DNA of 64,000 bases, taken from contig DYEF01000072.1 of the NCBI GenBank assembly GCA_020725805.1, positions 1 through 64,000 of the forward strand, in the 5' to 3' direction. Of the stretch, positions 1 through 64,000 are shown piece by piece. Source of the DNA: Bdellovibrio sp. Lineage in GTDB: Bacteria; Myxococcota; SpSt-1050. The translations under genes were made by a program, and so were the position numbers. The notes under the pieces were generated by a model. The model saw nothing but the letters and a program-made list of their open reading frames with translations, was not told the DNA's origin and searched no databases. Every line of letters starts with the position of its first letter. The first letter of the stretch is position 1.

Positions 1-191
1 CAAAAAATAACTTTTAATAATAGATGGGGTAGAAAACTGAAAAGTAGAAGTGTTTAAAAACAAGGCTTCACTCTTAATAGTTGGGGGAATTTTTTATCAA
101 GAGGTCTCTGGGATACCCCATTTTCCATATATCCCAGTGCAACGCAAAAAGCTCAAAATATTCTGACAAATTGCTACTGAGTATTATTTTA

Positions 192-220
192 TTGAAAAGG
201 TAAGAACATTATTGTAGAAT
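192..220 (+). promoter_or_regulatory. Sigma70-like promoter TTGAAA-N17-TAGAAT upstream of ceramidase-like lipoprotein gene
   Basis: TTGAAA at 192-197, 17-nt spacer, TAGAAT at 215-220; RBS-like gggaggt before ATG 251. Confidence 0.5.
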
Positions 221-250
221 CACCTGCGTCTTTGACCGGGAGGTCTGTTT

Positions 251-2878
251 ATGAAGAAAATTTCAGTCGTTTTTTTTATTATGATTTTTGTACTTATTGC
301 CTGTAAGGATAATGAGATAATATATTCTGATGCCTCACAGGATGCGTCATTAACCGATACTATGTCTGATATAGGAGAGGACGTTGATATTACGTCCGAT
401 GTGATTGAGAAATCCTGCAAATTTGTTGATGACTGTAACCAGAGACAGGATTGCCGGGATTTCAAATGTGTTACTGCCGAGAAGTGCAGGTGTGAGAATA
501 TCGGTGATGATTTCTGCGGGTGTGCGTATAATAACGGTGAGGTCTGCAGGCCGTTTCACATCTGCTACAAACAGAGATGGATAAGAATATGTGAGACCGA
601 TATGGATTGCAGCGAGGATGCACAGTGCCTTGACGGACTCTGTCAGCCTTACAATTTCAGGATTGAGGTAAAATCCCCGTATCAGGACGGAGGCAAAAAG
701 GGGAATCTCAAGGCCGGATACGGTTTTTCCTATGTGGATGTGCCTGTGGGTGTCTCTATGGCGGGTTACGGTGCAAGAAAGGGTCCGAGGACTCCCTATA
801 ACAAGGAACTCGGAGGTACAACGGGATTCTGGGACAGGCCGACTGTCAAGGCGATTGCCTTTGATAACGGAGCCGAAAGAATTGTATATGTAAGAAACGG
901 TCTCGGCTGGTCACAGGATTATCTGATTTCGGGCATTGCAAAGGAACTTGAGAAGAGACTGGGCGAAAATTATATTGATAAGATTCTGATGAGTTCCTCG
1001 CACTCCCATTCCTATCCTGCGAGATTCTGGCATTTGCTACCGGATATGGGACTGGGCGTTCTGGGGCACGATAAATTCAATAAGGAGATATGGGAAAGGG
1101 TGGTAAAGTCCCACGCTGATGCAGTTGAGATGGCAGTTAAGAATTTGGTACCCGCCCGTATGGGTTATGTCCTCGATGACAATTTCGACCCGGATGATTA
1201 TATCACCCACAACAGGCGTTCCGAATCGATGCCTTATAAGGATTTCAGGAGCGCAGTAATAAAGATAGAGTATGACGGCGGAGAGAAAGACGGAAAGACT
1301 CTGGCTGTTATTATGCGTTACGGTTCTCACGGGACACATATGCAGGATACGCTTATGACCGGTGATGCACCTATTGCGGCGGAGATGATTTCGGAAGAGG
1401 TTCTGGGAGATAAGAACGGATATCATATTCCAGTGCTGTTTATGAACGGAAATGCGGGGAATACATCTCCGGCAGGGGAGAAGAACCCCGACGGGAAAGG
1501 CGTAAACAGAAAGGATATTCATCAGATTCAGGCAATCGGATATTTTGTCTCGAAGTATCTTCTCGAGAAGCTTCCGCTCGTTACCACCAGCAACAATATA
1601 GAGCTTGAGATGATAACCAGAAGGATCCCGTTTGCCCGTAAATATATCGGATACAGCGATAATGAGTTTTACAAGATTGAAAACGGCAAATCTGTCCCGT
1701 ATTATCTCGGTGCTTTCCAGTGCTGTGTCGATTATAAGGAAAGCGGATATAAAGACGGAGAACTTGGCTGCCTCCTCGAGACCACATTCCTGAATTACAA
1801 CAGACCTGTCTATCAGTTTACGAAGACAAGACTTGCGGCTGTCAATCTCGGGGGTCTTAATCTCGTCTCTGTAAACGGTGAACCGTCTGCACAGTACGGG
1901 GAATATGTTATCTCCGAACTGAAGAAGAAGGGTATGAAGGACGTCCTGACAGTCGGTTATTCGATGGACCATCATTTATATGTGCTGCTGAGGGATGAAT
2001 GGCTGCTCGGCGGCTATGAGTCAACAATGAGTATCTGGGGATTCAAGAACGGCGAATATATCGGCAGTCAGTCGATTGAACTTGCATCCCAGCTGTTAAC
2101 GCCTGAGAAGGAAGACAACTCCAATAATGTTAAACCTGAATGGTGGGAGGAGGACGAAACACCAATTACACCGGTTGCCGCAAAGGAAAAACCGGGATTT
2201 TTTGTAAATCCGGAGGCGAATGTGCCGAGAACGGGTATTGTCCTTGTGAAATGGCACGGAGGTCATCCGGGAGTGGATAATCCGGTAATATACCTGCAGA
2301 AGAAAAACGGAAATTCGTTTGAAGATGTCAAATATGCCGGCGGAATAGATTATACGGATTACCGTTTTCATATGATTGTCGAGTTTCTGGGCAATTACAA
2401 GGATAATGCGGACTGGCAGGCGAGATGGGAGGAGAAGGTCAGCTTCAGTTCAGGTATATATCGCTTCAGGGTTAAGGGAAATTATATCGATAACGGGAAG
2501 AATACGTCCTATGAGATATATTCTCAGGAATTCAGTTATAATCCCCTCACGAATCTTATGATAGAGGATATTAAGGTCTCGGGTGGCAATATCTCATTTG
2601 CGGTCAGTTATCCGAAGCCGCAGGACGGAGGTACAAGGCTGCATTCACTTTACACTGCCTACAACGAGCCTTACCCGCTTGAGTTCGACAAAAAGGTTAT
2701 TGTGCGGGTCAAGAAGGATAACGGGGCAGAGGAGGATCTGAATGTTACTCCTGTAAAGGGGACCTTCAGTAACAGAACGGCTTCCTATATTACGATTCCA
2801 TATAAAGGTAGCGGGAATTATGAAATTGTGGTAGAAGACAGTTATGGAAATAAAGGGAGCCTTAAAAGCGACCTGTAA
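251..2878 (+). CDS. Lipoprotein with neutral/alkaline ceramidase-like domain
   Basis: Lipobox LIAC; Asp-rich linker; MAGYGARKGPRTP..., KILMSSSHSHSYPARFW and NGNAGNTSP motifs resemble neutral ceramidase family. Confidence 0.75.
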   Translation: MKKISVVFFIMIFVLIACKDNEIIYSDASQDASLTDTMSDIGEDVDITSDVIEKSCKFVDDCNQRQDCRDFKCVTAEKCRCENIGDDFCGCAYNNGEVCRPFHICYKQRWIRICETDMDCSEDAQCLDGLCQPYNFRIEVKSPYQDGGKKGNLKAGYGFSYVDVPVGVSMAGYGARKGPRTPYNKELGGTTGFWDRPTVKAIAFDNGAERIVYVRNGLGWSQDYLISGIAKELEKRLGENYIDKILMSSSHSHSYPARFWHLLPDMGLGVLGHDKFNKEIWERVVKSHADAVEMAVKNLVPARMGYVLDDNFDPDDYITHNRRSESMPYKDFRSAVIKIEYDGGEKDGKTLAVIMRYGSHGTHMQDTLMTGDAPIAAEMISEEVLGDKNGYHIPVLFMNGNAGNTSPAGEKNPDGKGVNRKDIHQIQAIGYFVSKYLLEKLPLVTTSNNIELEMITRRIPFARKYIGYSDNEFYKIENGKSVPYYLGAFQCCVDYKESGYKDGELGCLLETTFLNYNRPVYQFTKTRLAAVNLGGLNLVSVNGEPSAQYGEYVISELKKKGMKDVLTVGYSMDHHLYVLLRDEWLLGGYESTMSIWGFKNGEYIGSQSIELASQLLTPEKEDNSNNVKPEWWEEDETPITPVAAKEKPGFFVNPEANVPRTGIVLVKWHGGHPGVDNPVIYLQKKNGNSFEDVKYAGGIDYTDYRFHMIVEFLGNYKDNADWQARWEEKVSFSSGIYRFRVKGNYIDNGKNTSYEIYSQEFSYNPLTNLMIEDIKVSGGNISFAVSYPKPQDGGTRLHSLYTAYNEPYPLEFDKKVIVRVKKDNGAEEDLNVTPVKGTFSNRTASYITIPYKGSGNYEIVVEDSYGNKGSLKSDL

Positions 2879-2898
2879 ACTTTAATCCGGAGGATATA

Positions 2899-5127
2899 AT
2901 GAAAAAAATCATCATTATCTCTATCTCTATCTTTGCATCTCTTATGTTCTTTTCTGCCTGTACGGAAGATAAGAAGATTGAGTATGCTGACGGCGGTGCG
3001 GATACTGCACAGACAGAGGATGTAACTGTTACAGAAGATACGGGCGGCGGGGACACAGATGTTACGGAGGATACAGGACCGGTCACTAAGAGGCTCTTCA
3101 AGTACCGGGCATTCTCCGGAGTCTCGATGGGGGCATCGGGCGCCGGAATGATAGGGCTCAAGCACGCAGATAAGTTCGATATTATCGGTGTAATCGGCGG
3201 ATACATTGACTGGGTATATCTCCTGAACTATATGGAAAAGTACCATATGGGCGGTTTCTGTCCGATTCAGCAGATACTGGATAATATCGCCGACATAAAC
3301 GACCCGAACAAGAACCCCAATATTTACTGTGGCAAGAAGCCCCCCATCAATCCTGTAGACAAAGTCTATCTCGAATGGGAGCAGGGTTTCAATCACTGGT
3401 ATTTCTTTGATTCTGGTGGTGCATTTGACCGCGATGAGTATATCCAGTTGTTTCAGGATCTCTCTATGGCACTGGGTAATCCTGGATATTATAATGAAGA
3501 TTCCCCGTATCTGCCGGCAGGTATATCTCCCGCAGAATATCTAAGCTGGATAAATTCTCCTGACAGATGCACAAAGCCGATAGTTATAGACAAGCCGCCA
3601 TATAATTGTCACGCAGAATATAATCCTGAATGTAAATATCCTCTTATATCCTTTTGTGACGGTGAAGAGCCGATCGATAAAAAAGATCCGAAGTATTATG
3701 AGGAGGCAGGCAAGTATGACCCATATTACCCAAGTCATAAAAAGCCTTTCGTTGTGGTAATGGCAGTGGATTACAATCAGAACGGATTAAGGGATTACGG
3801 AGAACCTGTTATTTTTAATTCTCACGAAAGATTTAGAGATACAGGACCAGATGGCTGTTTTGACGAAGATGAAGACGGAAACGGTGGTTGCTGTACAAAC
3901 GACAGAACGAAATGCAAATACGACAAGGCAAATAATCCCGACCCGAACAAGGATAACTACGATGTCTTAAATAACTTCAACGGGAAGGAGAAGAACGGAT
4001 TTTATGATGAAGGTGAGCCGTATGATGATTACGGACTGGACGGAGTCAGGGCGGACAGCAATAAGGGGATTCCGGCTGACTACGGGGAAAACAACGGGAA
4101 ATTCGACTATTCGCCGAATACAATGAATTTCTTTGCACACGACATGAGAATGCAGGTGTTGAAGATCGCAAGAGAGGATATAAATAAGCTTAAAAATCTG
4201 GATATATATATAGATGCCGGAATAAGGGATATATTTCTCTCAGCGGCAGATTCGATCGGGCCGATTGGGGCATTAAGGAATCTTGGACTTGATGCCCGGG
4301 TATATGATGATTTCTATGCAACTCCAAATGCCATCCTGCCAGGATTAACCGAGACTGAGTATATGGATAGTATTCCTCAGATTGATTTTTCCCGCAAGAA
4401 TTTTGGCAGATATGTTCTTGTCAGATATGGGAATCCGAATGCCACACAGAAGCAGATTCTCGACGGGGACGGTGCACACGTGGGTACCGCCTCGCAGGTT
4501 ATCAACAGATTTCTGACATTCCTTGCATTTACTTCGAAGAGATTCCCCAAATGGGATAAGAAGCCTGTGACCTCAGCACTTACAGGGCTGAATCAGAACA
4601 AATGGTTTTACAGCAAGTCTCTGGGTAGCTCACGGAGATATACAATAAGTCTGCCGCCGGGATATTACGATGAGGAGAACAAGGATAAGAGATATCCGGT
4701 TGTATATCTGATGCACGGATACGGAATGGAACCCGGGGATATGGGTGCCGCCGGAAGCATCTTTCAGACTTATATGGCTCAGGGTGCATTGCCTAAATTT
4801 ATTATTGTATATCCGGACGGAAAGTGCTGCTACCGCAATATGAAGACCGATGAGGTTGAGTGTGGCTGCACGGGTTCTCCCAATCACGGAATGCTGCTCT
4901 GTGTCGATAAGGATGGTAAGGAGAGAGATATCCCCGAGTCAGACCTTACGAGGGAGTGCAACAGAGGTTCATTCTATACCAATGCGGTCTCGAATGTCTG
5001 GGCTCAGAGCAGAAAGGATGCTGACAAATTTATCGGCAGATATGAAGATTCGCTGCTCGACCTGATAGAATATATCGACCAGACATACCGTACAAGGGCA
5101 CCTGAAGAGGTAGAAGAGAAGTACTGA
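2899..5127 (+). CDS. Lipoprotein esterase (esterase-D/enterochelin-esterase-like alpha/beta hydrolase) with apparent circular permutation
   Basis: Lipobox FSAC; nucleophile elbow GVSMGASG near the N-terminus; YPVVYLMHGYG...FIIVYPDG...YEDSLLDLIEYIDQTYRT at the C-terminus. Confidence 0.75.
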   Translation: MKKIIIISISIFASLMFFSACTEDKKIEYADGGADTAQTEDVTVTEDTGGGDTDVTEDTGPVTKRLFKYRAFSGVSMGASGAGMIGLKHADKFDIIGVIGGYIDWVYLLNYMEKYHMGGFCPIQQILDNIADINDPNKNPNIYCGKKPPINPVDKVYLEWEQGFNHWYFFDSGGAFDRDEYIQLFQDLSMALGNPGYYNEDSPYLPAGISPAEYLSWINSPDRCTKPIVIDKPPYNCHAEYNPECKYPLISFCDGEEPIDKKDPKYYEEAGKYDPYYPSHKKPFVVVMAVDYNQNGLRDYGEPVIFNSHERFRDTGPDGCFDEDEDGNGGCCTNDRTKCKYDKANNPDPNKDNYDVLNNFNGKEKNGFYDEGEPYDDYGLDGVRADSNKGIPADYGENNGKFDYSPNTMNFFAHDMRMQVLKIAREDINKLKNLDIYIDAGIRDIFLSAADSIGPIGALRNLGLDARVYDDFYATPNAILPGLTETEYMDSIPQIDFSRKNFGRYVLVRYGNPNATQKQILDGDGAHVGTASQVINRFLTFLAFTSKRFPKWDKKPVTSALTGLNQNKWFYSKSLGSSRRYTISLPPGYYDEENKDKRYPVVYLMHGYGMEPGDMGAAGSIFQTYMAQGALPKFIIVYPDGKCCYRNMKTDEVECGCTGSPNHGMLLCVDKDGKERDIPESDLTRECNRGSFYTNAVSNVWAQSRKDADKFIGRYEDSLLDLIEYIDQTYRTRAPEEVEEKY

Positions 5128-5131
5128 GCCT

Positions 5132-6004
5132 ATGGAGTTCTTTTCCGAAATAAGAGACTCCATCGAACTTTTAGAAGAATTCAGAAAGGCCATTATAGAA
5201 TCCGATACAGTCCTTGAGGAGGTCATCTCGGGGATTCACAGGAGCAGGAGTGGCGGGTATAATACCGAATTTCTGGATTACAGAAGTTATGTTTACGGGG
5301 ATGACCTGAGATTTCTGGACTGGAAGGTCTTTCTGAAGAGCAACAGGTATTTTGTCAAAAGATTCGAGGATAACAAGAGAAATTCAGTATATCTCTACCT
5401 TGATAACTCATCATCTATGTTTCAGGGTAATAAATTTTTCAGGTCATTACTGGTTTTGCTATCTGTTGCGAATATCTTTCTGAGGATGAAGGATGATGTC
5501 TTTGTAGTGGTTTCGCAGGAGAGAATCAGAATAAAGGAATCAGGACAGAATCAGCTTATAAATATCATAGGCGAGATTTATCAGAACAGAAAAGAAAGCA
5601 GGGGCGATTTTCTCGGACTTTACAACCGGATGCCGGAAATTGCGGAAAAGAATTCAGTCATCTGTCTCTTTTCGGACCTCTTTTCGGACCCGGATATGGT
5701 CAGAAGTTCGGTCAGTACGATATCGGGCACAGGAATTTATCAGTTCATTTTCCATATCGTTACGAAAGAGGAAATGAATCCGTCAGGAAGAGGGCTTAAA
5801 CTCTTTACAGACCCGGATTCCGATGAGACCCTTCTGATTCAGTGTGATAATATATGGGATGAATACAGAAATGAGCTGCGGTTATATACCGGAGCACTGA
5901 ATGACCTGCTTGTTGCAACCGGAAGAGGGAAGTACATCCTGTGCTCTGATGATATCGGGCTCAGGGATATCCTTCTGAAATTTTTCGAAAAAGAGCGTGA
6001 CTGA
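5132..6004 (+). CDS. DUF58 domain-containing protein
   Basis: HRSRSGGYNTEFLDYRSYVYGDDLRFLDWKVFLKSNRYFVKRFEDN and LYLDNSSSMF typical of DUF58. Confidence 0.88.
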   Translation: MEFFSEIRDSIELLEEFRKAIIESDTVLEEVISGIHRSRSGGYNTEFLDYRSYVYGDDLRFLDWKVFLKSNRYFVKRFEDNKRNSVYLYLDNSSSMFQGNKFFRSLLVLLSVANIFLRMKDDVFVVVSQERIRIKESGQNQLINIIGEIYQNRKESRGDFLGLYNRMPEIAEKNSVICLFSDLFSDPDMVRSSVSTISGTGIYQFIFHIVTKEEMNPSGRGLKLFTDPDSDETLLIQCDNIWDEYRNELRLYTGALNDLLVATGRGKYILCSDDIGLRDILLKFFEKERD

Positions 6005-8010
6005 TGGGTTTTACGAACAGTACATTTCTGTATGCACTCATACTTGCCGTAGTCCCTGTTATTATACACCTCTTCGGGATAAAACGTCCATCAAGAGAGG
6101 TCTTTTCCCCCCTTCCGGTACTTTTGAGAATCAGAAAGAAGATTATCCGGAAGAAGAAGATACATTCACTGATTCTCCTTCTGCTCAGGATTCTGCTCGT
6201 TGCCGGTTCAGTTATGTTCTTTGCCGGATTGTTTGTCAGTTATCCTTCTGCCTCATCTGATTTTAGTGACGGGTGTCTGATACTGATTGATAATTCTCCC
6301 TCCGTAACAGTGAATGCCGATGGCAGGTCTGTCCTCAGCAGAATAATCTCATCGGTTACGGAATATGCCGCAAGAAAGAAGAATCAGTGCGTCAGTTATA
6401 CAGTGATTACACTCTCCGACAGAAAGAGGTTTGATGTTTTGTCTGATAATGTAAAGAGCGATATTTTGCGCGACAGGATATCGGCAGGGCCAAAGAGTGT
6501 GAATATCGAGAGGGATATACCCGAGGTACTTGCAACGGAGAAGGATAAGAGATATAGCAGTATTGTTCTCTTTTCGGATATGTATTCGCACTTCGTGAAA
6601 GAGATATCCGGCTCCCTCAGGATACTGAAGGACAACAATATAGAAATCGAAGAGATTGGTATGCCGGCAGTCTCAAATGCGTTTATTGAGCATATAAGGG
6701 TAGAGCGTTCACAGGAGCAGAGAATAAACCTGATTGTTACTGTGGAAAACGGGGGAGAGTCTGTCTTTTACGGGAGCATAAAGCTGTTCGAGAATGAATC
6801 ACTTCTCGACAAAACGACGGTCAGTCTGGCCCCGTCTGACAGGACAGAGGTATCTTTCGAGATACCGGACGGAAAAGAGAATATCAGGGAACGTTTTTTT
6901 GCCTTCAGAATTGAGGGAGATGACTTCGATTACGACAATACTGAATATTTCTATTACAGGGAGGGCGGTAAAGGGAAGATTCTTCTTGTAAACGGCGAAC
7001 CTTCTCCTGATGAGACGAAGAGTGAAATCTTCTTTCTGTCAAATGCACTTAAAAGCTATTTCGGTGAATCTGTCAGGATCTATTCGGTTCTGGAGGATAT
7101 GCTGCCGGAGACACCACAGTTGTATGATATAATTGCACTTGCAAATGTGAGCGGAATCGATGATATCAAGGCTGGTCTGCTTCTGTCCTATGTAAATGAG
7201 GGCGGAAAACTGTTCATATCACTCGGAAGCAGGATTAATATCAGGGAATATAACAATCTCGATTTTTTGCCTGCGGATATTCTGGGTCTAACGGAGGCAG
7301 ATAAGAATACGGGTATTGTTGCTGAGGATAGTCTCTTCTTCGAGTCTGTGCCTGACATTCTGCAGGGAATCAAAAGAGTAAAACTTAATAAGTTCTTTGA
7401 ATCAAAAGTGAGAAAGGATGCGAAAGTCATATTGAAAACCGCCGGCGGAATGCCGCTTTTGGTAAGCAGAGGTTACGGCAAGGGTCTGGTGATGCTCTAT
7501 ACTACATCTGTTGATATGGATATGAACGACTTTCCGATAAGGAAGAACTATCTTCCGTTCGTCTCTGTCTTGTTTGGCCGTATGCTTGAAGGTTCATCAG
7601 AGAGGAAGATTATTTATGCAAAGGGGAAAGAAGAGGTATCTGTAAGAGTGCAGGAGTGCAGAAACGGGAGTATAAATATTACGGGGAGAAAGTCTTCTGA
7701 AGTAAAGGTATTGTGCAAACAGGACCTCTCGCAGAGAATGATTATAAGTTTTACTGCCCCCTATGAAAACGGTTTTTACAAAATAACGGAAGATAATATC
7801 AATGCAATAATGATAGTCAATCCGGACAAGTCGGAATCCGTTCTTAAGAGAACCGATATCAGCGAAATAAAGAAGAATCTTAACAGGAATCAGAGCAGTA
7901 TTGTATCTCCCAATATCATCAGGGACGGGAAGATGAGTCTGGTCGAGTTTTTATTGCTGCTCTGTGCAGTCGTGCTTCTCTCTGAGATGTTTGTTATGAA
8001 CCGCAGATAG
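6004..8010 (+). CDS. BatA N-terminal / VWA-like membrane protein
   Basis: N-terminus FLYALILAVVPVIIHLFGIKRP plus second TM; degenerate VWA motif LILIDNSPSV; C-terminal TM; TGATG overlap with the DUF58 gene. Confidence 0.8.
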   Translation: MGFTNSTFLYALILAVVPVIIHLFGIKRPSREVFSPLPVLLRIRKKIIRKKKIHSLILLLLRILLVAGSVMFFAGLFVSYPSASSDFSDGCLILIDNSPSVTVNADGRSVLSRIISSVTEYAARKKNQCVSYTVITLSDRKRFDVLSDNVKSDILRDRISAGPKSVNIERDIPEVLATEKDKRYSSIVLFSDMYSHFVKEISGSLRILKDNNIEIEEIGMPAVSNAFIEHIRVERSQEQRINLIVTVENGGESVFYGSIKLFENESLLDKTTVSLAPSDRTEVSFEIPDGKENIRERFFAFRIEGDDFDYDNTEYFYYREGGKGKILLVNGEPSPDETKSEIFFLSNALKSYFGESVRIYSVLEDMLPETPQLYDIIALANVSGIDDIKAGLLLSYVNEGGKLFISLGSRINIREYNNLDFLPADILGLTEADKNTGIVAEDSLFFESVPDILQGIKRVKLNKFFESKVRKDAKVILKTAGGMPLLVSRGYGKGLVMLYTTSVDMDMNDFPIRKNYLPFVSVLFGRMLEGSSERKIIYAKGKEEVSVRVQECRNGSINITGRKSSEVKVLCKQDLSQRMIISFTAPYENGFYKITEDNINAIMIVNPDKSESVLKRTDISEIKKNLNRNQSSIVSPNIIRDGKMSLVEFLLLLCAVVLLSEMFVMNRR

Positions 8011-8018
8011 GCTGTTAT

Positions 8019-8285
8019 AGTCCACAGTCCACGGTCCACAGACAACAGTTCTTAGAGCTGAAGGCTGAAGAGCTGAAGGCGATAGTACTATTAAGGTGGC
8101 TGAGTGGCTTTAGCGTATCGAAGCCACGGTAATATCAGGCGTTTCGATATGCTCGCTTTGCTCACTACTCAACGCCCTTGTGCTTGAAAGGTCGCTGAGT
8201 AACAAAATGTATCGAAGCGACAGACCACATAGGAAGTCCACAGTCCACAGTTATTTAGTGCTGAATAGCTGAAGGCGATAGTGCT
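8019..8285. repeat. Composite intergenic repeat region with REP-like hairpins
   Basis: Two agtccacagtccac and two agctgaaggcgatagt copies surrounding hairpins gtggctgagt...gtatcgaagccac and gtcgctgagt...gtatcgaagcgac. Confidence 0.6.
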
Positions 8286-8387
8286 GAAATTTAATATTGC
8301 TCCACAGACCATATTCGACAGAAGGATTCTTGCGATAATTAAATAAAAATATTTACAAGTAGGTTAAGTATGTGTTAATCTTCTGTT

Positions 8388-9917
8388 ATGAAGCGGTTTA
8401 TCTGGATATCCGTATTTGTTCTGAATCTTTCTATATCTTATTCTCAGGGGTTACCGTCTTATATTCTTGATGGCTCTAATGTAATCTGGTTTGTGCAGAT
8501 TACTGATACACACGTGGACTCTGATGCCCTGAAATATTACAAGGAATATCTACCATGGGTATTGAATGAAGCAGTGCCTCTTATAAATCCGTCGTTTGTT
8601 GTGGTAACCGGTGACCTGACTGATTCTACGAAACCGGCCATACCATATTATGGCTCGGGTCCTCACGAATATGAGTGGCTGAAATATAAGGAAATTTATA
8701 CGAATGCACTTATGACGCCGAGTTTCTACTATGACTGTCCGGGGAATCACGATGCATACGGAGACGGACAACTTGCATACTATCTCAAATATTCTATGCA
8801 GGGTTCATTTACGAACAGCACACAGGCATCTTGGTACATCGATAACGGAAAGGGGATATACCACTTCTTCTATGCCGCAACAACGGCAAATGACGGGAAG
8901 CAGTGGCCCTCGGACAATCAGGAGCTTACTGATGATGAACTGATTCAGATCGACAGATTTCTAAAAGAAAATCCGAACGCCTCGATGAGAATCGCCTTTG
9001 CACACCACGACTATGAAAAAGAGGATGTAAAGAACAAGGAGAGATTTCTTGTACTCCTCAAACAGTACGGTATTCCGTTTTTCGGGCACGGCCACGAGCA
9101 CGACATAGGATTCAGAAAGGGAGACGGGAATATAATCAAATTCAGACTTGACTCTCTGGGACAGTCAGAGGGGAATAATGTGGCAATATGGGCAATCGAT
9201 AATTACAATGTGACGATTAAGGTCTTTAAGGCTATGGCTGCCTTTCCGGCTGCAGTGATTACTGCACCGGCAGATGTGGTTTTGGACGACCCTAAGAACA
9301 AGGTTGAAAATCCGTATGTTCCGCCGGTATCAGTTTACTGCAAAAACGCTCCGGTGCGGGCACTGGTATTTTCGAAGGCAAATAATCCTGATGTAACATT
9401 CAGAATCGATAACGGCAAAGAGACCGCTATGACAAAGAGAAAGAAGAATCCTTATCAGTACAGAGGATATTTTGACGCAACTGCTCTTGGAACCGGTCTT
9501 CACACGATTACGGTTATTGTCAAGTCGGATATAACAAGGGAGACTAAAAACGAGTTTTATATCTCCGATATCCCCTGTGAATTAGGAGAAGAGGATAGTG
9601 ATGAGATAATTACCGAAGATGCCGGTTATGAACTGCCCAAGGATTCTGCTCGGGATGATATCAGTATGTCAGATGATTTTGGATTAGATGATTATACTGA
9701 GGAGAATACAGATATTGTGGTCTATGAAGATATATTTGATGACGTTGCTGACGGTCAGGATGATACAGAAATATATGACATTGCAGATACTAATGTCATA
9801 AAAGACGCAGGTTCAAAAGACATCTATTCAGCCGATATAATTATAAATAAACCAGACACCTCAGAAAAAGATTCTGACTCAGATTCCTCCGGCTGCAGCT
9901 GCAACTTTATTTACTGA
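8388..9917 (+). CDS. Exported metallophosphoesterase with Asp-rich C-terminal linker and SDSSGCSC tail
   Basis: Signal peptide; metallophosphatase motifs TDTHVDSD, GDLTD, GNHD, HHD, GHGHEHD; C-terminus DSDSDSSGCSCNFIY. Confidence 0.85.
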   Translation: MKRFIWISVFVLNLSISYSQGLPSYILDGSNVIWFVQITDTHVDSDALKYYKEYLPWVLNEAVPLINPSFVVVTGDLTDSTKPAIPYYGSGPHEYEWLKYKEIYTNALMTPSFYYDCPGNHDAYGDGQLAYYLKYSMQGSFTNSTQASWYIDNGKGIYHFFYAATTANDGKQWPSDNQELTDDELIQIDRFLKENPNASMRIAFAHHDYEKEDVKNKERFLVLLKQYGIPFFGHGHEHDIGFRKGDGNIIKFRLDSLGQSEGNNVAIWAIDNYNVTIKVFKAMAAFPAAVITAPADVVLDDPKNKVENPYVPPVSVYCKNAPVRALVFSKANNPDVTFRIDNGKETAMTKRKKNPYQYRGYFDATALGTGLHTITVIVKSDITRETKNEFYISDIPCELGEEDSDEIITEDAGYELPKDSARDDISMSDDFGLDDYTEENTDIVVYEDIFDDVADGQDDTEIYDIADTNVIKDAGSKDIYSADIIINKPDTSEKDSDSDSSGCSCNFIY

Positions 9918-10036
9918 TTGGGTGGACTATTTTATTTTTAGAATCAAATTAAAATTTAGATAAGATTTAATACCGAAGAGCTGAAGTTTTGATAATAACG
10001 GTTTTAAGCTATTTTTAGAATTTTGGGGTATTTCTG

Positions 10037-10097
10037 AGACCTGACTTCTATTGATTTAAGTAAAGTAGCTGCTATAATCAGGGATAATATGAATAAG
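10037..10097 (+). repeat. 61-bp direct repeat, copy 1, containing sigma70-like promoter
   Basis: 58/61 identical to 11426-11486; contains TTGATT (10051-10056)-N16-TATAAT (10073-10078). Confidence 0.85.
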
Positions 10098-10367
10098 ACA
10101 ATATATACATTTTCGGAGACGTATGAGAACAAGGTAACATTTACAGGTCTACCATTGAACAATAATGATTTTGGAGTAAAGATGGTATACCTTGATGTGA
10201 GAGGATTTAATTATTTTTACAATATGGCTCTTAATAATATTTGGCTGAAGATATTTCTCCCCAAAGAGGCAAAGAATCACCCATATCCATCTGGCTCACA
10301 GCCAAATACACCAAATTGGTATTATTACTGGCAAATTCCTATGTGCCTGACACTCGTATTCCCTTGA
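10089..10367 (+). CDS. Hypothetical protein, 92 aa
   Basis: ORF starting about 10 nt after the -10 box; 3' end reads through the dispersed gtgcctgacac motif; may be a truncated fragment. Confidence 0.35.
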   Translation: MNKTIYTFSETYENKVTFTGLPLNNNDFGVKMVYLDVRGFNYFYNMALNNIWLKIFLPKEAKNHPYPSGSQPNTPNWYYYWQIPMCLTLVFP

Positions 10368-10381
10368 TTAGGAGGTATAGT

Positions 10382-11233
10382 TTGAATAGAATGATTTTTA
10401 CTTTTTCTTTTTTAATCATCTTTACAATTAATGGTTATGGTAAATATTGGAGGACAGATTCTTGTGAGGTTGAGACGGCAAGCGAGATAAATGCAGAGAT
10501 AAGTGTGAATGTTGAATTGAAAGATGGTTGGTATGAATATACATACAATGTAAAAAATCTATCAACAAGTAAGTGGAAGATATCATTTTTATGGCTTCAT
10601 ACAAAAGATATTTACAATCGCTGTGATTTCACCAATTTAAGTTATTATTCAAGCCCAGATGAAGATTTGCCAATTGAACCTAAAAACGAAAATCTCCCCG
10701 ATATAAGCACTACAGGAACAAAGGAATCAAAAGATATAGGATCTTCAATCGGGTGGCTATTTAGAGATATTCTAAAACCCGGTTCAGATAAAGTTATTTT
10801 TGTAAAGACAAAGCTATTACCTACGATTAGTGATTATTATATTAGAGGACCTGCATATATAAGATGTGAATATGGAACAGCTGGGGGATTTTATGATGGA
10901 TATGACAATGAAACTCCCTATGGACCCGGCGTTGTTGGGAAGACACTTGTGCCCGGAAAGTTCTCTGATAACAAATTTGCTCATATAAAGAAGCTAAAAG
11001 AGGAGTTAGAGAAGGCAGTAAAGATAAAATGGATTAAAGACAAAAGCAGTTATGAGGCATTGATAAAGGTATTAGATGAATTTGAGAATCTGATAAAGAG
11101 TGGGATTGGAGCAAGAGAGAAGGCAGAGGGATTAGTGGAGAGGGTAAAGGTATTGAGGGATAAGGGATTGATAAAAGATGAGGTATATCAGATGATGAAA
11201 GTGCACTTTCTTTATCTCTCAAAGAATAAGTAA
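10382..11233 (+). CDS. Hypothetical exported protein
   Basis: aggagg RBS at about 10370 then TTG 10382 / ATG 10391; hydrophobic N-terminus MIFTFSFLIIFTINGYG. The supplied ORF start at 10241 is likely too far upstream. Confidence 0.6.
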   Translation: MNRMIFTFSFLIIFTINGYGKYWRTDSCEVETASEINAEISVNVELKDGWYEYTYNVKNLSTSKWKISFLWLHTKDIYNRCDFTNLSYYSSPDEDLPIEPKNENLPDISTTGTKESKDIGSSIGWLFRDILKPGSDKVIFVKTKLLPTISDYYIRGPAYIRCEYGTAGGFYDGYDNETPYGPGVVGKTLVPGKFSDNKFAHIKKLKEELEKAVKIKWIKDKSSYEALIKVLDEFENLIKSGIGAREKAEGLVERVKVLRDKGLIKDEVYQMMKVHFLYLSKNK

Positions 11234-11425
11234 AATGCTATATGTCTTTCCCAAAATACTTTGAAAGTACTCTGTACTTAACGCCAGAGATACGTTGCAA
11301 ATTTAACAAGCTATGAGAACGAGTATTCATCCTCTGGTTGTAATTCACACCTGAAATTGTAGTCTCAAATCCATCTGAAAATGATAACATCGAAAATCCA
11401 CCAGTACAGCTACACAGAACAGCAC

Positions 11426-11486
11426 AGACCTGACTTCTATTGATTTAAGTAAAGTAACTGCTATAATCAGGGAAAATATTAATAAG
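11426..11486 (+). repeat. 61-bp direct repeat, copy 2
   Basis: Offset 1389 bp from copy 1, 3 mismatches; the ATG of copy 1 is ATT here. Confidence 0.85.
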
Positions 11487-11573
11487 TGATTTTTACTGCT
11501 CACATTGTAGAGTGGAGAGGAATAATTAATAGCAAATATTGAAAGTCTCAAGTACCAGACAGTTTTACTGACT

Positions 11574-13529
11574 TCAGTATATTTCCTTTATGTCAACTTT
11601 TATTTTTGCTCTGATATAATCGTTTTCAATACTAAATGTATAATCCCGTAGCTCTACATAATTTTCGAATGAAATCAGTTCCTGATGTATATCAAATGAC
11701 CACTCCTTTATACCAAACCTCGGATAATAATCTACCTCCAGGAGCTTGAGCTTCAAATATAGTTTATCCATCTCATTGAAAACGGGACCATCAAATAATG
11801 TTATACCTGTTGTCTTTGTCTCGTCCTGATTCATAGTAAAGAGATCTGAACTTCTGTGCTCGACCGTTGCTATATGAACAGGCGCATCAATTTTGTACTG
11901 GTTTTTGATATACGGATTATATCTGACCTCTACCTGAGCAGATATCTCTGCCGGAGGAGAGCCGTGCTCACCGTCGAGCGGTTTGTGATTCTCCCTGTCC
12001 TTTTTCAGATACACTTCATCAAGAGTAACTATTACCTTCCTATTATGAAAGAGTGCAGCCGTTGCAAGAATGCCTGCCCCATCGGTCTCAGGAAGTGTCA
12101 TATGGTCAACATAATTATAGGAGTGTGAGGCGGTAATCTTTTCATCCTCCTTTGTAAAGAATGCACCCGAATCCTTCTGGTTATGGAAATATTCGTCGAG
12201 TGTATACATAATTCCGTCATTCGGTTCATCACCGGGATTGTTCAGGTCCAGAAGTGCAATATTTAATGCCTCCTTGATCTTCGGGTCCGTTGCCGCATAG
12301 TGATTGATGTATATCCCCGACAGAAGCGGTGAATTCCCTTCGTATAATTTGTGGTCCCATACTGCTGCATAATCCATAACAAAATCAGGATGCATAACGA
12401 CAAAATCGGACAATTCCAGACCAATCAGTTTTGCAGTATCCTGTACCTTGGGGTTGTCATACAATCTCGCAAGTCTCGCCCCGGCAATCACTCCCGCACT
12501 TGTAAACCATTTCACTATTCTGTTGTCTGTTGCAAGATTCTCAATGTCGTTCTCAATCATATATCTTGAGATGAGACACCCCATCGAGTGACAGGCAAGA
12601 TTTACATTTGTTGCTCCGGTCTGATTTAGCTTATACTTGATGAATTTTGCAACAATTAAGGCATATCTGTGAAGAGCTGTTTCTTTGTCGTACGGGTATT
12701 TTTCAATCTCGTCGATATCGCTCTGGGTCAGGTAATCAGCGGGGACTGCACCATAGTATTCAACGCTCGTCAGCTGAACAGGTGATACTTTCCCTTCCTG
12801 AGTATCACTGCAGGGTCTGTTTATTCCGAAAAACTGTAATTTTTCTTCTATGCCGGAACATCCCCGGTCTTTACCGTATACCATTGTTTTAATGTCTTCA
12901 GGTTTTTTATTATAAAATCCGTGGACCCATACCGTTATTGTATTCTCTCCATCATATCTTTTTGAGTTCTTGAATTCATACGGCTTACGGCAGTCGGCAG
13001 GACACTTTTTATCATCCTCGCATATAGAGCAGTAGCCATCTGCGCATTCACTCCATCTGTCAGGGTCGAGAGTCGGTGCCACGCACTGGTTCAGGACACA
13101 AAGCCCGCCGGGACAGGTCTCGGGCTTTTTCGGGTCGCAGCTGTAATCGAACTGTGTAGTCTCTTTACAGGATATATCCGTTATCGCATCGTCTGAGAAA
13201 AAAATATCTCCCGCTCCTGTATCCCGTATCTCTTCTGATGTATCGGCAGATATATCCGGTAATTCCACAAAGTCTATTGATATATCTCTTATCTCGTAAA
13301 CGTCGCTCTCATTACTGATATCTTCGTAATCTGAATCAGAGATTGTGTCCTCTGCTATGTCTGTAATATCCGTTGTATCCTTTATAATTATGTCCTGAAT
13401 ACTGCTGTCCGGAATAATACTTGTATCAAATACCGGAATGTCCGGGGTCTGCTCCTGCGTATTCTCGCTGCAGTTTATAGATAAAAAGATGAAAAAGAGA
13501 GAAGACAGAATTATCCTTAGATTTTTCAT
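11574..13529 (-). CDS. Lipoprotein lipase/acyltransferase-like alpha/beta hydrolase
   Basis: Lipobox SINC; long Asp-rich linker; ITVWVHGFYNKKP and nucleophile elbow ACHSMGCLISRYM. Confidence 0.7.
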   Translation of the reverse strand: MKNLRIILSSLFFIFLSINCSENTQEQTPDIPVFDTSIIPDSSIQDIIIKDTTDITDIAEDTISDSDYEDISNESDVYEIRDISIDFVELPDISADTSEEIRDTGAGDIFFSDDAITDISCKETTQFDYSCDPKKPETCPGGLCVLNQCVAPTLDPDRWSECADGYCSICEDDKKCPADCRKPYEFKNSKRYDGENTITVWVHGFYNKKPEDIKTMVYGKDRGCSGIEEKLQFFGINRPCSDTQEGKVSPVQLTSVEYYGAVPADYLTQSDIDEIEKYPYDKETALHRYALIVAKFIKYKLNQTGATNVNLACHSMGCLISRYMIENDIENLATDNRIVKWFTSAGVIAGARLARLYDNPKVQDTAKLIGLELSDFVVMHPDFVMDYAAVWDHKLYEGNSPLLSGIYINHYAATDPKIKEALNIALLDLNNPGDEPNDGIMYTLDEYFHNQKDSGAFFTKEDEKITASHSYNYVDHMTLPETDGAGILATAALFHNRKVIVTLDEVYLKKDRENHKPLDGEHGSPPAEISAQVEVRYNPYIKNQYKIDAPVHIATVEHRSSDLFTMNQDETKTTGITLFDGPVFNEMDKLYLKLKLLEVDYYPRFGIKEWSFDIHQELISFENYVELRDYTFSIENDYIRAKIKVDIKEIY

Positions 13530-13596
13530 AATTTCACCTCGTTGTAATATATTATAAGATATCAGTGTTGTTAATTCAAATGCAAAATGCCTTGCG

Positions 13597-14022
13597 CTAT
13601 TTCTCCTGCGTGGCGATACCGATTTTCATAATCCCTGCCTGTCTAGCCATATCCATAAGCTCGACAACCTTGCCGTGCTGGGCGACTCTGTCCGCCTGAA
13701 TTACGAGCATCAGGTCAGCAGATTTCTTTGACTCATTCTTAAAGTATTCGAGCAGTTCATCGGATGAATATTTTTTATTCGAGATGCTGAATATCCCGTT
13801 TTTGTCGACCGAGACATTGATGGATTTCTTCTCCTGAGGAATCTCCCTCGCGGAAGCCTTAGGGAGGTCTACGTCGAATCCCGAATTGCTCTTAAGGGAC
13901 GGGGCAAAGGAGGCAGAGAGGGTATAAAAGATTATCAGCATAAAGGCCACATCCACGAGGTTGGTTACATCGATTCTCGTCTCGTCCCTGAACTTTGAAT
14001 TCCTGCCTGACCTGAAATTCAT
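13597..14022 (-). CDS. ExbD/TolR family biopolymer transport protein
   Basis: Single TM with conserved Asp (RIDVTNLVDVAFMLIIFYTLSASF) and ExbD-like C-terminal domain. Confidence 0.9.
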   Translation of the reverse strand: MNFRSGRNSKFRDETRIDVTNLVDVAFMLIIFYTLSASFAPSLKSNSGFDVDLPKASAREIPQEKKSINVSVDKNGIFSISNKKYSSDELLEYFKNESKKSADLMLVIQADRVAQHGKVVELMDMARQAGIMKIGIATQEK

Positions 14023-14025
14023 TGC

Positions 14026-14643
14026 TCAACTCCTTTTGCGGGAAATAATACTTTCCTTCAGTCTCTCCGATTCCTGTTCGAGTCTCAACGTCTTTCTGTC
14101 GACCCGTGATATCAGATACCTGTATCCTACGTATGATGGAACCGCAACGATGAGACCGGCCGCCGTTGTAATGAGTGCCTCCCAGATACCTGCTGCCACA
14201 AATCTGTGGTCTCCGATACCCCTTATGGCAACCTGATGAAACATCCTTATCATTCCGGTTACGGTCCCCAGAAGTCCCAGAAGCGGGGATATCGTGGCAA
14301 CGAGACCAAGAATCGATATATTCTTCTCCAGTTCGGCAATCTCGTTCTTACCCTGATTCTCAATATACTTTTCGAGGTTGGGATTATCTATGTGAGTCAG
14401 TGCGGCAACAGCTATATTGGCTATGGAACTTTTATTCTCCCTGCTCATTGCCAGTGCCTCTTCTGTCTTATTCTCGTTTATCAGATTGAGGAGCTGATTG
14501 TAGAACTCTTCCGGCAGAACGTATTTATTTCTGGTTGACCAGAGCCTTTCCAGAAAAATTGCGAGTGAAAGGACCGAACATATCAGTATTGCAACGGTTA
14601 CCCACCCGCCCTTTTCGTACATAAATATCAGTGATTCAAACAT
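14026..14643 (-). CDS. MotA/TolQ/ExbB proton channel family protein
   Basis: GGWVTVAILICSVLSLAIFLERLW; LGLVATISPLLGLLGTVTGMIRMF; GLIVAVPSYVGYRYL. Confidence 0.92.
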   Translation of the reverse strand: MFESLIFMYEKGGWVTVAILICSVLSLAIFLERLWSTRNKYVLPEEFYNQLLNLINENKTEEALAMSRENKSSIANIAVAALTHIDNPNLEKYIENQGKNEIAELEKNISILGLVATISPLLGLLGTVTGMIRMFHQVAIRGIGDHRFVAAGIWEALITTAAGLIVAVPSYVGYRYLISRVDRKTLRLEQESERLKESIISRKRS

Positions 14644-14655
14644 AAATCCTCCGTT

Positions 14656-15138
14656 TTATCTGATCTGATTGATAATATCTTTGCTGATATTTCCGGTATG
14701 AATGAAGAACCTCTTTTCTCTTTTGTTTATCAGAACCGATGTAGGGATGGTCGTAATTTTCCCGAGCGGCCAGTCCCCGTTGATTATGTCGTTACCTGCA
14801 ACCATTACCGGAAAATCAATCCCGTTGTATTCGACGAATGGTTTCAGTGTAGTCTCTTTGTTGTAGTCCATTCCGACTCCTAAAATGATGATTCTCTTTT
14901 CCGAAAGAAGATTCCTGTTCTCCAAAAAGAAGTTTATGTCGGATATGCAGGTCAAACAGTATGAACTGAAAAAATAGATTATGTATATCTCTGCGTCGAA
15001 TTCCGATACTGTGGAGTATCCTCCGCCGAGCCTCTGGAACCTGTAGGAGAGGATATCTTCTTTCAGCGGTTTCCCCCCCTTGACCATAAAACAGGAGAGA
15101 GAGAGTATCAGAAATGCAGAAATAAGGAATCTGTTCAT
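14656..15138 (-). CDS. TlpA/thioredoxin-like redoxin
   Basis: Signal sequence MNRFLISAFLILSLSCF; FSSYCLTC CxxC; cis-Pro region TTIPTSVLI. Start corrected to ATG at 15138 (ATGA overlap). Confidence 0.72.
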   Translation of the reverse strand: MNRFLISAFLILSLSCFMVKGGKPLKEDILSYRFQRLGGGYSTVSEFDAEIYIIYFFSSYCLTCISDINFFLENRNLLSEKRIIILGVGMDYNKETTLKPFVEYNGIDFPVMVAGNDIINGDWPLGKITTIPTSVLINKREKRFFIHTGNISKDIINQIR

Positions 15139-18100
15139 CTCAGAACCGAGCACCCGCATCCTGATGAGTCTGATTCCACGACAACTCCGCTGTCCTCTGG
15201 CTGTCCTGCAACGCATATCCCCTTTATGCAGACAGTCCCTGTGCCGCAGACCGAACCGATATACCATTCATTTCTCACACAGACCCTTACATTATTTCCG
15301 TCACAGACACGTTCGCCGTTCTCGCATATCTTCGTGCCGGTATCCTTTGTCTTTGCATCTTCGCCTGCATCGGCAACTCCGGTATCCTGAATAATATCTT
15401 CTGCAATTACATCATCGCTCTTTGCATCGCCCTCTTGTGTATCATCGGTCCCTGCATCAGCATCAGGATTTATAACACATTTGCCGTCTTTGCATATTTT
15501 ATCTGCATCGCAGCTCTTTGTCTCGGAGAAAGTACCAGATATGGAGCACTGTTTGTATCTTTTACTGTCGAGGCATACGCTCTCTGACGGGTTACAGCAG
15601 GTGTATTCGATTTCACGGTCGGATTTTGGAATATCCCCTGCAAGAAAGCCCGCAATCCTTTTCATTACTTCATTTCTGGTGTTTTCAAGGTAGATGGATT
15701 CGAACGGGAAACCGAAGTAAATGATTTTGTATTCTTTTGTATATAGAACTGCCGCTGTTCCCTTGTTCTGGTCGTAGAGCAGTTCGGATTTGGAGTTGTT
15801 GGCAGTATTTATGACATCAGCATATTTTACGGGATATGTACCTTTCGTCCCGTCGTCGAAGAGGATTTCATTTATACCGGTAAATATGCTCTCCTGAACC
15901 GGTACTACCTTATATACCCCTGATGAATCCGCGGAAAATGACGCCCTCAGCCAGTCATTGAAGAACTTCTTGTCCTCTGTATCTCCCCGGTAGTCAAGGT
16001 CCCACGCTATCTCAGAGCCGCTTACAAAGAGTGAGCCTCCTTTTGAGAGGAATTCGGTTATCTTTGTCTGCTCGGGGCGGCTGAATGTCTCGTCCTTTGT
16101 GGATTCGAGTCCGCATATCCAGTCTATCATTGCATAATGGTTTGTATCTACATCCTTTACGAAGGCCTCGTTTGTGGCACTCTCGAAGAAGTATCCGTTG
16201 TTATATAATGCCTTTGCATGAGGAATAATCCAGTTCCCCCTGTTCATCTCGATCTGTACCGAGGCATCGAGTCTGTCGAAGGCGTTTACAATAAGTATCG
16301 GCTTCCACCCCCTGATATCCTGAATCGTGACGGCGAGAATCTGGGAATCGAGTGATTCACCTCCGTCATTTATGGCAGTTACTTTTACGAAAACGAGACC
16401 CGGAGAGAGACAGCTCTTTTCAAACGAATTTGTGGATACGGAGGTCCCGTTGTCGAATCCGTAACCATCCTTTGACAGGTAGACCCTGTATCCGGTTGCC
16501 CCGTCGACGGATTCCCAGCTGACCCTGAGAACCCCGACAACAGGTGATTCCGCATATATACTCTGAGGCGGCTCCGGAAGAAACGGCTTTGTACCGTTTA
16601 CGAACTTTGCAATGGCCCTGTAGACGGCTCTTCCCATAAGTTTCTTGAATTTTGTATCGTGCAAGTATTCGTTGTCCTTAACGTTCGTAATGCCGTCGTG
16701 AAATGCGAGTTCGGTCAGGGCAGAGGGCATCGTCGTGCACTCCCTGAGTTCTCCGAAATTTGCAGATTTTACACCCCTGTCGGTCCAGTTAGGGTCATAT
16801 TCCTTTCTTATATCAGTCATAATCTGTGTCTGGATGAGAGAGGCGAGCTCATTGGAACCGGGATAAATCTGGCCGTTGTAATAATATGTCTCGGTCCCCG
16901 TTGAGGTATTGTTGAAGGCATTTGTATGAACCGAGACATAGAGGTCTCCCTTTGCCCAGTCCGCATATTTTGGTCTGGAAACCACATCGTCGTTGTTGTC
17001 AGTGGTCAGTGCATCATATACGGAGGAGGGTGCACCTGCAAATTGTGCAAAATACCTTGCCGCCTCCTGCCACCGTGGTTTTCCGCTCGTATTACCTCCC
17101 CTTGCAATACTTCCCATTCCTCCGCCGAGCCTTATGGCATCTGCAATTATGTAATTGCCGTCTTTGGCAGAGAGGTTACTGATTTTCATAACAGCCTTTT
17201 CGGTAAAGTAAAACGAAGGGAGATAGAACCAGGTCGGTGTGCCTGTCTTCTGGTTGATGATAAATGTCGTTTCTCCGCCGGAGTGATATACTGCCAGAGG
17301 AGTATCTTCCGCACGGTTACTACCCGGGACCCACCATAGCGAGACCCGAAAAAAACTATCCGAAGGGAGATTGATTGTGTATTCAGCTATCGAGGAAGCA
17401 GATTGTGTGCTTGTCTCGGCGACCCTGTAATTGTCGGTATACCCGCCGGGGGAGTTACCGTCTGTGAAATTACCCGTCTCCTTGTAACCCTGAGGTGATG
17501 AATTGTCCATAATGTATTCTTCGGTGCTGAAATCCCTCTCTCTTACCGAAATGACGTGTGCACCGGCCCTCTCGAGATACGGGATAAGCCAGTTGTTGCA
17601 TATATCTGCCGTGAGCAGGTCCTCTATCAGTCCGTTGATATTATCCCTTTGTGTAATCCAGCCCAGATTATCGTTGTAATAGTAGCCGTGTCCCGGAGAG
17701 ATTACAATCCGTTTGCCGGACAATGTCCCGTTTGGTGCGTCCTTTGAGTTGAGTTTTATAATATTGCATCCGTCTGAATCCTTGATTTTGACCTTTCTTT
17801 CTGTCCTGACTGCCTCGTCGATGGTTATAATCCTGCCTTCGTAGTAAAATCTCAGGTCGTATTTTTCTATCCCTTTCAGATGGTCCGAGAGTGTATGTAT
17901 TATCTGTTTCTGCATCTCATCATACTGAACTACTTCGGAGAAATGCGGGAGTTTATTGGTCTTTAGAACCACTGTTATTGTGTTGCCTTCCGTCTTTATG
18001 CTGTAAACGGTGGCATCATCCGGCAGATATGTCTTTACTTCCTTTACCTCTTTTGCAGAAGTGAGCAGAAGATTCAGGATTTTTTCTGCCCTCTTACTGA

Positions 18101-18242
18101 TATCCTGCGGGAGATCTATCTCCTTTCTGATAGTATATGTACTGTTGCCTTTGTAGTACATAAGACTTATCTCTTCGGAGAATAAAAGTCCGGGAAGCAG
18201 GATTACTGAAGTCAATAGAAATATTCTGTACATACTCTTCAT
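15135..18242 (-). CDS. Exported N-acetylmuramoyl-L-alanine amidase (GerMN-like, Amidase_3, inserted golvesin-like, FN3) with Asp-rich C-terminus
   Basis: Signal peptide; GerMN-like N-terminus; RIVISPGHG, DLYVSVHTNAF; VNQ/ADAIR golvesin-like block; FN3; C-terminus ESDSSGCGCSVLR. Confidence 0.8.
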   Translation of the reverse strand: MKSMYRIFLLTSVILLPGLLFSEEISLMYYKGNSTYTIRKEIDLPQDISKRAEKILNLLLTSAKEVKEVKTYLPDDATVYSIKTEGNTITVVLKTNKLPHFSEVVQYDEMQKQIIHTLSDHLKGIEKYDLRFYYEGRIITIDEAVRTERKVKIKDSDGCNIIKLNSKDAPNGTLSGKRIVISPGHGYYYNDNLGWITQRDNINGLIEDLLTADICNNWLIPYLERAGAHVISVRERDFSTEEYIMDNSSPQGYKETGNFTDGNSPGGYTDNYRVAETSTQSASSIAEYTINLPSDSFFRVSLWWVPGSNRAEDTPLAVYHSGGETTFIINQKTGTPTWFYLPSFYFTEKAVMKISNLSAKDGNYIIADAIRLGGGMGSIARGGNTSGKPRWQEAARYFAQFAGAPSSVYDALTTDNNDDVVSRPKYADWAKGDLYVSVHTNAFNNTSTGTETYYYNGQIYPGSNELASLIQTQIMTDIRKEYDPNWTDRGVKSANFGELRECTTMPSALTELAFHDGITNVKDNEYLHDTKFKKLMGRAVYRAIAKFVNGTKPFLPEPPQSIYAESPVVGVLRVSWESVDGATGYRVYLSKDGYGFDNGTSVSTNSFEKSCLSPGLVFVKVTAINDGGESLDSQILAVTIQDIRGWKPILIVNAFDRLDASVQIEMNRGNWIIPHAKALYNNGYFFESATNEAFVKDVDTNHYAMIDWICGLESTKDETFSRPEQTKITEFLSKGGSLFVSGSEIAWDLDYRGDTEDKKFFNDWLRASFSADSSGVYKVVPVQESIFTGINEILFDDGTKGTYPVKYADVINTANNSKSELLYDQNKGTAAVLYTKEYKIIYFGFPFESIYLENTRNEVMKRIAGFLAGDIPKSDREIEYTCCNPSESVCLDSKRYKQCSISGTFSETKSCDADKICKDGKCVINPDADAGTDDTQEGDAKSDDVIAEDIIQDTGVADAGEDAKTKDTGTKICENGERVCDGNNVRVCVRNEWYIGSVCGTGTVCIKGICVAGQPEDSGVVVESDSSGCGCSVLR

Positions 18243-18637
18243 ATCTCCTCCTTATCGTCGTCGAATCTGAGATTTACTGTGCTTTTGACATTGCTTCTGT
18301 ATTTTGATTTTTCGGCCGGAACGAGTCTTATCTCTGTTTTGACCTCGATGACCATTTTGGAGAGTATCCTCTGGATTTCACTGCTGATATCTATGGCTGA
18401 TATATATTTCCTGATTTCATCTTTTACTGATTCTGTAATACTCTTTCTGCCCGAGTTGATCTGCTGTATTATAAAATTGATGAACTCCACGGGGATATTC
18501 CTGTCCATCAGATACTTTCTGATGGCCTCATCGGGTAGTGAGAATGAACTGATTACAGAGTTGATAACCTTCTTCTGTGTAATATCGGCTATCCTGCTTC
18601 TGGCTTTTCTGAGCCATCCTTTCTTCTCCTGTCTCAT
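18239..18637 (-). CDS. Hypothetical protein, 132 aa
   Basis: ORF in tightly packed operon, 4-nt overlap with amidase start. Confidence 0.7.
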   Translation of the reverse strand: MRQEKKGWLRKARSRIADITQKKVINSVISSFSLPDEAIRKYLMDRNIPVEFINFIIQQINSGRKSITESVKDEIRKYISAIDISSEIQRILSKMVIEVKTEIRLVPAEKSKYRSNVKSTVNLRFDDDKEEI

Positions 18638-18639
18638 AT

Positions 18640-19713
18640 TTACCCCTTCCTTATGCCAAGTGTCTTGTAAAGATTTTTGCGGTTCTTTTCAAGAAAATTT
18701 ATGGTATCTTCGTACGATATCCTCAGAATCTCCCTGCAGTTCTCGAAGGAGAGAGGATTGTAGATAAACATCTTGAGCTGGCTGTCCTGAGGCTCGAAGA
18801 GGGAAATCCTGAGGTCGCTGTATTTTAATGAGTGTTTCCTTATGGCCTGTCTGAGTCTGTAGGTGGTTGCCATACGGATTGACTGATTGTAGATATGAAA
18901 CATACCCATTTCGCTTATATTTGCACAGGATATGCCGTCTGTAAAGAAACATACGTTTCTGCCGTCATTGATTATCGGGACTATCGGATTTACGATTATT
19001 ACAGAGCGGCAGTTGTATCTGACTGCAAGTCCCAGATGAGCGACATTGGCGGTCCCGCCGTCTACAAAATCCCTGCCGTTGATTCTGACTGGTTTGAAGA
19101 ATACCGGGATGGCAGACGAGGCAATTATGGCTTTTGAAATGGGAATATTATTGTAAGGCTCTTCACCGAATACGACCCGTTCGGCGGTATCTATGTCGTT
19201 TGCGGTGATGAGGAGCTTCCTTTTTAGGTCGGAAAAGCTGTTCGAAAGATTGAGTTTCTCGAACGTCCCGGTCAGAAATTTTTCGTATGGTTCAAGTGTA
19301 AAGATACCTGACGGCAGAATATTTATCAGATTGCTTACTTCTTCGGAGATATCGATGTTTTTTATAAGATTGGTATATGCATACCAGTGTTTTCTTCTTA
19401 TATCCTTGAGTTTCAGAATCGTCTTTGCCCAGCCCAGAAGGTCGAATCTGTAGACCTTCTCCCTCTTTACGGGAAAGTACGGGTCATTCTCGTCTTCCAG
19501 TGCCGAATAGAGTCTTTCTGCCCTGATGCCCTGAGTAAGGAATGCGGCTATAGATGCCCCGGCGCTTGTCCCTATATAAAGGTCGAAGTCATTGATGCTC
19601 ATCCCGGGTTCGATGAATTCCTCTATGGCTCTGAGGACGCCGACTTCGTAATATGCACCGGATATGCCGCCTCCGCATAAAATGAGTGCCTTCCTTTTGG
19701 TGGATTTTTTCAT
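18640..19713 (-). CDS. Patatin-like phospholipase family protein
   Basis: GGGISGAYYEVGVLRA, GTSAGA, DGG motifs. Start corrected to ATG at 19713 (TGATG overlap). Confidence 0.88.
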   Translation of the reverse strand: MKKSTKRKALILCGGGISGAYYEVGVLRAIEEFIEPGMSINDFDLYIGTSAGASIAAFLTQGIRAERLYSALEDENDPYFPVKREKVYRFDLLGWAKTILKLKDIRRKHWYAYTNLIKNIDISEEVSNLINILPSGIFTLEPYEKFLTGTFEKLNLSNSFSDLKRKLLITANDIDTAERVVFGEEPYNNIPISKAIIASSAIPVFFKPVRINGRDFVDGGTANVAHLGLAVRYNCRSVIIVNPIVPIINDGRNVCFFTDGISCANISEMGMFHIYNQSIRMATTYRLRQAIRKHSLKYSDLRISLFEPQDSQLKMFIYNPLSFENCREILRISYEDTINFLEKNRKNLYKTLGIRKG

Positions 19714-21458
19714 CAGTGGCAACCCCTTGACGGGACTTCGGACGGAGAAAAGAGAGTCTCTCTCTTTGTCTCGTACTTTTTCCCTACCGGCTCCCATCTT
19801 CCGCCCTTATATGTCATTACCTTGCATCTGCCCGTGCATTTGTAGGTGCCCGATGAATTGTACTCCCAGCCCAGATATTCTGATGAACCTGCACCGATCG
19901 TGGTTATCAGGAATCTGTTCTTGAGTCCTCCGAAATATTCTGCCTGCTTCTCCGGTTCCGGTTCATCTCCGCCGGACGGGTCGACTGGTATCCAGCCGTA
20001 GTTTGGCAGGTAGACCTCCACCCATCTGTGAAATACGTCATCGTAGGATGCATCGTCACCTCTGATTACAACCGAACCGGCAAAGCGGGTAGGAATACCT
20101 GCTGCCCTGCACATTGCTATATAGACAAATGAATATTCGCTGCAGGAACCCGAACCACGTTTGAGTACCGTCGGGGCAATATTCCATCCGCCGGAGAGTT
20201 CGTAGTGCATCTTCTCCTGAACATATTTGTAGATCTTTCTTGCGATCCAGTAGGGGTTCTTTTCATCACCCACAGCCTCTTTTACGGCATTCTGAATCAC
20301 GGAGTCGTTTACTGAATATTTTATATCATCGGCGAGATACTTTTTTCTGATATCTTCGGGGACGAGCGAGAGAGGTCCTACTAATTCCGGGTCGATAAAG
20401 TATCTTATCTCATAGATATTTGCCCTGACCTTCATCTCGGCCTTTACCTCCTCCCCGGGCTTTACATTTCTGAACGTAAAGTATGCAAAAATCTGGTCCC
20501 ATTTGTCTTTTTTCATCTCGTATTTTGCAGGGGTGGTCTCTTTCGAAATTATTTCCTGATTGGGCAGGTCGGAGGGGGAGGCGATAGCAATATTGATTTC
20601 GCTGATTGTGTCGGGACCGAAATTCTTGTACTTTTCCCTGTAAGTGACTTCCTCGCTCTTGCCGTTTCTCCTGTATGCAGTCTTTTCGGCCTTAACGTTG
20701 ATTTTTGCAATGACCTTTCTTTCGAGGTCTGCAACATATAGTTCATCCTTATAGAATGTAATCCCTGTCATAAAAGGGAGTTCGGGTATATTGTAGATGT
20801 TGACGACATCTCCGGTCTTCGGGTAAATCTGGTAGACTGTATCGGTATTTCTGTCGGTTACGAAGATATATCCGTTTCTGTAGACCATTCCGTACTCTTC
20901 GGTTGCCCTCCCTTTGCCGGCAGTCGGCATCGGAAATGCGGATATAGTAGTCCCATCATCAGCCGAAATTTTATTTATTGTCTTCTTGCTCAGGTCGTTG
21001 ATGTAAAGAAACCCGTCTCCGAAGGCAATTGCAAGCGGGGTATCTACATCGATTTCGAGCTTCTTTACCATCTCTTTTGAGGCAATTTCGATCTTGAATA
21101 TGGCCTTGTCGTCATTATCCAGCACATAGAGGAATTTGCCATCTGATGTCATAGAGGACGGATTTGTCCCGGGAGTAATGACGTATTCAGAGAGCTTCTT
21201 CTCTTTGATTCCGAACCTGTATATCCTTTCGGTTTCCTTGTCGATTATATACAGGTCATTTTCATCGGATGTCAGTGCTACAGGCGATTTGATATTAAGC
21301 GGGATTATCTGTTCTACCTCTCCCGGATATCTGGTTTTTGAGACATTGACGGCAGGGTCGGGTTTCCCTTTGGTAGCATAGGAAGATACTGCAAATAAAA
21401 GAATTAATACAACAAGTAACAACTTTCTGGTCATTCGTGGTACCTCCATAAAGTCCAT
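19713..21458 (-). CDS. Exported transglutaminase-like domain protein with NHL/beta-propeller-like N-terminal region
   Basis: GSGSCSEYSFVYIAMCRAAGIPTRFAGSVV, FHRWVEVYLPNYGWIPVDPSGG; repeated propeller-like segments; signal peptide. Confidence 0.88.
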   Translation of the reverse strand: MDFMEVPRMTRKLLLVVLILLFAVSSYATKGKPDPAVNVSKTRYPGEVEQIIPLNIKSPVALTSDENDLYIIDKETERIYRFGIKEKKLSEYVITPGTNPSSMTSDGKFLYVLDNDDKAIFKIEIASKEMVKKLEIDVDTPLAIAFGDGFLYINDLSKKTINKISADDGTTISAFPMPTAGKGRATEEYGMVYRNGYIFVTDRNTDTVYQIYPKTGDVVNIYNIPELPFMTGITFYKDELYVADLERKVIAKINVKAEKTAYRRNGKSEEVTYREKYKNFGPDTISEINIAIASPSDLPNQEIISKETTPAKYEMKKDKWDQIFAYFTFRNVKPGEEVKAEMKVRANIYEIRYFIDPELVGPLSLVPEDIRKKYLADDIKYSVNDSVIQNAVKEAVGDEKNPYWIARKIYKYVQEKMHYELSGGWNIAPTVLKRGSGSCSEYSFVYIAMCRAAGIPTRFAGSVVIRGDDASYDDVFHRWVEVYLPNYGWIPVDPSGGDEPEPEKQAEYFGGLKNRFLITTIGAGSSEYLGWEYNSSGTYKCTGRCKVMTYKGGRWEPVGKKYETKRETLFSPSEVPSRGCH

Positions 21459-21597
21459 AGAGATAATATTTATAATGGTTTTTATACAAAAGGCAACAAG
21501 ATTGCGAAATTTCCCTGATTAAAGGCGTGGTTTGGCTTGCTAAATCCCTAATATTATGATAGCAATCAGCAACTTTATGTGTGGAATCAGCCTGATT

Positions 21598-24192
21598 ATG
21601 AACAAGAAGAGTTTTGTATTTCTGTGCATCCTTCTGACTTTATCTCTTCCTCTCTTTGCTCAGGATAAGAAGGAGAATGAGAAACCTGCAGGTGTTCTCA
21701 CACGTCCCCCCGAACTTAAGGAGTATAAGGAAGAGAACCTCTGGCCCGAGGGTGAGCCCGCTGAGAGGGGACCGGTTGAAGTTATGCTCGAAATCGAGAT
21801 AGACGAAAAGGGTGATGTGGTCAGTGTAACGAGCAGTAGTCAGGAGAAGGAGGTATTCGTAAAAGCGGCAATCGAAAAGGCAAAGACTTTCAGATTCATT
21901 CCGGCAGAGATAGACAATAAACCCGCAAGAGTGAAAATAATCTACCGGTTTTACATATATCCTCCCGAAAAGCCCAAGGAGATTCCGAAGCAGGTTCTCA
22001 GGATAGGAGGAGTTGTTCTCGAGAGCGGCACCCGGGCGCCTGTCGGTTTTGCATCGGTGGTATGCAAGAATCTGGATGACAAGACGATTTCTTCCACAGA
22101 GACGGATGAGTCGGGCAGATTCGAATTCTTCAACCTAAAAGACGGTGTCTATAAGATTACAGTTCTGTCTGCCGGATATAAAAAATACGAGACGCAGGAG
22201 GTTTTGGAGAAGAGCCAGCAGCTGGAGGTGAAGTATTTTATACTCAGGACTTCGTATAACGAGTTCGAGACGATTGTGAGAGGCAAGAAGGAGAAGAAGG
22301 AGATTGTAAAGAGGACCATTGAGATAGAGGAGATATCGAAGATACCCGGCACAGGCGGAGATGCAATCAGGGTGATTCAGAATATGCCCGGCGTTGCAAG
22401 GACGATACTCAATACCGGAGGGCTGATTGTAAGAGGGTCGCGGCCTCAGGATACAAGGGTCTTTATCGACGGGATGCCGCTTCCGATACTCTTTCACTTC
22501 TACGGTCTTACCTCGACATACAACAGCGAGATGCTCTCGAGTATCGATTTCTATCCGGGCGGATTCTCCCCGGAGTACGGGAATACGAGTGCAGGTATTG
22601 TGGAACTCAAGAGGAGAGAGCCCAAGACTGACAGGCTGCACGGCTATCTGGATGTCAATATTGTCGAGGCCTCTGCAATGGCTGAGGGGCCGGTGAATGA
22701 TAAACTCTCCTTTGCTGCGGCATTCAGGCGCTCATACGTCGATTATATTATAAGTGCGATTGCCAGCAATGTGGATGCCTTCGACCTGACGGTTGCCCCG
22801 AAATATTATGACTATCAGGCCCAGCTGAATTACAGGCTGAATCCAAAAGATACCCTTGATGTAGGAATATTTGGCTCCCGTGACGCCTTCGAGATGATCT
22901 TCAAGGAGCCGGTTGCCGAGGCGGACCCCCTTGCAAGCGGGACCTTCAATGCGGGTACTATGTTTCATACAGGTCTTGTAAAATGGATACACAGGGAAGA
23001 TGAGAGCAGACTCGAGTCGATGTTCGGAATCGGATATATAGGTTTTGATTTCGGGATGTTCGAAAAACTCAGAATGTCAATGGACCAGTGGTATTTCGTC
23101 TCGAGGGAAAAATACGAGAAGAGACTCTCCGACAAACTGAATCTTACAGTGGGCTGGGATATCCATCTGATATATGTCGGCGCAGATGTCGTGGCCCCTC
23201 AGATTCCGAAGAATATGGTAGATTCCTTCAAACCGCTTTCCAATTCGAGTTATACGAAGACTGATCAGGCCGAATGGACATTCATTCCTGCTTTTTTTAC
23301 CGAGTTTGACATAAAGCCTGTAAAGGAGCTGAGATTACTTCCGGGACTAAGGGCAGGATATATGGACCCGACCCGGGAACTAACAATTGAACCGAGAGTA
23401 AGGGCATTTTATGATATTACAGAAAAATTGCAGCTGAAACTTGCAACAGGTCTATACAGACAATTGCCCGGTTCTTCTCATCTCTCGAGAGATTACGGTA
23501 ATCCGAAACTGCATTCCCTTTATGCCGTTCAGAACGGTATAGGTGCGGAGTATAAATTTACAGAACTTGTCTCTCTGGATATCGAACTCTTCTACAAATA
23601 TGCTTGGGATATGGCATATTCGAATCCGAATTCCTCTGAAAATAATGTCGATAAGGAGCCAAGATACCTGAACAGCGGGGGAGGGCGGGCATACGGAATG
23701 GAACTCTTTTTGAGACACAATCCCTCAAAGTGGTTTTCGGGGTGGGTCTCCTATACCCTGAGCAGGAGCGAATATTATGAACACAAGGGGATGGATTACA
23801 GGACAAGCCCGTGGGACCAGACGCATATCCTTACGCTCATTTCGCTTTTTAAACTTCCTAAGAACTGGGATATCGGATTCAGGTTCAGACTTGTTTCGGG
23901 CAATCCGACAACGATTCTTAAGGGCGGCGTCTATATGTCCGACTATAATTCGTATATTCCTGTTTACGATAGTGTAAACGCTGACAGAATGCCGGTCTTT
24001 CATCAGCTGGACCTGAGGGTAGATAAGAAGTTTATCTTTGACAAATGGATACTTTCCGGATATATAGATATCCAAAATGTTTATAATCACCGCTCTATAG
24101 AAGGTGTGATATACAATTATGATTATACACAGAGACAATGGCTTGAAGGTCTGCCGGTTATTCCGAGTTTTGGTTTTAAGGCTGAGTTTTAG
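21598..24192 (+). CDS. TonB-dependent receptor with N-terminal TonB C-terminal-like domain and carboxypeptidase-regulatory-like domain
   Basis: Signal peptide; VMLEIEIDEKGDVVSV...FRFIPAEIDNKPARVKIIYRFYI (TonB_C-like); GGVVLESGTRAPVGFASV; plug IQNMPGVARTILNTGGLIVRGSRPQDTRVFIDGMPLP; beta-barrel. Confidence 0.88.
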   Translation: MNKKSFVFLCILLTLSLPLFAQDKKENEKPAGVLTRPPELKEYKEENLWPEGEPAERGPVEVMLEIEIDEKGDVVSVTSSSQEKEVFVKAAIEKAKTFRFIPAEIDNKPARVKIIYRFYIYPPEKPKEIPKQVLRIGGVVLESGTRAPVGFASVVCKNLDDKTISSTETDESGRFEFFNLKDGVYKITVLSAGYKKYETQEVLEKSQQLEVKYFILRTSYNEFETIVRGKKEKKEIVKRTIEIEEISKIPGTGGDAIRVIQNMPGVARTILNTGGLIVRGSRPQDTRVFIDGMPLPILFHFYGLTSTYNSEMLSSIDFYPGGFSPEYGNTSAGIVELKRREPKTDRLHGYLDVNIVEASAMAEGPVNDKLSFAAAFRRSYVDYIISAIASNVDAFDLTVAPKYYDYQAQLNYRLNPKDTLDVGIFGSRDAFEMIFKEPVAEADPLASGTFNAGTMFHTGLVKWIHREDESRLESMFGIGYIGFDFGMFEKLRMSMDQWYFVSREKYEKRLSDKLNLTVGWDIHLIYVGADVVAPQIPKNMVDSFKPLSNSSYTKTDQAEWTFIPAFFTEFDIKPVKELRLLPGLRAGYMDPTRELTIEPRVRAFYDITEKLQLKLATGLYRQLPGSSHLSRDYGNPKLHSLYAVQNGIGAEYKFTELVSLDIELFYKYAWDMAYSNPNSSENNVDKEPRYLNSGGGRAYGMELFLRHNPSKWFSGWVSYTLSRSEYYEHKGMDYRTSPWDQTHILTLISLFKLPKNWDIGFRFRLVSGNPTTILKGGVYMSDYNSYIPVYDSVNADRMPVFHQLDLRVDKKFIFDKWILSGYIDIQNVYNHRSIEGVIYNYDYTQRQWLEGLPVIPSFGFKAEF

Positions 24193-25063
24193 TCTCTTTC
24201 TGCTCTTCTGCTTCTCCTGTCAGCCCGAACTCGAGCAGCCCTATGAGATAAAAAAACTCAGGATTCTGGGAGTGAGGGCAAACCACCCTCAGATACAGGT
24301 GAGTTTTACAGATAATGTTCCGTCTTTTACTCCCGATAGTATAAAATTTGATATACTTGCGGCAGACCCGGATTCTGCCTGCGGCAACGTAAAATTCTCT
24401 GTAAAATATTCCGTATGCATTCCGCAGCAATATAATGATGACTCTTCATATTCTCTCGATTGTGAAGGGAAAAACGGTATACCGATAGAAGGTAATACAC
24501 TCAATCCGCTTTCTTTCTTCCTTGAACTGATGAACAGATACAAGGATATAGGACAGGTAAATCTCCCTGTCGATGTCGTGATGAAAGGCGACAGATTCAG
24601 GATACCCATACCCGTAATGGCAAAGGTGTCGAACGGGAGGGAAGAGATGTCGGCACTCAAATTCGTGGAATTTATCAATACCGGCAGAGACAATAAAAAT
24701 CCTGCGATTTCGAAGATTCTCATTGATGAAACTGATGTAACCGCGATAGATTACAGCTTTTCCCTCGTTGCAAACCGCAAGTATAAGATTAAACCCGTAG
24801 TAAACAAGGCAAGTCTGGACAAGATATATTACGAAGTTGATGATAAGTATGAAGACGAAGGAGTTCAGCTCTCCTTCTTTGCACAGAAGGGGGAGTTCGA
24901 CAAGGTTGCAACCTCCGATAAGGCTCCGGATGTCGTCTATACCACACCCGTTTCGGACAGAGAGGAATATACCTCGATATACATTGTGGCAAGGGATTTC
25001 AGGGGAGGGATTGACTGGATAACAATGAGCTGTATCAGAATTTTACCGGACAAGAAGGAGTAG
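24119..25063 (+). CDS. Hypothetical lipoprotein
   Basis: Lipobox LFCFSC; true start uncertain (ATG 24119, or TTG 24143/24170), overlapping the receptor 3' end. Confidence 0.65.
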   Translation: MIIHRDNGLKVCRLFRVLVLRLSFSLFLLFCFSCQPELEQPYEIKKLRILGVRANHPQIQVSFTDNVPSFTPDSIKFDILAADPDSACGNVKFSVKYSVCIPQQYNDDSSYSLDCEGKNGIPIEGNTLNPLSFFLELMNRYKDIGQVNLPVDVVMKGDRFRIPIPVMAKVSNGREEMSALKFVEFINTGRDNKNPAISKILIDETDVTAIDYSFSLVANRKYKIKPVVNKASLDKIYYEVDDKYEDEGVQLSFFAQKGEFDKVATSDKAPDVVYTTPVSDREEYTSIYIVARDFRGGIDWITMSCIRILPDKKE

Positions 25064-25069
25064 TAATAT

Positions 25070-25783
25070 ATGATAATTTCTTTTGCTCTTGAAAATGAAT
25101 TTAAGGGAGTGAAAGAATATTATAATGCAGAACGAATTCAGGGTGCCCCCTTTAAGGCATACGCCTCACAGAAGGCAGAAGACGTAAAATTTATTATTTC
25201 AGGAGTCGGCATAAAGGCTGCTCAGGATATCATCTCGAAGGCGCTCAAATATTTCAATGATGATACACTGATAGTTTCGGGGACCTGCGGTGCACTGAAA
25301 CCCGGACTGAACATAGGAGACATTGTAATCTACAAACAGGTCATTATGGTCAGGGGTGAACGTTCGAACCGCTATCAGCTCGACAAGGAGATGATTAAGG
25401 TCTGTGCCGAGAGGCTGAAAAAGGCCGGTCTTGTCGTTCATACGGGGACAGGTCTTACCACAGAAAAACCGCTCTATAGTCCGGCAGAAAAACAGTATTA
25501 CGGTTCGAAATATAATGCGGATGTAGTCGATATGGAGAGCGGTATTATATTCAGTTTTACCAGCAAGAAACAGAAGAAGATAATGATCGTCAGGTCCGTT
25601 CTCGACAGGGTCTTTGACTATCTTCCGGATGCCGATATAAATGCTCCGGTTCCTCAGGCACAGGGACTCGGTGCCCACTATTACAAGGCAGTCGAGTTCT
25701 CCGTCGAGTCAATCAAAAAGGCCGTAATTGAACTTATAAATCAGTGCAAAAACGTAAAGAATAATCTTCCCGCACAGGGTTAA
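25070..25783 (+). CDS. Nucleoside phosphorylase / MTA-SAH nucleosidase superfamily protein
   Basis: SGTCGALKPGLNIGDIVIYKQV and VVDMESGIIF motifs. Confidence 0.8.
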   Translation: MIISFALENEFKGVKEYYNAERIQGAPFKAYASQKAEDVKFIISGVGIKAAQDIISKALKYFNDDTLIVSGTCGALKPGLNIGDIVIYKQVIMVRGERSNRYQLDKEMIKVCAERLKKAGLVVHTGTGLTTEKPLYSPAEKQYYGSKYNADVVDMESGIIFSFTSKKQKKIMIVRSVLDRVFDYLPDADINAPVPQAQGLGAHYYKAVEFSVESIKKAVIELINQCKNVKNNLPAQG

Positions 25784-26604
25784 TGCTTTTTCAGCCAGCT
25801 GATCAGCTCCGAGATTGCCTCTTCCTTCTTTACCTCGTTGAATATCTCGTGATAGAATCCTTCGAAAATTCTGTGGATTTTCTCTTTTGAAGAGAGGTGT
25901 TCATAAAATCTCTTCTCTGCTTCGAGCGAGACGAGTTTGTCGTCGCCTGCGGAGAGTATCGCGACGGGAATCTCTATCTTCGATGCGATCTCTTCGATAT
26001 CCTTCTGTGCCCTGATTATTTCGGTAAACCATCTCGCAGTTGCATATTTGTTTATCATCGGGTCCGTGTCATAGGATTTTGCAATACTCTCATCGTGAGT
26101 GCAGTACTCCCCCTTTATACCGGCCGGCATCGAGAATGAGGGGAGCAGGGCGGATGCGATATTGCCGGCAAGCCTCTTTATCAGCGGGACCTCCATCGAA
26201 AGACCGAAGAACGGAGAGGAGAGAATGAGTGTCTTGATGTTGTTCTGATATCTGGAGGTATATGTTGATGCAATAAGCCCTCCCATACTGTGTCCGAGTA
26301 ATGTAATCTTATCCTGTTGTGAAATCTCCTTTACGAGGTCTGCAATTATAGTCAGGTCGGCGATATAGTCTTCGAATCTCGAGACATAGGACCTTATTCC
26401 CTCGGATTTACCGTGACCTCTCAGGTCGAAGGCAAAGGTGGAGATGTTCTCCCGATTTAATCTTTCGAAGAGGGATTTATATCTCTCCGAATATTCACCG
26501 AACCCGTGGACAAGAAGGAGGGTATCAGACGGTTTTTCTGCAAGATTGTACCAGAAATACAGATTCTTTCCGTCAAATGTTGTGATATTTTTGCTCTCCA
26601 TACT
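25780..26604 (-). CDS. Alpha/beta hydrolase, monoacylglycerol-lipase-like
   Basis: LLVHGFGEYSERY, FDLRGHGKSEG, LLGHSMGGLIA; start corrected to MESKNITTF. Confidence 0.88.
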   Translation of the reverse strand, partial: SMESKNITTFDGKNLYFWYNLAEKPSDTLLLVHGFGEYSERYKSLFERLNRENISTFAFDLRGHGKSEGIRSYVSRFEDYIADLTIIADLVKEISQQDKITLLGHSMGGLIASTYTSRYQNNIKTLILSSPFFGLSMEVPLIKRLAGNIASALLPSFSMPAGIKGEYCTHDESIAKSYDTDPMINKYATARWFTEIIRAQKDIEEIASKIEIPVAILSAGDDKLVSLEAEKRFYEHLSSKEKIHRIFEGFYHEIFNEVKKEEAISELISWLKKH

Positions 26605-26691
26605 CTTAACCTCCTTTGAGGTTCGGTTATTAGTATTACAAAACAGGAAATAAGGCAAGCAATAAAGGATTTTCTTAATGTCTTTCTCCGT

Positions 26692-28341
26692 TTATTTCAG
26701 TTTGTAAACGTTGAGGAGGGGTACACCTTCGACGGATATTTCGTACAGATTCGGGTAGTCTTTGTATTTATTATACAGTTCCGGATATTCCCTCCACCTC
26801 TCTTCGTGAGTCAGGACGAGGTATTCTGCAGTATTCAGGTCGACTATCCTGATATCGTCTCTCAGAAGTTTATCATTTTTGTAGTAGGGTGCAGAGCGGA
26901 TATATTCCTTGTTGTTGGGCAGAAAGGTTACCTTTGCATTCTTCGGGAGATTATTGTTGAACCATTTTACAAGGTCGGTATAGAAGATATCGTAGTACTG
27001 TCTCTCCATTCCGACCTTTAGTGCCCCCTTCGGTCCGCCGATGAATATGTTGTAATAACTCAGATGATACGGATGAATCCTGAGTGTCGAATAGACCGCA
27101 GGTGCTAACGCAAGAATGATGAGGACTGGCGGTAGTGCAGTTTTCAGAAATCCGCCTTCTGTCCTTATCTTTTTGCGGATGAATTCGTATGCTCCCTGAA
27201 TCCCGATTCCGCCAAGTATTGCAAAGAACGGAAAGAACGGCAGAAATAGTTTGACTCCTCCGTATTTGGGGACATTCGGGAAGGCAACTGTGCCGATAGT
27301 AATGAATGCGTTTATAAGGAGAAGTTCGTAGAAGACCTGCTGAGGCTCATCGATTTTGATTCTCTTCCTGTAGATTTTGAGCAGGGTAAAAATAATCAGG
27401 GCAATTCCTGCAAGTCCGGCAATTATCGTAAGAGGCGGGGTAGTTATGAGGGTCATTACAAATGATGAGTGCCACGGGGCAAACGGTTTTTCATAGATTG
27501 TCCCGAAGTAATAGAAGTAGATTCCGTAGTGCTTTATATGAAACCCCATATATTCGTTGAGCCTTTTTAAGGTATCGTTCCATATCCACGGCCAGATCAG
27601 ATAGAATACAATAAGCCCCAGCACAGGCATTGTAATGAGTGATAATTCCACCTTCGGGAATTTCAGCCCTGAGCCCCGGATGTATCTGAATTCATCGATA
27701 TTCTTGACTCCCCAGTATGCCAGAATGGCTGCATAGAAGAACGGGGCATTGAGCTTTGTCGAAAGGGCAAGCCCGAATACGAGTCCTGCAAGTATAGACC
27801 ACCTGAGCGATTTTCTTGATGCCAGATATGCTGCAAAGGAGAAGAAGTATGTGGAGGCTACCGCGGCATCGAGGGTCTCGACGTGTGAATGGAAGAAGAA
27901 TCGCGGCATAAATAGCAGGAGGAGCGAGGATGAGACTGCAGCGGTGAATCCGACATATCTGTAGACCGTATAGCAGAGAACAAAACCGAGAACGGAGACG
28001 AGAATCATTATCCCGAGTCTGATTCCCATGATATTGTTTGCAATCTTTAACCATTTTGTAAATACCAGATGCGAAATCCCCATCATCAGTTTTGCAAAAG
28101 GCGGGTGCTCGCGATTGTAGTTCCAGTATGAATCTATTTCAGATTGCGTAAATCCTGTGAAATCCCCCTTTATGGCCTTCGAAAATGCGTTTGTAATCCA
28201 TTCGGAGTATTTTATTGCCGCCTTCATATAAAAATCCACATCATCGGTCAGTCCGATTTCCTGTGCTGTAGGAATGAGGACAGCAAGGTAGATTATTGCA
28301 ATTATCAGAGAGGTAAGAAGTATCTTTCTCTTATGCGGCAT
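26692..28341 (-). CDS. GT39/ArnT-like membrane glycosyltransferase
   Basis: Multiple TM; N-terminal DDVDFYMKAA, EHPPFAKLMMG; paralogue of next gene. Confidence 0.8.
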   Translation of the reverse strand: MPHKRKILLTSLIIAIIYLAVLIPTAQEIGLTDDVDFYMKAAIKYSEWITNAFSKAIKGDFTGFTQSEIDSYWNYNREHPPFAKLMMGISHLVFTKWLKIANNIMGIRLGIMILVSVLGFVLCYTVYRYVGFTAAVSSSLLLLFMPRFFFHSHVETLDAAVASTYFFSFAAYLASRKSLRWSILAGLVFGLALSTKLNAPFFYAAILAYWGVKNIDEFRYIRGSGLKFPKVELSLITMPVLGLIVFYLIWPWIWNDTLKRLNEYMGFHIKHYGIYFYYFGTIYEKPFAPWHSSFVMTLITTPPLTIIAGLAGIALIIFTLLKIYRKRIKIDEPQQVFYELLLINAFITIGTVAFPNVPKYGGVKLFLPFFPFFAILGGIGIQGAYEFIRKKIRTEGGFLKTALPPVLIILALAPAVYSTLRIHPYHLSYYNIFIGGPKGALKVGMERQYYDIFYTDLVKWFNNNLPKNAKVTFLPNNKEYIRSAPYYKNDKLLRDDIRIVDLNTAEYLVLTHEERWREYPELYNKYKDYPNLYEISVEGVPLLNVYKLK

Positions 28342-28343
28342 AT

Positions 28344-30026
28344 TTACTTATTCGACCTGATATATGTCTGAACCATCGGTGCTTCGTCTATATAAGTGCC
28401 GTGTCTTGCAACTCTATTCCCAAAATATCGCCAGGTTTTATATAGATCTTTCATATACCCCTTCTGGAAATGGAAGGTAGCGGCAGTGGCATTATCCGGT
28501 TCGTTGGCATAATTTATATCTTTTCTCAGAAATCCGTCGCGCTGATACATCCTGTACGAGTCGTAGTTCGTCCTCTGGAAATAGACCGATGAGTTAGGGG
28601 GGAGATTTGTGTTCAGGTAGTCGAGTTCATAATATCCGGCAAATCCCCAGAATTTTCTCTGCATCTCGATATCTGCCGCACCCCTGACGCCTCTTACGAA
28701 TTCATTGTAAAAGCCTGTTCCCACAGGATGGATATAGATTATCCCCAGTATCCCTGTGAGAATAATCAGTGAAACCGCACCGTACTGAATCTGCTTGCTG
28801 AATTTTATCAGTGAGGGCTTGTATGATATTGCAAACTTGAGAAGTGTCTCGAATTCGAGCGCACCAAGCAGGCAGAAGTATGGCATAGCATTGAACCAGT
28901 GTTTGACACCGCCGAATATCGGGACCGACGGCAGGGAGATGAGAAATATCGGAAAGAATGCGTTGAGCAATATAAGAAACATCAGAGCCCTGCTTTCGAG
29001 GGTTGAATAGATCTGCGGGGTCTTCTTTATCCACTGCACGATGAGCCAGAAGGTTGCTCTGAACGATCCCAGTGTCCCGAGTATCCAGATTACGGCAGGT
29101 ACGGTAATCATAGTTTTGAAATAAGGATATGATACAGGCAGAGGTGGTCTGTCATAGGTTACATTGAAGTATGAGACAGGGTAATGCTCGTGATGCAGGT
29201 GAAAGTTGAAATATGTCCCGAGCCTTGCGAATACCTCGGGCCAGAGATACGGCCAGTGACCTATCAGGATGAGCGGCCCGAAAATGAGCATGGAGAAGAA
29301 GGCGAGCGGGATAGTGGGGATTGAGAGTGAAACCCCTCCGTCCGGGTCTTTATGGAATTTCAGTTCGTTATGTCTGAGGTATATTATATAAATCAGCAGT
29401 AAAAATGGAATAAAGTATGCGTTGTGCTTCGTTGCAAGTGCAAAACCGAATATAATCCCTGCAAGGATTCCCCATTTGAAGGAGTAGAGTGATTTGACGA
29501 AAGCATAGACAGTGAAGAACCACATTGCTGTAATAGGGACGTCGAAGCAGGCGAGGTGAGAGTGAAACCAGAATCTGGGTATTACAGCCATCATCAGGGT
29601 AGAGAGGATTGCTACCCTCCTGTTGAAGAACTCGGCTGCAAAGAGATACATCAGAAAGAGCAGGAGTCCTGCAGAGAGCATACCGGGGATTCTGAATCCC
29701 GTTGAATTATTTGTAAGTTTCAGTTTGTTTGCAAAGAGCTGCCAGGAGAAGCCGAAGAGTTCCTTCATCAGAGCAGGGTGTTCGTGGTTGTAGGAGAAGT
29801 ATCTGTCGATATTTGCCTTTGTAAATGAGGCGAGCGGTCTGCCTTTTTTGAGATTATCCCAGAGCTCCACAAACCATCCGTTGTACTGTTCTGCGGCCTT
29901 GAAGTAATAACCTTCATCCCTTACAAAACCGATATCCTTGCTCGTTGCCAGAAGTATAACGATATAAATAAGGGCGATTATGAGAGCAGTTATATAGTCC
30001 TTTTTAGTGAGAATATTTCTGTTCAT
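28344..30026 (-). CDS. GT39/ArnT-like membrane glycosyltransferase
   Basis: Multiple TM; RDEGYYFKAAEQY, HEHPALMKELFG. Confidence 0.82.
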   Translation of the reverse strand: MNRNILTKKDYITALIIALIYIVILLATSKDIGFVRDEGYYFKAAEQYNGWFVELWDNLKKGRPLASFTKANIDRYFSYNHEHPALMKELFGFSWQLFANKLKLTNNSTGFRIPGMLSAGLLLFLMYLFAAEFFNRRVAILSTLMMAVIPRFWFHSHLACFDVPITAMWFFTVYAFVKSLYSFKWGILAGIIFGFALATKHNAYFIPFLLLIYIIYLRHNELKFHKDPDGGVSLSIPTIPLAFFSMLIFGPLILIGHWPYLWPEVFARLGTYFNFHLHHEHYPVSYFNVTYDRPPLPVSYPYFKTMITVPAVIWILGTLGSFRATFWLIVQWIKKTPQIYSTLESRALMFLILLNAFFPIFLISLPSVPIFGGVKHWFNAMPYFCLLGALEFETLLKFAISYKPSLIKFSKQIQYGAVSLIILTGILGIIYIHPVGTGFYNEFVRGVRGAADIEMQRKFWGFAGYYELDYLNTNLPPNSSVYFQRTNYDSYRMYQRDGFLRKDINYANEPDNATAATFHFQKGYMKDLYKTWRYFGNRVARHGTYIDEAPMVQTYIRSNK

Positions 30027-30931
30027 TGGGAGACCCTCGTATCGGCATAAAAACAGAAGTGCCTGACACCATCAAGATGCGTACTCACCCTGAAGGTGAC
30101 TTTGTGGGGAGTATTTTTCAGATTATCCATATCTATGCTGAACCTGTGAGCCCCGATCTTATTCGGGTTTGTGTGGTATAAGACCTCTTTGTCGTCTATT
30201 AAAACACTTAGAAATACCGGAGAGCCCTGAACGTATCTGACTGCTTCGTCTGTCAGTCCGCTAAATCCGGAAATTTTGTCTCCGAGTATAACATTCTCGA
30301 AGTTTATCTCGATTATGGAGTTAGTAACCGGATGAGACCAGAGGCACTCTCTCCCTGTTCCGTCGATATCCAGTATCTCCTTGCCGATATACTGCCAGTC
30401 GGGTCCGCCGCAGGTCCACTTTTCGTTTCTGAAATCCTTGCACTCCTTTATTTCGTTACCTTTGAGAAGCCTTATTTTTGCATCCTTTATGCTGGCATAG
30501 AAATTATAGATGACTTTCTGTGGTTTTTCATTTTTGTAGTGATACAGAGAGAGTTTGCCGAAGTCTTTTGTGTCAATAAACCTGAATTTCTTTGAAAACC
30601 CTTCCTTTATCTTCTCCCCGTATCCGAAGACCGAAAAGACATAGATATTTTCATAGACAGAAAAGTCCTCTTCGAGCGGGTATCTCGGATTTAAAAGATT
30701 TAATTCGCCTATATACTCCCTTGCGCGCTCTGCCCAGAAGGGCTGCAGAATGATAACATCTCTTGAATTGTCGAAATTCTGTTTGATATATTTTGAAATA
30801 TTTTCATAATCTTTGAGTGACGGCCTCGAAAGAGGGCTATAGATATACCAGCCAAAAGAGAATAAAAGGACACCGATAAAGATACACAATGAAGCAATGT
30901 TTACATATTTCATTATTCTCTGATACAGCAT
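30023..30931 (-). CDS. Hypothetical membrane-anchored protein
   Basis: N-terminal TM; 4-nt overlap with downstream GT39 gene. Confidence 0.7.
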   Translation of the reverse strand: MLYQRIMKYVNIASLCIFIGVLLFSFGWYIYSPLSRPSLKDYENISKYIKQNFDNSRDVIILQPFWAERAREYIGELNLLNPRYPLEEDFSVYENIYVFSVFGYGEKIKEGFSKKFRFIDTKDFGKLSLYHYKNEKPQKVIYNFYASIKDAKIRLLKGNEIKECKDFRNEKWTCGGPDWQYIGKEILDIDGTGRECLWSHPVTNSIIEINFENVILGDKISGFSGLTDEAVRYVQGSPVFLSVLIDDKEVLYHTNPNKIGAHRFSIDMDNLKNTPHKVTFRVSTHLDGVRHFCFYADTRVSQ

Positions 30932-31114
30932 AACAGGCAGATTACCTACCTTAAAATACAGGTTTTTTCAATAAGAAACGGATTTGGAAAGACAATTTCA
31001 GGGATTTTAGGATACCCATCTCTTTTGTTTACAAAAGTGAATTTTGAAATATAATATATACTCCGTAATTTCAGGTATTTCAGGAATCGTAAGGTTTATT
31101 TTATCCGGAAGTAT

Positions 31115-31768
31115 ATGGTAACGATCAAATCAAAGGACAGGGTCAGAGATTTCGGAGAGGTTCTTACTCCGGAAAAAATAGTCAATGATATGCTCGATCT
31201 TGTAAAGCGGGAGACTCTCAGAATTGATTCACGCTTTCTTGAGCCTGCCTGCGGTACCGGGAATTTTCTGATCGAGATACTCAGGAGGAAACTGGATGTC
31301 GTCGGGAAGAAGTATCGAAAAGAGCAGATTGAGTATGAGCGGTATTCAGTTCTCGCAGTATCTTCAATTTATGGGATAGATCTACTCGAGGACAATGTAA
31401 TAGAGTGCAGAAGCCGTCTTTTTGAACTATATAAGGAGAAATACTCGAAACTCTACGGTCTTTTTATAAAGAAGAAACTTCTGGAGTCAGTTAGTTATAT
31501 TCTTTCGAGGAATATCATCTGTGGTGATGCACTTACTCTTAAGACCGTAGGAGATAATCCGGAACCAATTATTTTTTCCGAGTGGTCTCTTTTCAACGGC
31601 AGTATGGTGATCAGGAGGGATTTTGCCTTTTATGAACTGATGGATGACTGTCAGTATACTGAAAGACCACTTTTTTCGGATCTCGGGGAGAAGGTGTTTA
31701 TTCCTAAGCCAAAGAAAGAGTATTCACCGGTTCATTTTATGGAGATAGCAAATGCCTATGATAAGTAA
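31115..31768 (+). CDS. DNA methyltransferase-like protein (motif I only)
   Basis: FGEVLTPEKIVNDMLDLV, LEPACGTGNFLIEILRRKL; no NPPY/DPPY motif; overlaps next ORF by 17 nt. Confidence 0.75.
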   Translation: MVTIKSKDRVRDFGEVLTPEKIVNDMLDLVKRETLRIDSRFLEPACGTGNFLIEILRRKLDVVGKKYRKEQIEYERYSVLAVSSIYGIDLLEDNVIECRSRLFELYKEKYSKLYGLFIKKKLLESVSYILSRNIICGDALTLKTVGDNPEPIIFSEWSLFNGSMVIRRDFAFYELMDDCQYTERPLFSDLGEKVFIPKPKKEYSPVHFMEIANAYDK

Positions 31769-33326
31769 TTATAATCCTGATGTGCTCTCCTGTCTGGCAA
31801 ATCTTTCGAGCGACGAGGTTTTCACACCGCCCGGGCTTGCCAATCAGATGCTCGATTTGCTGCCGCAGCAGCTATGGAACAATCCCGATATCCGTTTTCT
31901 CGACCCCTGCTGCAAGTCAGGTGTCTTCCTGCGCGAGATAGCGAAGAGACTCGATAAGGGACTTGAAAATAAGATTCCTGACCGGCAGGAACGTATCAAT
32001 CATATTATGAAGAATCAGCTCTTTGGCATTGCCATTACCGAACTGACCGGGCTGATATCGAGACGCTCACTGTATTGCTCTAAAACTGCAAACGGGAAAT
32101 ATTCTGTATGTACTGTCTTTAATGACCCTTACGGCAATATCCGTTTCAGGAGGATTAAGCACGAATGGAAGGATGGACGTTGTGTTTTTTGCGGTGCAAG
32201 TCAGGAAAACTATGACCGTGGGCCGGACCTCGAGAGCCACGCATACGAGTTTATCCATACCGAAAAACCGGAGGAGATATTTAATATGAAGTTTGATGTA
32301 ATCATCGGCAACCCGCCGTATCAGCTCAGTGATGGTGGAGGAGAGGGTTATAGTGCGGTTCCAATCTACAATTATTTTGTTGAGAATGCTATTAAGATTA
32401 GACCTAGATACTTGTTGATGATTATTCCTGCTCGGTGGTATTCTGGTGGTAAAGGTCTGGATGATTTCAGGAAAATGATATTGAGTGATAATCGGTTCAA
32501 GGAGCTTCATGATTTTCCTGAGACTTCTGACTGTTTTCCTGGATTAAATATCAGAGGAGGAGTTTGCTATTTTCTATGGTCAAGCGATTATATTGGTGAT
32601 TGCAAGGTAGTTAATCATATAGGGAAGAGTTTTAATTCGATGGTTAGGTCTTTAACTGAGCCAAATATTGAAATTTTTATTAGGTATAACAAAGCAATAA
32701 GTATTGTTAGAAAAGTTCGTTCTTTCAATGAGCCTACTTATGATAATCTTGTTATGTCAAGGAACGTATTTGGTATACCATCGAATTTCAATCTTTACTC
32801 AAAAAATCCAAAAGAAAATTTTAATATTAAACTATATAGGAGTGATAGGTCTTGTAGAGATATTTCGGACAGAGTTGTTTATGTATCAAGTAAACATATA
32901 AAAAGAAATATTCACCTAGTTAACAAGATAAAGGTGATAGTCTCTAAGGCAAGTCCAGGTGGAGATGAATATCCTCATTCTATAATTACTACACCTATAA
33001 TAGCAGGGAAGAAATCCGTATGTACAGAAACATATCTTGTTATATCTGTTTTTAATTCAATGAAAGAAGCTAAGAATTTGTTATGTTATATGTCTACAAA
33101 ATTTTTTAGGTTTATGCTAGCTCTAGTTAAAAATACTCAGAATATATCTAGGGATTGCTTCTCACTTGTTCCAGTTGTTAATCTAGATAATGTTTGGACT
33201 GACGAGAACCTATATAAAAAATATGGTCTTACTAAGGAGGAGATTGATTTTATAGAGTCTATGATTCGTCCTATGCCTCTTAATGGAGGAGATGAGATAG
33301 TCACCGATGAAGGGGATGATGAGTGA
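31752..33326 (+). CDS. Eco57I-type N6-adenine DNA methyltransferase
   Basis: DEVFTPPGLANQMLDLLP, FLDPCCKSGVFLREI, CVFCG, FDVIIGNPPYQLS, LLMIIPARWYSGGKGL. Confidence 0.85.
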   Translation: MPMISNYNPDVLSCLANLSSDEVFTPPGLANQMLDLLPQQLWNNPDIRFLDPCCKSGVFLREIAKRLDKGLENKIPDRQERINHIMKNQLFGIAITELTGLISRRSLYCSKTANGKYSVCTVFNDPYGNIRFRRIKHEWKDGRCVFCGASQENYDRGPDLESHAYEFIHTEKPEEIFNMKFDVIIGNPPYQLSDGGGEGYSAVPIYNYFVENAIKIRPRYLLMIIPARWYSGGKGLDDFRKMILSDNRFKELHDFPETSDCFPGLNIRGGVCYFLWSSDYIGDCKVVNHIGKSFNSMVRSLTEPNIEIFIRYNKAISIVRKVRSFNEPTYDNLVMSRNVFGIPSNFNLYSKNPKENFNIKLYRSDRSCRDISDRVVYVSSKHIKRNIHLVNKIKVIVSKASPGGDEYPHSIITTPIIAGKKSVCTETYLVISVFNSMKEAKNLLCYMSTKFFRFMLALVKNTQNISRDCFSLVPVVNLDNVWTDENLYKKYGLTKEEIDFIESMIRPMPLNGGDEIVTDEGDDE

Positions 33327-33379
33327 TAGACAACAAACTTTTTAGCTCCAATGATGAGGAATAGCGGAGGACCAATATA

Positions 33380-35893
33380 ATGGCAGTCAACTATGATTTT
33401 TTCCCCCAACGTCCTAAAGTAGAGCCGAAGATTTATGCCTATGAGGAGACCAATCCGCAGTATGCCGGATTACTAAAAATCGGCTACACCACACGGAGTG
33501 TTCAGGAAAGGGTAGCAGAGCAGTTTCCTACACTGCGTCCGGGTCCGAAGCCATACAGGATTGTCCTCGAAGAGACAGCTGTAAGAAATGACGGGACTTC
33601 ATTTACTGACCATGATGTGCACAGAATGCTTCGTATAAACGGTATCCAGAAGGCAGGCGGTGAATGGTATCGCTGCAGTGTCGAACAGCTGAAATCCGCA
33701 ATCAATGCAGTTAAGGAAGGCCAGCTTTTCGAGGAACAACGTTCACAGAATTTCAGAATGAGACCCGAACAGGAGGCGGCAGTCGAAAAGACTATTGCAT
33801 ATTTCAAAAACTATAGCAGAGAGAATAAAAAACCACCTCATTTTCTCTGGAACTGTAAAATGCGTTTTGGAAAGACATTTGCTGCCTATCAGCTCGCAAA
33901 AAGGATGAACTGGAAGAGGGTACTAGTTCTGACCTTCAAACCGGCGGTTCAGAGTGCATGGGAGGAAGATTTAAGATGTCATATTGATTTTGCAGGCTGG
34001 CAGTTTATCAAACCCGGTGGGCTGACCTACGAACAGGCTGATAAAAAGAAGCCTATCGTATGTTTCGGTTCATTTCAGGATTATCTGGGACGCAATCCCA
34101 ATACAGGAGGTATAAAGACAAAAAATGAGTGGGTTCATACGATAAACTGGGATTGTGTCATATTAGATGAATATCATTACGGTGCATGGAGAGAGAATGC
34201 TAAGGATCTCTTCGAGTCAGAAGATGAGGATGAAAAGAGGGCTGCAACGGGTGAAGGTATCGAATATTTTGATGAAGATATGATGCCTATTACCTCCAAT
34301 CATTATCTTTATCTCTCTGGTACCCCTTTTCGTGCAATTGCAACCGGTGAGTTCATTGAAGAACAGATATATAACTGGACATATTCGGATGAACAGAGAG
34401 CAAAACAGGAGTGGAAAGGAGAGAACAATCCGTATTTATCACTTCCCAGAATGGTACTCCTAACCTACCAGCTACCGGATGCAATAAGGGAGGTAGCTCT
34501 TATGGGAGAGTTCAATGAGTTTGACCTGAATACCTTCTTCTCTGCGGAAGGGATTGGTGATAATGCAAAGTTTGTTTATGAGAATGAGGTGCAGAAATGG
34601 CTCGACCTTATAAGAGGAGAATATCTGCCGGCAAATATCGACAATCTTAAACTCGGTGCCCAGAGACCTCCTCTTCCTTTCTCCGATGTAAGACTATTGA
34701 ATGTCCTGACTCATACATTGTGGTTTCTTCCAAGTGTCGCAGCCTGCTACGCAATGAGAAACCTGCTCAGAAAAAGGCAGAACAAGTTCTATCAGGATTA
34801 TATAATAATCGTTGCAGCAGGTGCAGCAGCCGGGATTGGAGTAGAGGCACTAAAACCTGTACTCGAGGCGATGGATGACCCTCTTAAAACAAAGACGATT
34901 ACACTTACCTGTGGAAAACTGACGACCGGTGTGACCGTAAGACCTTGGACGGGTATATTTATGCTTAGAAACTGTCAGAGCCCCGAGACATATTTTCAGG
35001 CGGCATTCCGTGTTCAGAATCCCTGGACTATCAAAAACCCCGACGGAACGTCTCCAAATAAAGAGCTGATACTTAAAGAGGAATGTTATGTCTTCGATTT
35101 TGCACCGGACCGTGCACTAATACAGATTGCTGATTACAGTTGCAGGCTCAACCTTAATGAAAGCGACCCTGAAAAGAAAGTGGAGGAGTTTATAAGATTC
35201 CTTCCGGTTCTTGCATATGACGGAAGTTCTATGAAACAGATAGATGCCGCCGGAGTACTGGATATGGCAATGAGCGGGACGACGGCTACATTACTTGCGC
35301 GTCGCTGGGAGAGTGCATTATTGGTTAATGTAGATAACGATACCTTAAAGCGTCTTCTAAACGAAGAGGCTGCTATGAAGGCTCTGATGTCTATCGAAGG
35401 ATTCAGGAGCCTGAACAAAGATATCGAAACGATTATTAATAAATCTGAAGCAGTGAAGAAACTAAGCAGAGAGGCAAATGAGAGAAATCTAACAAAAAGC
35501 GAAAAGAAACAGCTTACAGAAGAGGAGAAGGAATATAAAAGTCTAAGGAAAGAGATTCAGGACAAACTAATTAAATTTGCAACAAGAATACCGGTTTTTA
35601 TGTATTTAACGGATTATCGCGAAAGGACGCTCAGGGATGTAATTACCCAGCTGGAACCGGGATTGTTCAAAAAAGTAACAGGATTAACCATAAAAGACTT
35701 CGAACTGCTGGTCAGTCTGGGCTTATTTAACAGCGCATTGATGAACGATGCTGTATATAAGTTCAAAAGATATGAGGACCCGAGTCTTGTATATACAGGT
35801 ATCAACAGGCATGAAGAAGGAGATTATGGTCTCTATGACACCGTTATAAAGAAAAGGGATAGTGATACAATTCTGTTGAATAAAGATAAATAG
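33380..35893 (+). CDS. GIY-YIG-like nuclease fused to DEAD/DEAH-type helicase (restriction component)
   Basis: N-terminal IYAYEETNPQYAGLLKIGYTTRSVQERVAEQFP; Walker A CKMRFGKTFAA; VILDEYHYG; YLSGTPFRA. Confidence 0.82.
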   Translation: MAVNYDFFPQRPKVEPKIYAYEETNPQYAGLLKIGYTTRSVQERVAEQFPTLRPGPKPYRIVLEETAVRNDGTSFTDHDVHRMLRINGIQKAGGEWYRCSVEQLKSAINAVKEGQLFEEQRSQNFRMRPEQEAAVEKTIAYFKNYSRENKKPPHFLWNCKMRFGKTFAAYQLAKRMNWKRVLVLTFKPAVQSAWEEDLRCHIDFAGWQFIKPGGLTYEQADKKKPIVCFGSFQDYLGRNPNTGGIKTKNEWVHTINWDCVILDEYHYGAWRENAKDLFESEDEDEKRAATGEGIEYFDEDMMPITSNHYLYLSGTPFRAIATGEFIEEQIYNWTYSDEQRAKQEWKGENNPYLSLPRMVLLTYQLPDAIREVALMGEFNEFDLNTFFSAEGIGDNAKFVYENEVQKWLDLIRGEYLPANIDNLKLGAQRPPLPFSDVRLLNVLTHTLWFLPSVAACYAMRNLLRKRQNKFYQDYIIIVAAGAAAGIGVEALKPVLEAMDDPLKTKTITLTCGKLTTGVTVRPWTGIFMLRNCQSPETYFQAAFRVQNPWTIKNPDGTSPNKELILKEECYVFDFAPDRALIQIADYSCRLNLNESDPEKKVEEFIRFLPVLAYDGSSMKQIDAAGVLDMAMSGTTATLLARRWESALLVNVDNDTLKRLLNEEAAMKALMSIEGFRSLNKDIETIINKSEAVKKLSREANERNLTKSEKKQLTEEEKEYKSLRKEIQDKLIKFATRIPVFMYLTDYRERTLRDVITQLEPGLFKKVTGLTIKDFELLVSLGLFNSALMNDAVYKFKRYEDPSLVYTGINRHEEGDYGLYDTVIKKRDSDTILLNKDK

Positions 35894-36068
35894 ACAACCG
35901 GTTTTAGTATAACTAGAAAGATTCGAAGCTTCTGACCCAGATTCGGGGCTTTGTTTTTATACCTGGCACTTTGGGTGTACAAAAAATAAAGAAAATCACA
36001 AAGAAATATCTTTTTATGATAATTCGCAAATATCTATAATCAAAATTTTAGGGATAAAGTAAAATAGG

Positions 36069-36160
36069 TAGATAGGTGTGGAGCCGTGCACTCTCCACTG
36101 CCTCATCATTTTATGCTTTTTAAGCATAAAATGGGCAGGTCAGCCTTAACCACCTATCTA
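36069..36160. other. 92-nt nested inverted-repeat element (three-way-junction-like structured RNA or short MITE)
   Basis: Outer arms TAGATAGGTG/CACCTATCTA; inner GTGGAG/CTCCAC; CTGCC/GGCAG enclosing ATTTTATGCTT/AAGCATAAAAT. Confidence 0.6.
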
Positions 36161-36480
36161 TTTATATAATACTATAAGAGATTCGAATAAGCAAAGATTA
36201 TGATTAAAATTACTATCGACTCCAGAGAATTAGTTTAATACCTACAATACCTAAAAAACTAAAACTCCGAATATATAAATTTAATCAACCATTATGACAA
36301 AAATCTCTGGATAGAGCTATCACCAGTAGTACCTCACATTTTTTGGATTTTTTTACAAACTAATTTTTGGTATTTTTGGGTATTGATACCTGAAATCTTG
36401 GGTGAAAGATATAGAAATATGTCAATAATATCAATGGATTAAATTGTACCTGACACCTTTCAGAGCCATTTTTTTAGGGC

Positions 36481-37425
36481 TTAGAATCTTTTCTTGTATA
36501 TGTGGCAGTATGGTTCTTTTTTGTGTTTTGTGTAGTAATCCTGATGGTATTCTTCGGCCTTATAGAATTCCGATGCAGGTATTAGTTCGGTCACAACTTT
36601 GTATCCCTTCTTCTTCAGAACATCTATTAGTTTTCCGGCTATCTTTTTCTCTTCTTCATTGTTGTAAAAGATAGCAGACTTATATTGTTCACCAATGTCC
36701 GGACCCTGTCCGTCTGCCTGAGTGGGGTCGTGGATCTCGAAGAAGTATTTTGTGAGCTCTTCATAGCTGATCTCTTCGGGATTATAGGTAACTTCCACTA
36801 CCTCCCTGTGCCCGGTTGTGTGCGAGCAAACCTCTTCATAGGTCGGATTCTTCTTGTGTCCGCCCATATACCCCGAGACTGCGTCGATTACACCCTTCTT
36901 CTTCTCAAAGAGATATTCTACTCCCCAGAAACACCCGCCGGCGTAATATGCCTTTTTCATACTTCTGTCCTCCTTTGATGGTGAAAAGGTCAGCGATACC
37001 GAGTTTACACAATGTCTTACATCTTTGGGCGTAAATCCTTCGCCCTCAAAAATATGTCCGAGGTGTGCCCCGCATTTTGCACATAATATCTCGGTTCTTA
37101 TACCATCTGCATCCTTCTGTCTCTTGACTGCCTCGGGAATTTCATCGTCGAATGATGGCCAGCCGCAGCCGGAGTCGAATTTGTCTTCTGACCTGTAGAG
37201 CGGTGCCCCGCATCTTTTGCAGTGATATGTCCCTTTTTCGCTGAATTTGTAGTATTTGCCGGAAAACGGCTTTTCGGTCCCTTTATGAATTATAACATAT
37301 TCCTCTTCGGGGGTAAGTTTGTTATATTTATTCTCTGCCATAATAATGCCTCCGCTTAACGCACCTGCTATAATGATAAAGAACGCTGTATATACTGCAT
37401 ATTTTATATTCCTTAGGAAAACCAT
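36481..37425 (-). CDS. msrBA: Exported bifunctional methionine sulfoxide reductase, MsrB-MsrA order
   Basis: MsrB: CKRCGAPLYRSEDKFDSGCGWPSF, RHCVNSVSL; MsrA: YAGGCFWGVEYLFE, GYMGGHKKNPTYEEVCSHTTGHREVVEV; N-terminal hydrophobic signal; AGGTGG RBS before ATG 37425. Confidence 0.92.
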   Translation of the reverse strand: MVFLRNIKYAVYTAFFIIIAGALSGGIIMAENKYNKLTPEEEYVIIHKGTEKPFSGKYYKFSEKGTYHCKRCGAPLYRSEDKFDSGCGWPSFDDEIPEAVKRQKDADGIRTEILCAKCGAHLGHIFEGEGFTPKDVRHCVNSVSLTFSPSKEDRSMKKAYYAGGCFWGVEYLFEKKKGVIDAVSGYMGGHKKNPTYEEVCSHTTGHREVVEVTYNPEEISYEELTKYFFEIHDPTQADGQGPDIGEQYKSAIFYNNEEEKKIAGKLIDVLKKKGYKVVTELIPASEFYKAEEYHQDYYTKHKKEPYCHIYKKRF

Positions 37426-37546
37426 ATCGCCACCTTCCCTGAATCTTAAGGTATTCATTTTATTTATTTAGTCAATTATTGTGTTGATTTTATGGAAGCA
37501 AATTGGTATATTGTCCCTGCCTTTAAGGTTTAACCCGTTTAATTTA

Positions 37547-37580
37547 TTGACAATTAAATATAATTATGCAAAATTGTCAA
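37547..37580. promoter_or_regulatory. Spaced dyad TTGACAATT-N16-AATTGTCAA, candidate operator
   Basis: Perfect 9-bp inverted repeat just upstream of the promoter of the XRE gene. Confidence 0.5.
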
Positions 37581-37584
37581 AAAT

Positions 37585-37613
37585 TTGACGAGTGAGGAAA
37601 ATCGTTTTATAAA
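37585..37613 (+). promoter_or_regulatory. Sigma70-like promoter TTGACG-N17-TATAAA
   Basis: TTGACG 37585-37590, 17-nt spacer, TATAAA 37608-37613, upstream of XRE-pilMNOPQ. Confidence 0.55.
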
Positions 37614-37643
37614 GTAACCTGTATGATAAGAGGTAAGGTACCT

Positions 37644-37898
37644 ATGAAGACCAAAAAGAACAACCTGACGAAAATCCGAGAAGAGATGATGATAAGTAAA
37701 TCCGAACTGGCGAGAAGAGCAGGTGTATCGCCTATAACAATCGACAGGATAGAGAACGGTATGGAGTGCAGAGTTGATACAAAAAGAAAGATTATTCTTG
37801 CATTAGGCCTTAAATTGTCGGATAGAGATAAGGTATTTGGTTCGGAGCGTGCGGAGGAAGAGGAGCCGCAGGATGACGGAGAAAATTTAAATAAGTGA
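37644..37898 (+). CDS. XRE/Cro-CI family HTH regulator
   Basis: LTKIREEMMISKSELARRAGVSPITIDRIENG; start at the RBS-preceded ATG 37644 rather than 37623. Confidence 0.88.
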   Translation: MKTKKNNLTKIREEMMISKSELARRAGVSPITIDRIENGMECRVDTKRKIILALGLKLSDRDKVFGSERAEEEEPQDDGENLNK

Positions 37899-37905
37899 GG
37901 AGAAA

Positions 37906-38976
37906 ATGTTATTCGGAAAATCAAAAGATGTAATAGGTCTGGATATCGGCAGTTCTTCTGTAAAGATAATACAGCTCAAGGAAGGGAAGCACGGTTATAC
38001 GCTGGTAAATTTCGGTATGATAGCACTCCCGCCCGAGACCATTGTGGATAACGCGATAATGAATTCTGCCGCCGTGGTAGAGGTGGTAAAGGAACTTCTC
38101 AACTCCACAAAAATCAAGGAAAGGAATGTCGTTATGGGTCTTTCCGGACATTCCGTTATCATCAAAAAAATCACTCTTCCTACGATGTCACAGGAACAGC
38201 TCGAGGAGGCGATTCACTGGGAGGCTGAGCAGTATATACCCTTCGATATCAACGATGTAAATATGGATGTTACAATCCTCAATCCCAATTCGACCGTTGC
38301 GGGTCAGATGGATGTCCTGCTTGTTGCAGCTAAGAAGGAGATGGTGCAGGATTACGTCTCGATAGCGGCAGAGGCCGGCCTTACACCCACAGTAATAGAT
38401 GTAGATGTCTTTGCATTACAGAATATGTTCGAGATTAATTATGAGATGAATCCGGGAGAGACGATAGTTCTCTGCAATATCGGTGCAGCAAATACCAACC
38501 TCAATATCATAAATAACGGCATCTCACTCTTTACCCGAGACCTTACGGTCGGCGGCAATATGATAACCGAAGAGATTATGAAGGGTCTAAATATCTCTTT
38601 CGATGAGGCGGAGGCCCTCAAGATAGGCGGGCAGAGTACCGCTGACGGGGATTCGGTAATACCTCAGGAAGTCGACAAGATTATTCAGTCTGTCTCCGAT
38701 ATGATTGCAAATGAGATTCAGCGTTCCATAGACTTCTATACTGCCACCACTGCAGACTCCTCGATAGGCAGAATCTATCTGTGCGGCGGCTGTGCAAAGA
38801 TAGCCTCCATACTCAGGATACTCGAGGCAAGGCTGAATATACCGGTCGAACTGGTAAATCCATTCAGGAATATAGAGATAGACGAGAGGAGATTCGATAC
38901 GGAATATATTCAGAATATCGCACCTCTGGCGTCGATATCGGTAGGACTGGGAATAAGAAGACCTTATGATAAGTAG
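37906..38976 (+). CDS. pilM: Type IV pilus assembly protein PilM
   Basis: VIGLDIGSSSVKIIQLK, HWEAEQYIPFDINDV, LCGGCAKI. Confidence 0.95.
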   Translation: MLFGKSKDVIGLDIGSSSVKIIQLKEGKHGYTLVNFGMIALPPETIVDNAIMNSAAVVEVVKELLNSTKIKERNVVMGLSGHSVIIKKITLPTMSQEQLEEAIHWEAEQYIPFDINDVNMDVTILNPNSTVAGQMDVLLVAAKKEMVQDYVSIAAEAGLTPTVIDVDVFALQNMFEINYEMNPGETIVLCNIGAANTNLNIINNGISLFTRDLTVGGNMITEEIMKGLNISFDEAEALKIGGQSTADGDSVIPQEVDKIIQSVSDMIANEIQRSIDFYTATTADSSIGRIYLCGGCAKIASILRILEARLNIPVELVNPFRNIEIDERRFDTEYIQNIAPLASISVGLGIRRPYDK

Positions 38977-38994
38977 TTTTTAAGGAGCGAGTCA

Positions 38995-39540
38995 ATGATT
39001 AGAATAAATTTATTACAGGTTAAGGCAGAGAAGAAGAAGCAGACGGGTCAGCAGCAGATTATCCTCTTTGGTCTTGTTCTCGCAGTCGAGATAGTGATTC
39101 TTATAATACTCTTCGGCTCTGTCTCTGCGGCAAAGAAATCGCTTGTTCAGAAGGTCGCTTATTACAATGCTGAGATTCAGAAACTCGACCAGATTATAGG
39201 AGAGGTCAATCAGTATAAGGAGACAAAGGCTACGCTCGAGGCAAAGCTCAAGGTAATCGATGACCTGAAAAAGGGTAGAAGCGGTCCCATAAAGGTGCTG
39301 GACGAAATTGCTCAGAAAACCCCCAAGAAACTCTGGCTGATGAAATTCGAGGAGAAGGGTAGAAGCACGGTTATATCGGGAGAGGCATCAAGTGACGAGG
39401 ATATAGCGGCGTTTTTGTCTGACCTTGAGAGATCCCAGTATTTCTCTCAGGTCCGTCTGAAATTTACAAAGGCGGCGGAGAGGGAAGGGAATCAGGTAAA
39501 ACAATTTGAAATAGAATGTGTGGTGAACTATGCAATTTAA
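38995..39540 (+). CDS. pilN: Type IV pilus assembly protein PilN
   Basis: MIRINLLQVKAEKK, single TM, coiled coil, position after pilM. Confidence 0.92.
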   Translation: MIRINLLQVKAEKKKQTGQQQIILFGLVLAVEIVILIILFGSVSAAKKSLVQKVAYYNAEIQKLDQIIGEVNQYKETKATLEAKLKVIDDLKKGRSGPIKVLDEIAQKTPKKLWLMKFEEKGRSTVISGEASSDEDIAAFLSDLERSQYFSQVRLKFTKAAEREGNQVKQFEIECVVNYAI

Positions 39541-40171
39541 GAATTTAGACAAGGAAAAGATTCTTGAGCTGATTATCAATACCCCGTGGCAGAAGAAGCT
39601 TCTGGTAATCGCCGGTGTAGTGGTTGCAATAGGCGTCCTCTTCTATTTTCTTGTAATCAGTCCCGCACTCAAGGATATCAACAAGCTCAAAAATCAGATC
39701 AAGGCTCTGGAAGCCACCTATGCCGAGAAACAGGGTATTGCCAATAACCTTGCATCATTCAGGAGAGAGGTCGAGAAACTCAATCAGGACCTGAAGGATG
39801 CATTGACACTATTGCCCAATTCCGCAGAGATTCCCGAACTGCTCTCGAGACTCTCGGAAGTGCTCGAGAAGTCCGGACTCAAGATGGAGGTCTTCGAACT
39901 CGGTATGGAGTCACCTGCCGGATTCTATGCAAGGGTACCTATCAAGATAGAGGTCTCCGGTTCTTTTCACGAGATTCTGGTCTTCTTTGACAAGGTCTCG
40001 AAACTCCCCAGAATAATCAATATTTCGGACATTACATTCAAGGACCCGACATTCAAGAATCAGAAGATGGTTCTGAAGGCTGAATTTCTGGCAACAACCT
40101 TCAGATTCATTGAAGGCCAGCAGCAGCAGACAGGTCAGGGTGGTGCTGCTCCGGTTATAATCAATAAGTAG
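39530..40171 (+). CDS. pilO: Type IV pilus assembly protein PilO
   Basis: Single TM, coiled coil, YAEKQGIANNLASFRREV...LPNSAEIPELLSRLSEV; synteny. Confidence 0.93.
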   Translation: MQFKNLDKEKILELIINTPWQKKLLVIAGVVVAIGVLFYFLVISPALKDINKLKNQIKALEATYAEKQGIANNLASFRREVEKLNQDLKDALTLLPNSAEIPELLSRLSEVLEKSGLKMEVFELGMESPAGFYARVPIKIEVSGSFHEILVFFDKVSKLPRIINISDITFKDPTFKNQKMVLKAEFLATTFRFIEGQQQQTGQGGAAPVIINK

Positions 40172-40182
40172 AGGTTTATATA

Positions 40183-40692
40183 ATGAGAAGCTTATTTTTA
40201 ATTATTTTGGTCTTACTGGTGGCTGCTCTTACCGGATGCTCTGGTAAGAGCGGAGGTGGTCCGGTTGTTCCGCAGCCTCAGGCTCAGGTCGAGGTAGATG
40301 CCGGTGTACAGGATGCACAGGTTGAAGAGGAAAACTATGTATATACTCCTGTCGGTAAAAGGGACCCTTTCAGGCCGTTCTTTCTGGATATAAAGGCTGT
40401 CAAGAAGGAGGACAGGGGGACACCTCTGACCGAACTTGAAACCTTTGATATCGAACAGCTGAGGCTCACCTCCATAATCAGCGGTATCGAGCAACCTATG
40501 GCAATGGTGGAAGACCCTACAGGGAAGGGCCATACACTCATTGTTGGCACACCTGTTGGCAAAAACGGCGGCAGGGTAGCGAGGATCAAGAGAGATGAGG
40601 TAATTATTGAGGAAGAGTTCATAGATAGTGAAGGGAAGAGGATTGTATCGAAGGTGGTTATGAGAATACCGGAAGAAAAGATTAACCCATAG
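40183..40692 (+). CDS. pilP: Type IV pilus lipoprotein PilP
   Basis: Lipobox LTGC; GKRDPFRPF; PilP-like beta domain; synteny. Confidence 0.92.
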   Translation: MRSLFLIILVLLVAALTGCSGKSGGGPVVPQPQAQVEVDAGVQDAQVEEENYVYTPVGKRDPFRPFFLDIKAVKKEDRGTPLTELETFDIEQLRLTSIISGIEQPMAMVEDPTGKGHTLIVGTPVGKNGGRVARIKRDEVIIEEEFIDSEGKRIVSKVVMRIPEEKINP

Positions 40693-40706
40693 AAGGAGAC
40701 TAAGTT

Positions 40707-43103
40707 ATGTATAAAAGCAGTTTAATTAAATCAGTTGTTTTTATCCTTGTTGTCCTTGCAGGCATGCTGGTTTATGCCGAATCGAGTCCGCCGGAGGATG
40801 CATCTCCCGGGATTTTGCTCAAGGACGTAAATCTAAAGAAGGACGGAGCCGCTCTCAGAATACTTATCAATACTGGCGCTGTTGTCCCCTATTATGTGAC
40901 AATGGTGAATAATCCGCCCAGACTGGTGGTGGACCTCGAGAGGGTAAGAACGGAGAGAGGTCTCAAGGAGAAGAAGTTTTCGAGAATGCCTGTCGAAAAG
41001 ATGAGAGTCGGTAAACATCAGGCATTTACGAGGCTCGTGTTCGACCTTGCAAAGGATACCGGTTATACCGATTTCTCAACCGCAATTGACAGCGGAAATA
41101 TTGTAATCTCCGTTTATCCAAAAGCAGAACAGGAAATAAAAATAGAGCCGGTTACCAATGTGCTTGCTGCAAAACAGGAAAAGAAGGATATCGTTCAGGC
41201 AGATACAAAGTCTGTTCCTGAGGTCAAAAACGCCGAGGCAAAACCTTCTGTTAAGGAAGAACCGGTAGTTCAGCCGGAAAAGCCTCTAACACCCAAGACC
41301 ACGGTAAAGAACGAGGAGAAGAAGAAAGAAGAGAAGGCTCCTGTGGCTGAGGAGAAATCGGCCAGTGAACAGGATAAGAAGATACAGCTTTCCGATATCA
41401 GCATCAAGCAGTTTAACGGCTATTCGAGGCTTATGATATCTTTTGACAGCGAAAATATCGAGCATTCCATCATCAAGGAGACAGACAGGGAGATTCAGAT
41501 AAAATTCAGTAAATGCAGGGTATCGGATGATGTCCCGTCAGTAATCAATAAAGTTGAAAAATCAGGGCCTGTATCGGTTATTCAGCTCTCGAAGGATAAG
41601 AAGGCAGACGGCTCCTGTCTGGTATCGGTATATATGAAGGAGAAGGTACCGCATCACCTTGTAAGGGAGAATAAGAATATCAACTGGGATTTCTATTATT
41701 CTGATAAGCCTCAGCAGATAAAATTTTCAGAGGAGATGGTTGCAGGCGACGAGAAAGGCGAGGCTCAGGAAAAATCTGATGACTCCTCCGATACAAAGAA
41801 GGTCTACAAAGGCAAGAGAATCAGTATGGATTTCAAGGATGCGAACATACACAATATTCTGAGACTGATATCGGATGTTGCTAAGATAAATATTATTACA
41901 AGCGATGATGTCAAGGGTAATGTGACCGTTACTCTCAGGAATGTCCCGTGGGACCAGGCTCTTGAAATAATTCTCAAGACAAAGGGTCTCGGGATGAAGA
42001 AGACAGGCAATATTATCAGGGTAGCGCCTCTCGAGGTATTCCAGAAAGAGGCAGAGGCGGAGATGGCAAAGAAGAAGGCGCTCGATGCACTTGAACCCCT
42101 GAAGGTAAGACTGATTCCGGTCAATTACGGATATGCAAAAGACATAGTATCACAGGTAAAAGATGTGCTTTCTGACAGAGGAACGATCAATATCGACGAC
42201 AGAACGAATGTGATTATTATTAAGGATAAAATTGAAAATATCATCAAGGCCGAAGGACTCATCAGAAGTCTGGATACACAGACTCCGCAGGTGCTCATCG
42301 AGGCCAGAATTGTGGAGGCAAATACCTCATTTATCAGAGATATCGGTATTCAGTGGGGAGGCAATATGGTCTTTGCTCCCCAGTATGGTAATCCCACCGG
42401 ACTTGCATTCCCGAATGTGGTTGGAATCAACGGTGGTGCTGATGATGCAAGGACGATGAACCAGCTGAGCGGTGTTCAGAATCCCGCAGGGTTTGCGGTA
42501 AATATGCCGGCGCCGGTCGGTGCAGGGGCAGGTGGTGCCATCGGATTCATACTCGGGAATGCGAGCGGTTCGGCAAACCTTAACCTGAGACTTTCGGCGC
42601 TCGAGAATACAGGTCATGTCAAGATACTTAGCGCTCCGCGTGTTACAACGCTGGACAACAAAGAGGCCAAGATTTCATCCGGTGTGTCGATCCCGATATC
42701 ACAGGTCTCTGCGGCAGGTGTTATGACGGTCTTTATAGATGCAAAACTTGAACTTGCAGTGACTCCTCACGTTACTCAGGACGGGTCGATTATGCTCAAG
42801 ATTGTCACGACAAAGAACGAGCCCGATTTCTCGCGAACCGGTGCACAGGGCGACCCGACAATTCTGAAGAAAGAGGCTTTCACTCAGGTTCTGGTCAAGG
42901 ACGGAGATACAACTGTAATAGGCGGTATCTATACGAGGAGACAGGCTGAAGAGTATGCAAAGGTTCCTCTCTTATCGAATATTCCTGTTCTGGGCTGGTT
43001 GTTCAAGAAGAAGAAGAGTTCTGACGAGAGAACAGAGCTTCTGATATTCATTACGCCGCGTATAGTCAACAGAGCAGAAGCCATTATGCAGCAGAAGGGT
43101 TAA
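40707..43103 (+). CDS. pilQ: Type IV pilus secretin PilQ
   Basis: AMIN domains; secretin N domains; RISMDFKDANIHNILRLISDVAKINIITSDDVKGNVT; LLSNIPVLGWLFKKK. Confidence 0.96.
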   Translation: MYKSSLIKSVVFILVVLAGMLVYAESSPPEDASPGILLKDVNLKKDGAALRILINTGAVVPYYVTMVNNPPRLVVDLERVRTERGLKEKKFSRMPVEKMRVGKHQAFTRLVFDLAKDTGYTDFSTAIDSGNIVISVYPKAEQEIKIEPVTNVLAAKQEKKDIVQADTKSVPEVKNAEAKPSVKEEPVVQPEKPLTPKTTVKNEEKKKEEKAPVAEEKSASEQDKKIQLSDISIKQFNGYSRLMISFDSENIEHSIIKETDREIQIKFSKCRVSDDVPSVINKVEKSGPVSVIQLSKDKKADGSCLVSVYMKEKVPHHLVRENKNINWDFYYSDKPQQIKFSEEMVAGDEKGEAQEKSDDSSDTKKVYKGKRISMDFKDANIHNILRLISDVAKINIITSDDVKGNVTVTLRNVPWDQALEIILKTKGLGMKKTGNIIRVAPLEVFQKEAEAEMAKKKALDALEPLKVRLIPVNYGYAKDIVSQVKDVLSDRGTINIDDRTNVIIIKDKIENIIKAEGLIRSLDTQTPQVLIEARIVEANTSFIRDIGIQWGGNMVFAPQYGNPTGLAFPNVVGINGGADDARTMNQLSGVQNPAGFAVNMPAPVGAGAGGAIGFILGNASGSANLNLRLSALENTGHVKILSAPRVTTLDNKEAKISSGVSIPISQVSAAGVMTVFIDAKLELAVTPHVTQDGSIMLKIVTTKNEPDFSRTGAQGDPTILKKEAFTQVLVKDGDTTVIGGIYTRRQAEEYAKVPLLSNIPVLGWLFKKKKSSDERTELLIFITPRIVNRAEAIMQQKG

Positions 43104-43123
43104 ATTTTTAGGAGGATTTACAT

Positions 43124-43879
43124 ATGAAAAAGTATATTTATATTCTTAGTCTCTTGGTGATTTCAGTTGCATCGTCAACCTGCGGACCGGAAGATTTCTA
43201 TATTACGATTGCCGGTGTAAGACCGCCCGAGTCAGATTGCACTTATAAACCCGGAGAGGTCTTTCTTGCGTGGGGGACCGCTGATGCGACCCTTATTACC
43301 ACAATCCATAATTACGGTTATGTGGCTGCTCTGCAGATTGAAAACAGACTTCTGAATACAAAGGATGTCACCAAAAAGCCCGGTTCGATGGAAGACCTGC
43401 CTATGAGAACCGATACCAATATCGTAGTACTTAAAAAGGCAGTAGTAAATCTCAGAGGAGTTGTTGCGAGTGCCAACACTATGACGACCACCAAATACAA
43501 GAGCACCTATAATATGGAGATTTCTGAGACGGTAATCCCGTCTGCCGGTGATGACAAGACTCCGGGTAAGGCAATAGTGTTGCTCTCACTCGTCCCGAAG
43601 GAGAAACTGATTCAGCTGGAAGATTCACTTGGTGAATGGCCTACCGACCCGTCTACCTATGTGGATATGATTGCTGAGGTTAATCTTGAGGGAGAGACCC
43701 TTGGCGGTGTTCCGGTCAAGACAAACAAGTTCAACTTCTATGTCAGAATCTGTTACGGATGTCTGAATTATCTTGGCAATAAGACCCTTGGCGAATGTAT
43801 GATGGATTCAAACTGCTCACTTGAGGGGAATGCCTGTATCCCCGGGCAGGATGGTTACATTAAGTGTTCGTGCAAATAA
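43124..43879 (+). CDS. Hypothetical lipoprotein in pil operon
   Basis: N-terminal signal with SSTC lipobox-like; Cys-rich C-terminus; 20 nt after pilQ. Confidence 0.7.
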   Translation: MKKYIYILSLLVISVASSTCGPEDFYITIAGVRPPESDCTYKPGEVFLAWGTADATLITTIHNYGYVAALQIENRLLNTKDVTKKPGSMEDLPMRTDTNIVVLKKAVVNLRGVVASANTMTTTKYKSTYNMEISETVIPSAGDDKTPGKAIVLLSLVPKEKLIQLEDSLGEWPTDPSTYVDMIAEVNLEGETLGGVPVKTNKFNFYVRICYGCLNYLGNKTLGECMMDSNCSLEGNACIPGQDGYIKCSCK

Positions 43880-43885
43880 GTAAAG

Positions 43886-44434
43886 ATGCCTGACAATGAA
43901 GATAAAAAGACTCTCTCATCTATAGGTGTAATAAAGAAGACAGAAAAGATTATTCAGAAGGAAGAAGAACAGATCGGGGTTGAGGCTGATATACCGGTCG
44001 ATGGTGACGAAATAACAAATTCGGATAGTCTTGCAGAAGGTTTGAAATTAAACGAAAATATTTCTGCTGCCAGAACAGAGGAGAAAGAACCTGAAATAGA
44101 GATAAAGCCCAAAGAGAGCAAGGTACAGGTTTTTAATATATCCTCCGGGAAAATTATACAGAAAAATATAATTGATGATGAAAAACCTGCTGAGACAGTT
44201 ATTAATGATAATGAGCAGAAGGCAAAGCCCGACCTGAGTTCTCTACCTTCTGTAAAAAAGACCAGACCGGCATTTGAATCTAACGATAAAAAATCTATCA
44301 ATAAAAATTTTATGATTATAGTTGGTGTAATACTGGTAATTCTCGTCTTTCTGCTTATCTTCGTTTTTAAGGGCTTTTCTTCGAATCAGAAGAAGGAAGA
44401 GATTCAGTCTCCTGCCATCAATCTCTCCAAATGA
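43886..44434 (+). CDS. Hypothetical tail-anchored-like single-TM protein
   Basis: Charged N-terminal region then NFMIIVGVILVILVFLLIFVFKGF near the C-terminus. Confidence 0.65.
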   Translation: MPDNEDKKTLSSIGVIKKTEKIIQKEEEQIGVEADIPVDGDEITNSDSLAEGLKLNENISAARTEEKEPEIEIKPKESKVQVFNISSGKIIQKNIIDDEKPAETVINDNEQKAKPDLSSLPSVKKTRPAFESNDKKSINKNFMIIVGVILVILVFLLIFVFKGFSSNQKKEEIQSPAINLSK

Positions 44435-44475
44435 GTCATCAGACATAAAGAATAACTATTTCGGAGATAAACGAA

Positions 44476-46077
44476 TTACCTCGTGATAATATAATTGAAC
44501 TTTTTTGGGGGAGATATAGTCTTTTTCTTCCTCAGATAGTTCTCAAAGAGGTCCCTTACAAGTGTCTGTGAAACGACCACATTCTCTCCGTTCTTGAATG
44601 TATCGAACCCGTCTCCGCCCGCATAAAGAAAATCATTGGTCAGAACAACGAACTTATCGCTGCTTTTGATATCTTTTCCGTTTCTTGTAATTCTGGTAAT
44701 CCTTTTCCCGACTTCCTTTGAATAATTGACATAGACAGTCAGTCCGCTAATCCCGAGAAGGTCGTCTGTCTCACCCGATGATGCACTCATCTCAAGAATA
44801 TCCTTTATCTGCGAGCCTGTGAGCGTGAGCGAGACAATTGTATTGTCAAAAGGTATAATCTCATATACTTTTCCGTAGGTTACAGCCCCCTTCTTTATTC
44901 CGGACCTTATTCCGCCGGTGTTGTAAATGGCAATATCTGCATTGGTCCCCGGATATGTAAGCATAGCCTCTGTAATGATCTGTCCGAGGGGCAGTGTGTC
45001 TCCTGATGCTATTTCTATATCTTCCGTGGCATTGCAGATAATGTCTTTTTTGATTCTTTCGACAGAGATGATATAAGGCGCCAGCAGTTTTGCTACTTCC
45101 CTGTCCGGTTTCAGGCTCATCAGTTCATTGTTAAGAGTTGTTGTCTCCGTAAAGTAGACCGGGGAGACGGCCTTCGTCTTTTCGCTGATAAGTTTGCCGT
45201 CTTTTTCATTAAAGAAGAGGTCTATCCTTCCGTAGGATTTTCCGTAAGACCCCGGCTGAACAATCTGAATCCCGTTAACGGTAGCAGTCAGCGGATTATG
45301 TGTATGTCCGCCGAATATTGCGGCGATATCCTGAGGATTGAGTTCCTTTGCCATATCAAATATCTCACCGCTACATTCATTCTTTTCGCTGCACTTTCCG
45401 CCGGTATGGGAAAGAACGATGATCGTATTGACCTTCCTCTCCTTTAGCTCCGGAATAAGACCCTTTATCTCCTTTGCGGGTTCTGAAAAGTATAATCCCT
45501 TGATATTGTTGGGGTGTGTGGTTATAGGGGTAGATGTTGTGGTTACCCCGATTATTCCTATTCTGAGTCCCTTTCTTTCGACAATGGTATAAGGTCGCAG
45601 ATTGGTCAGTCCGAACTGCTTATTGTTCTCCGAATAATATATATTGGCTGCTACAAAAGGGAAATTGGCACCGAGAATCCTTCTTTTCAGTGTCCCCTGA
45701 GGGTCTTTCGTAATATCGTCATATCCGAAATCCCATTCGTGATTCCCGATTGTGGCTGCATCGTAGTTGAGATAGTTGTAAAATTCAATCACGGCCTTCC
45801 CCTTTGAAAGGTTTGAGATGATCGAACCCTGCATCATATCCCCGCCGTCCAGAAGAATCAGGTTATCCGGATAATTCTCCCTTAAAAATTTTATGTGTGC
45901 TGCAATGATATCTATACCGCCAGCCGGCTGATTATTTATCTCTTTCGCTGGTCTCGGTTCGAATGAGCCATGGAAGTCAGATGTCTCTACAATGACTATA
46001 TGCTGTGAAAAGGTTACGGATGTGCTTGCAATCAGAAGAAAGAATATATAGAATATATTTGCCGTAATTCTCTTCAT
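44476..46077 (-). CDS. Exported 5'-nucleotidase / UshA-like metallophosphatase
   Basis: ETSDFHGSFEP, LLDGGDMMQGS, GNHEWDFGYDD, FGGHTHNP; 5'-nucleotidase C-terminal domain. Confidence 0.9.
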   Translation of the reverse strand: MKRITANIFYIFFLLIASTSVTFSQHIVIVETSDFHGSFEPRPAKEINNQPAGGIDIIAAHIKFLRENYPDNLILLDGGDMMQGSIISNLSKGKAVIEFYNYLNYDAATIGNHEWDFGYDDITKDPQGTLKRRILGANFPFVAANIYYSENNKQFGLTNLRPYTIVERKGLRIGIIGVTTTSTPITTHPNNIKGLYFSEPAKEIKGLIPELKERKVNTIIVLSHTGGKCSEKNECSGEIFDMAKELNPQDIAAIFGGHTHNPLTATVNGIQIVQPGSYGKSYGRIDLFFNEKDGKLISEKTKAVSPVYFTETTTLNNELMSLKPDREVAKLLAPYIISVERIKKDIICNATEDIEIASGDTLPLGQIITEAMLTYPGTNADIAIYNTGGIRSGIKKGAVTYGKVYEIIPFDNTIVSLTLTGSQIKDILEMSASSGETDDLLGISGLTVYVNYSKEVGKRITRITRNGKDIKSSDKFVVLTNDFLYAGGDGFDTFKNGENVVVSQTLVRDLFENYLRKKKTISPPKKFNYIITR

Positions 46078-46096
46078 TGATAGGTGAGGATATCAC

Positions 46097-47230
46097 ATGA
46101 AAAGATTAAATAGAAGAAAATTTTTACAGTATTCAGCATTTTTTGCAGGCGGAATCATCTGTTCGAGATTTCTGAATGTCCCGCTTGTAAAGGAAGTATA
46201 TGCTCAGGAGTTCGAAGCCAGTCTCTATGAGGCATCTTATTATCAGAAGACCGGAAAGAATATTGTCAGGTGCGGGATTTGTCCTCAGGAGTGTGAGGTT
46301 AATCCGGGAGGAAGGGGGTTCTGCGGAGTAAGGGAGAACAGGGGCGGAAAATATTATCTCATAGTTCATTCGAGACCCTGCTCGATGAATATTGACCCCA
46401 TTGAAAAGAAGCCGCTATTTCACTACCTGCCCGGGGAGAAGGCATTTTCGGTTGCAACGGCCGGCTGCAATATTGCCTGTAAGTTCTGTCAGAACTGGGA
46501 GATATCGCAGTACAGACCCGAGAAGGTGCCATATATAAAGGCTTCTCCGTCAGAGATCGCGACTATGGCTTACGAAAAAGGTTGCAGGACAATTGCATAT
46601 ACATACTCCGAGCCTGTTGTATTCTTTGAATTTATGAGAGATACGGCAATTGAGGGAAATAAAAAAGGGATTAAGAGCGTGGTAATTACCAACGCTTATA
46701 TAAATGAGAAGCCGCTTCTGGAACTTACAAAGATAGTTGGTGCGATAAAAGTGGATTTTAAGGCATTTAGGGATGATTTCTACAAAAATATATGCAGCGG
46801 TCAGCTCAGACCGGTTCTCAGGTCAATGGAACTCATAAAAAAGCAGGGCGTGCATCTGGAGATAGTTCATCTCACTATCCCGACCCTAAATGACTCCGAA
46901 AAGGAGATAAAAGAGATGTCAAGGTGGATAAAACAGAATCTTGGTGAATTTGTACCTCTTCATTTCACAAGATTTCATCCTACATACAAGCTAAAAAATC
47001 TGCCTCCGACTCCTTCAGAGACACTTGTTAAGGCAAGGGAGATCGCAGTCTCAGAGGGATTGAAATATGTCTATACCGGTAATCTTCCCGGCAATGACGG
47101 AGAAAATACATATTGTCACAAGTGCGGTAAACTGCTGATAAGAAGACTCGGTTTTTATATCAAGGAAAACAGGATAAAAAACGGTAAATGTCCGTTCTGC
47201 GGTGCGGATATCCCCGGTCTTTTTACCTGA
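46097..47230 (+). CDS. AmmeMemoRadiSam-type radical SAM protein (AmrS-like) with Tat-like signal
   Basis: N-terminal RRKFLQYSAFFAGG; CGICPQECEVNPGGRGFCGVRENRGG; radical SAM CNIACKFCQNWEISQ. Confidence 0.88.
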   Translation: MKRLNRRKFLQYSAFFAGGIICSRFLNVPLVKEVYAQEFEASLYEASYYQKTGKNIVRCGICPQECEVNPGGRGFCGVRENRGGKYYLIVHSRPCSMNIDPIEKKPLFHYLPGEKAFSVATAGCNIACKFCQNWEISQYRPEKVPYIKASPSEIATMAYEKGCRTIAYTYSEPVVFFEFMRDTAIEGNKKGIKSVVITNAYINEKPLLELTKIVGAIKVDFKAFRDDFYKNICSGQLRPVLRSMELIKKQGVHLEIVHLTIPTLNDSEKEIKEMSRWIKQNLGEFVPLHFTRFHPTYKLKNLPPTPSETLVKAREIAVSEGLKYVYTGNLPGNDGENTYCHKCGKLLIRRLGFYIKENRIKNGKCPFCGADIPGLFT

Positions 47231-47386
47231 TATTTTACAGAAATGTAATGTTACGAAGTCCTGTTTTTGCTGCCGGTTGCTTTTATAACTTATTGATATT
47301 ATTGGTAAAATTAGCATAAGTTGTTTATAGGTGCCAGGCAGACTTTTTATATGCCGGGGTACTTTATTAAATTACGTGTAATATGA

Positions 47387-47414
47387 TTGAATTTTGGTCA
47401 AAGATATGTATAAA
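47387..47414 (+). promoter_or_regulatory. Sigma70-like promoter TTGAAT-N16-TATAAA
   Basis: Upstream of nucleotide-sugar dehydrogenase gene at 47442. Confidence 0.4.
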
Positions 47415-47441
47415 GTCCATTAACCTTTATCGGAGGTTTTT

Positions 47442-48755
47442 ATGAAGGAGATATTAAAGAAGCTAAACGACAAATCTCTTGTAGTCGGAGTTGTGGGGCT
47501 TGGCTATGTGGGACTTCCGCTGTGTGATGTCTTTCTGAAAAATGGCCTGAGGGTGGTTGGTTTCGATATAGATAAAGAGAAGATCGGGATGCTCAGAAAA
47601 GGCAAGGTCTATATAAAACATCTCAGGAATCTCGATATAAAAAGTTATGTGGATACGAAGAGGTTCATCCCCACAGATGATTTTTCCAGAGTAAAGATGA
47701 CAGACCACATCTCTATATGTGTTCCTACGCCTCTCAATAAGAACAGAGAACCAGATATTTCATTTATTAAGGAGACCGTAAAGAGCATATTTCCGTATAT
47801 TCATAAAAATATGTGTATTTCGCTAGAAAGTACTACATATCCGGGGACCACCATCGAAGAGATTGTGATTCCCCTTGAAAAGGCTGGTTATAAAGTAGGG
47901 CGGGATATCTTTGTGGCATTCTCTCCGGAGAGAGAGGACCCCGGCAACAAGAAGTTCCATACCGCAATTATTCCCAAGGTTGTAGGCGGACATACCAAAA
48001 ACTGCACAGAAGTGGCGTCAAAAATATACAGTGTAGGTTTTTCGAAAGTGGTTAGCGTCTCCGATACGAGGGTTGCGGAGATGACCAAGATACTGGAGAA
48101 TACCTACAGGGGAGTGAATATAGCTCTTGTAAACGAGCTGAAGATTGTCTGTCAGAAGATGGGGATTGATATATGGGAAGTTATCAGGGCTGCCTCGACA
48201 AAACCTTTCGGATTTCAGGCCTTCTATCCGGGTCCCGGACTCGGCGGACACTGTATCCCGATAGACCCGTTTTATCTTACCTGGAAGGCACGGGAATTCG
48301 AGGTGGCTACCAGATTCATTGAACTCTCGGGTGAGATAAATACATCGATGCCGTATTATGTGGTTGAGAAGACCGCAGAGGTCCTGAATATGCATAAAAA
48401 ACCGCTTAAGGGGAGCAGAATTCTGATACTCGGAGTAGCATATAAGAAGGATATCGATGATATGAGGGAATCGCCTGCCATAAGGGTAATAGAAATTCTG
48501 AAAGAGAAGGGTGCGGAGGTCTTTTATCATGACGATTTCTTCCCGAAATTTCCGAAACTCAGAGCTCACAAAATAAATATGAAGTCAAGCCGTCTTACAG
48601 CTGAATTTCTCAAAACCATTGATGCGGCAATTATCACAACTGACCATTCTCACGTGGACTATGAATTCATTGCAAAGAATGTCGCGGTCCTTGTTGATAC
48701 CAGGAACGCGACCGAAAAATTCAGGCACAGATACAGGAATATTTTTATGGCATAA
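47442..48755 (+). CDS. UDP-glucose/GDP-mannose dehydrogenase family (UDP-ManNAc dehydrogenase-like)
   Basis: VGVVGLGYVGLPLCDVF, STTYPGTTIE, AFSPEREDPGN, GPGLGGHCIPIDPFYL. Confidence 0.92.
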   Translation: MKEILKKLNDKSLVVGVVGLGYVGLPLCDVFLKNGLRVVGFDIDKEKIGMLRKGKVYIKHLRNLDIKSYVDTKRFIPTDDFSRVKMTDHISICVPTPLNKNREPDISFIKETVKSIFPYIHKNMCISLESTTYPGTTIEEIVIPLEKAGYKVGRDIFVAFSPEREDPGNKKFHTAIIPKVVGGHTKNCTEVASKIYSVGFSKVVSVSDTRVAEMTKILENTYRGVNIALVNELKIVCQKMGIDIWEVIRAASTKPFGFQAFYPGPGLGGHCIPIDPFYLTWKAREFEVATRFIELSGEINTSMPYYVVEKTAEVLNMHKKPLKGSRILILGVAYKKDIDDMRESPAIRVIEILKEKGAEVFYHDDFFPKFPKLRAHKINMKSSRLTAEFLKTIDAAIITTDHSHVDYEFIAKNVAVLVDTRNATEKFRHRYRNIFMA

Positions 48756-48776
48756 CAGTTAATCGGGAGTATTGGT

Positions 48777-49121
48777 ATGAAGACTAAAGCAGTTCATTAT
48801 TCCGAAATAAGCGAGAGCAGGGTTGAGATGGAGGATGCAAAGGATGTATTCATAAGATGGCTTGTCTCGAAAGAGGATGATGCACCGAATTTTTATATGA
48901 GGCTTTTTACAATAAAGCCGGGAGGGCATACACCGCATCACAGCCATAACTATGAACACGAGGTCTTTGTGCTCGAAGGAGAAGGCATTGTAAGAATCGA
49001 TGGCAGCGAATATGTCCTGAGAAAAGGATTCACGGTAACTGTCCCGCCGGATCTTATGCACCAGTTCAGAAACAGTTCTGACTCAGACTTCAGTTTTCTG
49101 TGTATCATTCCCAAAGTCTGA
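48777..49121 (+). CDS. Cupin domain protein
   Basis: FTIKPGGHTPHHSHNYEHEVFVLEGEGIV...VTVPPDLMHQFRN. Confidence 0.88.
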   Translation: MKTKAVHYSEISESRVEMEDAKDVFIRWLVSKEDDAPNFYMRLFTIKPGGHTPHHSHNYEHEVFVLEGEGIVRIDGSEYVLRKGFTVTVPPDLMHQFRNSSDSDFSFLCIIPKV

Positions 49122-49144
49122 ATCCGTAGAAAAGGCAGGAGATT

Positions 49145-50461
49145 ATGAGAATACTGACTATATCTGTTATGTTTCTGATTTTTACTCAGTCCTGTATCTT
49201 TTCGCCTTCTGCCGACAGAATCTGCCCGTTTGGCGAACATAGTGTACAGATATTCCCGGTCAGAAACGGCTTTTTCGCCTTAAGTGTGAAGGAGTATAAG
49301 AACAGAGAGGAGAGACTCTCGTATAGATTTTTCGATGAGAGCGGCAGACAGGTCTGTATGAATGAAACCGATTATCCGTTTTCGTTCTATAATTTTCTTG
49401 TTAGGGAGAAGAATTCAGAAAGCATATTTCTTGTCTCACAGAACCGTATGAGCGGGAAAGAGAATCTGGTGCTCGAAATATCAAGGGATTGTCAGAGTAA
49501 GGGTAAATACACCCTTGATTCAAAGAATTACGAGACCATTTCCGATATCCTTGTAGACGGCGGCAATATCTATACCTGCGGCTGGGCCGAGAGCAGTAAC
49601 AGGGATATACTGCCTGATCCGGCGAAGCCAAAAGGTCAGATGAATAAAGTCGTGGTTGAACACGATATGATGATGACAATATATGACCCTGGTTTTGCCG
49701 AAAAGAAGAAGATTATAAGAGGGGGAAGTGATGCCGATTACATTTTCTCGGTGACGAAGACTTCTGATAACAGAATCTTTTATACTGGTTCTGTCATGAA
49801 ATTCGAGATAGATTCCGGCAAAAACAGAATCCTCAAATCCACGGCACTCTTTGTCAATGAAGTTATCCCATTTTCGGAGGTGTCATCAGAAAGTGGTGCT
49901 GGTTCTGCGGATTTGATAAAAAGAGGTGTTGACTATCCGTCGGATAGGAATTTTATGCCTTTTTTCATCAGCGAATATAATAAAGAGAATCTTCTTCTGA
50001 TTACTATGGTCAGAATTGACGGGAACGATTTTATAGGGGTTTCGAAAGGGGAGAAAGAGAAACTGGTCTTTGATACCGCAATTTATCCCGTCCGGAAGGT
50101 TTATCTCCCGTCCTATCCTGTTCAGGTCAGGGAAGATATGATCTTTATCAGGTTTATGAATATTCAGAGCGGGGTTATGGACCGGCTCTACATTCTGGAT
50201 ATGAAATCGAAGGAGGCAGCCGATGTGTGGATAAAGGGGGCAAACCGGATTGCCGTTGGTCTGAACGGTGAGGAAATACTCCTTTATTACTCGGTTGTGA
50301 TGAAACCCTGCGGGGAATCTATCTTTCGTACGGATAGACTCAGGGTAAATGAAATCTTCTCAAATAAGACCCTGAAACCCGAAATGACCGAAGGAATTTT
50401 TATAAATAAGATAAAATCTGTAATGAATCTCAAAAATTTCTGCTGGGATTGTAAAGATTAA
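49145..50461 (+). CDS. Hypothetical lipoprotein
   Basis: Lipobox FTQSC; no recognised domain. Confidence 0.7.
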   Translation: MRILTISVMFLIFTQSCIFSPSADRICPFGEHSVQIFPVRNGFFALSVKEYKNREERLSYRFFDESGRQVCMNETDYPFSFYNFLVREKNSESIFLVSQNRMSGKENLVLEISRDCQSKGKYTLDSKNYETISDILVDGGNIYTCGWAESSNRDILPDPAKPKGQMNKVVVEHDMMMTIYDPGFAEKKKIIRGGSDADYIFSVTKTSDNRIFYTGSVMKFEIDSGKNRILKSTALFVNEVIPFSEVSSESGAGSADLIKRGVDYPSDRNFMPFFISEYNKENLLLITMVRIDGNDFIGVSKGEKEKLVFDTAIYPVRKVYLPSYPVQVREDMIFIRFMNIQSGVMDRLYILDMKSKEAADVWIKGANRIAVGLNGEEILLYYSVVMKPCGESIFRTDRLRVNEIFSNKTLKPEMTEGIFINKIKSVMNLKNFCWDCKD

Positions 50462-51188
50462 GCTTTCTCGTCAACCCCCAGAGATATTTCAGGAATACTT
50501 CCTTTGTACTGTACAGGGCAAGATAAAATCCGATCTTTTTCTCTCTGAATCCGAGAAGAAGAATATATTCCTTGAAAAACCTGAATCCCGGATTTAACAG
50601 AAGAGAAAAAAGAAGAATCAGTATATTCTGTTTTGCCTTATCTTCCGATGAAAGTTCTGCATTTCTTGTTGCCCTCTTTCTTATATCTTCGATACTTTCA
50701 TAAGGGGTATGTATTATGCAGTTTTTCAATCTGCCCGTTCTTTGGGAATCAGTAATCCTTTCGTGGACTGATTCGCTCCCGTAGCTTAAATTCTTTCTGA
50801 AAAGCCTTATATGGTATTCGTTTCGGTGTCTCCCGCATTTAATCTCTTCTTTGAGAAAGTATGTTCTGAACGGAATCAGGTAGGCATCGAATTTTTCGCT
50901 TTTTACGGCATTTTTTATCTCATCTGCCGTTTCAGGAGGTATGTATTCATCGGCATCGATATTGAGTATCCATTCGTTGCTGCACTGGTTCTTTGCAAAA
51001 TTCTTCTTTTCCGAGAAGTTTGTAAACTCTCTCTCGATAATCCTTGCCCCGCATTCCTTTGCTATCTCAAGAGTCCTGTCCGTGCTTTTTGAATCCACAA
51101 CGAGGATTTCATCTGCAAATGATAGCGATTCAAGGCACCTTCTGAGATATTTTTCGGAGTTATATGTGATTACAAAGGCGGATATCAT
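50430..51188 (-). CDS. Glycosyltransferase family 2 (WaaE/KdtX-like)
   Basis: ISAFVITYNSEKYLRRCLESLSFADEILVVDSKSTDRTLEIA, WILNIDADEYI. Confidence 0.9.
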   Translation of the reverse strand: MISAFVITYNSEKYLRRCLESLSFADEILVVDSKSTDRTLEIAKECGARIIEREFTNFSEKKNFAKNQCSNEWILNIDADEYIPPETADEIKNAVKSEKFDAYLIPFRTYFLKEEIKCGRHRNEYHIRLFRKNLSYGSESVHERITDSQRTGRLKNCIIHTPYESIEDIRKRATRNAELSSEDKAKQNILILLFSLLLNPGFRFFKEYILLLGFREKKIGFYLALYSTKEVFLKYLWGLTRKLNLYNPSRNF

Positions 51189-51658
51189 AAGCCTTTAATC
51201 TTCTTGATTATATCGGTAGTCGAATTTATCTTTCTCTCTCCGATAAGAATGGTTCTGATGCCGTATTTTTCAGTAAGGCTCTTCTCAGGCAGTATCTTAC
51301 CCCTGTATTCCCCGCCTTTAATATGAAAATCGGGTCTGATTATTCTCAGCGTTCTGGATGCAGTAGTCTCATCGAATACGGTAACGAAGTCCACATCCTC
51401 AATGGCCGATATAATCCTGATTCTCTCCTGCTGGCTGAGTACAGGTCTGCCTTCTCCCTTCAGTCTTGATGCCGAATTGTCGGAATTGATGGCAACAATG
51501 AGAATGTCGCAGAATTTTTTTGCCTCCTCGATTATCTGAATATGTCCTGCGTGAATAAGGTCGAAGACCCCGTTAATAAGCCCGGATGTATATCCTTTTT
51601 TTCTCAGCAGACTGATTATCTGTGCGAGCCTCTCTCTTCTTCTAAACTTTTTTTCCAT
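51185..51658 (-). CDS. rfaE2: D-glycero-beta-D-manno-heptose 1-phosphate adenylyltransferase
   Basis: GVFDLIHAGHIQIIEEAKKFCDILIVAINSD; adjacent to rfaE1. Confidence 0.92.
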   Translation of the reverse strand: MEKKFRRRERLAQIISLLRKKGYTSGLINGVFDLIHAGHIQIIEEAKKFCDILIVAINSDNSASRLKGEGRPVLSQQERIRIISAIEDVDFVTVFDETTASRTLRIIRPDFHIKGGEYRGKILPEKSLTEKYGIRTILIGERKINSTTDIIKKIKGL

Positions 51659-52637
51659 TTACCGCTCTCAGGATATCTGTACTGTTTACCGGAACAGTAC
51701 CTCTTTTCTGTACTTTTATTCCTCCGGCAATATTTGCAAGGCAGGCAGCCTTTTCCGGTCTTATTCCTGCCGAGATTGCAAGGGAGAATGCAGCAAGAAC
51801 GGTATCTCCCGCCCCTGTAACATCTGCAACCTCCGTATTCCCGAAGGCAGAGAACGAGGTCAGTTTGGCATTCTCTTTGAGTATTGCGATGCCGTTTCTC
51901 CCCTTTTTGAGGAGAACATATCTGGCACCGGTAATTTTTCTGAGTTTTAAGGCAGCCTTTCTGAGTTCCTCATCCGTCTGTATATATCGGCCGTATATCT
52001 GTGAGATTTCGTTCATATTCGGAGTGAGTGCTGTAACCTTTCTGTAACTTTTGAAACTGAACCTTGAATCTGCAATGACCTTCATCCCGGATGCGGTTTT
52101 CAGTATCCATCTGATGAATTCTTCCGAAAAGAGACCTTCTCCGTAGTCAGAGAGGACGACCGCATCAAAATTTCTTATCTGTCCCTTTATACGGTTTTTC
52201 AGGAATGTATATACATCTTCCGGATATCCGCCGCTTATCCCCCTGTCAAGTCTGAAAATCTGCTGCATCGCTGTATTGATATCACCTGCCAGAACCCTCG
52301 TTTTTATGATTGTCCTGAGACTGTTGGTGCAGAGCATCTCGGTTGAGACCGAATTTCTCTTGAATATATTCAGAAGTTCTCTGCCGTACGGGTCATTACC
52401 AAGGATACCTGCTATCGATACAGACCCTCCCATTGCAGCGACGTTCATAGCCACATTTCCTGCGCCGCCGGGCTTGATTTCGGATGACTGGAATCTGATT
52501 ATCGGTATCGGTGCCTCTCTCGAGAGTCTGTAAGTATTACCGAAGATATATTCATCGGCGATAATATCCCCGACCACCAGTATTCTTCTGCCCGAGATCT
52601 TTTTCAGGATTGAAAGGATATCCTTTTTATCTACCAT
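51642..52637 (-). CDS. rfaE1: D-glycero-beta-D-manno-heptose-7-phosphate kinase (PfkB family)
   Basis: ILVVGDIIADEYIFGNTYRLSREAPIPI, KPGGAGNVAMNVAAMGG, DVTGAGDTVLAAF. Confidence 0.94.
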   Translation of the reverse strand: MVDKKDILSILKKISGRRILVVGDIIADEYIFGNTYRLSREAPIPIIRFQSSEIKPGGAGNVAMNVAAMGGSVSIAGILGNDPYGRELLNIFKRNSVSTEMLCTNSLRTIIKTRVLAGDINTAMQQIFRLDRGISGGYPEDVYTFLKNRIKGQIRNFDAVVLSDYGEGLFSEEFIRWILKTASGMKVIADSRFSFKSYRKVTALTPNMNEISQIYGRYIQTDEELRKAALKLRKITGARYVLLKKGRNGIAILKENAKLTSFSAFGNTEVADVTGAGDTVLAAFSLAISAGIRPEKAACLANIAGGIKVQKRGTVPVNSTDILRAVNGKKV

Positions 52638-53530
52638 ATTCTGAGTTCCCTGATATCCGGGATGTTATTCTTTTCACAATATTCCGAAAGGTCCCTGAGA
52701 ATCTCATAGGCTGAAAGCGGGTTTGCAAAATTTGCGGTCCCTATCTGAACTGCAGATGCACCGGCCATAAAGAACTCGAGCGCATCCCTGTAATTCATAA
52801 TTCCGCCGCATCCTATTACCGGGATTCCTACCTCCTTCTGGACCTGATATACAACTCTTAATGCAACCGGCTTTATTGCCGGGCCGGATAACCCGCCGTA
52901 GATATTGTTGAAGCGGAATGCCTTTTTATCCACATCTATCAGCAGTGACTGAACGGTATTGATACAGGTGAGGGCATCTATCCCCTCGTCGCGGCATATT
53001 CTGGCAATCTCGAGATACGGTATATCTGCCGAGACCTTGAAAATAAGAGGTCTTGGGAATATCTCTCTCAGTTTCCTTGCAAGCTCCCTTGTGAGGTTAA
53101 GGTCTTTACCGAAACTTATCCCTCCCGACTTTACATTGGGACAGGAGATATTGACCTCGATTGCATCTGCCCTTTTCAGGCCGGAGAGTCTTTCGGCAAT
53201 ATAAAGGTACTCTTCGATATCTGAACCTAAAATATTCACGATGTATGTTGTATTTATCTTTTCGGCCTCCGGGATGATTTTGTCGATAAAGTCAGTAAGA
53301 CCCGGATTTTCGAGACCAACCGAATTGATAAGTCCGCCGTTGATTTCGGCAAGCCTGTGTCCGCGGTTACCCTCTCTGGGATTTCTGGATATCCCCTTGC
53401 ATACTATTGCGCCCAGAAGAGATGTGTCATAAAAATTCATAAACTCAAAACCAAATCCGAATGTCCCCGATGCGGTCATAACAGGGTTTTTCAGGTTCAG
53501 ATTTGAGAGACTTGTTGTTAATTCCTTCAT
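52631..53530 (-). CDS. pyrD: Dihydroorotate dehydrogenase B catalytic subunit
   Basis: NPVMTASGTFGFG, EVNISCPNVKSGG, YGGLSGPAIKPVALR, VIGCGGIMNYRDALEF; start corrected to MKELTTSLSNL at 53530. Confidence 0.95.
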   Translation of the reverse strand: MKELTTSLSNLNLKNPVMTASGTFGFGFEFMNFYDTSLLGAIVCKGISRNPREGNRGHRLAEINGGLINSVGLENPGLTDFIDKIIPEAEKINTTYIVNILGSDIEEYLYIAERLSGLKRADAIEVNISCPNVKSGGISFGKDLNLTRELARKLREIFPRPLIFKVSADIPYLEIARICRDEGIDALTCINTVQSLLIDVDKKAFRFNNIYGGLSGPAIKPVALRVVYQVQKEVGIPVIGCGGIMNYRDALEFFMAGASAVQIGTANFANPLSAYEILRDLSEYCEKNNIPDIRELRIW

Positions 53531-54348
53531 TTGCAGTAAAACTCCTCTGCGTCGAATACAGGGCCCTCTTTGCATATGTGGAGCAGCCTGCCTCCTCTGG
53601 TCTCCACCGTACAGCCCAGACATACTCCGGTCCCGCAGGCCAGATGCGATTCAAGACTGATATATGTCTTTATTCTGCCTGTCAGTGATATATCACAGAC
53701 CTTTTCGATCATTATATCGGGTCCGCAGACGTAGCAGACAGGACTCTTCTTCCCTTCATAATCGAAGAGGAGGTTTTCCTTGACCTGACTCGAATAGTTA
53801 CCGACTGCATCCTGAAACAGGTTTGTTACAAAACCCTTTTTACCCTTTTTGCCGTCTTCGGTTGAGATATACAGTTTTGTGCTGAGATTCTTTATCCTGA
53901 GAAGATGGATAAGTTCATCTGAGTTCTTTACTCCGTAAAAGAAGTGAATCTCGTATTTTTTTTCGAAGAGTCTGGTTGCCAGAAAGAAGAGCGGGGCAAT
54001 ACCCCTGCCCCCGGCGATCAGAACGGCCGTCCTCTTATCTTCGGGTATTGGAAAAGAATTGCCGATAGGCCCCCAGACCGGAAGCATATCCCCTTTTTTC
54101 ATGTCCGAAAGTTCTTCTGTTCCTCTCCCAACAACCTTGAAGAGAAATTCGATATAATTTTTTTTAAGGACGCTGAAGAAATTGTGTACGGATATGGGTC
54201 TTGCAATGATGGTATTGCGTGGCTTTAGCATAAAGAACTGGCCGGGTTGAGGAGGTGTCATCTGATTGTCGTATAAAAGTGTAAGAAGTACATATCCTGC
54301 CTTCAGGTGTCTGATATGTGCGACTTTGAGCCGGCTGTAAGTAATCAT
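53527..54348 (-). CDS. pyrK: Dihydroorotate dehydrogenase electron transfer subunit
   Basis: FAD/NAD-binding fold; [2Fe-2S] CGTGVCLGCTVET...HICKEGPVF. Confidence 0.94.
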   Translation of the reverse strand: MITYSRLKVAHIRHLKAGYVLLTLLYDNQMTPPQPGQFFMLKPRNTIIARPISVHNFFSVLKKNYIEFLFKVVGRGTEELSDMKKGDMLPVWGPIGNSFPIPEDKRTAVLIAGGRGIAPLFFLATRLFEKKYEIHFFYGVKNSDELIHLLRIKNLSTKLYISTEDGKKGKKGFVTNLFQDAVGNYSSQVKENLLFDYEGKKSPVCYVCGPDIMIEKVCDISLTGRIKTYISLESHLACGTGVCLGCTVETRGGRLLHICKEGPVFDAEEFYCK

Positions 54349-54803
54349 ATATAACGCTCCATTACAATAGCATCCTCATCATTGTCAACATAATATTTCT
54401 CTCTTATATAAACCTCCCGGAATCCGAATTTTCTGTAAAAAGTTATTGCACCTTTGTTCGAAACCCTGACCTCGAGCGTAATCAGCTGTTTGGAATTCAT
54501 CTCGGCGTAGTTTATCATTTCACCCAGAAGCATCGCCCCGGTCCCCATTCTCCTGTATTTCGGTCTTACGGCAATGTTAATCAGGTGAATCTCGTATGGA
54601 ATATCCCAGTAGATAATAAAACCTGCCGGGTCTTTATTTTTACGTGCAATAAAGAATCTCGAAAAGGTATTGGTGAGTTCCGATTCGAAAGTCTCTCTCT
54701 TCCATGGATACTGAAAGGATTCATTTTCGATTATTACAATATCATCTATGTCCTTTTCGGTGACTTTGGTGAAGATTATGGGAAAATTCTCTTCCTTTAT
54801 CAT
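54345..54803 (-). CDS. rimI: GNAT acetyltransferase, RimI-like
   Basis: NIAVRPKYRRMGTGAMLLGEMINYA...LEVRVSNKGAITFYRKFGF. Confidence 0.88.
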   Translation of the reverse strand: MIKEENFPIIFTKVTEKDIDDIVIIENESFQYPWKRETFESELTNTFSRFFIARKNKDPAGFIIYWDIPYEIHLINIAVRPKYRRMGTGAMLLGEMINYAEMNSKQLITLEVRVSNKGAITFYRKFGFREVYIREKYYVDNDEDAIVMERYI

Positions 54804-55444
54804 TTTGGTATATACAGATATCTTATCCTGTAACGGTTTTTGAGTTCCTCGAGATAGACTGATGCAAAATTCTTCTTCTTTTCTGTCCTGAGTTCGTTTT
54901 TGTATCTGTTTAGTGTCTCGGTGTCCGGCGGGGTAATGGTGCCTTTGGCCTGTATATATTTATTCAGTTCATCTTCATCGACCTTTATCTTCTCTTCTGC
55001 CATTTTGTTTATAAAATCGTCTATCATAATGTAAACGGCAAGGGTCCTTCTGAATTCGGTCTCACTCATATTGATGTCGGTAAGAAATTTTTCGAACTCC
55101 TGAGGACTGCCGAACTTTGTCTTTGTCTTTGAAAGCAGATTCTCGGCCTCCTTCGTAAAGAGATTCGGTTTGTATTTCTTCTCTTTCCTGAGTTCGAGAG
55201 AGACAAGTTCACGGTTGATCATAAGATTAATCATAGCATTGATGAATCCGGAATCACCGATCTTGTAGAGTGAGGAAGGTCCCTCGGAAATTACAATCTG
55301 GATTTTCGAATGTGCATCAAGGTCGAGCAGGGTAATCGCCTCCTTTTCAACCTCAACTATAGTCTTGTCAATGAGAATCTCCTGTGAATTGTTCGGAATC
55401 GAAAGGACATGAATGATTATTGTAAAAGCAATCAGGTGATTCAT
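54800..55444 (-). CDS. SurA/PpiC-like N-terminal chaperone domain protein (no PPIase domain)
   Basis: Signal; IVEVEKEAITLLDLDA...INLMINRELVSLELRKE...INMSETEFRRTLAVYIMIDDFI. Confidence 0.65.
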   Translation of the reverse strand: MNHLIAFTIIIHVLSIPNNSQEILIDKTIVEVEKEAITLLDLDAHSKIQIVISEGPSSLYKIGDSGFINAMINLMINRELVSLELRKEKKYKPNLFTKEAENLLSKTKTKFGSPQEFEKFLTDINMSETEFRRTLAVYIMIDDFINKMAEEKIKVDEDELNKYIQAKGTITPPDTETLNRYKNELRTEKKKNFASVYLEELKNRYRIRYLYIPK

Positions 55445-55498
55445 TATCTGATTCCGGGTTTCATTTGATATATGTCTGTTATCATTGGAAATCCAAAA

Positions 55499-55571
55499 TG
55501 GGCGCTACAGGAATTGAACCTGTGACTTCCACCGTGTGAGGATGGCACTCTGACCGCTGAGTTAAGCGCCC
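55499..55571 (-). tRNA. tRNA-Val(CAC)
   Basis: Cloverleaf: acceptor GGGCGCT/AGCGCCC, D-arm ACTC/GAGT, anticodon stem CCATC/GGTGG with loop CTCACAC, T-arm ACAGG-TTCAATT-CCTGT; CCA not encoded. Confidence 0.93.
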
Positions 55572-55756
55572 ATTAATCCGTACTTTATGCCACTTGATAA
55601 ATCAGTTGTCAAATGTTTATAGAGGAAGAACATAATTTTATAAAGCTTTCTGCATTATAAAAAGCCATTGCGGACTGATTGGTTTACTTATCTTTCTGAC
55701 TGGTGCCTGTTTTTTATATGAAATATAAGCCGGTGATACTGTGTTAAAAATTAAAT

Positions 55757-55784
55757 TTGACTTTATACTGTGTTTACCTATACT
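55757..55784 (+). promoter_or_regulatory. Sigma70-like promoter TTGACT-N16-TATACT
   Basis: Upstream of PHP lipoprotein gene; RBS cggagg before ATG 55808. Confidence 0.5.
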
Positions 55785-55807
55785 AAAATATAACGGAGGT
55801 TTTAGTA

Positions 55808-57256
55808 ATGAAAAAACAATTATCTGTCGTCGTCTCTCTGCTAATTCTTATTTCCTGTTCTGATTCCTCTTCGTCAAAAGATGTCTTCTTGTCTGATGCA
55901 ACCGGGGATGTTTCGGCCGCTGATGTCGTTGCGGATACAGGTGAGACCACCGATAATTCTGTTACGATGCTGACAGAATGGGACCCGGCACTCCCGGGTA
56001 CTGAGAATCTGGAGAAGACGAGGGATTATCTGGTCGCAAGGGCGATTATTCATGCACACTCTATATATTCTCACGACGGGTGTGACGGCAATTCTGTTGA
56101 AAACGGCAACCCTGAGGAGAATTGCGTATTGCAGCTCAGGGATGCAATATGTAAGCTAAATCTAAATGCCCTTTTTATGACAGACCACGCGGGTTCACTT
56201 GCAGATGAGGAGGATTTCCCAAAACTCTATTATCCGAGGGAGGGAGATACTCCGATTATTGAAAACGAGATTCAGACAGGCAATAAGCTAAATTGTTCAA
56301 ATGGTGCCAGACCGATTATTATGGTCGGTTCGGAAAATGACATTATGCCAATCGGGATAACAGCACATCCTTCACAGGATATTACAGAGAGAAAGAAGAT
56401 TTACGATAGTGTGGACGAGTCGGCAATTGAGGCTTTCAGAAAGGTCAACGGCGTAGTGTGTACTGCTCACTCCGAGGGGAAGGAAGATGATTACCTTATT
56501 AATTCTACTCTTGATTGTATAGAAATATATAACTTTCATGTAAGTATTCTGTCTTCCAGTGGTCTTGTAGTGCTGACGGATTATATGAATCAGCCCGAGA
56601 AGATGCCGCATCCGGACCTCTCTTTTCTGGCATTTTATGAACCATTGAAATCCCAGCTGACCAAATGGTATGCGGCTGTTGAAAAGAGAGATGTCTCTGC
56701 TTTTGTCGGCACCGATATTCACAGAAATGTGGTAACAAAGATAGTTGGTGATGGGGAGAGACTTGATTCGTACAGAAGATTTATGAGATGGTTCAGTAAC
56801 TTCCTGCTGGTAAAGGAGCATAAGCCCACCGAATATAAGTCTGCTGTAAAGGATGGAAGGCTATATGTTGTTGCAGAGGGACTCGGGACACCGTCCGGCT
56901 TTGATTTTTATGCCGAGACAAAAAGCGGAATCGTTGAGATGGGGAAGAGAGTCAAGAAGGCAGATTTTAATAAATTTGTAATCAAACTTCCGGAGGTTTA
57001 CGGAATAAAGAATGCTGATACTTATATTAAGGCCAGACTGTTTAAGATTCAGGGAAAGAGCGAAACAGAGATTTTGAGCCCTGTTGCAAGATCCGATAAA
57101 AAGATTATCGAGGTGTCCGATGGTATTGATGAAGGGGTTTACGCAGTTCAGATTCTTCTGACTCCGATGCATCTGAAAAGGGTTTGCAAGCGATATGCAT
57201 CCGATTATATCAAGGAATTTGTCTGGATTTACTCAAATGCTATAAGGGTCGAATAG
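55808..57256 (+). CDS. PHP-domain-like metal-dependent hydrolase lipoprotein
   Basis: Lipobox LISC; Asp-rich linker; AIIHAHSIYSHDG, LFMTDHAG, VCTAHSEG, FVGTDIHRN. Confidence 0.75.
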   Translation: MKKQLSVVVSLLILISCSDSSSSKDVFLSDATGDVSAADVVADTGETTDNSVTMLTEWDPALPGTENLEKTRDYLVARAIIHAHSIYSHDGCDGNSVENGNPEENCVLQLRDAICKLNLNALFMTDHAGSLADEEDFPKLYYPREGDTPIIENEIQTGNKLNCSNGARPIIMVGSENDIMPIGITAHPSQDITERKKIYDSVDESAIEAFRKVNGVVCTAHSEGKEDDYLINSTLDCIEIYNFHVSILSSSGLVVLTDYMNQPEKMPHPDLSFLAFYEPLKSQLTKWYAAVEKRDVSAFVGTDIHRNVVTKIVGDGERLDSYRRFMRWFSNFLLVKEHKPTEYKSAVKDGRLYVVAEGLGTPSGFDFYAETKSGIVEMGKRVKKADFNKFVIKLPEVYGIKNADTYIKARLFKIQGKSETEILSPVARSDKKIIEVSDGIDEGVYAVQILLTPMHLKRVCKRYASDYIKEFVWIYSNAIRVE

Positions 57257-57319
57257 ATATACGATATATTAAAATTTCCATTTTTTGGTTTTGATTAAAA
57301 TAATAAAAGTTACTAATTA

Positions 57320-57395
57320 GTGTCAGGCAGACTTTTCGGTTCTGTGTTTTAATTTGTTGGTTTTATTGCTGATTTTCACACAGGTGCCAGGTAGA
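57320..57395 (+). repeat. Two copies of dispersed GTG[C/T]CAGG[C/T]AGA motif
   Basis: gtgtcaggcaga at 57320 and ggtgccaggtaga at 57383; same family elsewhere in intergenic DNA. Confidence 0.6.
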
Positions 57396-57479
57396 TATAT
57401 CTTCGATATATCTTCCGGATATTTCTGTCAACAGGTGTTGCTTTTGTGTATTTTGAAAAATCTGATTGCTATTATTCCC

Positions 57480-57508
57480 TTGAAATAAGTTTATCCTGAG
57501 TGTATAAG
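57480..57508 (+). promoter_or_regulatory. Sigma70-like promoter TTGAAA-N17-TATAAG
   Basis: Upstream of alpha-2-macroglobulin gene. Confidence 0.45.
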
Positions 57509-57531
57509 GAGGGGAAATTCAGGAGGTTTTA

Positions 57532-60500
57532 ATGAAAAGAATATCCTTAGTGCTGTTTGCTGGTCTGATTGCTTTATCTCTTTCGTTTACCTGTGGCGGG
57601 AACAATACAGATGCAAGCACTGGCCTTAATGCAACGGAGGCCAAAAAAGGTCCTGAAAAGTCTGTTTCCGAAAATGATATGAAACAGATTGTGGCTGAGT
57701 ACAAACCCGAAAAGATATACAAAAAGGAGAAGTGGGAAAATATAAGTGAACCCAATGTTGCCGAGTGGGATAAGGTCAAAAAACTGATGAATGAACAGAA
57801 GTATGAAGCTGCCTACTCGGAACTCGAAAAAATTCTGAAAAAGTTCAGGGAGTCAAATGATAATGAGAGGGTTACACACACCCTTATGAAGATGGTTCAG
57901 CTCAGGATGTCCCTGCACGGATATGAGACAGCAGTAAAATTCTTAAAGAGCGAAGAATGGCCGGACGGATTATATTCACAGATGGTTCTCAATCTGTATT
58001 ATGCCTACTCCCTCGTAAACTATTACAATGCCTATAGCTGGGAAATAAACCAGAGGGAGAAAGTGGAGACAGGAAAGGAGATTGACCTTAAGAAATTTAC
58101 AAAGGATGATATCTATTATGAGGCACAGAAGGCATATCTGAATGTGTTCGGGAGCAGGGAAGAGCTATCGGGTGTCAAGGTAAAAACATTTTCAAACTAT
58201 ATTACTCCCAATTCATATCCTGAAAGGATAAGGGGTACATTGAGGGATGCTGTTTCATATCTTTATACAGATCTTCTGAACAATACCAGCCTGTGGAGGC
58301 CAGAGGAATTAAACGAAGTCTATGCCCTGCCTCTGGGTGATATGATTTCGGTAAAAAAGATTCTGGTTAATCTGAATGACAGAGATACACATCCTCTGCT
58401 GAAGATTGTTTACATACTTGATGACCTGTATGAGTGGCACAGGTCGAAAGGTGAGGAGGAGGCCGCTTTTGAGGCTTTTCTTACGAAGATTGAGATTCTC
58501 AACAACAGATTCACCTCACTGGAGGATAAGGCAAGGATTAAGGAGTCTCTGGAAAATAATCTTAAGAAGATCGAACACCTTGAGTGGTGGTCTGTGGGTA
58601 TGGCAAAACTTGCGGATTTCTATATGTTGGAGAACAGACCGGACTCTCTGATAAAGGCACATAAGGTCACGGTTGACTGTCAGAAGAGATTTTCATCTTC
58701 GATCGGGGCAAAGATGTGTCTGAGCAAACAGAAGAGCATTGAGTCACCTTCTCTGGAAATTTCAGGTATGTCTGTGGACAAGACAGATAAACGGTCTGTA
58801 ATGATATCGTACAAAAATCTTACAAATGCATATTTCAGGGCGTTCAAACTGGATTTCTTCTCTCTTCTGAATAAGGCTTACGATTATTATCTTTATCCTC
58901 AGTATAAACAGCTGGATGATATCGTATTTGGCAACAAACCGGATTTTGAATGGTCTGTCGAACTGGAACAGACCAAAGATTTCCAGATCCACAAAAAATA
59001 TATTACGCCGCCTTTTAAGGAGAAGGGTCTGTATCTGATAGCTGTATCTGCCAGAAAGAATTTTTCCAAATCCGATAATGTAATCAAAGGTGTCTATATG
59101 GTTATATCGGATATGGTTATTGAATCGCGAAATGATTATGACAGTCTGCTCAAAATCAGGGTAATTGACGGGGAGAGCGGAAGTCCGGTAAAAGACGCTG
59201 AGGTCTGTCTTTACAGATATGACTGGCAGGGCGGTCACAAGAAGCATCAGTGTAACAAATCAGATTCTTTTGGGAGTGCAAAGTTTTCCGAATCTTATCA
59301 GAGCAGTTCGTATTTTACGGTTGTAAAAAAGGGGAATGATTTTACTACCGATATGCAGTACAGTTATTTCTATAAGCCGGGGACTCCTTATCCTTCTGAA
59401 AGGACTCTGGTCTTTACCGACCGTTCCATCTACAGACCACTCCAGAAGATAAAGTGGAAGATTATTCAGTTTTACGGTGATTATACAAAGGGTGATTATA
59501 AAATTATGCCGGACAGAAAACTGGAGGTCTTCCTTTATGATTATAACTCTCAGGTTGTAGAGAAGAAGGAGGTAACAACCAATGAATTCGGTACTGCCTC
59601 AGGTGAGTTTAATATCCCCAAAGGCAGGATTCTCGGAAGCTGGCGTATAGGCACCGCCTGGGGGGCTCAGTATATAAAGGTTGAAGAATATAAGAGACCA
59701 ACTTTTGAGGTTACTCTTAAAAAACCCGAAAGCCCTCTGAGACTTAATAAGGAGGCCGAGATAACAGGAGAAGTCAAATATTATTTCGGACTGCCGGTAG
59801 CGACAGGGAAGGTAAAGTATGTTATTACCCGTCAGGCAGAATTTCCTTTCTGGTGGGGATATTATATCTACTATTATTCCTATTATGGTTTTTACGGGTA
59901 CAATCAGAATCCGCAGACTATAGCAACCGGGGATGCCGTTCTGGATAAAGATGGGAAATTCAGGATAAAATTCGTACCGGTTGCAGACGAAAGGCTCTCG
60001 AAAACCAGTAAAGGCACATCTTACAGGTACAGGATAAATGTGGATGTAACCGACGAGGGGGGTGAAACAAGGTCTGCTGAACAGTCATACAGAGTAGGTT
60101 TTTCTTCAGTTGAGGCAAAGATATTATCGGATATGAAATTTTTTGTCTCGGGTGAGAAGGACAACAAACTGAAAATATTGCGAACAGGATTAAATGACGA
60201 ACCCAAATCAGGTAATGGTAAATATCGTATTGTTCGTCTGAAAGAGCCGGACAAGACAGTAATGCCTGCCGAAATGCCCAGTGAATTGCCTGATTTTCTG
60301 AAAGGGCAGGGATTCGAACAGTATATGCATAAAGACGACAGTATCAAGGCGAGATGGGAGCGCGATTATCTGGTTGACAGAATTATTTTCGGTCTTAAGG
60401 ATGACATTCAGGTATCTGCAGGTGAAACAGTCCATAAGGAAGACGGGGAATTCTCTGTTGATATATCTGTATTGAAGGCAGGACTCTATAAAATCTATTA

Positions 60501-63500
60501 TGAAACTACCGATGATTTCGGTGAAAAATACGAAACCTTTAAAACCTTTATAGTTGCTGATTCTGTGACCAGATTCAATCTTCCTCTTGTCTTTTATGCA
60601 CAGAAGAATTCGTATAAAGTAGGAGAGAAGGCGAGATTTCTGATAAATTCCGGGCTGAAAGCACAGGATATCTATTTATACCAGTATCAGTCCGGCAAGA
60701 CAGAGAAAGAAGAGATACTCAATTCCGGAAAAGATTCCCCGTTATATGAACTAAATGTTGAAGAGAGAATGCGCGGGGGATTTGTACTTTATTCTTCTGT
60801 CTACAATGACTATCAGACAATACAGATGTATGAGTATATCACAGTACCGTGGGACAACAAGGAATTAAAGATCGAATTTGTTACTTTCAGGGATACAGTC
60901 AGGCCCGGCTCGAAGGAGACATTTAAGATTAAGGTAAGTGCGCCTGACGGCGTTAGGAATCTGAACAAGATTACTGAATTGTTGTCATATATGTACGACA
61001 GGTCACTGGATTACTTTACTCCTCACACATATACCTCGGTGCTGAGTCTGTATCCTAATAAGATATCTCACGGATATGTGAGGAGCAATCTAATGCAGAC
61101 CCATCCTTACTGGGTAAGTGCCAACGGTTTTAATCCCATTCCGGCAATGCTTTATCTCACGCCTGACTACCTTAAGTATATCTCCGGTTACGGAATCGGT
61201 GGTCCGGGTTACAGACGCAGAGGTAAGATAATGTTTGATAGTGTGGATTACGAAGGCAAATTGATGGGAGCCTCCGATACTGCAAAACCGATGAGAAAAA
61301 TGGCAAAGACGGCTGTGGAGAGTGTAGCACCGGCGGCAGAGGAGAAACCGGCTTCGGGAGGCGGGGGAGCACCGAAGCAGGCTCTGGCATCGAGAGGGGC
61401 AGCGGGTTTGAAAGAAGAGACTCAGACAAAAGAGGCGGATAAGAATATGGAAGACGCAAGAGATGGTAAAGAAAAGGCTGTTGAACTTCGCTCTGATTTC
61501 GCCGAAACTGCATTCTTTTTGCCTCATCTTCTATTAGAATCGGACAATACTGCGTCGATTGAATTTAAGGTCCCTGATTCGGTAACTTCGTATAATCTCT
61601 TTGTTCACGCGATAACCAAAGACCTTATGGGTGGTTCGGTTAATAAAGAAGTCAAGGCGGTAAAGGAGATTATGGTGAGGCCTTATGTCCCGAGATTCTT
61701 ACGCGAGGGTGATGAGGCAGAGATCAAGGTTGTAATCAATAATGCGTCTGACAAGGAATTGTCAGGTGAGTTGAAGTTCGAGATACTTGAAATAGGCACA
61801 GAAAAGAGTCTGGTATCCGAATTCGGACTTTTGGAAAAGGATACTCTTAGGAACTTTACAGTTAAGCCAAAGGGTTCGGAAAATTTTGCTTTCGGACTTA
61901 AGGTTCCGGTCAAGATTGACCTTGTAAATTTTAAGGTCACCGCACGTACAAAGGATTTCTCGGACGGCGAACTCAGGCCAATACCTGTATTGCCGGGCAG
62001 GATGCATCTTATTCAGAGTAAATTTGTAGTCTTAAAGGATAAATCGAGTAAGACGATAAAATTCGATGACCTCGCCAGAAAGGATGACCCCACACTCATT
62101 AATGACCAGATGGTAATTACTGTTGATGCACAACTCTTCTTTACAGTTCTTCAGTCTCTGCCTTATCTGGTAAATTATCCTTATGAATGCACGGAGCAGA
62201 CACTCAACAGATTCGTCTCTTCTGGCATAGTAAGTTCGGTTTACAGTACGCATCCGGCGATTGCGAAGATGGCTGAGACATTTTCAAAGGAACGCGATAC
62301 CAGATTCGAAAAATGGGATGCACCTGACCCGAACCGCAAAATGATGCTCGAGGAGACCCCATGGCTGAATATGGCAAAAGGAGGCTTCGAAGCGAAGGAG
62401 GACCTTGTAAATATTCTGAACCCTGAGATTGCAAAAATAGAGAGAGATATTTCATTGAATAAACTCAGGAAGGCCCAGACCGCAATCGGAGGATTCCCCT
62501 GGTTCCCGGGAGGACCACCGTCACCTTATATTACACTTTATATTTTGTATGGCTTTTCAAAGGCACTTGAGTTTAAGGTAGATGTCCCGAAGGATATAAT
62601 CTTACGGGGATGGCAGTATCTGCATCAGCATTACATTACGGAAATATGGCCTTATGCAAAGGCTCACGACTGCTGCTGGGAGACAATAACTTTCCTGAAT
62701 TATGTCCTTTCAAACTATCCGAATAGTTCTTATTACGGAGGAATATTTACAGCCGCTGAAAGGGAAGAGATGCTGGATTTCAGTTTCAGACACTGGAAGC
62801 GGCATTCACCATATCTCAAGGGCTATCTGGCACTAACGCTTGAAAGGATGAACAGACATAAGGATGCGGTTCTGGTCTTCGAAAATGTTATGGATTCAGC
62901 AAAATATTCTGAAGAGGAAGGCACTCACTGGGCTCCTGAAGACAGAGGCTGGCTCTGGTACAATGATTCCATTGAGACACATGCATTTGCAATCAGAACC
63001 TTACTTGAGGTGATGCCAAAAGAGAAGAAACTGGACGGGCTCGTACAGTGGATTCTTATGAATAAAAAACTCAATCACTGGAAATCCACAAGAGCTACTG
63101 CTGAAGTAATTTATTCACTTATTAAGTATATGGAGGCAAATAAGACGCTCGGGATTAAAGAGGAAGCAAAGGTCCTGATAGGTAAGGACGAGTACAGATT
63201 CATCTTCGAACCCGATAGGTATACAGGGAAGAAGAATCAGATAGTAATTCCTAAAGAAAAGATAGACCCGGATACGACATCGAAGATTACAATTGATAAA
63301 GTTACAAAAGGGTTTATGTTTGCCTCTGCTACCTGGCACTTCTCAACAGAGAAGCTGCCGGATGCCGAGCGTGGAGACCTGTTTTTTATTTCACGTAAAT
63401 ATTTTAAGAGAGAACCGTCACCGAAGGGGTTTATATTAAAACCGCTTGAAGATAGTACAAAGATTGCGGTAGGAGACCAGATTGAGGTGCAGATTTCAAT

Positions 63501-63810
63501 TAAATCAAAACACCCTGCTGAATATGTACACTTAAAGGATCCGAGACCGTCCGGATGTGAACCGGAGAGCACGGTCTCACGTCACAAATGGGATCTTGGT
63601 ATTTATTGGTATGAAGAGGTTAGAGACTCCGCTCAGAACTTTTTCTTTGAACATTTGCCTCAGGGAGAATATACATTCAGATACAGGATCAGGGCAAATA
63701 TGGCAGGACAGTTTAAGGTTGCACCTGCCACCATTCAGTCAATGTATGCCCCTGAGTTCAACGCATATTCAACCGGAGAAACGATAAAGATATTAAGTAG
63801 TGAAAAATAG
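57532..63810 (+). CDS. Alpha-2-macroglobulin family lipoprotein
   Basis: Lipobox SFTC; MG-domain FTDRSIYRPLQKIKWK; YLVNYPYECTEQTLNRF thioester CxEQ; terpenoid-cyclase-like alpha domain. Confidence 0.93.
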   Translation: MKRISLVLFAGLIALSLSFTCGGNNTDASTGLNATEAKKGPEKSVSENDMKQIVAEYKPEKIYKKEKWENISEPNVAEWDKVKKLMNEQKYEAAYSELEKILKKFRESNDNERVTHTLMKMVQLRMSLHGYETAVKFLKSEEWPDGLYSQMVLNLYYAYSLVNYYNAYSWEINQREKVETGKEIDLKKFTKDDIYYEAQKAYLNVFGSREELSGVKVKTFSNYITPNSYPERIRGTLRDAVSYLYTDLLNNTSLWRPEELNEVYALPLGDMISVKKILVNLNDRDTHPLLKIVYILDDLYEWHRSKGEEEAAFEAFLTKIEILNNRFTSLEDKARIKESLENNLKKIEHLEWWSVGMAKLADFYMLENRPDSLIKAHKVTVDCQKRFSSSIGAKMCLSKQKSIESPSLEISGMSVDKTDKRSVMISYKNLTNAYFRAFKLDFFSLLNKAYDYYLYPQYKQLDDIVFGNKPDFEWSVELEQTKDFQIHKKYITPPFKEKGLYLIAVSARKNFSKSDNVIKGVYMVISDMVIESRNDYDSLLKIRVIDGESGSPVKDAEVCLYRYDWQGGHKKHQCNKSDSFGSAKFSESYQSSSYFTVVKKGNDFTTDMQYSYFYKPGTPYPSERTLVFTDRSIYRPLQKIKWKIIQFYGDYTKGDYKIMPDRKLEVFLYDYNSQVVEKKEVTTNEFGTASGEFNIPKGRILGSWRIGTAWGAQYIKVEEYKRPTFEVTLKKPESPLRLNKEAEITGEVKYYFGLPVATGKVKYVITRQAEFPFWWGYYIYYYSYYGFYGYNQNPQTIATGDAVLDKDGKFRIKFVPVADERLSKTSKGTSYRYRINVDVTDEGGETRSAEQSYRVGFSSVEAKILSDMKFFVSGEKDNKLKILRTGLNDEPKSGNGKYRIVRLKEPDKTVMPAEMPSELPDFLKGQGFEQYMHKDDSIKARWERDYLVDRIIFGLKDDIQVSAGETVHKEDGEFSVDISVLKAGLYKIYYETTDDFGEKYETFKTFIVADSVTRFNLPLVFYAQKNSYKVGEKARFLINSGLKAQDIYLYQYQSGKTEKEEILNSGKDSPLYELNVEERMRGGFVLYSSVYNDYQTIQMYEYITVPWDNKELKIEFVTFRDTVRPGSKETFKIKVSAPDGVRNLNKITELLSYMYDRSLDYFTPHTYTSVLSLYPNKISHGYVRSNLMQTHPYWVSANGFNPIPAMLYLTPDYLKYISGYGIGGPGYRRRGKIMFDSVDYEGKLMGASDTAKPMRKMAKTAVESVAPAAEEKPASGGGGAPKQALASRGAAGLKEETQTKEADKNMEDARDGKEKAVELRSDFAETAFFLPHLLLESDNTASIEFKVPDSVTSYNLFVHAITKDLMGGSVNKEVKAVKEIMVRPYVPRFLREGDEAEIKVVINNASDKELSGELKFEILEIGTEKSLVSEFGLLEKDTLRNFTVKPKGSENFAFGLKVPVKIDLVNFKVTARTKDFSDGELRPIPVLPGRMHLIQSKFVVLKDKSSKTIKFDDLARKDDPTLINDQMVITVDAQLFFTVLQSLPYLVNYPYECTEQTLNRFVSSGIVSSVYSTHPAIAKMAETFSKERDTRFEKWDAPDPNRKMMLEETPWLNMAKGGFEAKEDLVNILNPEIAKIERDISLNKLRKAQTAIGGFPWFPGGPPSPYITLYILYGFSKALEFKVDVPKDIILRGWQYLHQHYITEIWPYAKAHDCCWETITFLNYVLSNYPNSSYYGGIFTAAEREEMLDFSFRHWKRHSPYLKGYLALTLERMNRHKDAVLVFENVMDSAKYSEEEGTHWAPEDRGWLWYNDSIETHAFAIRTLLEVMPKEKKLDGLVQWILMNKKLNHWKSTRATAEVIYSLIKYMEANKTLGIKEEAKVLIGKDEYRFIFEPDRYTGKKNQIVIPKEKIDPDTTSKITIDKVTKGFMFASATWHFSTEKLPDAERGDLFFISRKYFKREPSPKGFILKPLEDSTKIAVGDQIEVQISIKSKHPAEYVHLKDPRPSGCEPESTVSRHKWDLGIYWYEEVRDSAQNFFFEHLPQGEYTFRYRIRANMAGQFKVAPATIQSMYAPEFNAYSTGETIKILSSEK

Positions 63811-63866
63811 CAATTCCTATAATTCTCTGGTAATTCTCTAATTCTCCTCTAATTCTCAATTCTCTA

Positions 63867-63910
63867 GTGCCAGGCATCGGGTGGCTGGTGTTGTGTCTGG
63901 TGCCAGGCAT
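63867..63910 (+). repeat. Two copies of dispersed GTGCCAGGCAT motif
   Basis: gtgccaggca at 63867-63876 and ggtgccaggcat at 63899-63910. Confidence 0.65.
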
Positions 63911-64000
63911 AATGGGTAGTTATGGGTAGTTTTGGTATGTTTTCGGTCTTTTTCAGCCTCATCCAATATAGGTTTTCCTGAATCCCGGCCTTAAGATTAT

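What the first reader, a model, noticed from the sequence alone, without database searches (positions are those of the whole stretch)
2899..5127. Secreted esterase that reads as a natural circular permutation of the alpha/beta-hydrolase fold
In esterase-D/enterochelin-esterase-like hydrolases the usual order is YPVLYLLHG -> FIIVYPDG -> YIDxxYRT -> GLSMGG elbow -> Asp -> His. Here the mature N-terminus starts at the nucleophile elbow (YRAFSGVSMGASGAGMIGLKHADKFDIIGVIGG), followed by the Asp region (IYIDAGIRDIFL) and His region (GDGAHVG). Only then come RRYTISLPPGYY, YPVVYLMHGYG, FIIVYPDG and YEDSLLDLIEYIDQTYRTRAPEE, where the ORF ends. The C-terminus stops where the N-terminus would continue, and the lipobox plus acidic linker sits on the new N-terminus. 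A tandem duplication followed by truncation would explain it.
Basis: partly seen in the sequence, partly recalled or inferred. Interest (0 to 1): 0.82.

Follow-up and report, generated by a model that had tools for sequence, protein, structure and literature searches.

The report
Naturally permuted, lipid-anchored Myxococcota esterase family
This gene encodes a surface-anchored esterase whose chain has been naturally re-ordered (the usual second half comes first), a rearrangement shared by a whole family across the phylum Myxococcota and apparently separate from the only other such case I found among related enzymes.

Summary
The observation and the main interpretation hold. The 742-aa ORF at 2899-5127 (+) reads lipobox, beta5/nucleophile elbow (S76), 326-aa acidic cap, Asp (D444), His (H527), then beta1-beta4 with the HG oxyanion loop (H606) and the alphaB 'YRT' helix, and stops there. 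It is not a local accident: about 110 homologous ORFs (82 non-redundant), mostly Myxococcota, have this order. None is canonical and none has two elbows or two HG motifs. Against solved canonical esterases the profile splits into two pieces in swapped order that meet within one residue; putting the halves back fuses them into one match. AlphaFold2 with 85 relatives gives one compact fold (pLDDT 94, pTM 0.93) with strand order 5-6-7-8-1-2-3-4. A precedent exists: 'type 2' extracellular PHB depolymerases (2D80/2D81) are cut at the same place. They are a different family: no match to their NCBIfam model, and a tree places them with canonical type 1 depolymerases (100/100) while this family groups with CE1/feruloyl-type esterases. 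So this is most likely a second, independent permutation at the alphaB|beta5 junction, with a large, probably Ca-binding cap. Activity and substrate are untested.

The parts
2899..2961 (+). Signal peptide with lipobox FSAC (predicted lipidated Cys21)
   Evidence: Sequence; lipobox-like signal upstream of the elbow in 60 of 82 non-redundant homologues
2962..3093 (+). Acidic D/E/T/G-rich linker, residues 22-65
   Evidence: Sequence
3094..3210 (+). beta5 - nucleophile elbow GVSMG (Ser76 at 3124-3126) - alphaC - beta6, residues 66-104; canonical middle of the fold, here at the N-terminus
   Evidence: Aligned to 7xrt 145-179; strands 11-16 and 36-40 of the model; Ser invariant 85/85
3211..4188 (+). 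Cap inserted after beta6, residues 105-430, with D/N/G/E motifs of Ca-binding type
   Evidence: No Pfam match; length 265-377 aa in the family; many invariant Asp/Gly/Glu; similar repeat in unrelated proteins L177 and L178
4189..4554 (+). beta7 - Asp444 (4228-4230) - alphaE - beta8 - His527 (4477-4479) - alphaF, residues 431-552; canonical C-terminus
   Evidence: D444 and H527 invariant 85/85; strands 376-382 and 446-451 and helix 472-489 of the model
4555..4602 (+). Linker joining the old C-terminus (alphaF) to the old N-terminus (beta1), residues 553-568
   Evidence: Position between modelled alphaF and beta1
4603..5124 (+). beta1-beta2-beta3-HGYG oxyanion loop (4714-4725)-alphaA-beta4-alphaB ending YIDQTYRT (YRT at 5086-5094), residues 569-742; canonical N-terminal half, here at the C-terminus
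   Evidence: PF00756 profile 1-66; profile 488-615 to 7xrt 24-143; strands 507-513, 518-525, 542-546, 576-580 and helix 656-670

Best explanation
The ORF encodes an exported, probably outer-membrane-anchored serine esterase of the PF00756/CE1 (feruloyl/acetyl-xylan esterase-like) branch whose chain is circularly permuted: the break lies between alphaB and beta5, and the old C-terminus (alphaF) is joined by a short linker to the old N-terminus (beta1). The chain should fold into one ordinary alpha/beta-hydrolase sheet. Ser76, Asp444 and His527 (all in the new N-terminal half) would form the triad, and the HGYG loop from the new C-terminal half would supply the oxyanion hole, so both halves are needed for catalysis. 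A 326-aa acidic, probably Ca-stabilised cap after beta6 would cover the active site and set substrate choice. Shown: order, homology, family-wide conservation, modelled single fold. Inferred: triad roles, lipidation, Ca binding, esterase activity, substrate (an ester in extracellular polymer or plant/cell-wall material). The confidence given is for the permuted single fold; for an active esterase about 0.75.
For: Native-order profile hits canonical structures as two pieces in swapped order with a one-residue junction (7xrt: profile 488-615 to 24-143, then 43-77 to 145-179). After de-permutation there is one continuous match (7xrt 27-188), and for homologue L006 Pfam gives a single 1-154 match at 80.0 bits against 70.8 bits in two stretches natively. 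The same swap appears against canonical PF00756 proteins of Myxococcota genomes. Permuted order holds in all homologous ORFs that can be judged. AF2 pLDDT 94.2, pTM 0.93, strand order 5-6-7-8-1-2-3-4. In Foldseek, canonical esterases align only partly (80-201 columns) whereas the known permuted 2d81/2d80 align over 309-310 columns, 318 residues. S76, D444, H527 and G607 are invariant in 85/85. The chain ends a median 10 residues after YRT.
Against: Model coordinates could not be measured, so triad geometry and a topology-independent superposition were not checked. The Asp-His part has no sequence-level alignment to canonical enzymes even after de-permutation (matches end near profile 183-190). 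H606 is Pro in 9 of 85. No assay. Foldseek scores to 2d80/2d81 are modest (E 0.008-0.011, rmsd about 10).
Confidence: 0.93

Rival explanations
1. The family is a diverged branch of the known type 2 extracellular PHB depolymerases, so that the permutation happened only once.
For: Same cut (alphaB|beta5), same order Ser-Asp-His-oxyanion His; 2d81/2d80 are the listed PDB hits that align along nearly their whole length in the native order.
Against: No member matches NCBIfam NF050059 (type 2) at E<=1. Profile-profile probability 2% over 34 columns. 2d80 is absent among PDB hits at E<=1. In the tree type 2 joins canonical type 1 and this family joins CE1/FAE, separated by a 100/100 branch.
Confidence: 0.12
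2. Two separate domains: an N-terminal Ser-Asp-His domain and a C-terminal truncated esterase remnant that do not share one sheet.
For: Pfam annotates mainly the C-terminal part.
Against: pTM 0.93 over 683 residues. The two pieces are complementary and non-overlapping on canonical esterases and meet within one residue. Neither half alone holds a complete hydrolase sheet.
Confidence: 0.03
3. Correctly permuted fold but not an active esterase: a pseudoenzyme or Ca-dependent binding/adhesion lipoprotein.
For: The cap is highly conserved and its D/N/G/E repeat also occurs in proteins without the hydrolase core; 9 of 85 members have Pro in place of the oxyanion-loop His.
Against: Ser, Asp, His invariant in 85/85 sequences that are mostly about 33-40% identical to the window protein.
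Confidence: 0.1
4. Assembly or rearrangement artefact of this contig.
For: None beyond the unusual order.
Against: Same order in many independent assemblies, including cultured Polyangium genomes.
Confidence: 0.005

Closest known systems
CE1 / feruloyl and acetyl-xylan esterases of PF00756 (7xrt BT_4077, 1jjf XynZ domain, 8z91)
   Same: Sequence homology in both halves: LPPGY, YPV.Y..HG, YRT, RAI.G.SMG; best PDB matches (E about 1e-26)
   Different: Those have canonical order and lack the large acidic cap
Type 2 extracellular short-chain-length PHA depolymerases (NF050059; 2D80/2D81 Penicillium funiculosum)
   Same: Circular permutation at the same alphaB|beta5 site; Ser-Asp-His precede the oxyanion His; secreted (motif order described in PMC2666664)
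   Different: Different sequence family whose nearest canonical relatives are type 1 PHB depolymerases; about 320 aa without the acidic cap
Other alpha/beta hydrolases with permuted strands named in PMC11878206 (3fle, 2z8x, 1lgy, PF11187, PF20591)
   Same: Departures from canonical strand order in the same superfamily
   Different: Those concern peripheral beta1/beta2 with reversed strand direction, not a break before the nucleophile strand

Membership tests
PF00756 (Esterase) | Score above the Pfam gathering cut-off | tested here: met
   40.5 bits against cut-off 22; all 28 members of A1 match at E<=0.01
PF00756 (Esterase) | HG module N-terminal to the nucleophile elbow | tested here: not met
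   Order reversed in the ORF and homologues; hence a permuted variant rather than an ordinary member
Alpha/beta hydrolase fold | Single sheet with nucleophile elbow, acid after beta7, His after beta8 | tested here: inconclusive
   Element order and invariant S/D/H fit and the model is confident; spatial triad not measured
Type 2 e-dPHAscl depolymerase (NF050059) | Match to the NCBIfam model | tested here: not met
   No match at E<=1 for any of 28 members; true type 2 proteins score 358-419 bits
[quoted passage not shown]
   H606 after S76/D444/H527; definition in PMC2666664
CE1 feruloyl esterase | Hydrolysis of feruloyl/acetyl esters | not testable with these tools
   Needs an assay
Bacterial lipoprotein | Signal peptide with lipobox Cys | tested here: met
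   Motif FSAC at 18-21 by inspection; lipobox-like in 60/82 homologues; lipidation itself untested

The most novel reading that the evidence does not exclude
Circular permutation at the alphaB|beta5 junction has arisen at least twice independently in secreted esterases (type 2 PHB depolymerases from type 1; this Myxococcota family from CE1-like esterases), marking a preferred break point of the alpha/beta-hydrolase fold.
Probability: 0.75. Interest if true: 0.62.

Novelty: new variant of a known kind. Interest (0 to 1): 0.55.

Why it matters
Natural whole-fold circular permutations of alpha/beta hydrolases appear rare; I found one documented parallel. A second, apparently independent family with the break at the same junction makes it testable whether that site is a privileged break point. 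Annotation tools see only fragments of PF00756 in these proteins, so the enzymes are likely mis-described. The family also gives a natural template for permuted esterases with a new N-terminus at the nucleophile strand.

Tried and rejected
Single-sequence AF2 failed (pLDDT 32) and was not used. Search for an unpermuted carrier of the same cap across 197 genomes of the phylum: every complete hydrolase with the cap among the fetched loci was permuted; two proteins without the hydrolase core carried the repeat only. Search for tandem-duplication intermediates (two elbows or two HG in one ORF): none. Long N-terminal extensions in some homologues were examined as possible extra HG halves; no second PF00756 N-half was found there, only a weak Big_2 hit in one. 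Conserved neighbours: the ceramidase-like and the two downstream genes are shared only with the closest relative L033; the large ORF cluster reported in that call looks like antisense or spurious frames. Pseudoenzyme reading kept as a rival. Literature searches found no prior description of this family in the held library, which is not exhaustive. That the 2D80 fold is called 'circularly permuted' in its original paper is from my own knowledge; here it rests on motif order and on the swapped matches of type 2 proteins to the type 1 model.

Full report
OBSERVATION. The ORF at 2899-5127 (+) encodes 742 aa. The motifs appear in the order claimed: lipobox Cys21, acidic linker, RAFSGVSMGA (S76), acidic cap, IYIDAGIRDIFL (D444), GDGAHVG (H527), RRYTISLPPGYY, YPVVYLMHGYG (H606), FIIVYPDG, YIDQTYRTRAPEEVEEKY-stop. 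Pfam finds only PF00756 (E 3.6e-10) with its N-terminal profile positions 1-66 on residues 572-641. phmmer against PDB shows the swap directly: residues 567-642 match 1jjf 34-109 and residues 68-100 match 1jjf 145-177. The protein has no full-length paralogue in its own genome.

FAMILY. A search of 97 related genomes found homologues in many families of the phylum, and a scan of the species-representative collection gave 80 loci, nearly all named as Myxococcota, Myxococcales, Polyangiaceae or Deltaproteobacteria, including cultured Polyangium. Of 112 homologous ORFs, 110 retain the elbow motif (the other two start at a contig edge). The elbow is always N-terminal to the His motif, which precedes the HG motif wherever these patterns match, and no ORF has two SMG-type elbows or two HG motifs. 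Among the non-redundant members the chain stops a median of 10 residues after the YRT motif of alphaB. With the cap alone as query, 61 of 197 genomes of the phylum hit; every complete hydrolase among the fetched loci is permuted. I found no unpermuted carrier.

TEST OF PERMUTATION. The profile of 28 members hits 7xrt (feruloyl esterase) with positions 488-615 on residues 24-143 and positions 43-77 on 145-179, so the two halves meet with a one-residue junction. Moving the C-terminal half in front and removing the cap fuses these into one match, 27-188; for homologue L006 Pfam gives one 1-154 match at 80.0 bits instead of two stretches at 70.8 bits. The same two-piece swapped pattern against canonical PF00756 proteins of Myxococcota turns into one continuous match for the better-scoring ones after de-permutation. 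AlphaFold2 with 85 sequences gives pLDDT 94.2 and pTM 0.93; strand and helix order reads beta5-alphaC-beta6-cap-beta7-alphaE-beta8-alphaF-beta1-beta2-beta3-alphaA-beta4-alphaB (element names are my assignment from motifs). In Foldseek, canonical esterases align over 80-201 columns, whereas the PHB depolymerase 2d81/2d80, itself permuted, aligns over 309-310 columns (318 residues) in native order.

CATALYTIC RESIDUES. S76, D444, H527 and G607 are invariant in 85 of 85 members; H606 is His in 76 and Pro in 9; D439 is Asp in 83. The Asp/His assignment rests on invariance and element position, because sequence alignment to canonical enzymes stops shortly after beta6 even when de-permuted.

KNOWN PRECEDENT. 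[quoted passage not shown] Real type 2 proteins match the type 1 model in two stretches, the C-terminal part of the protein on the start of the model and the N-terminal part on its second half. The alpha/beta-hydrolase survey PMC11878206 mentions permutation only of peripheral strands in the passages found. The present family is not type 2: no NF050059 match and profile-profile probability 2%. A tree of de-permuted cores (31 rows, 160 columns) separates type 1 + type 2 from this family + CE1/feruloyl esterases with 100/100 support. Most likely, therefore, two permutation events occurred at the same alphaB|beta5 junction. Caveats: few canonical rows in the tree, monophyly of this family inside the CE1 side unresolved, and a recalled 2d80 sequence was used as query after it proved identical over all 318 residues.

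CAP. Residues 105-430 match no Pfam family and hold many invariant D/N/G/E positions. A similar repeat (DxGxDG...NPDPxGDNYDxxxNPxGTEGN) occurs in a neutral-ceramidase-like protein and in a repeat protein of related genomes, so it may be a mobile Ca-binding module. This is inference.

MECHANISM AND ORIGIN. Because Ser, Asp and His all sit in the first half while the HG oxyanion loop and strands 1-4 sit in the second, catalysis should need both halves. Tandem duplication with truncation is a reasonable route; whole-gene tandem copies exist (L044: two identical 750-aa proteins; L049: 752 of 759 identical), but they duplicate an already permuted gene and are not intermediates.

VERDICT. A real, family-wide circular permutation in a secreted CE1-like esterase; new variant of a known kind. 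The precedent and the missing activity data limit the score.

Noticed in passing
window 251-2878: Upstream gene, 20 bp before the esterase start codon, encodes a lipoprotein-like protein with a neutral ceramidase domain (PF04734, E 6.8e-12); conserved next to the esterase only in the nearest relative L033.
   Followed up: partly
L177 (minus-strand ORF of 643 aa) and L178 (plus-strand ORF of 581 aa): The acidic D/N/G repeat of the esterase cap also occurs in a ceramidase-like protein and in a separate repeat protein: a possible mobile Ca-binding module of this phylum.
   Followed up: partly
L041 40-3306: A permuted esterase fused to a C-terminal endonuclease/exonuclease/phosphatase domain (PF03372).
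   Followed up: partly
L044 and L049: Recent head-to-tail tandem copies of the permuted esterase gene (identical proteins in L044; 752 of 759 in L049).
   Followed up: partly
L066, L070, L095 and other Polyangiales loci: Homologues with about 300 extra residues before the elbow, Ig-like in appearance, no second HG half.
   Followed up: partly
window 8388-9917: Secreted protein with a metallophosphoesterase-like start (TDTHVD, GDLTD, GNHD) and an acidic C-terminal stretch near the esterase.
   Followed up: no
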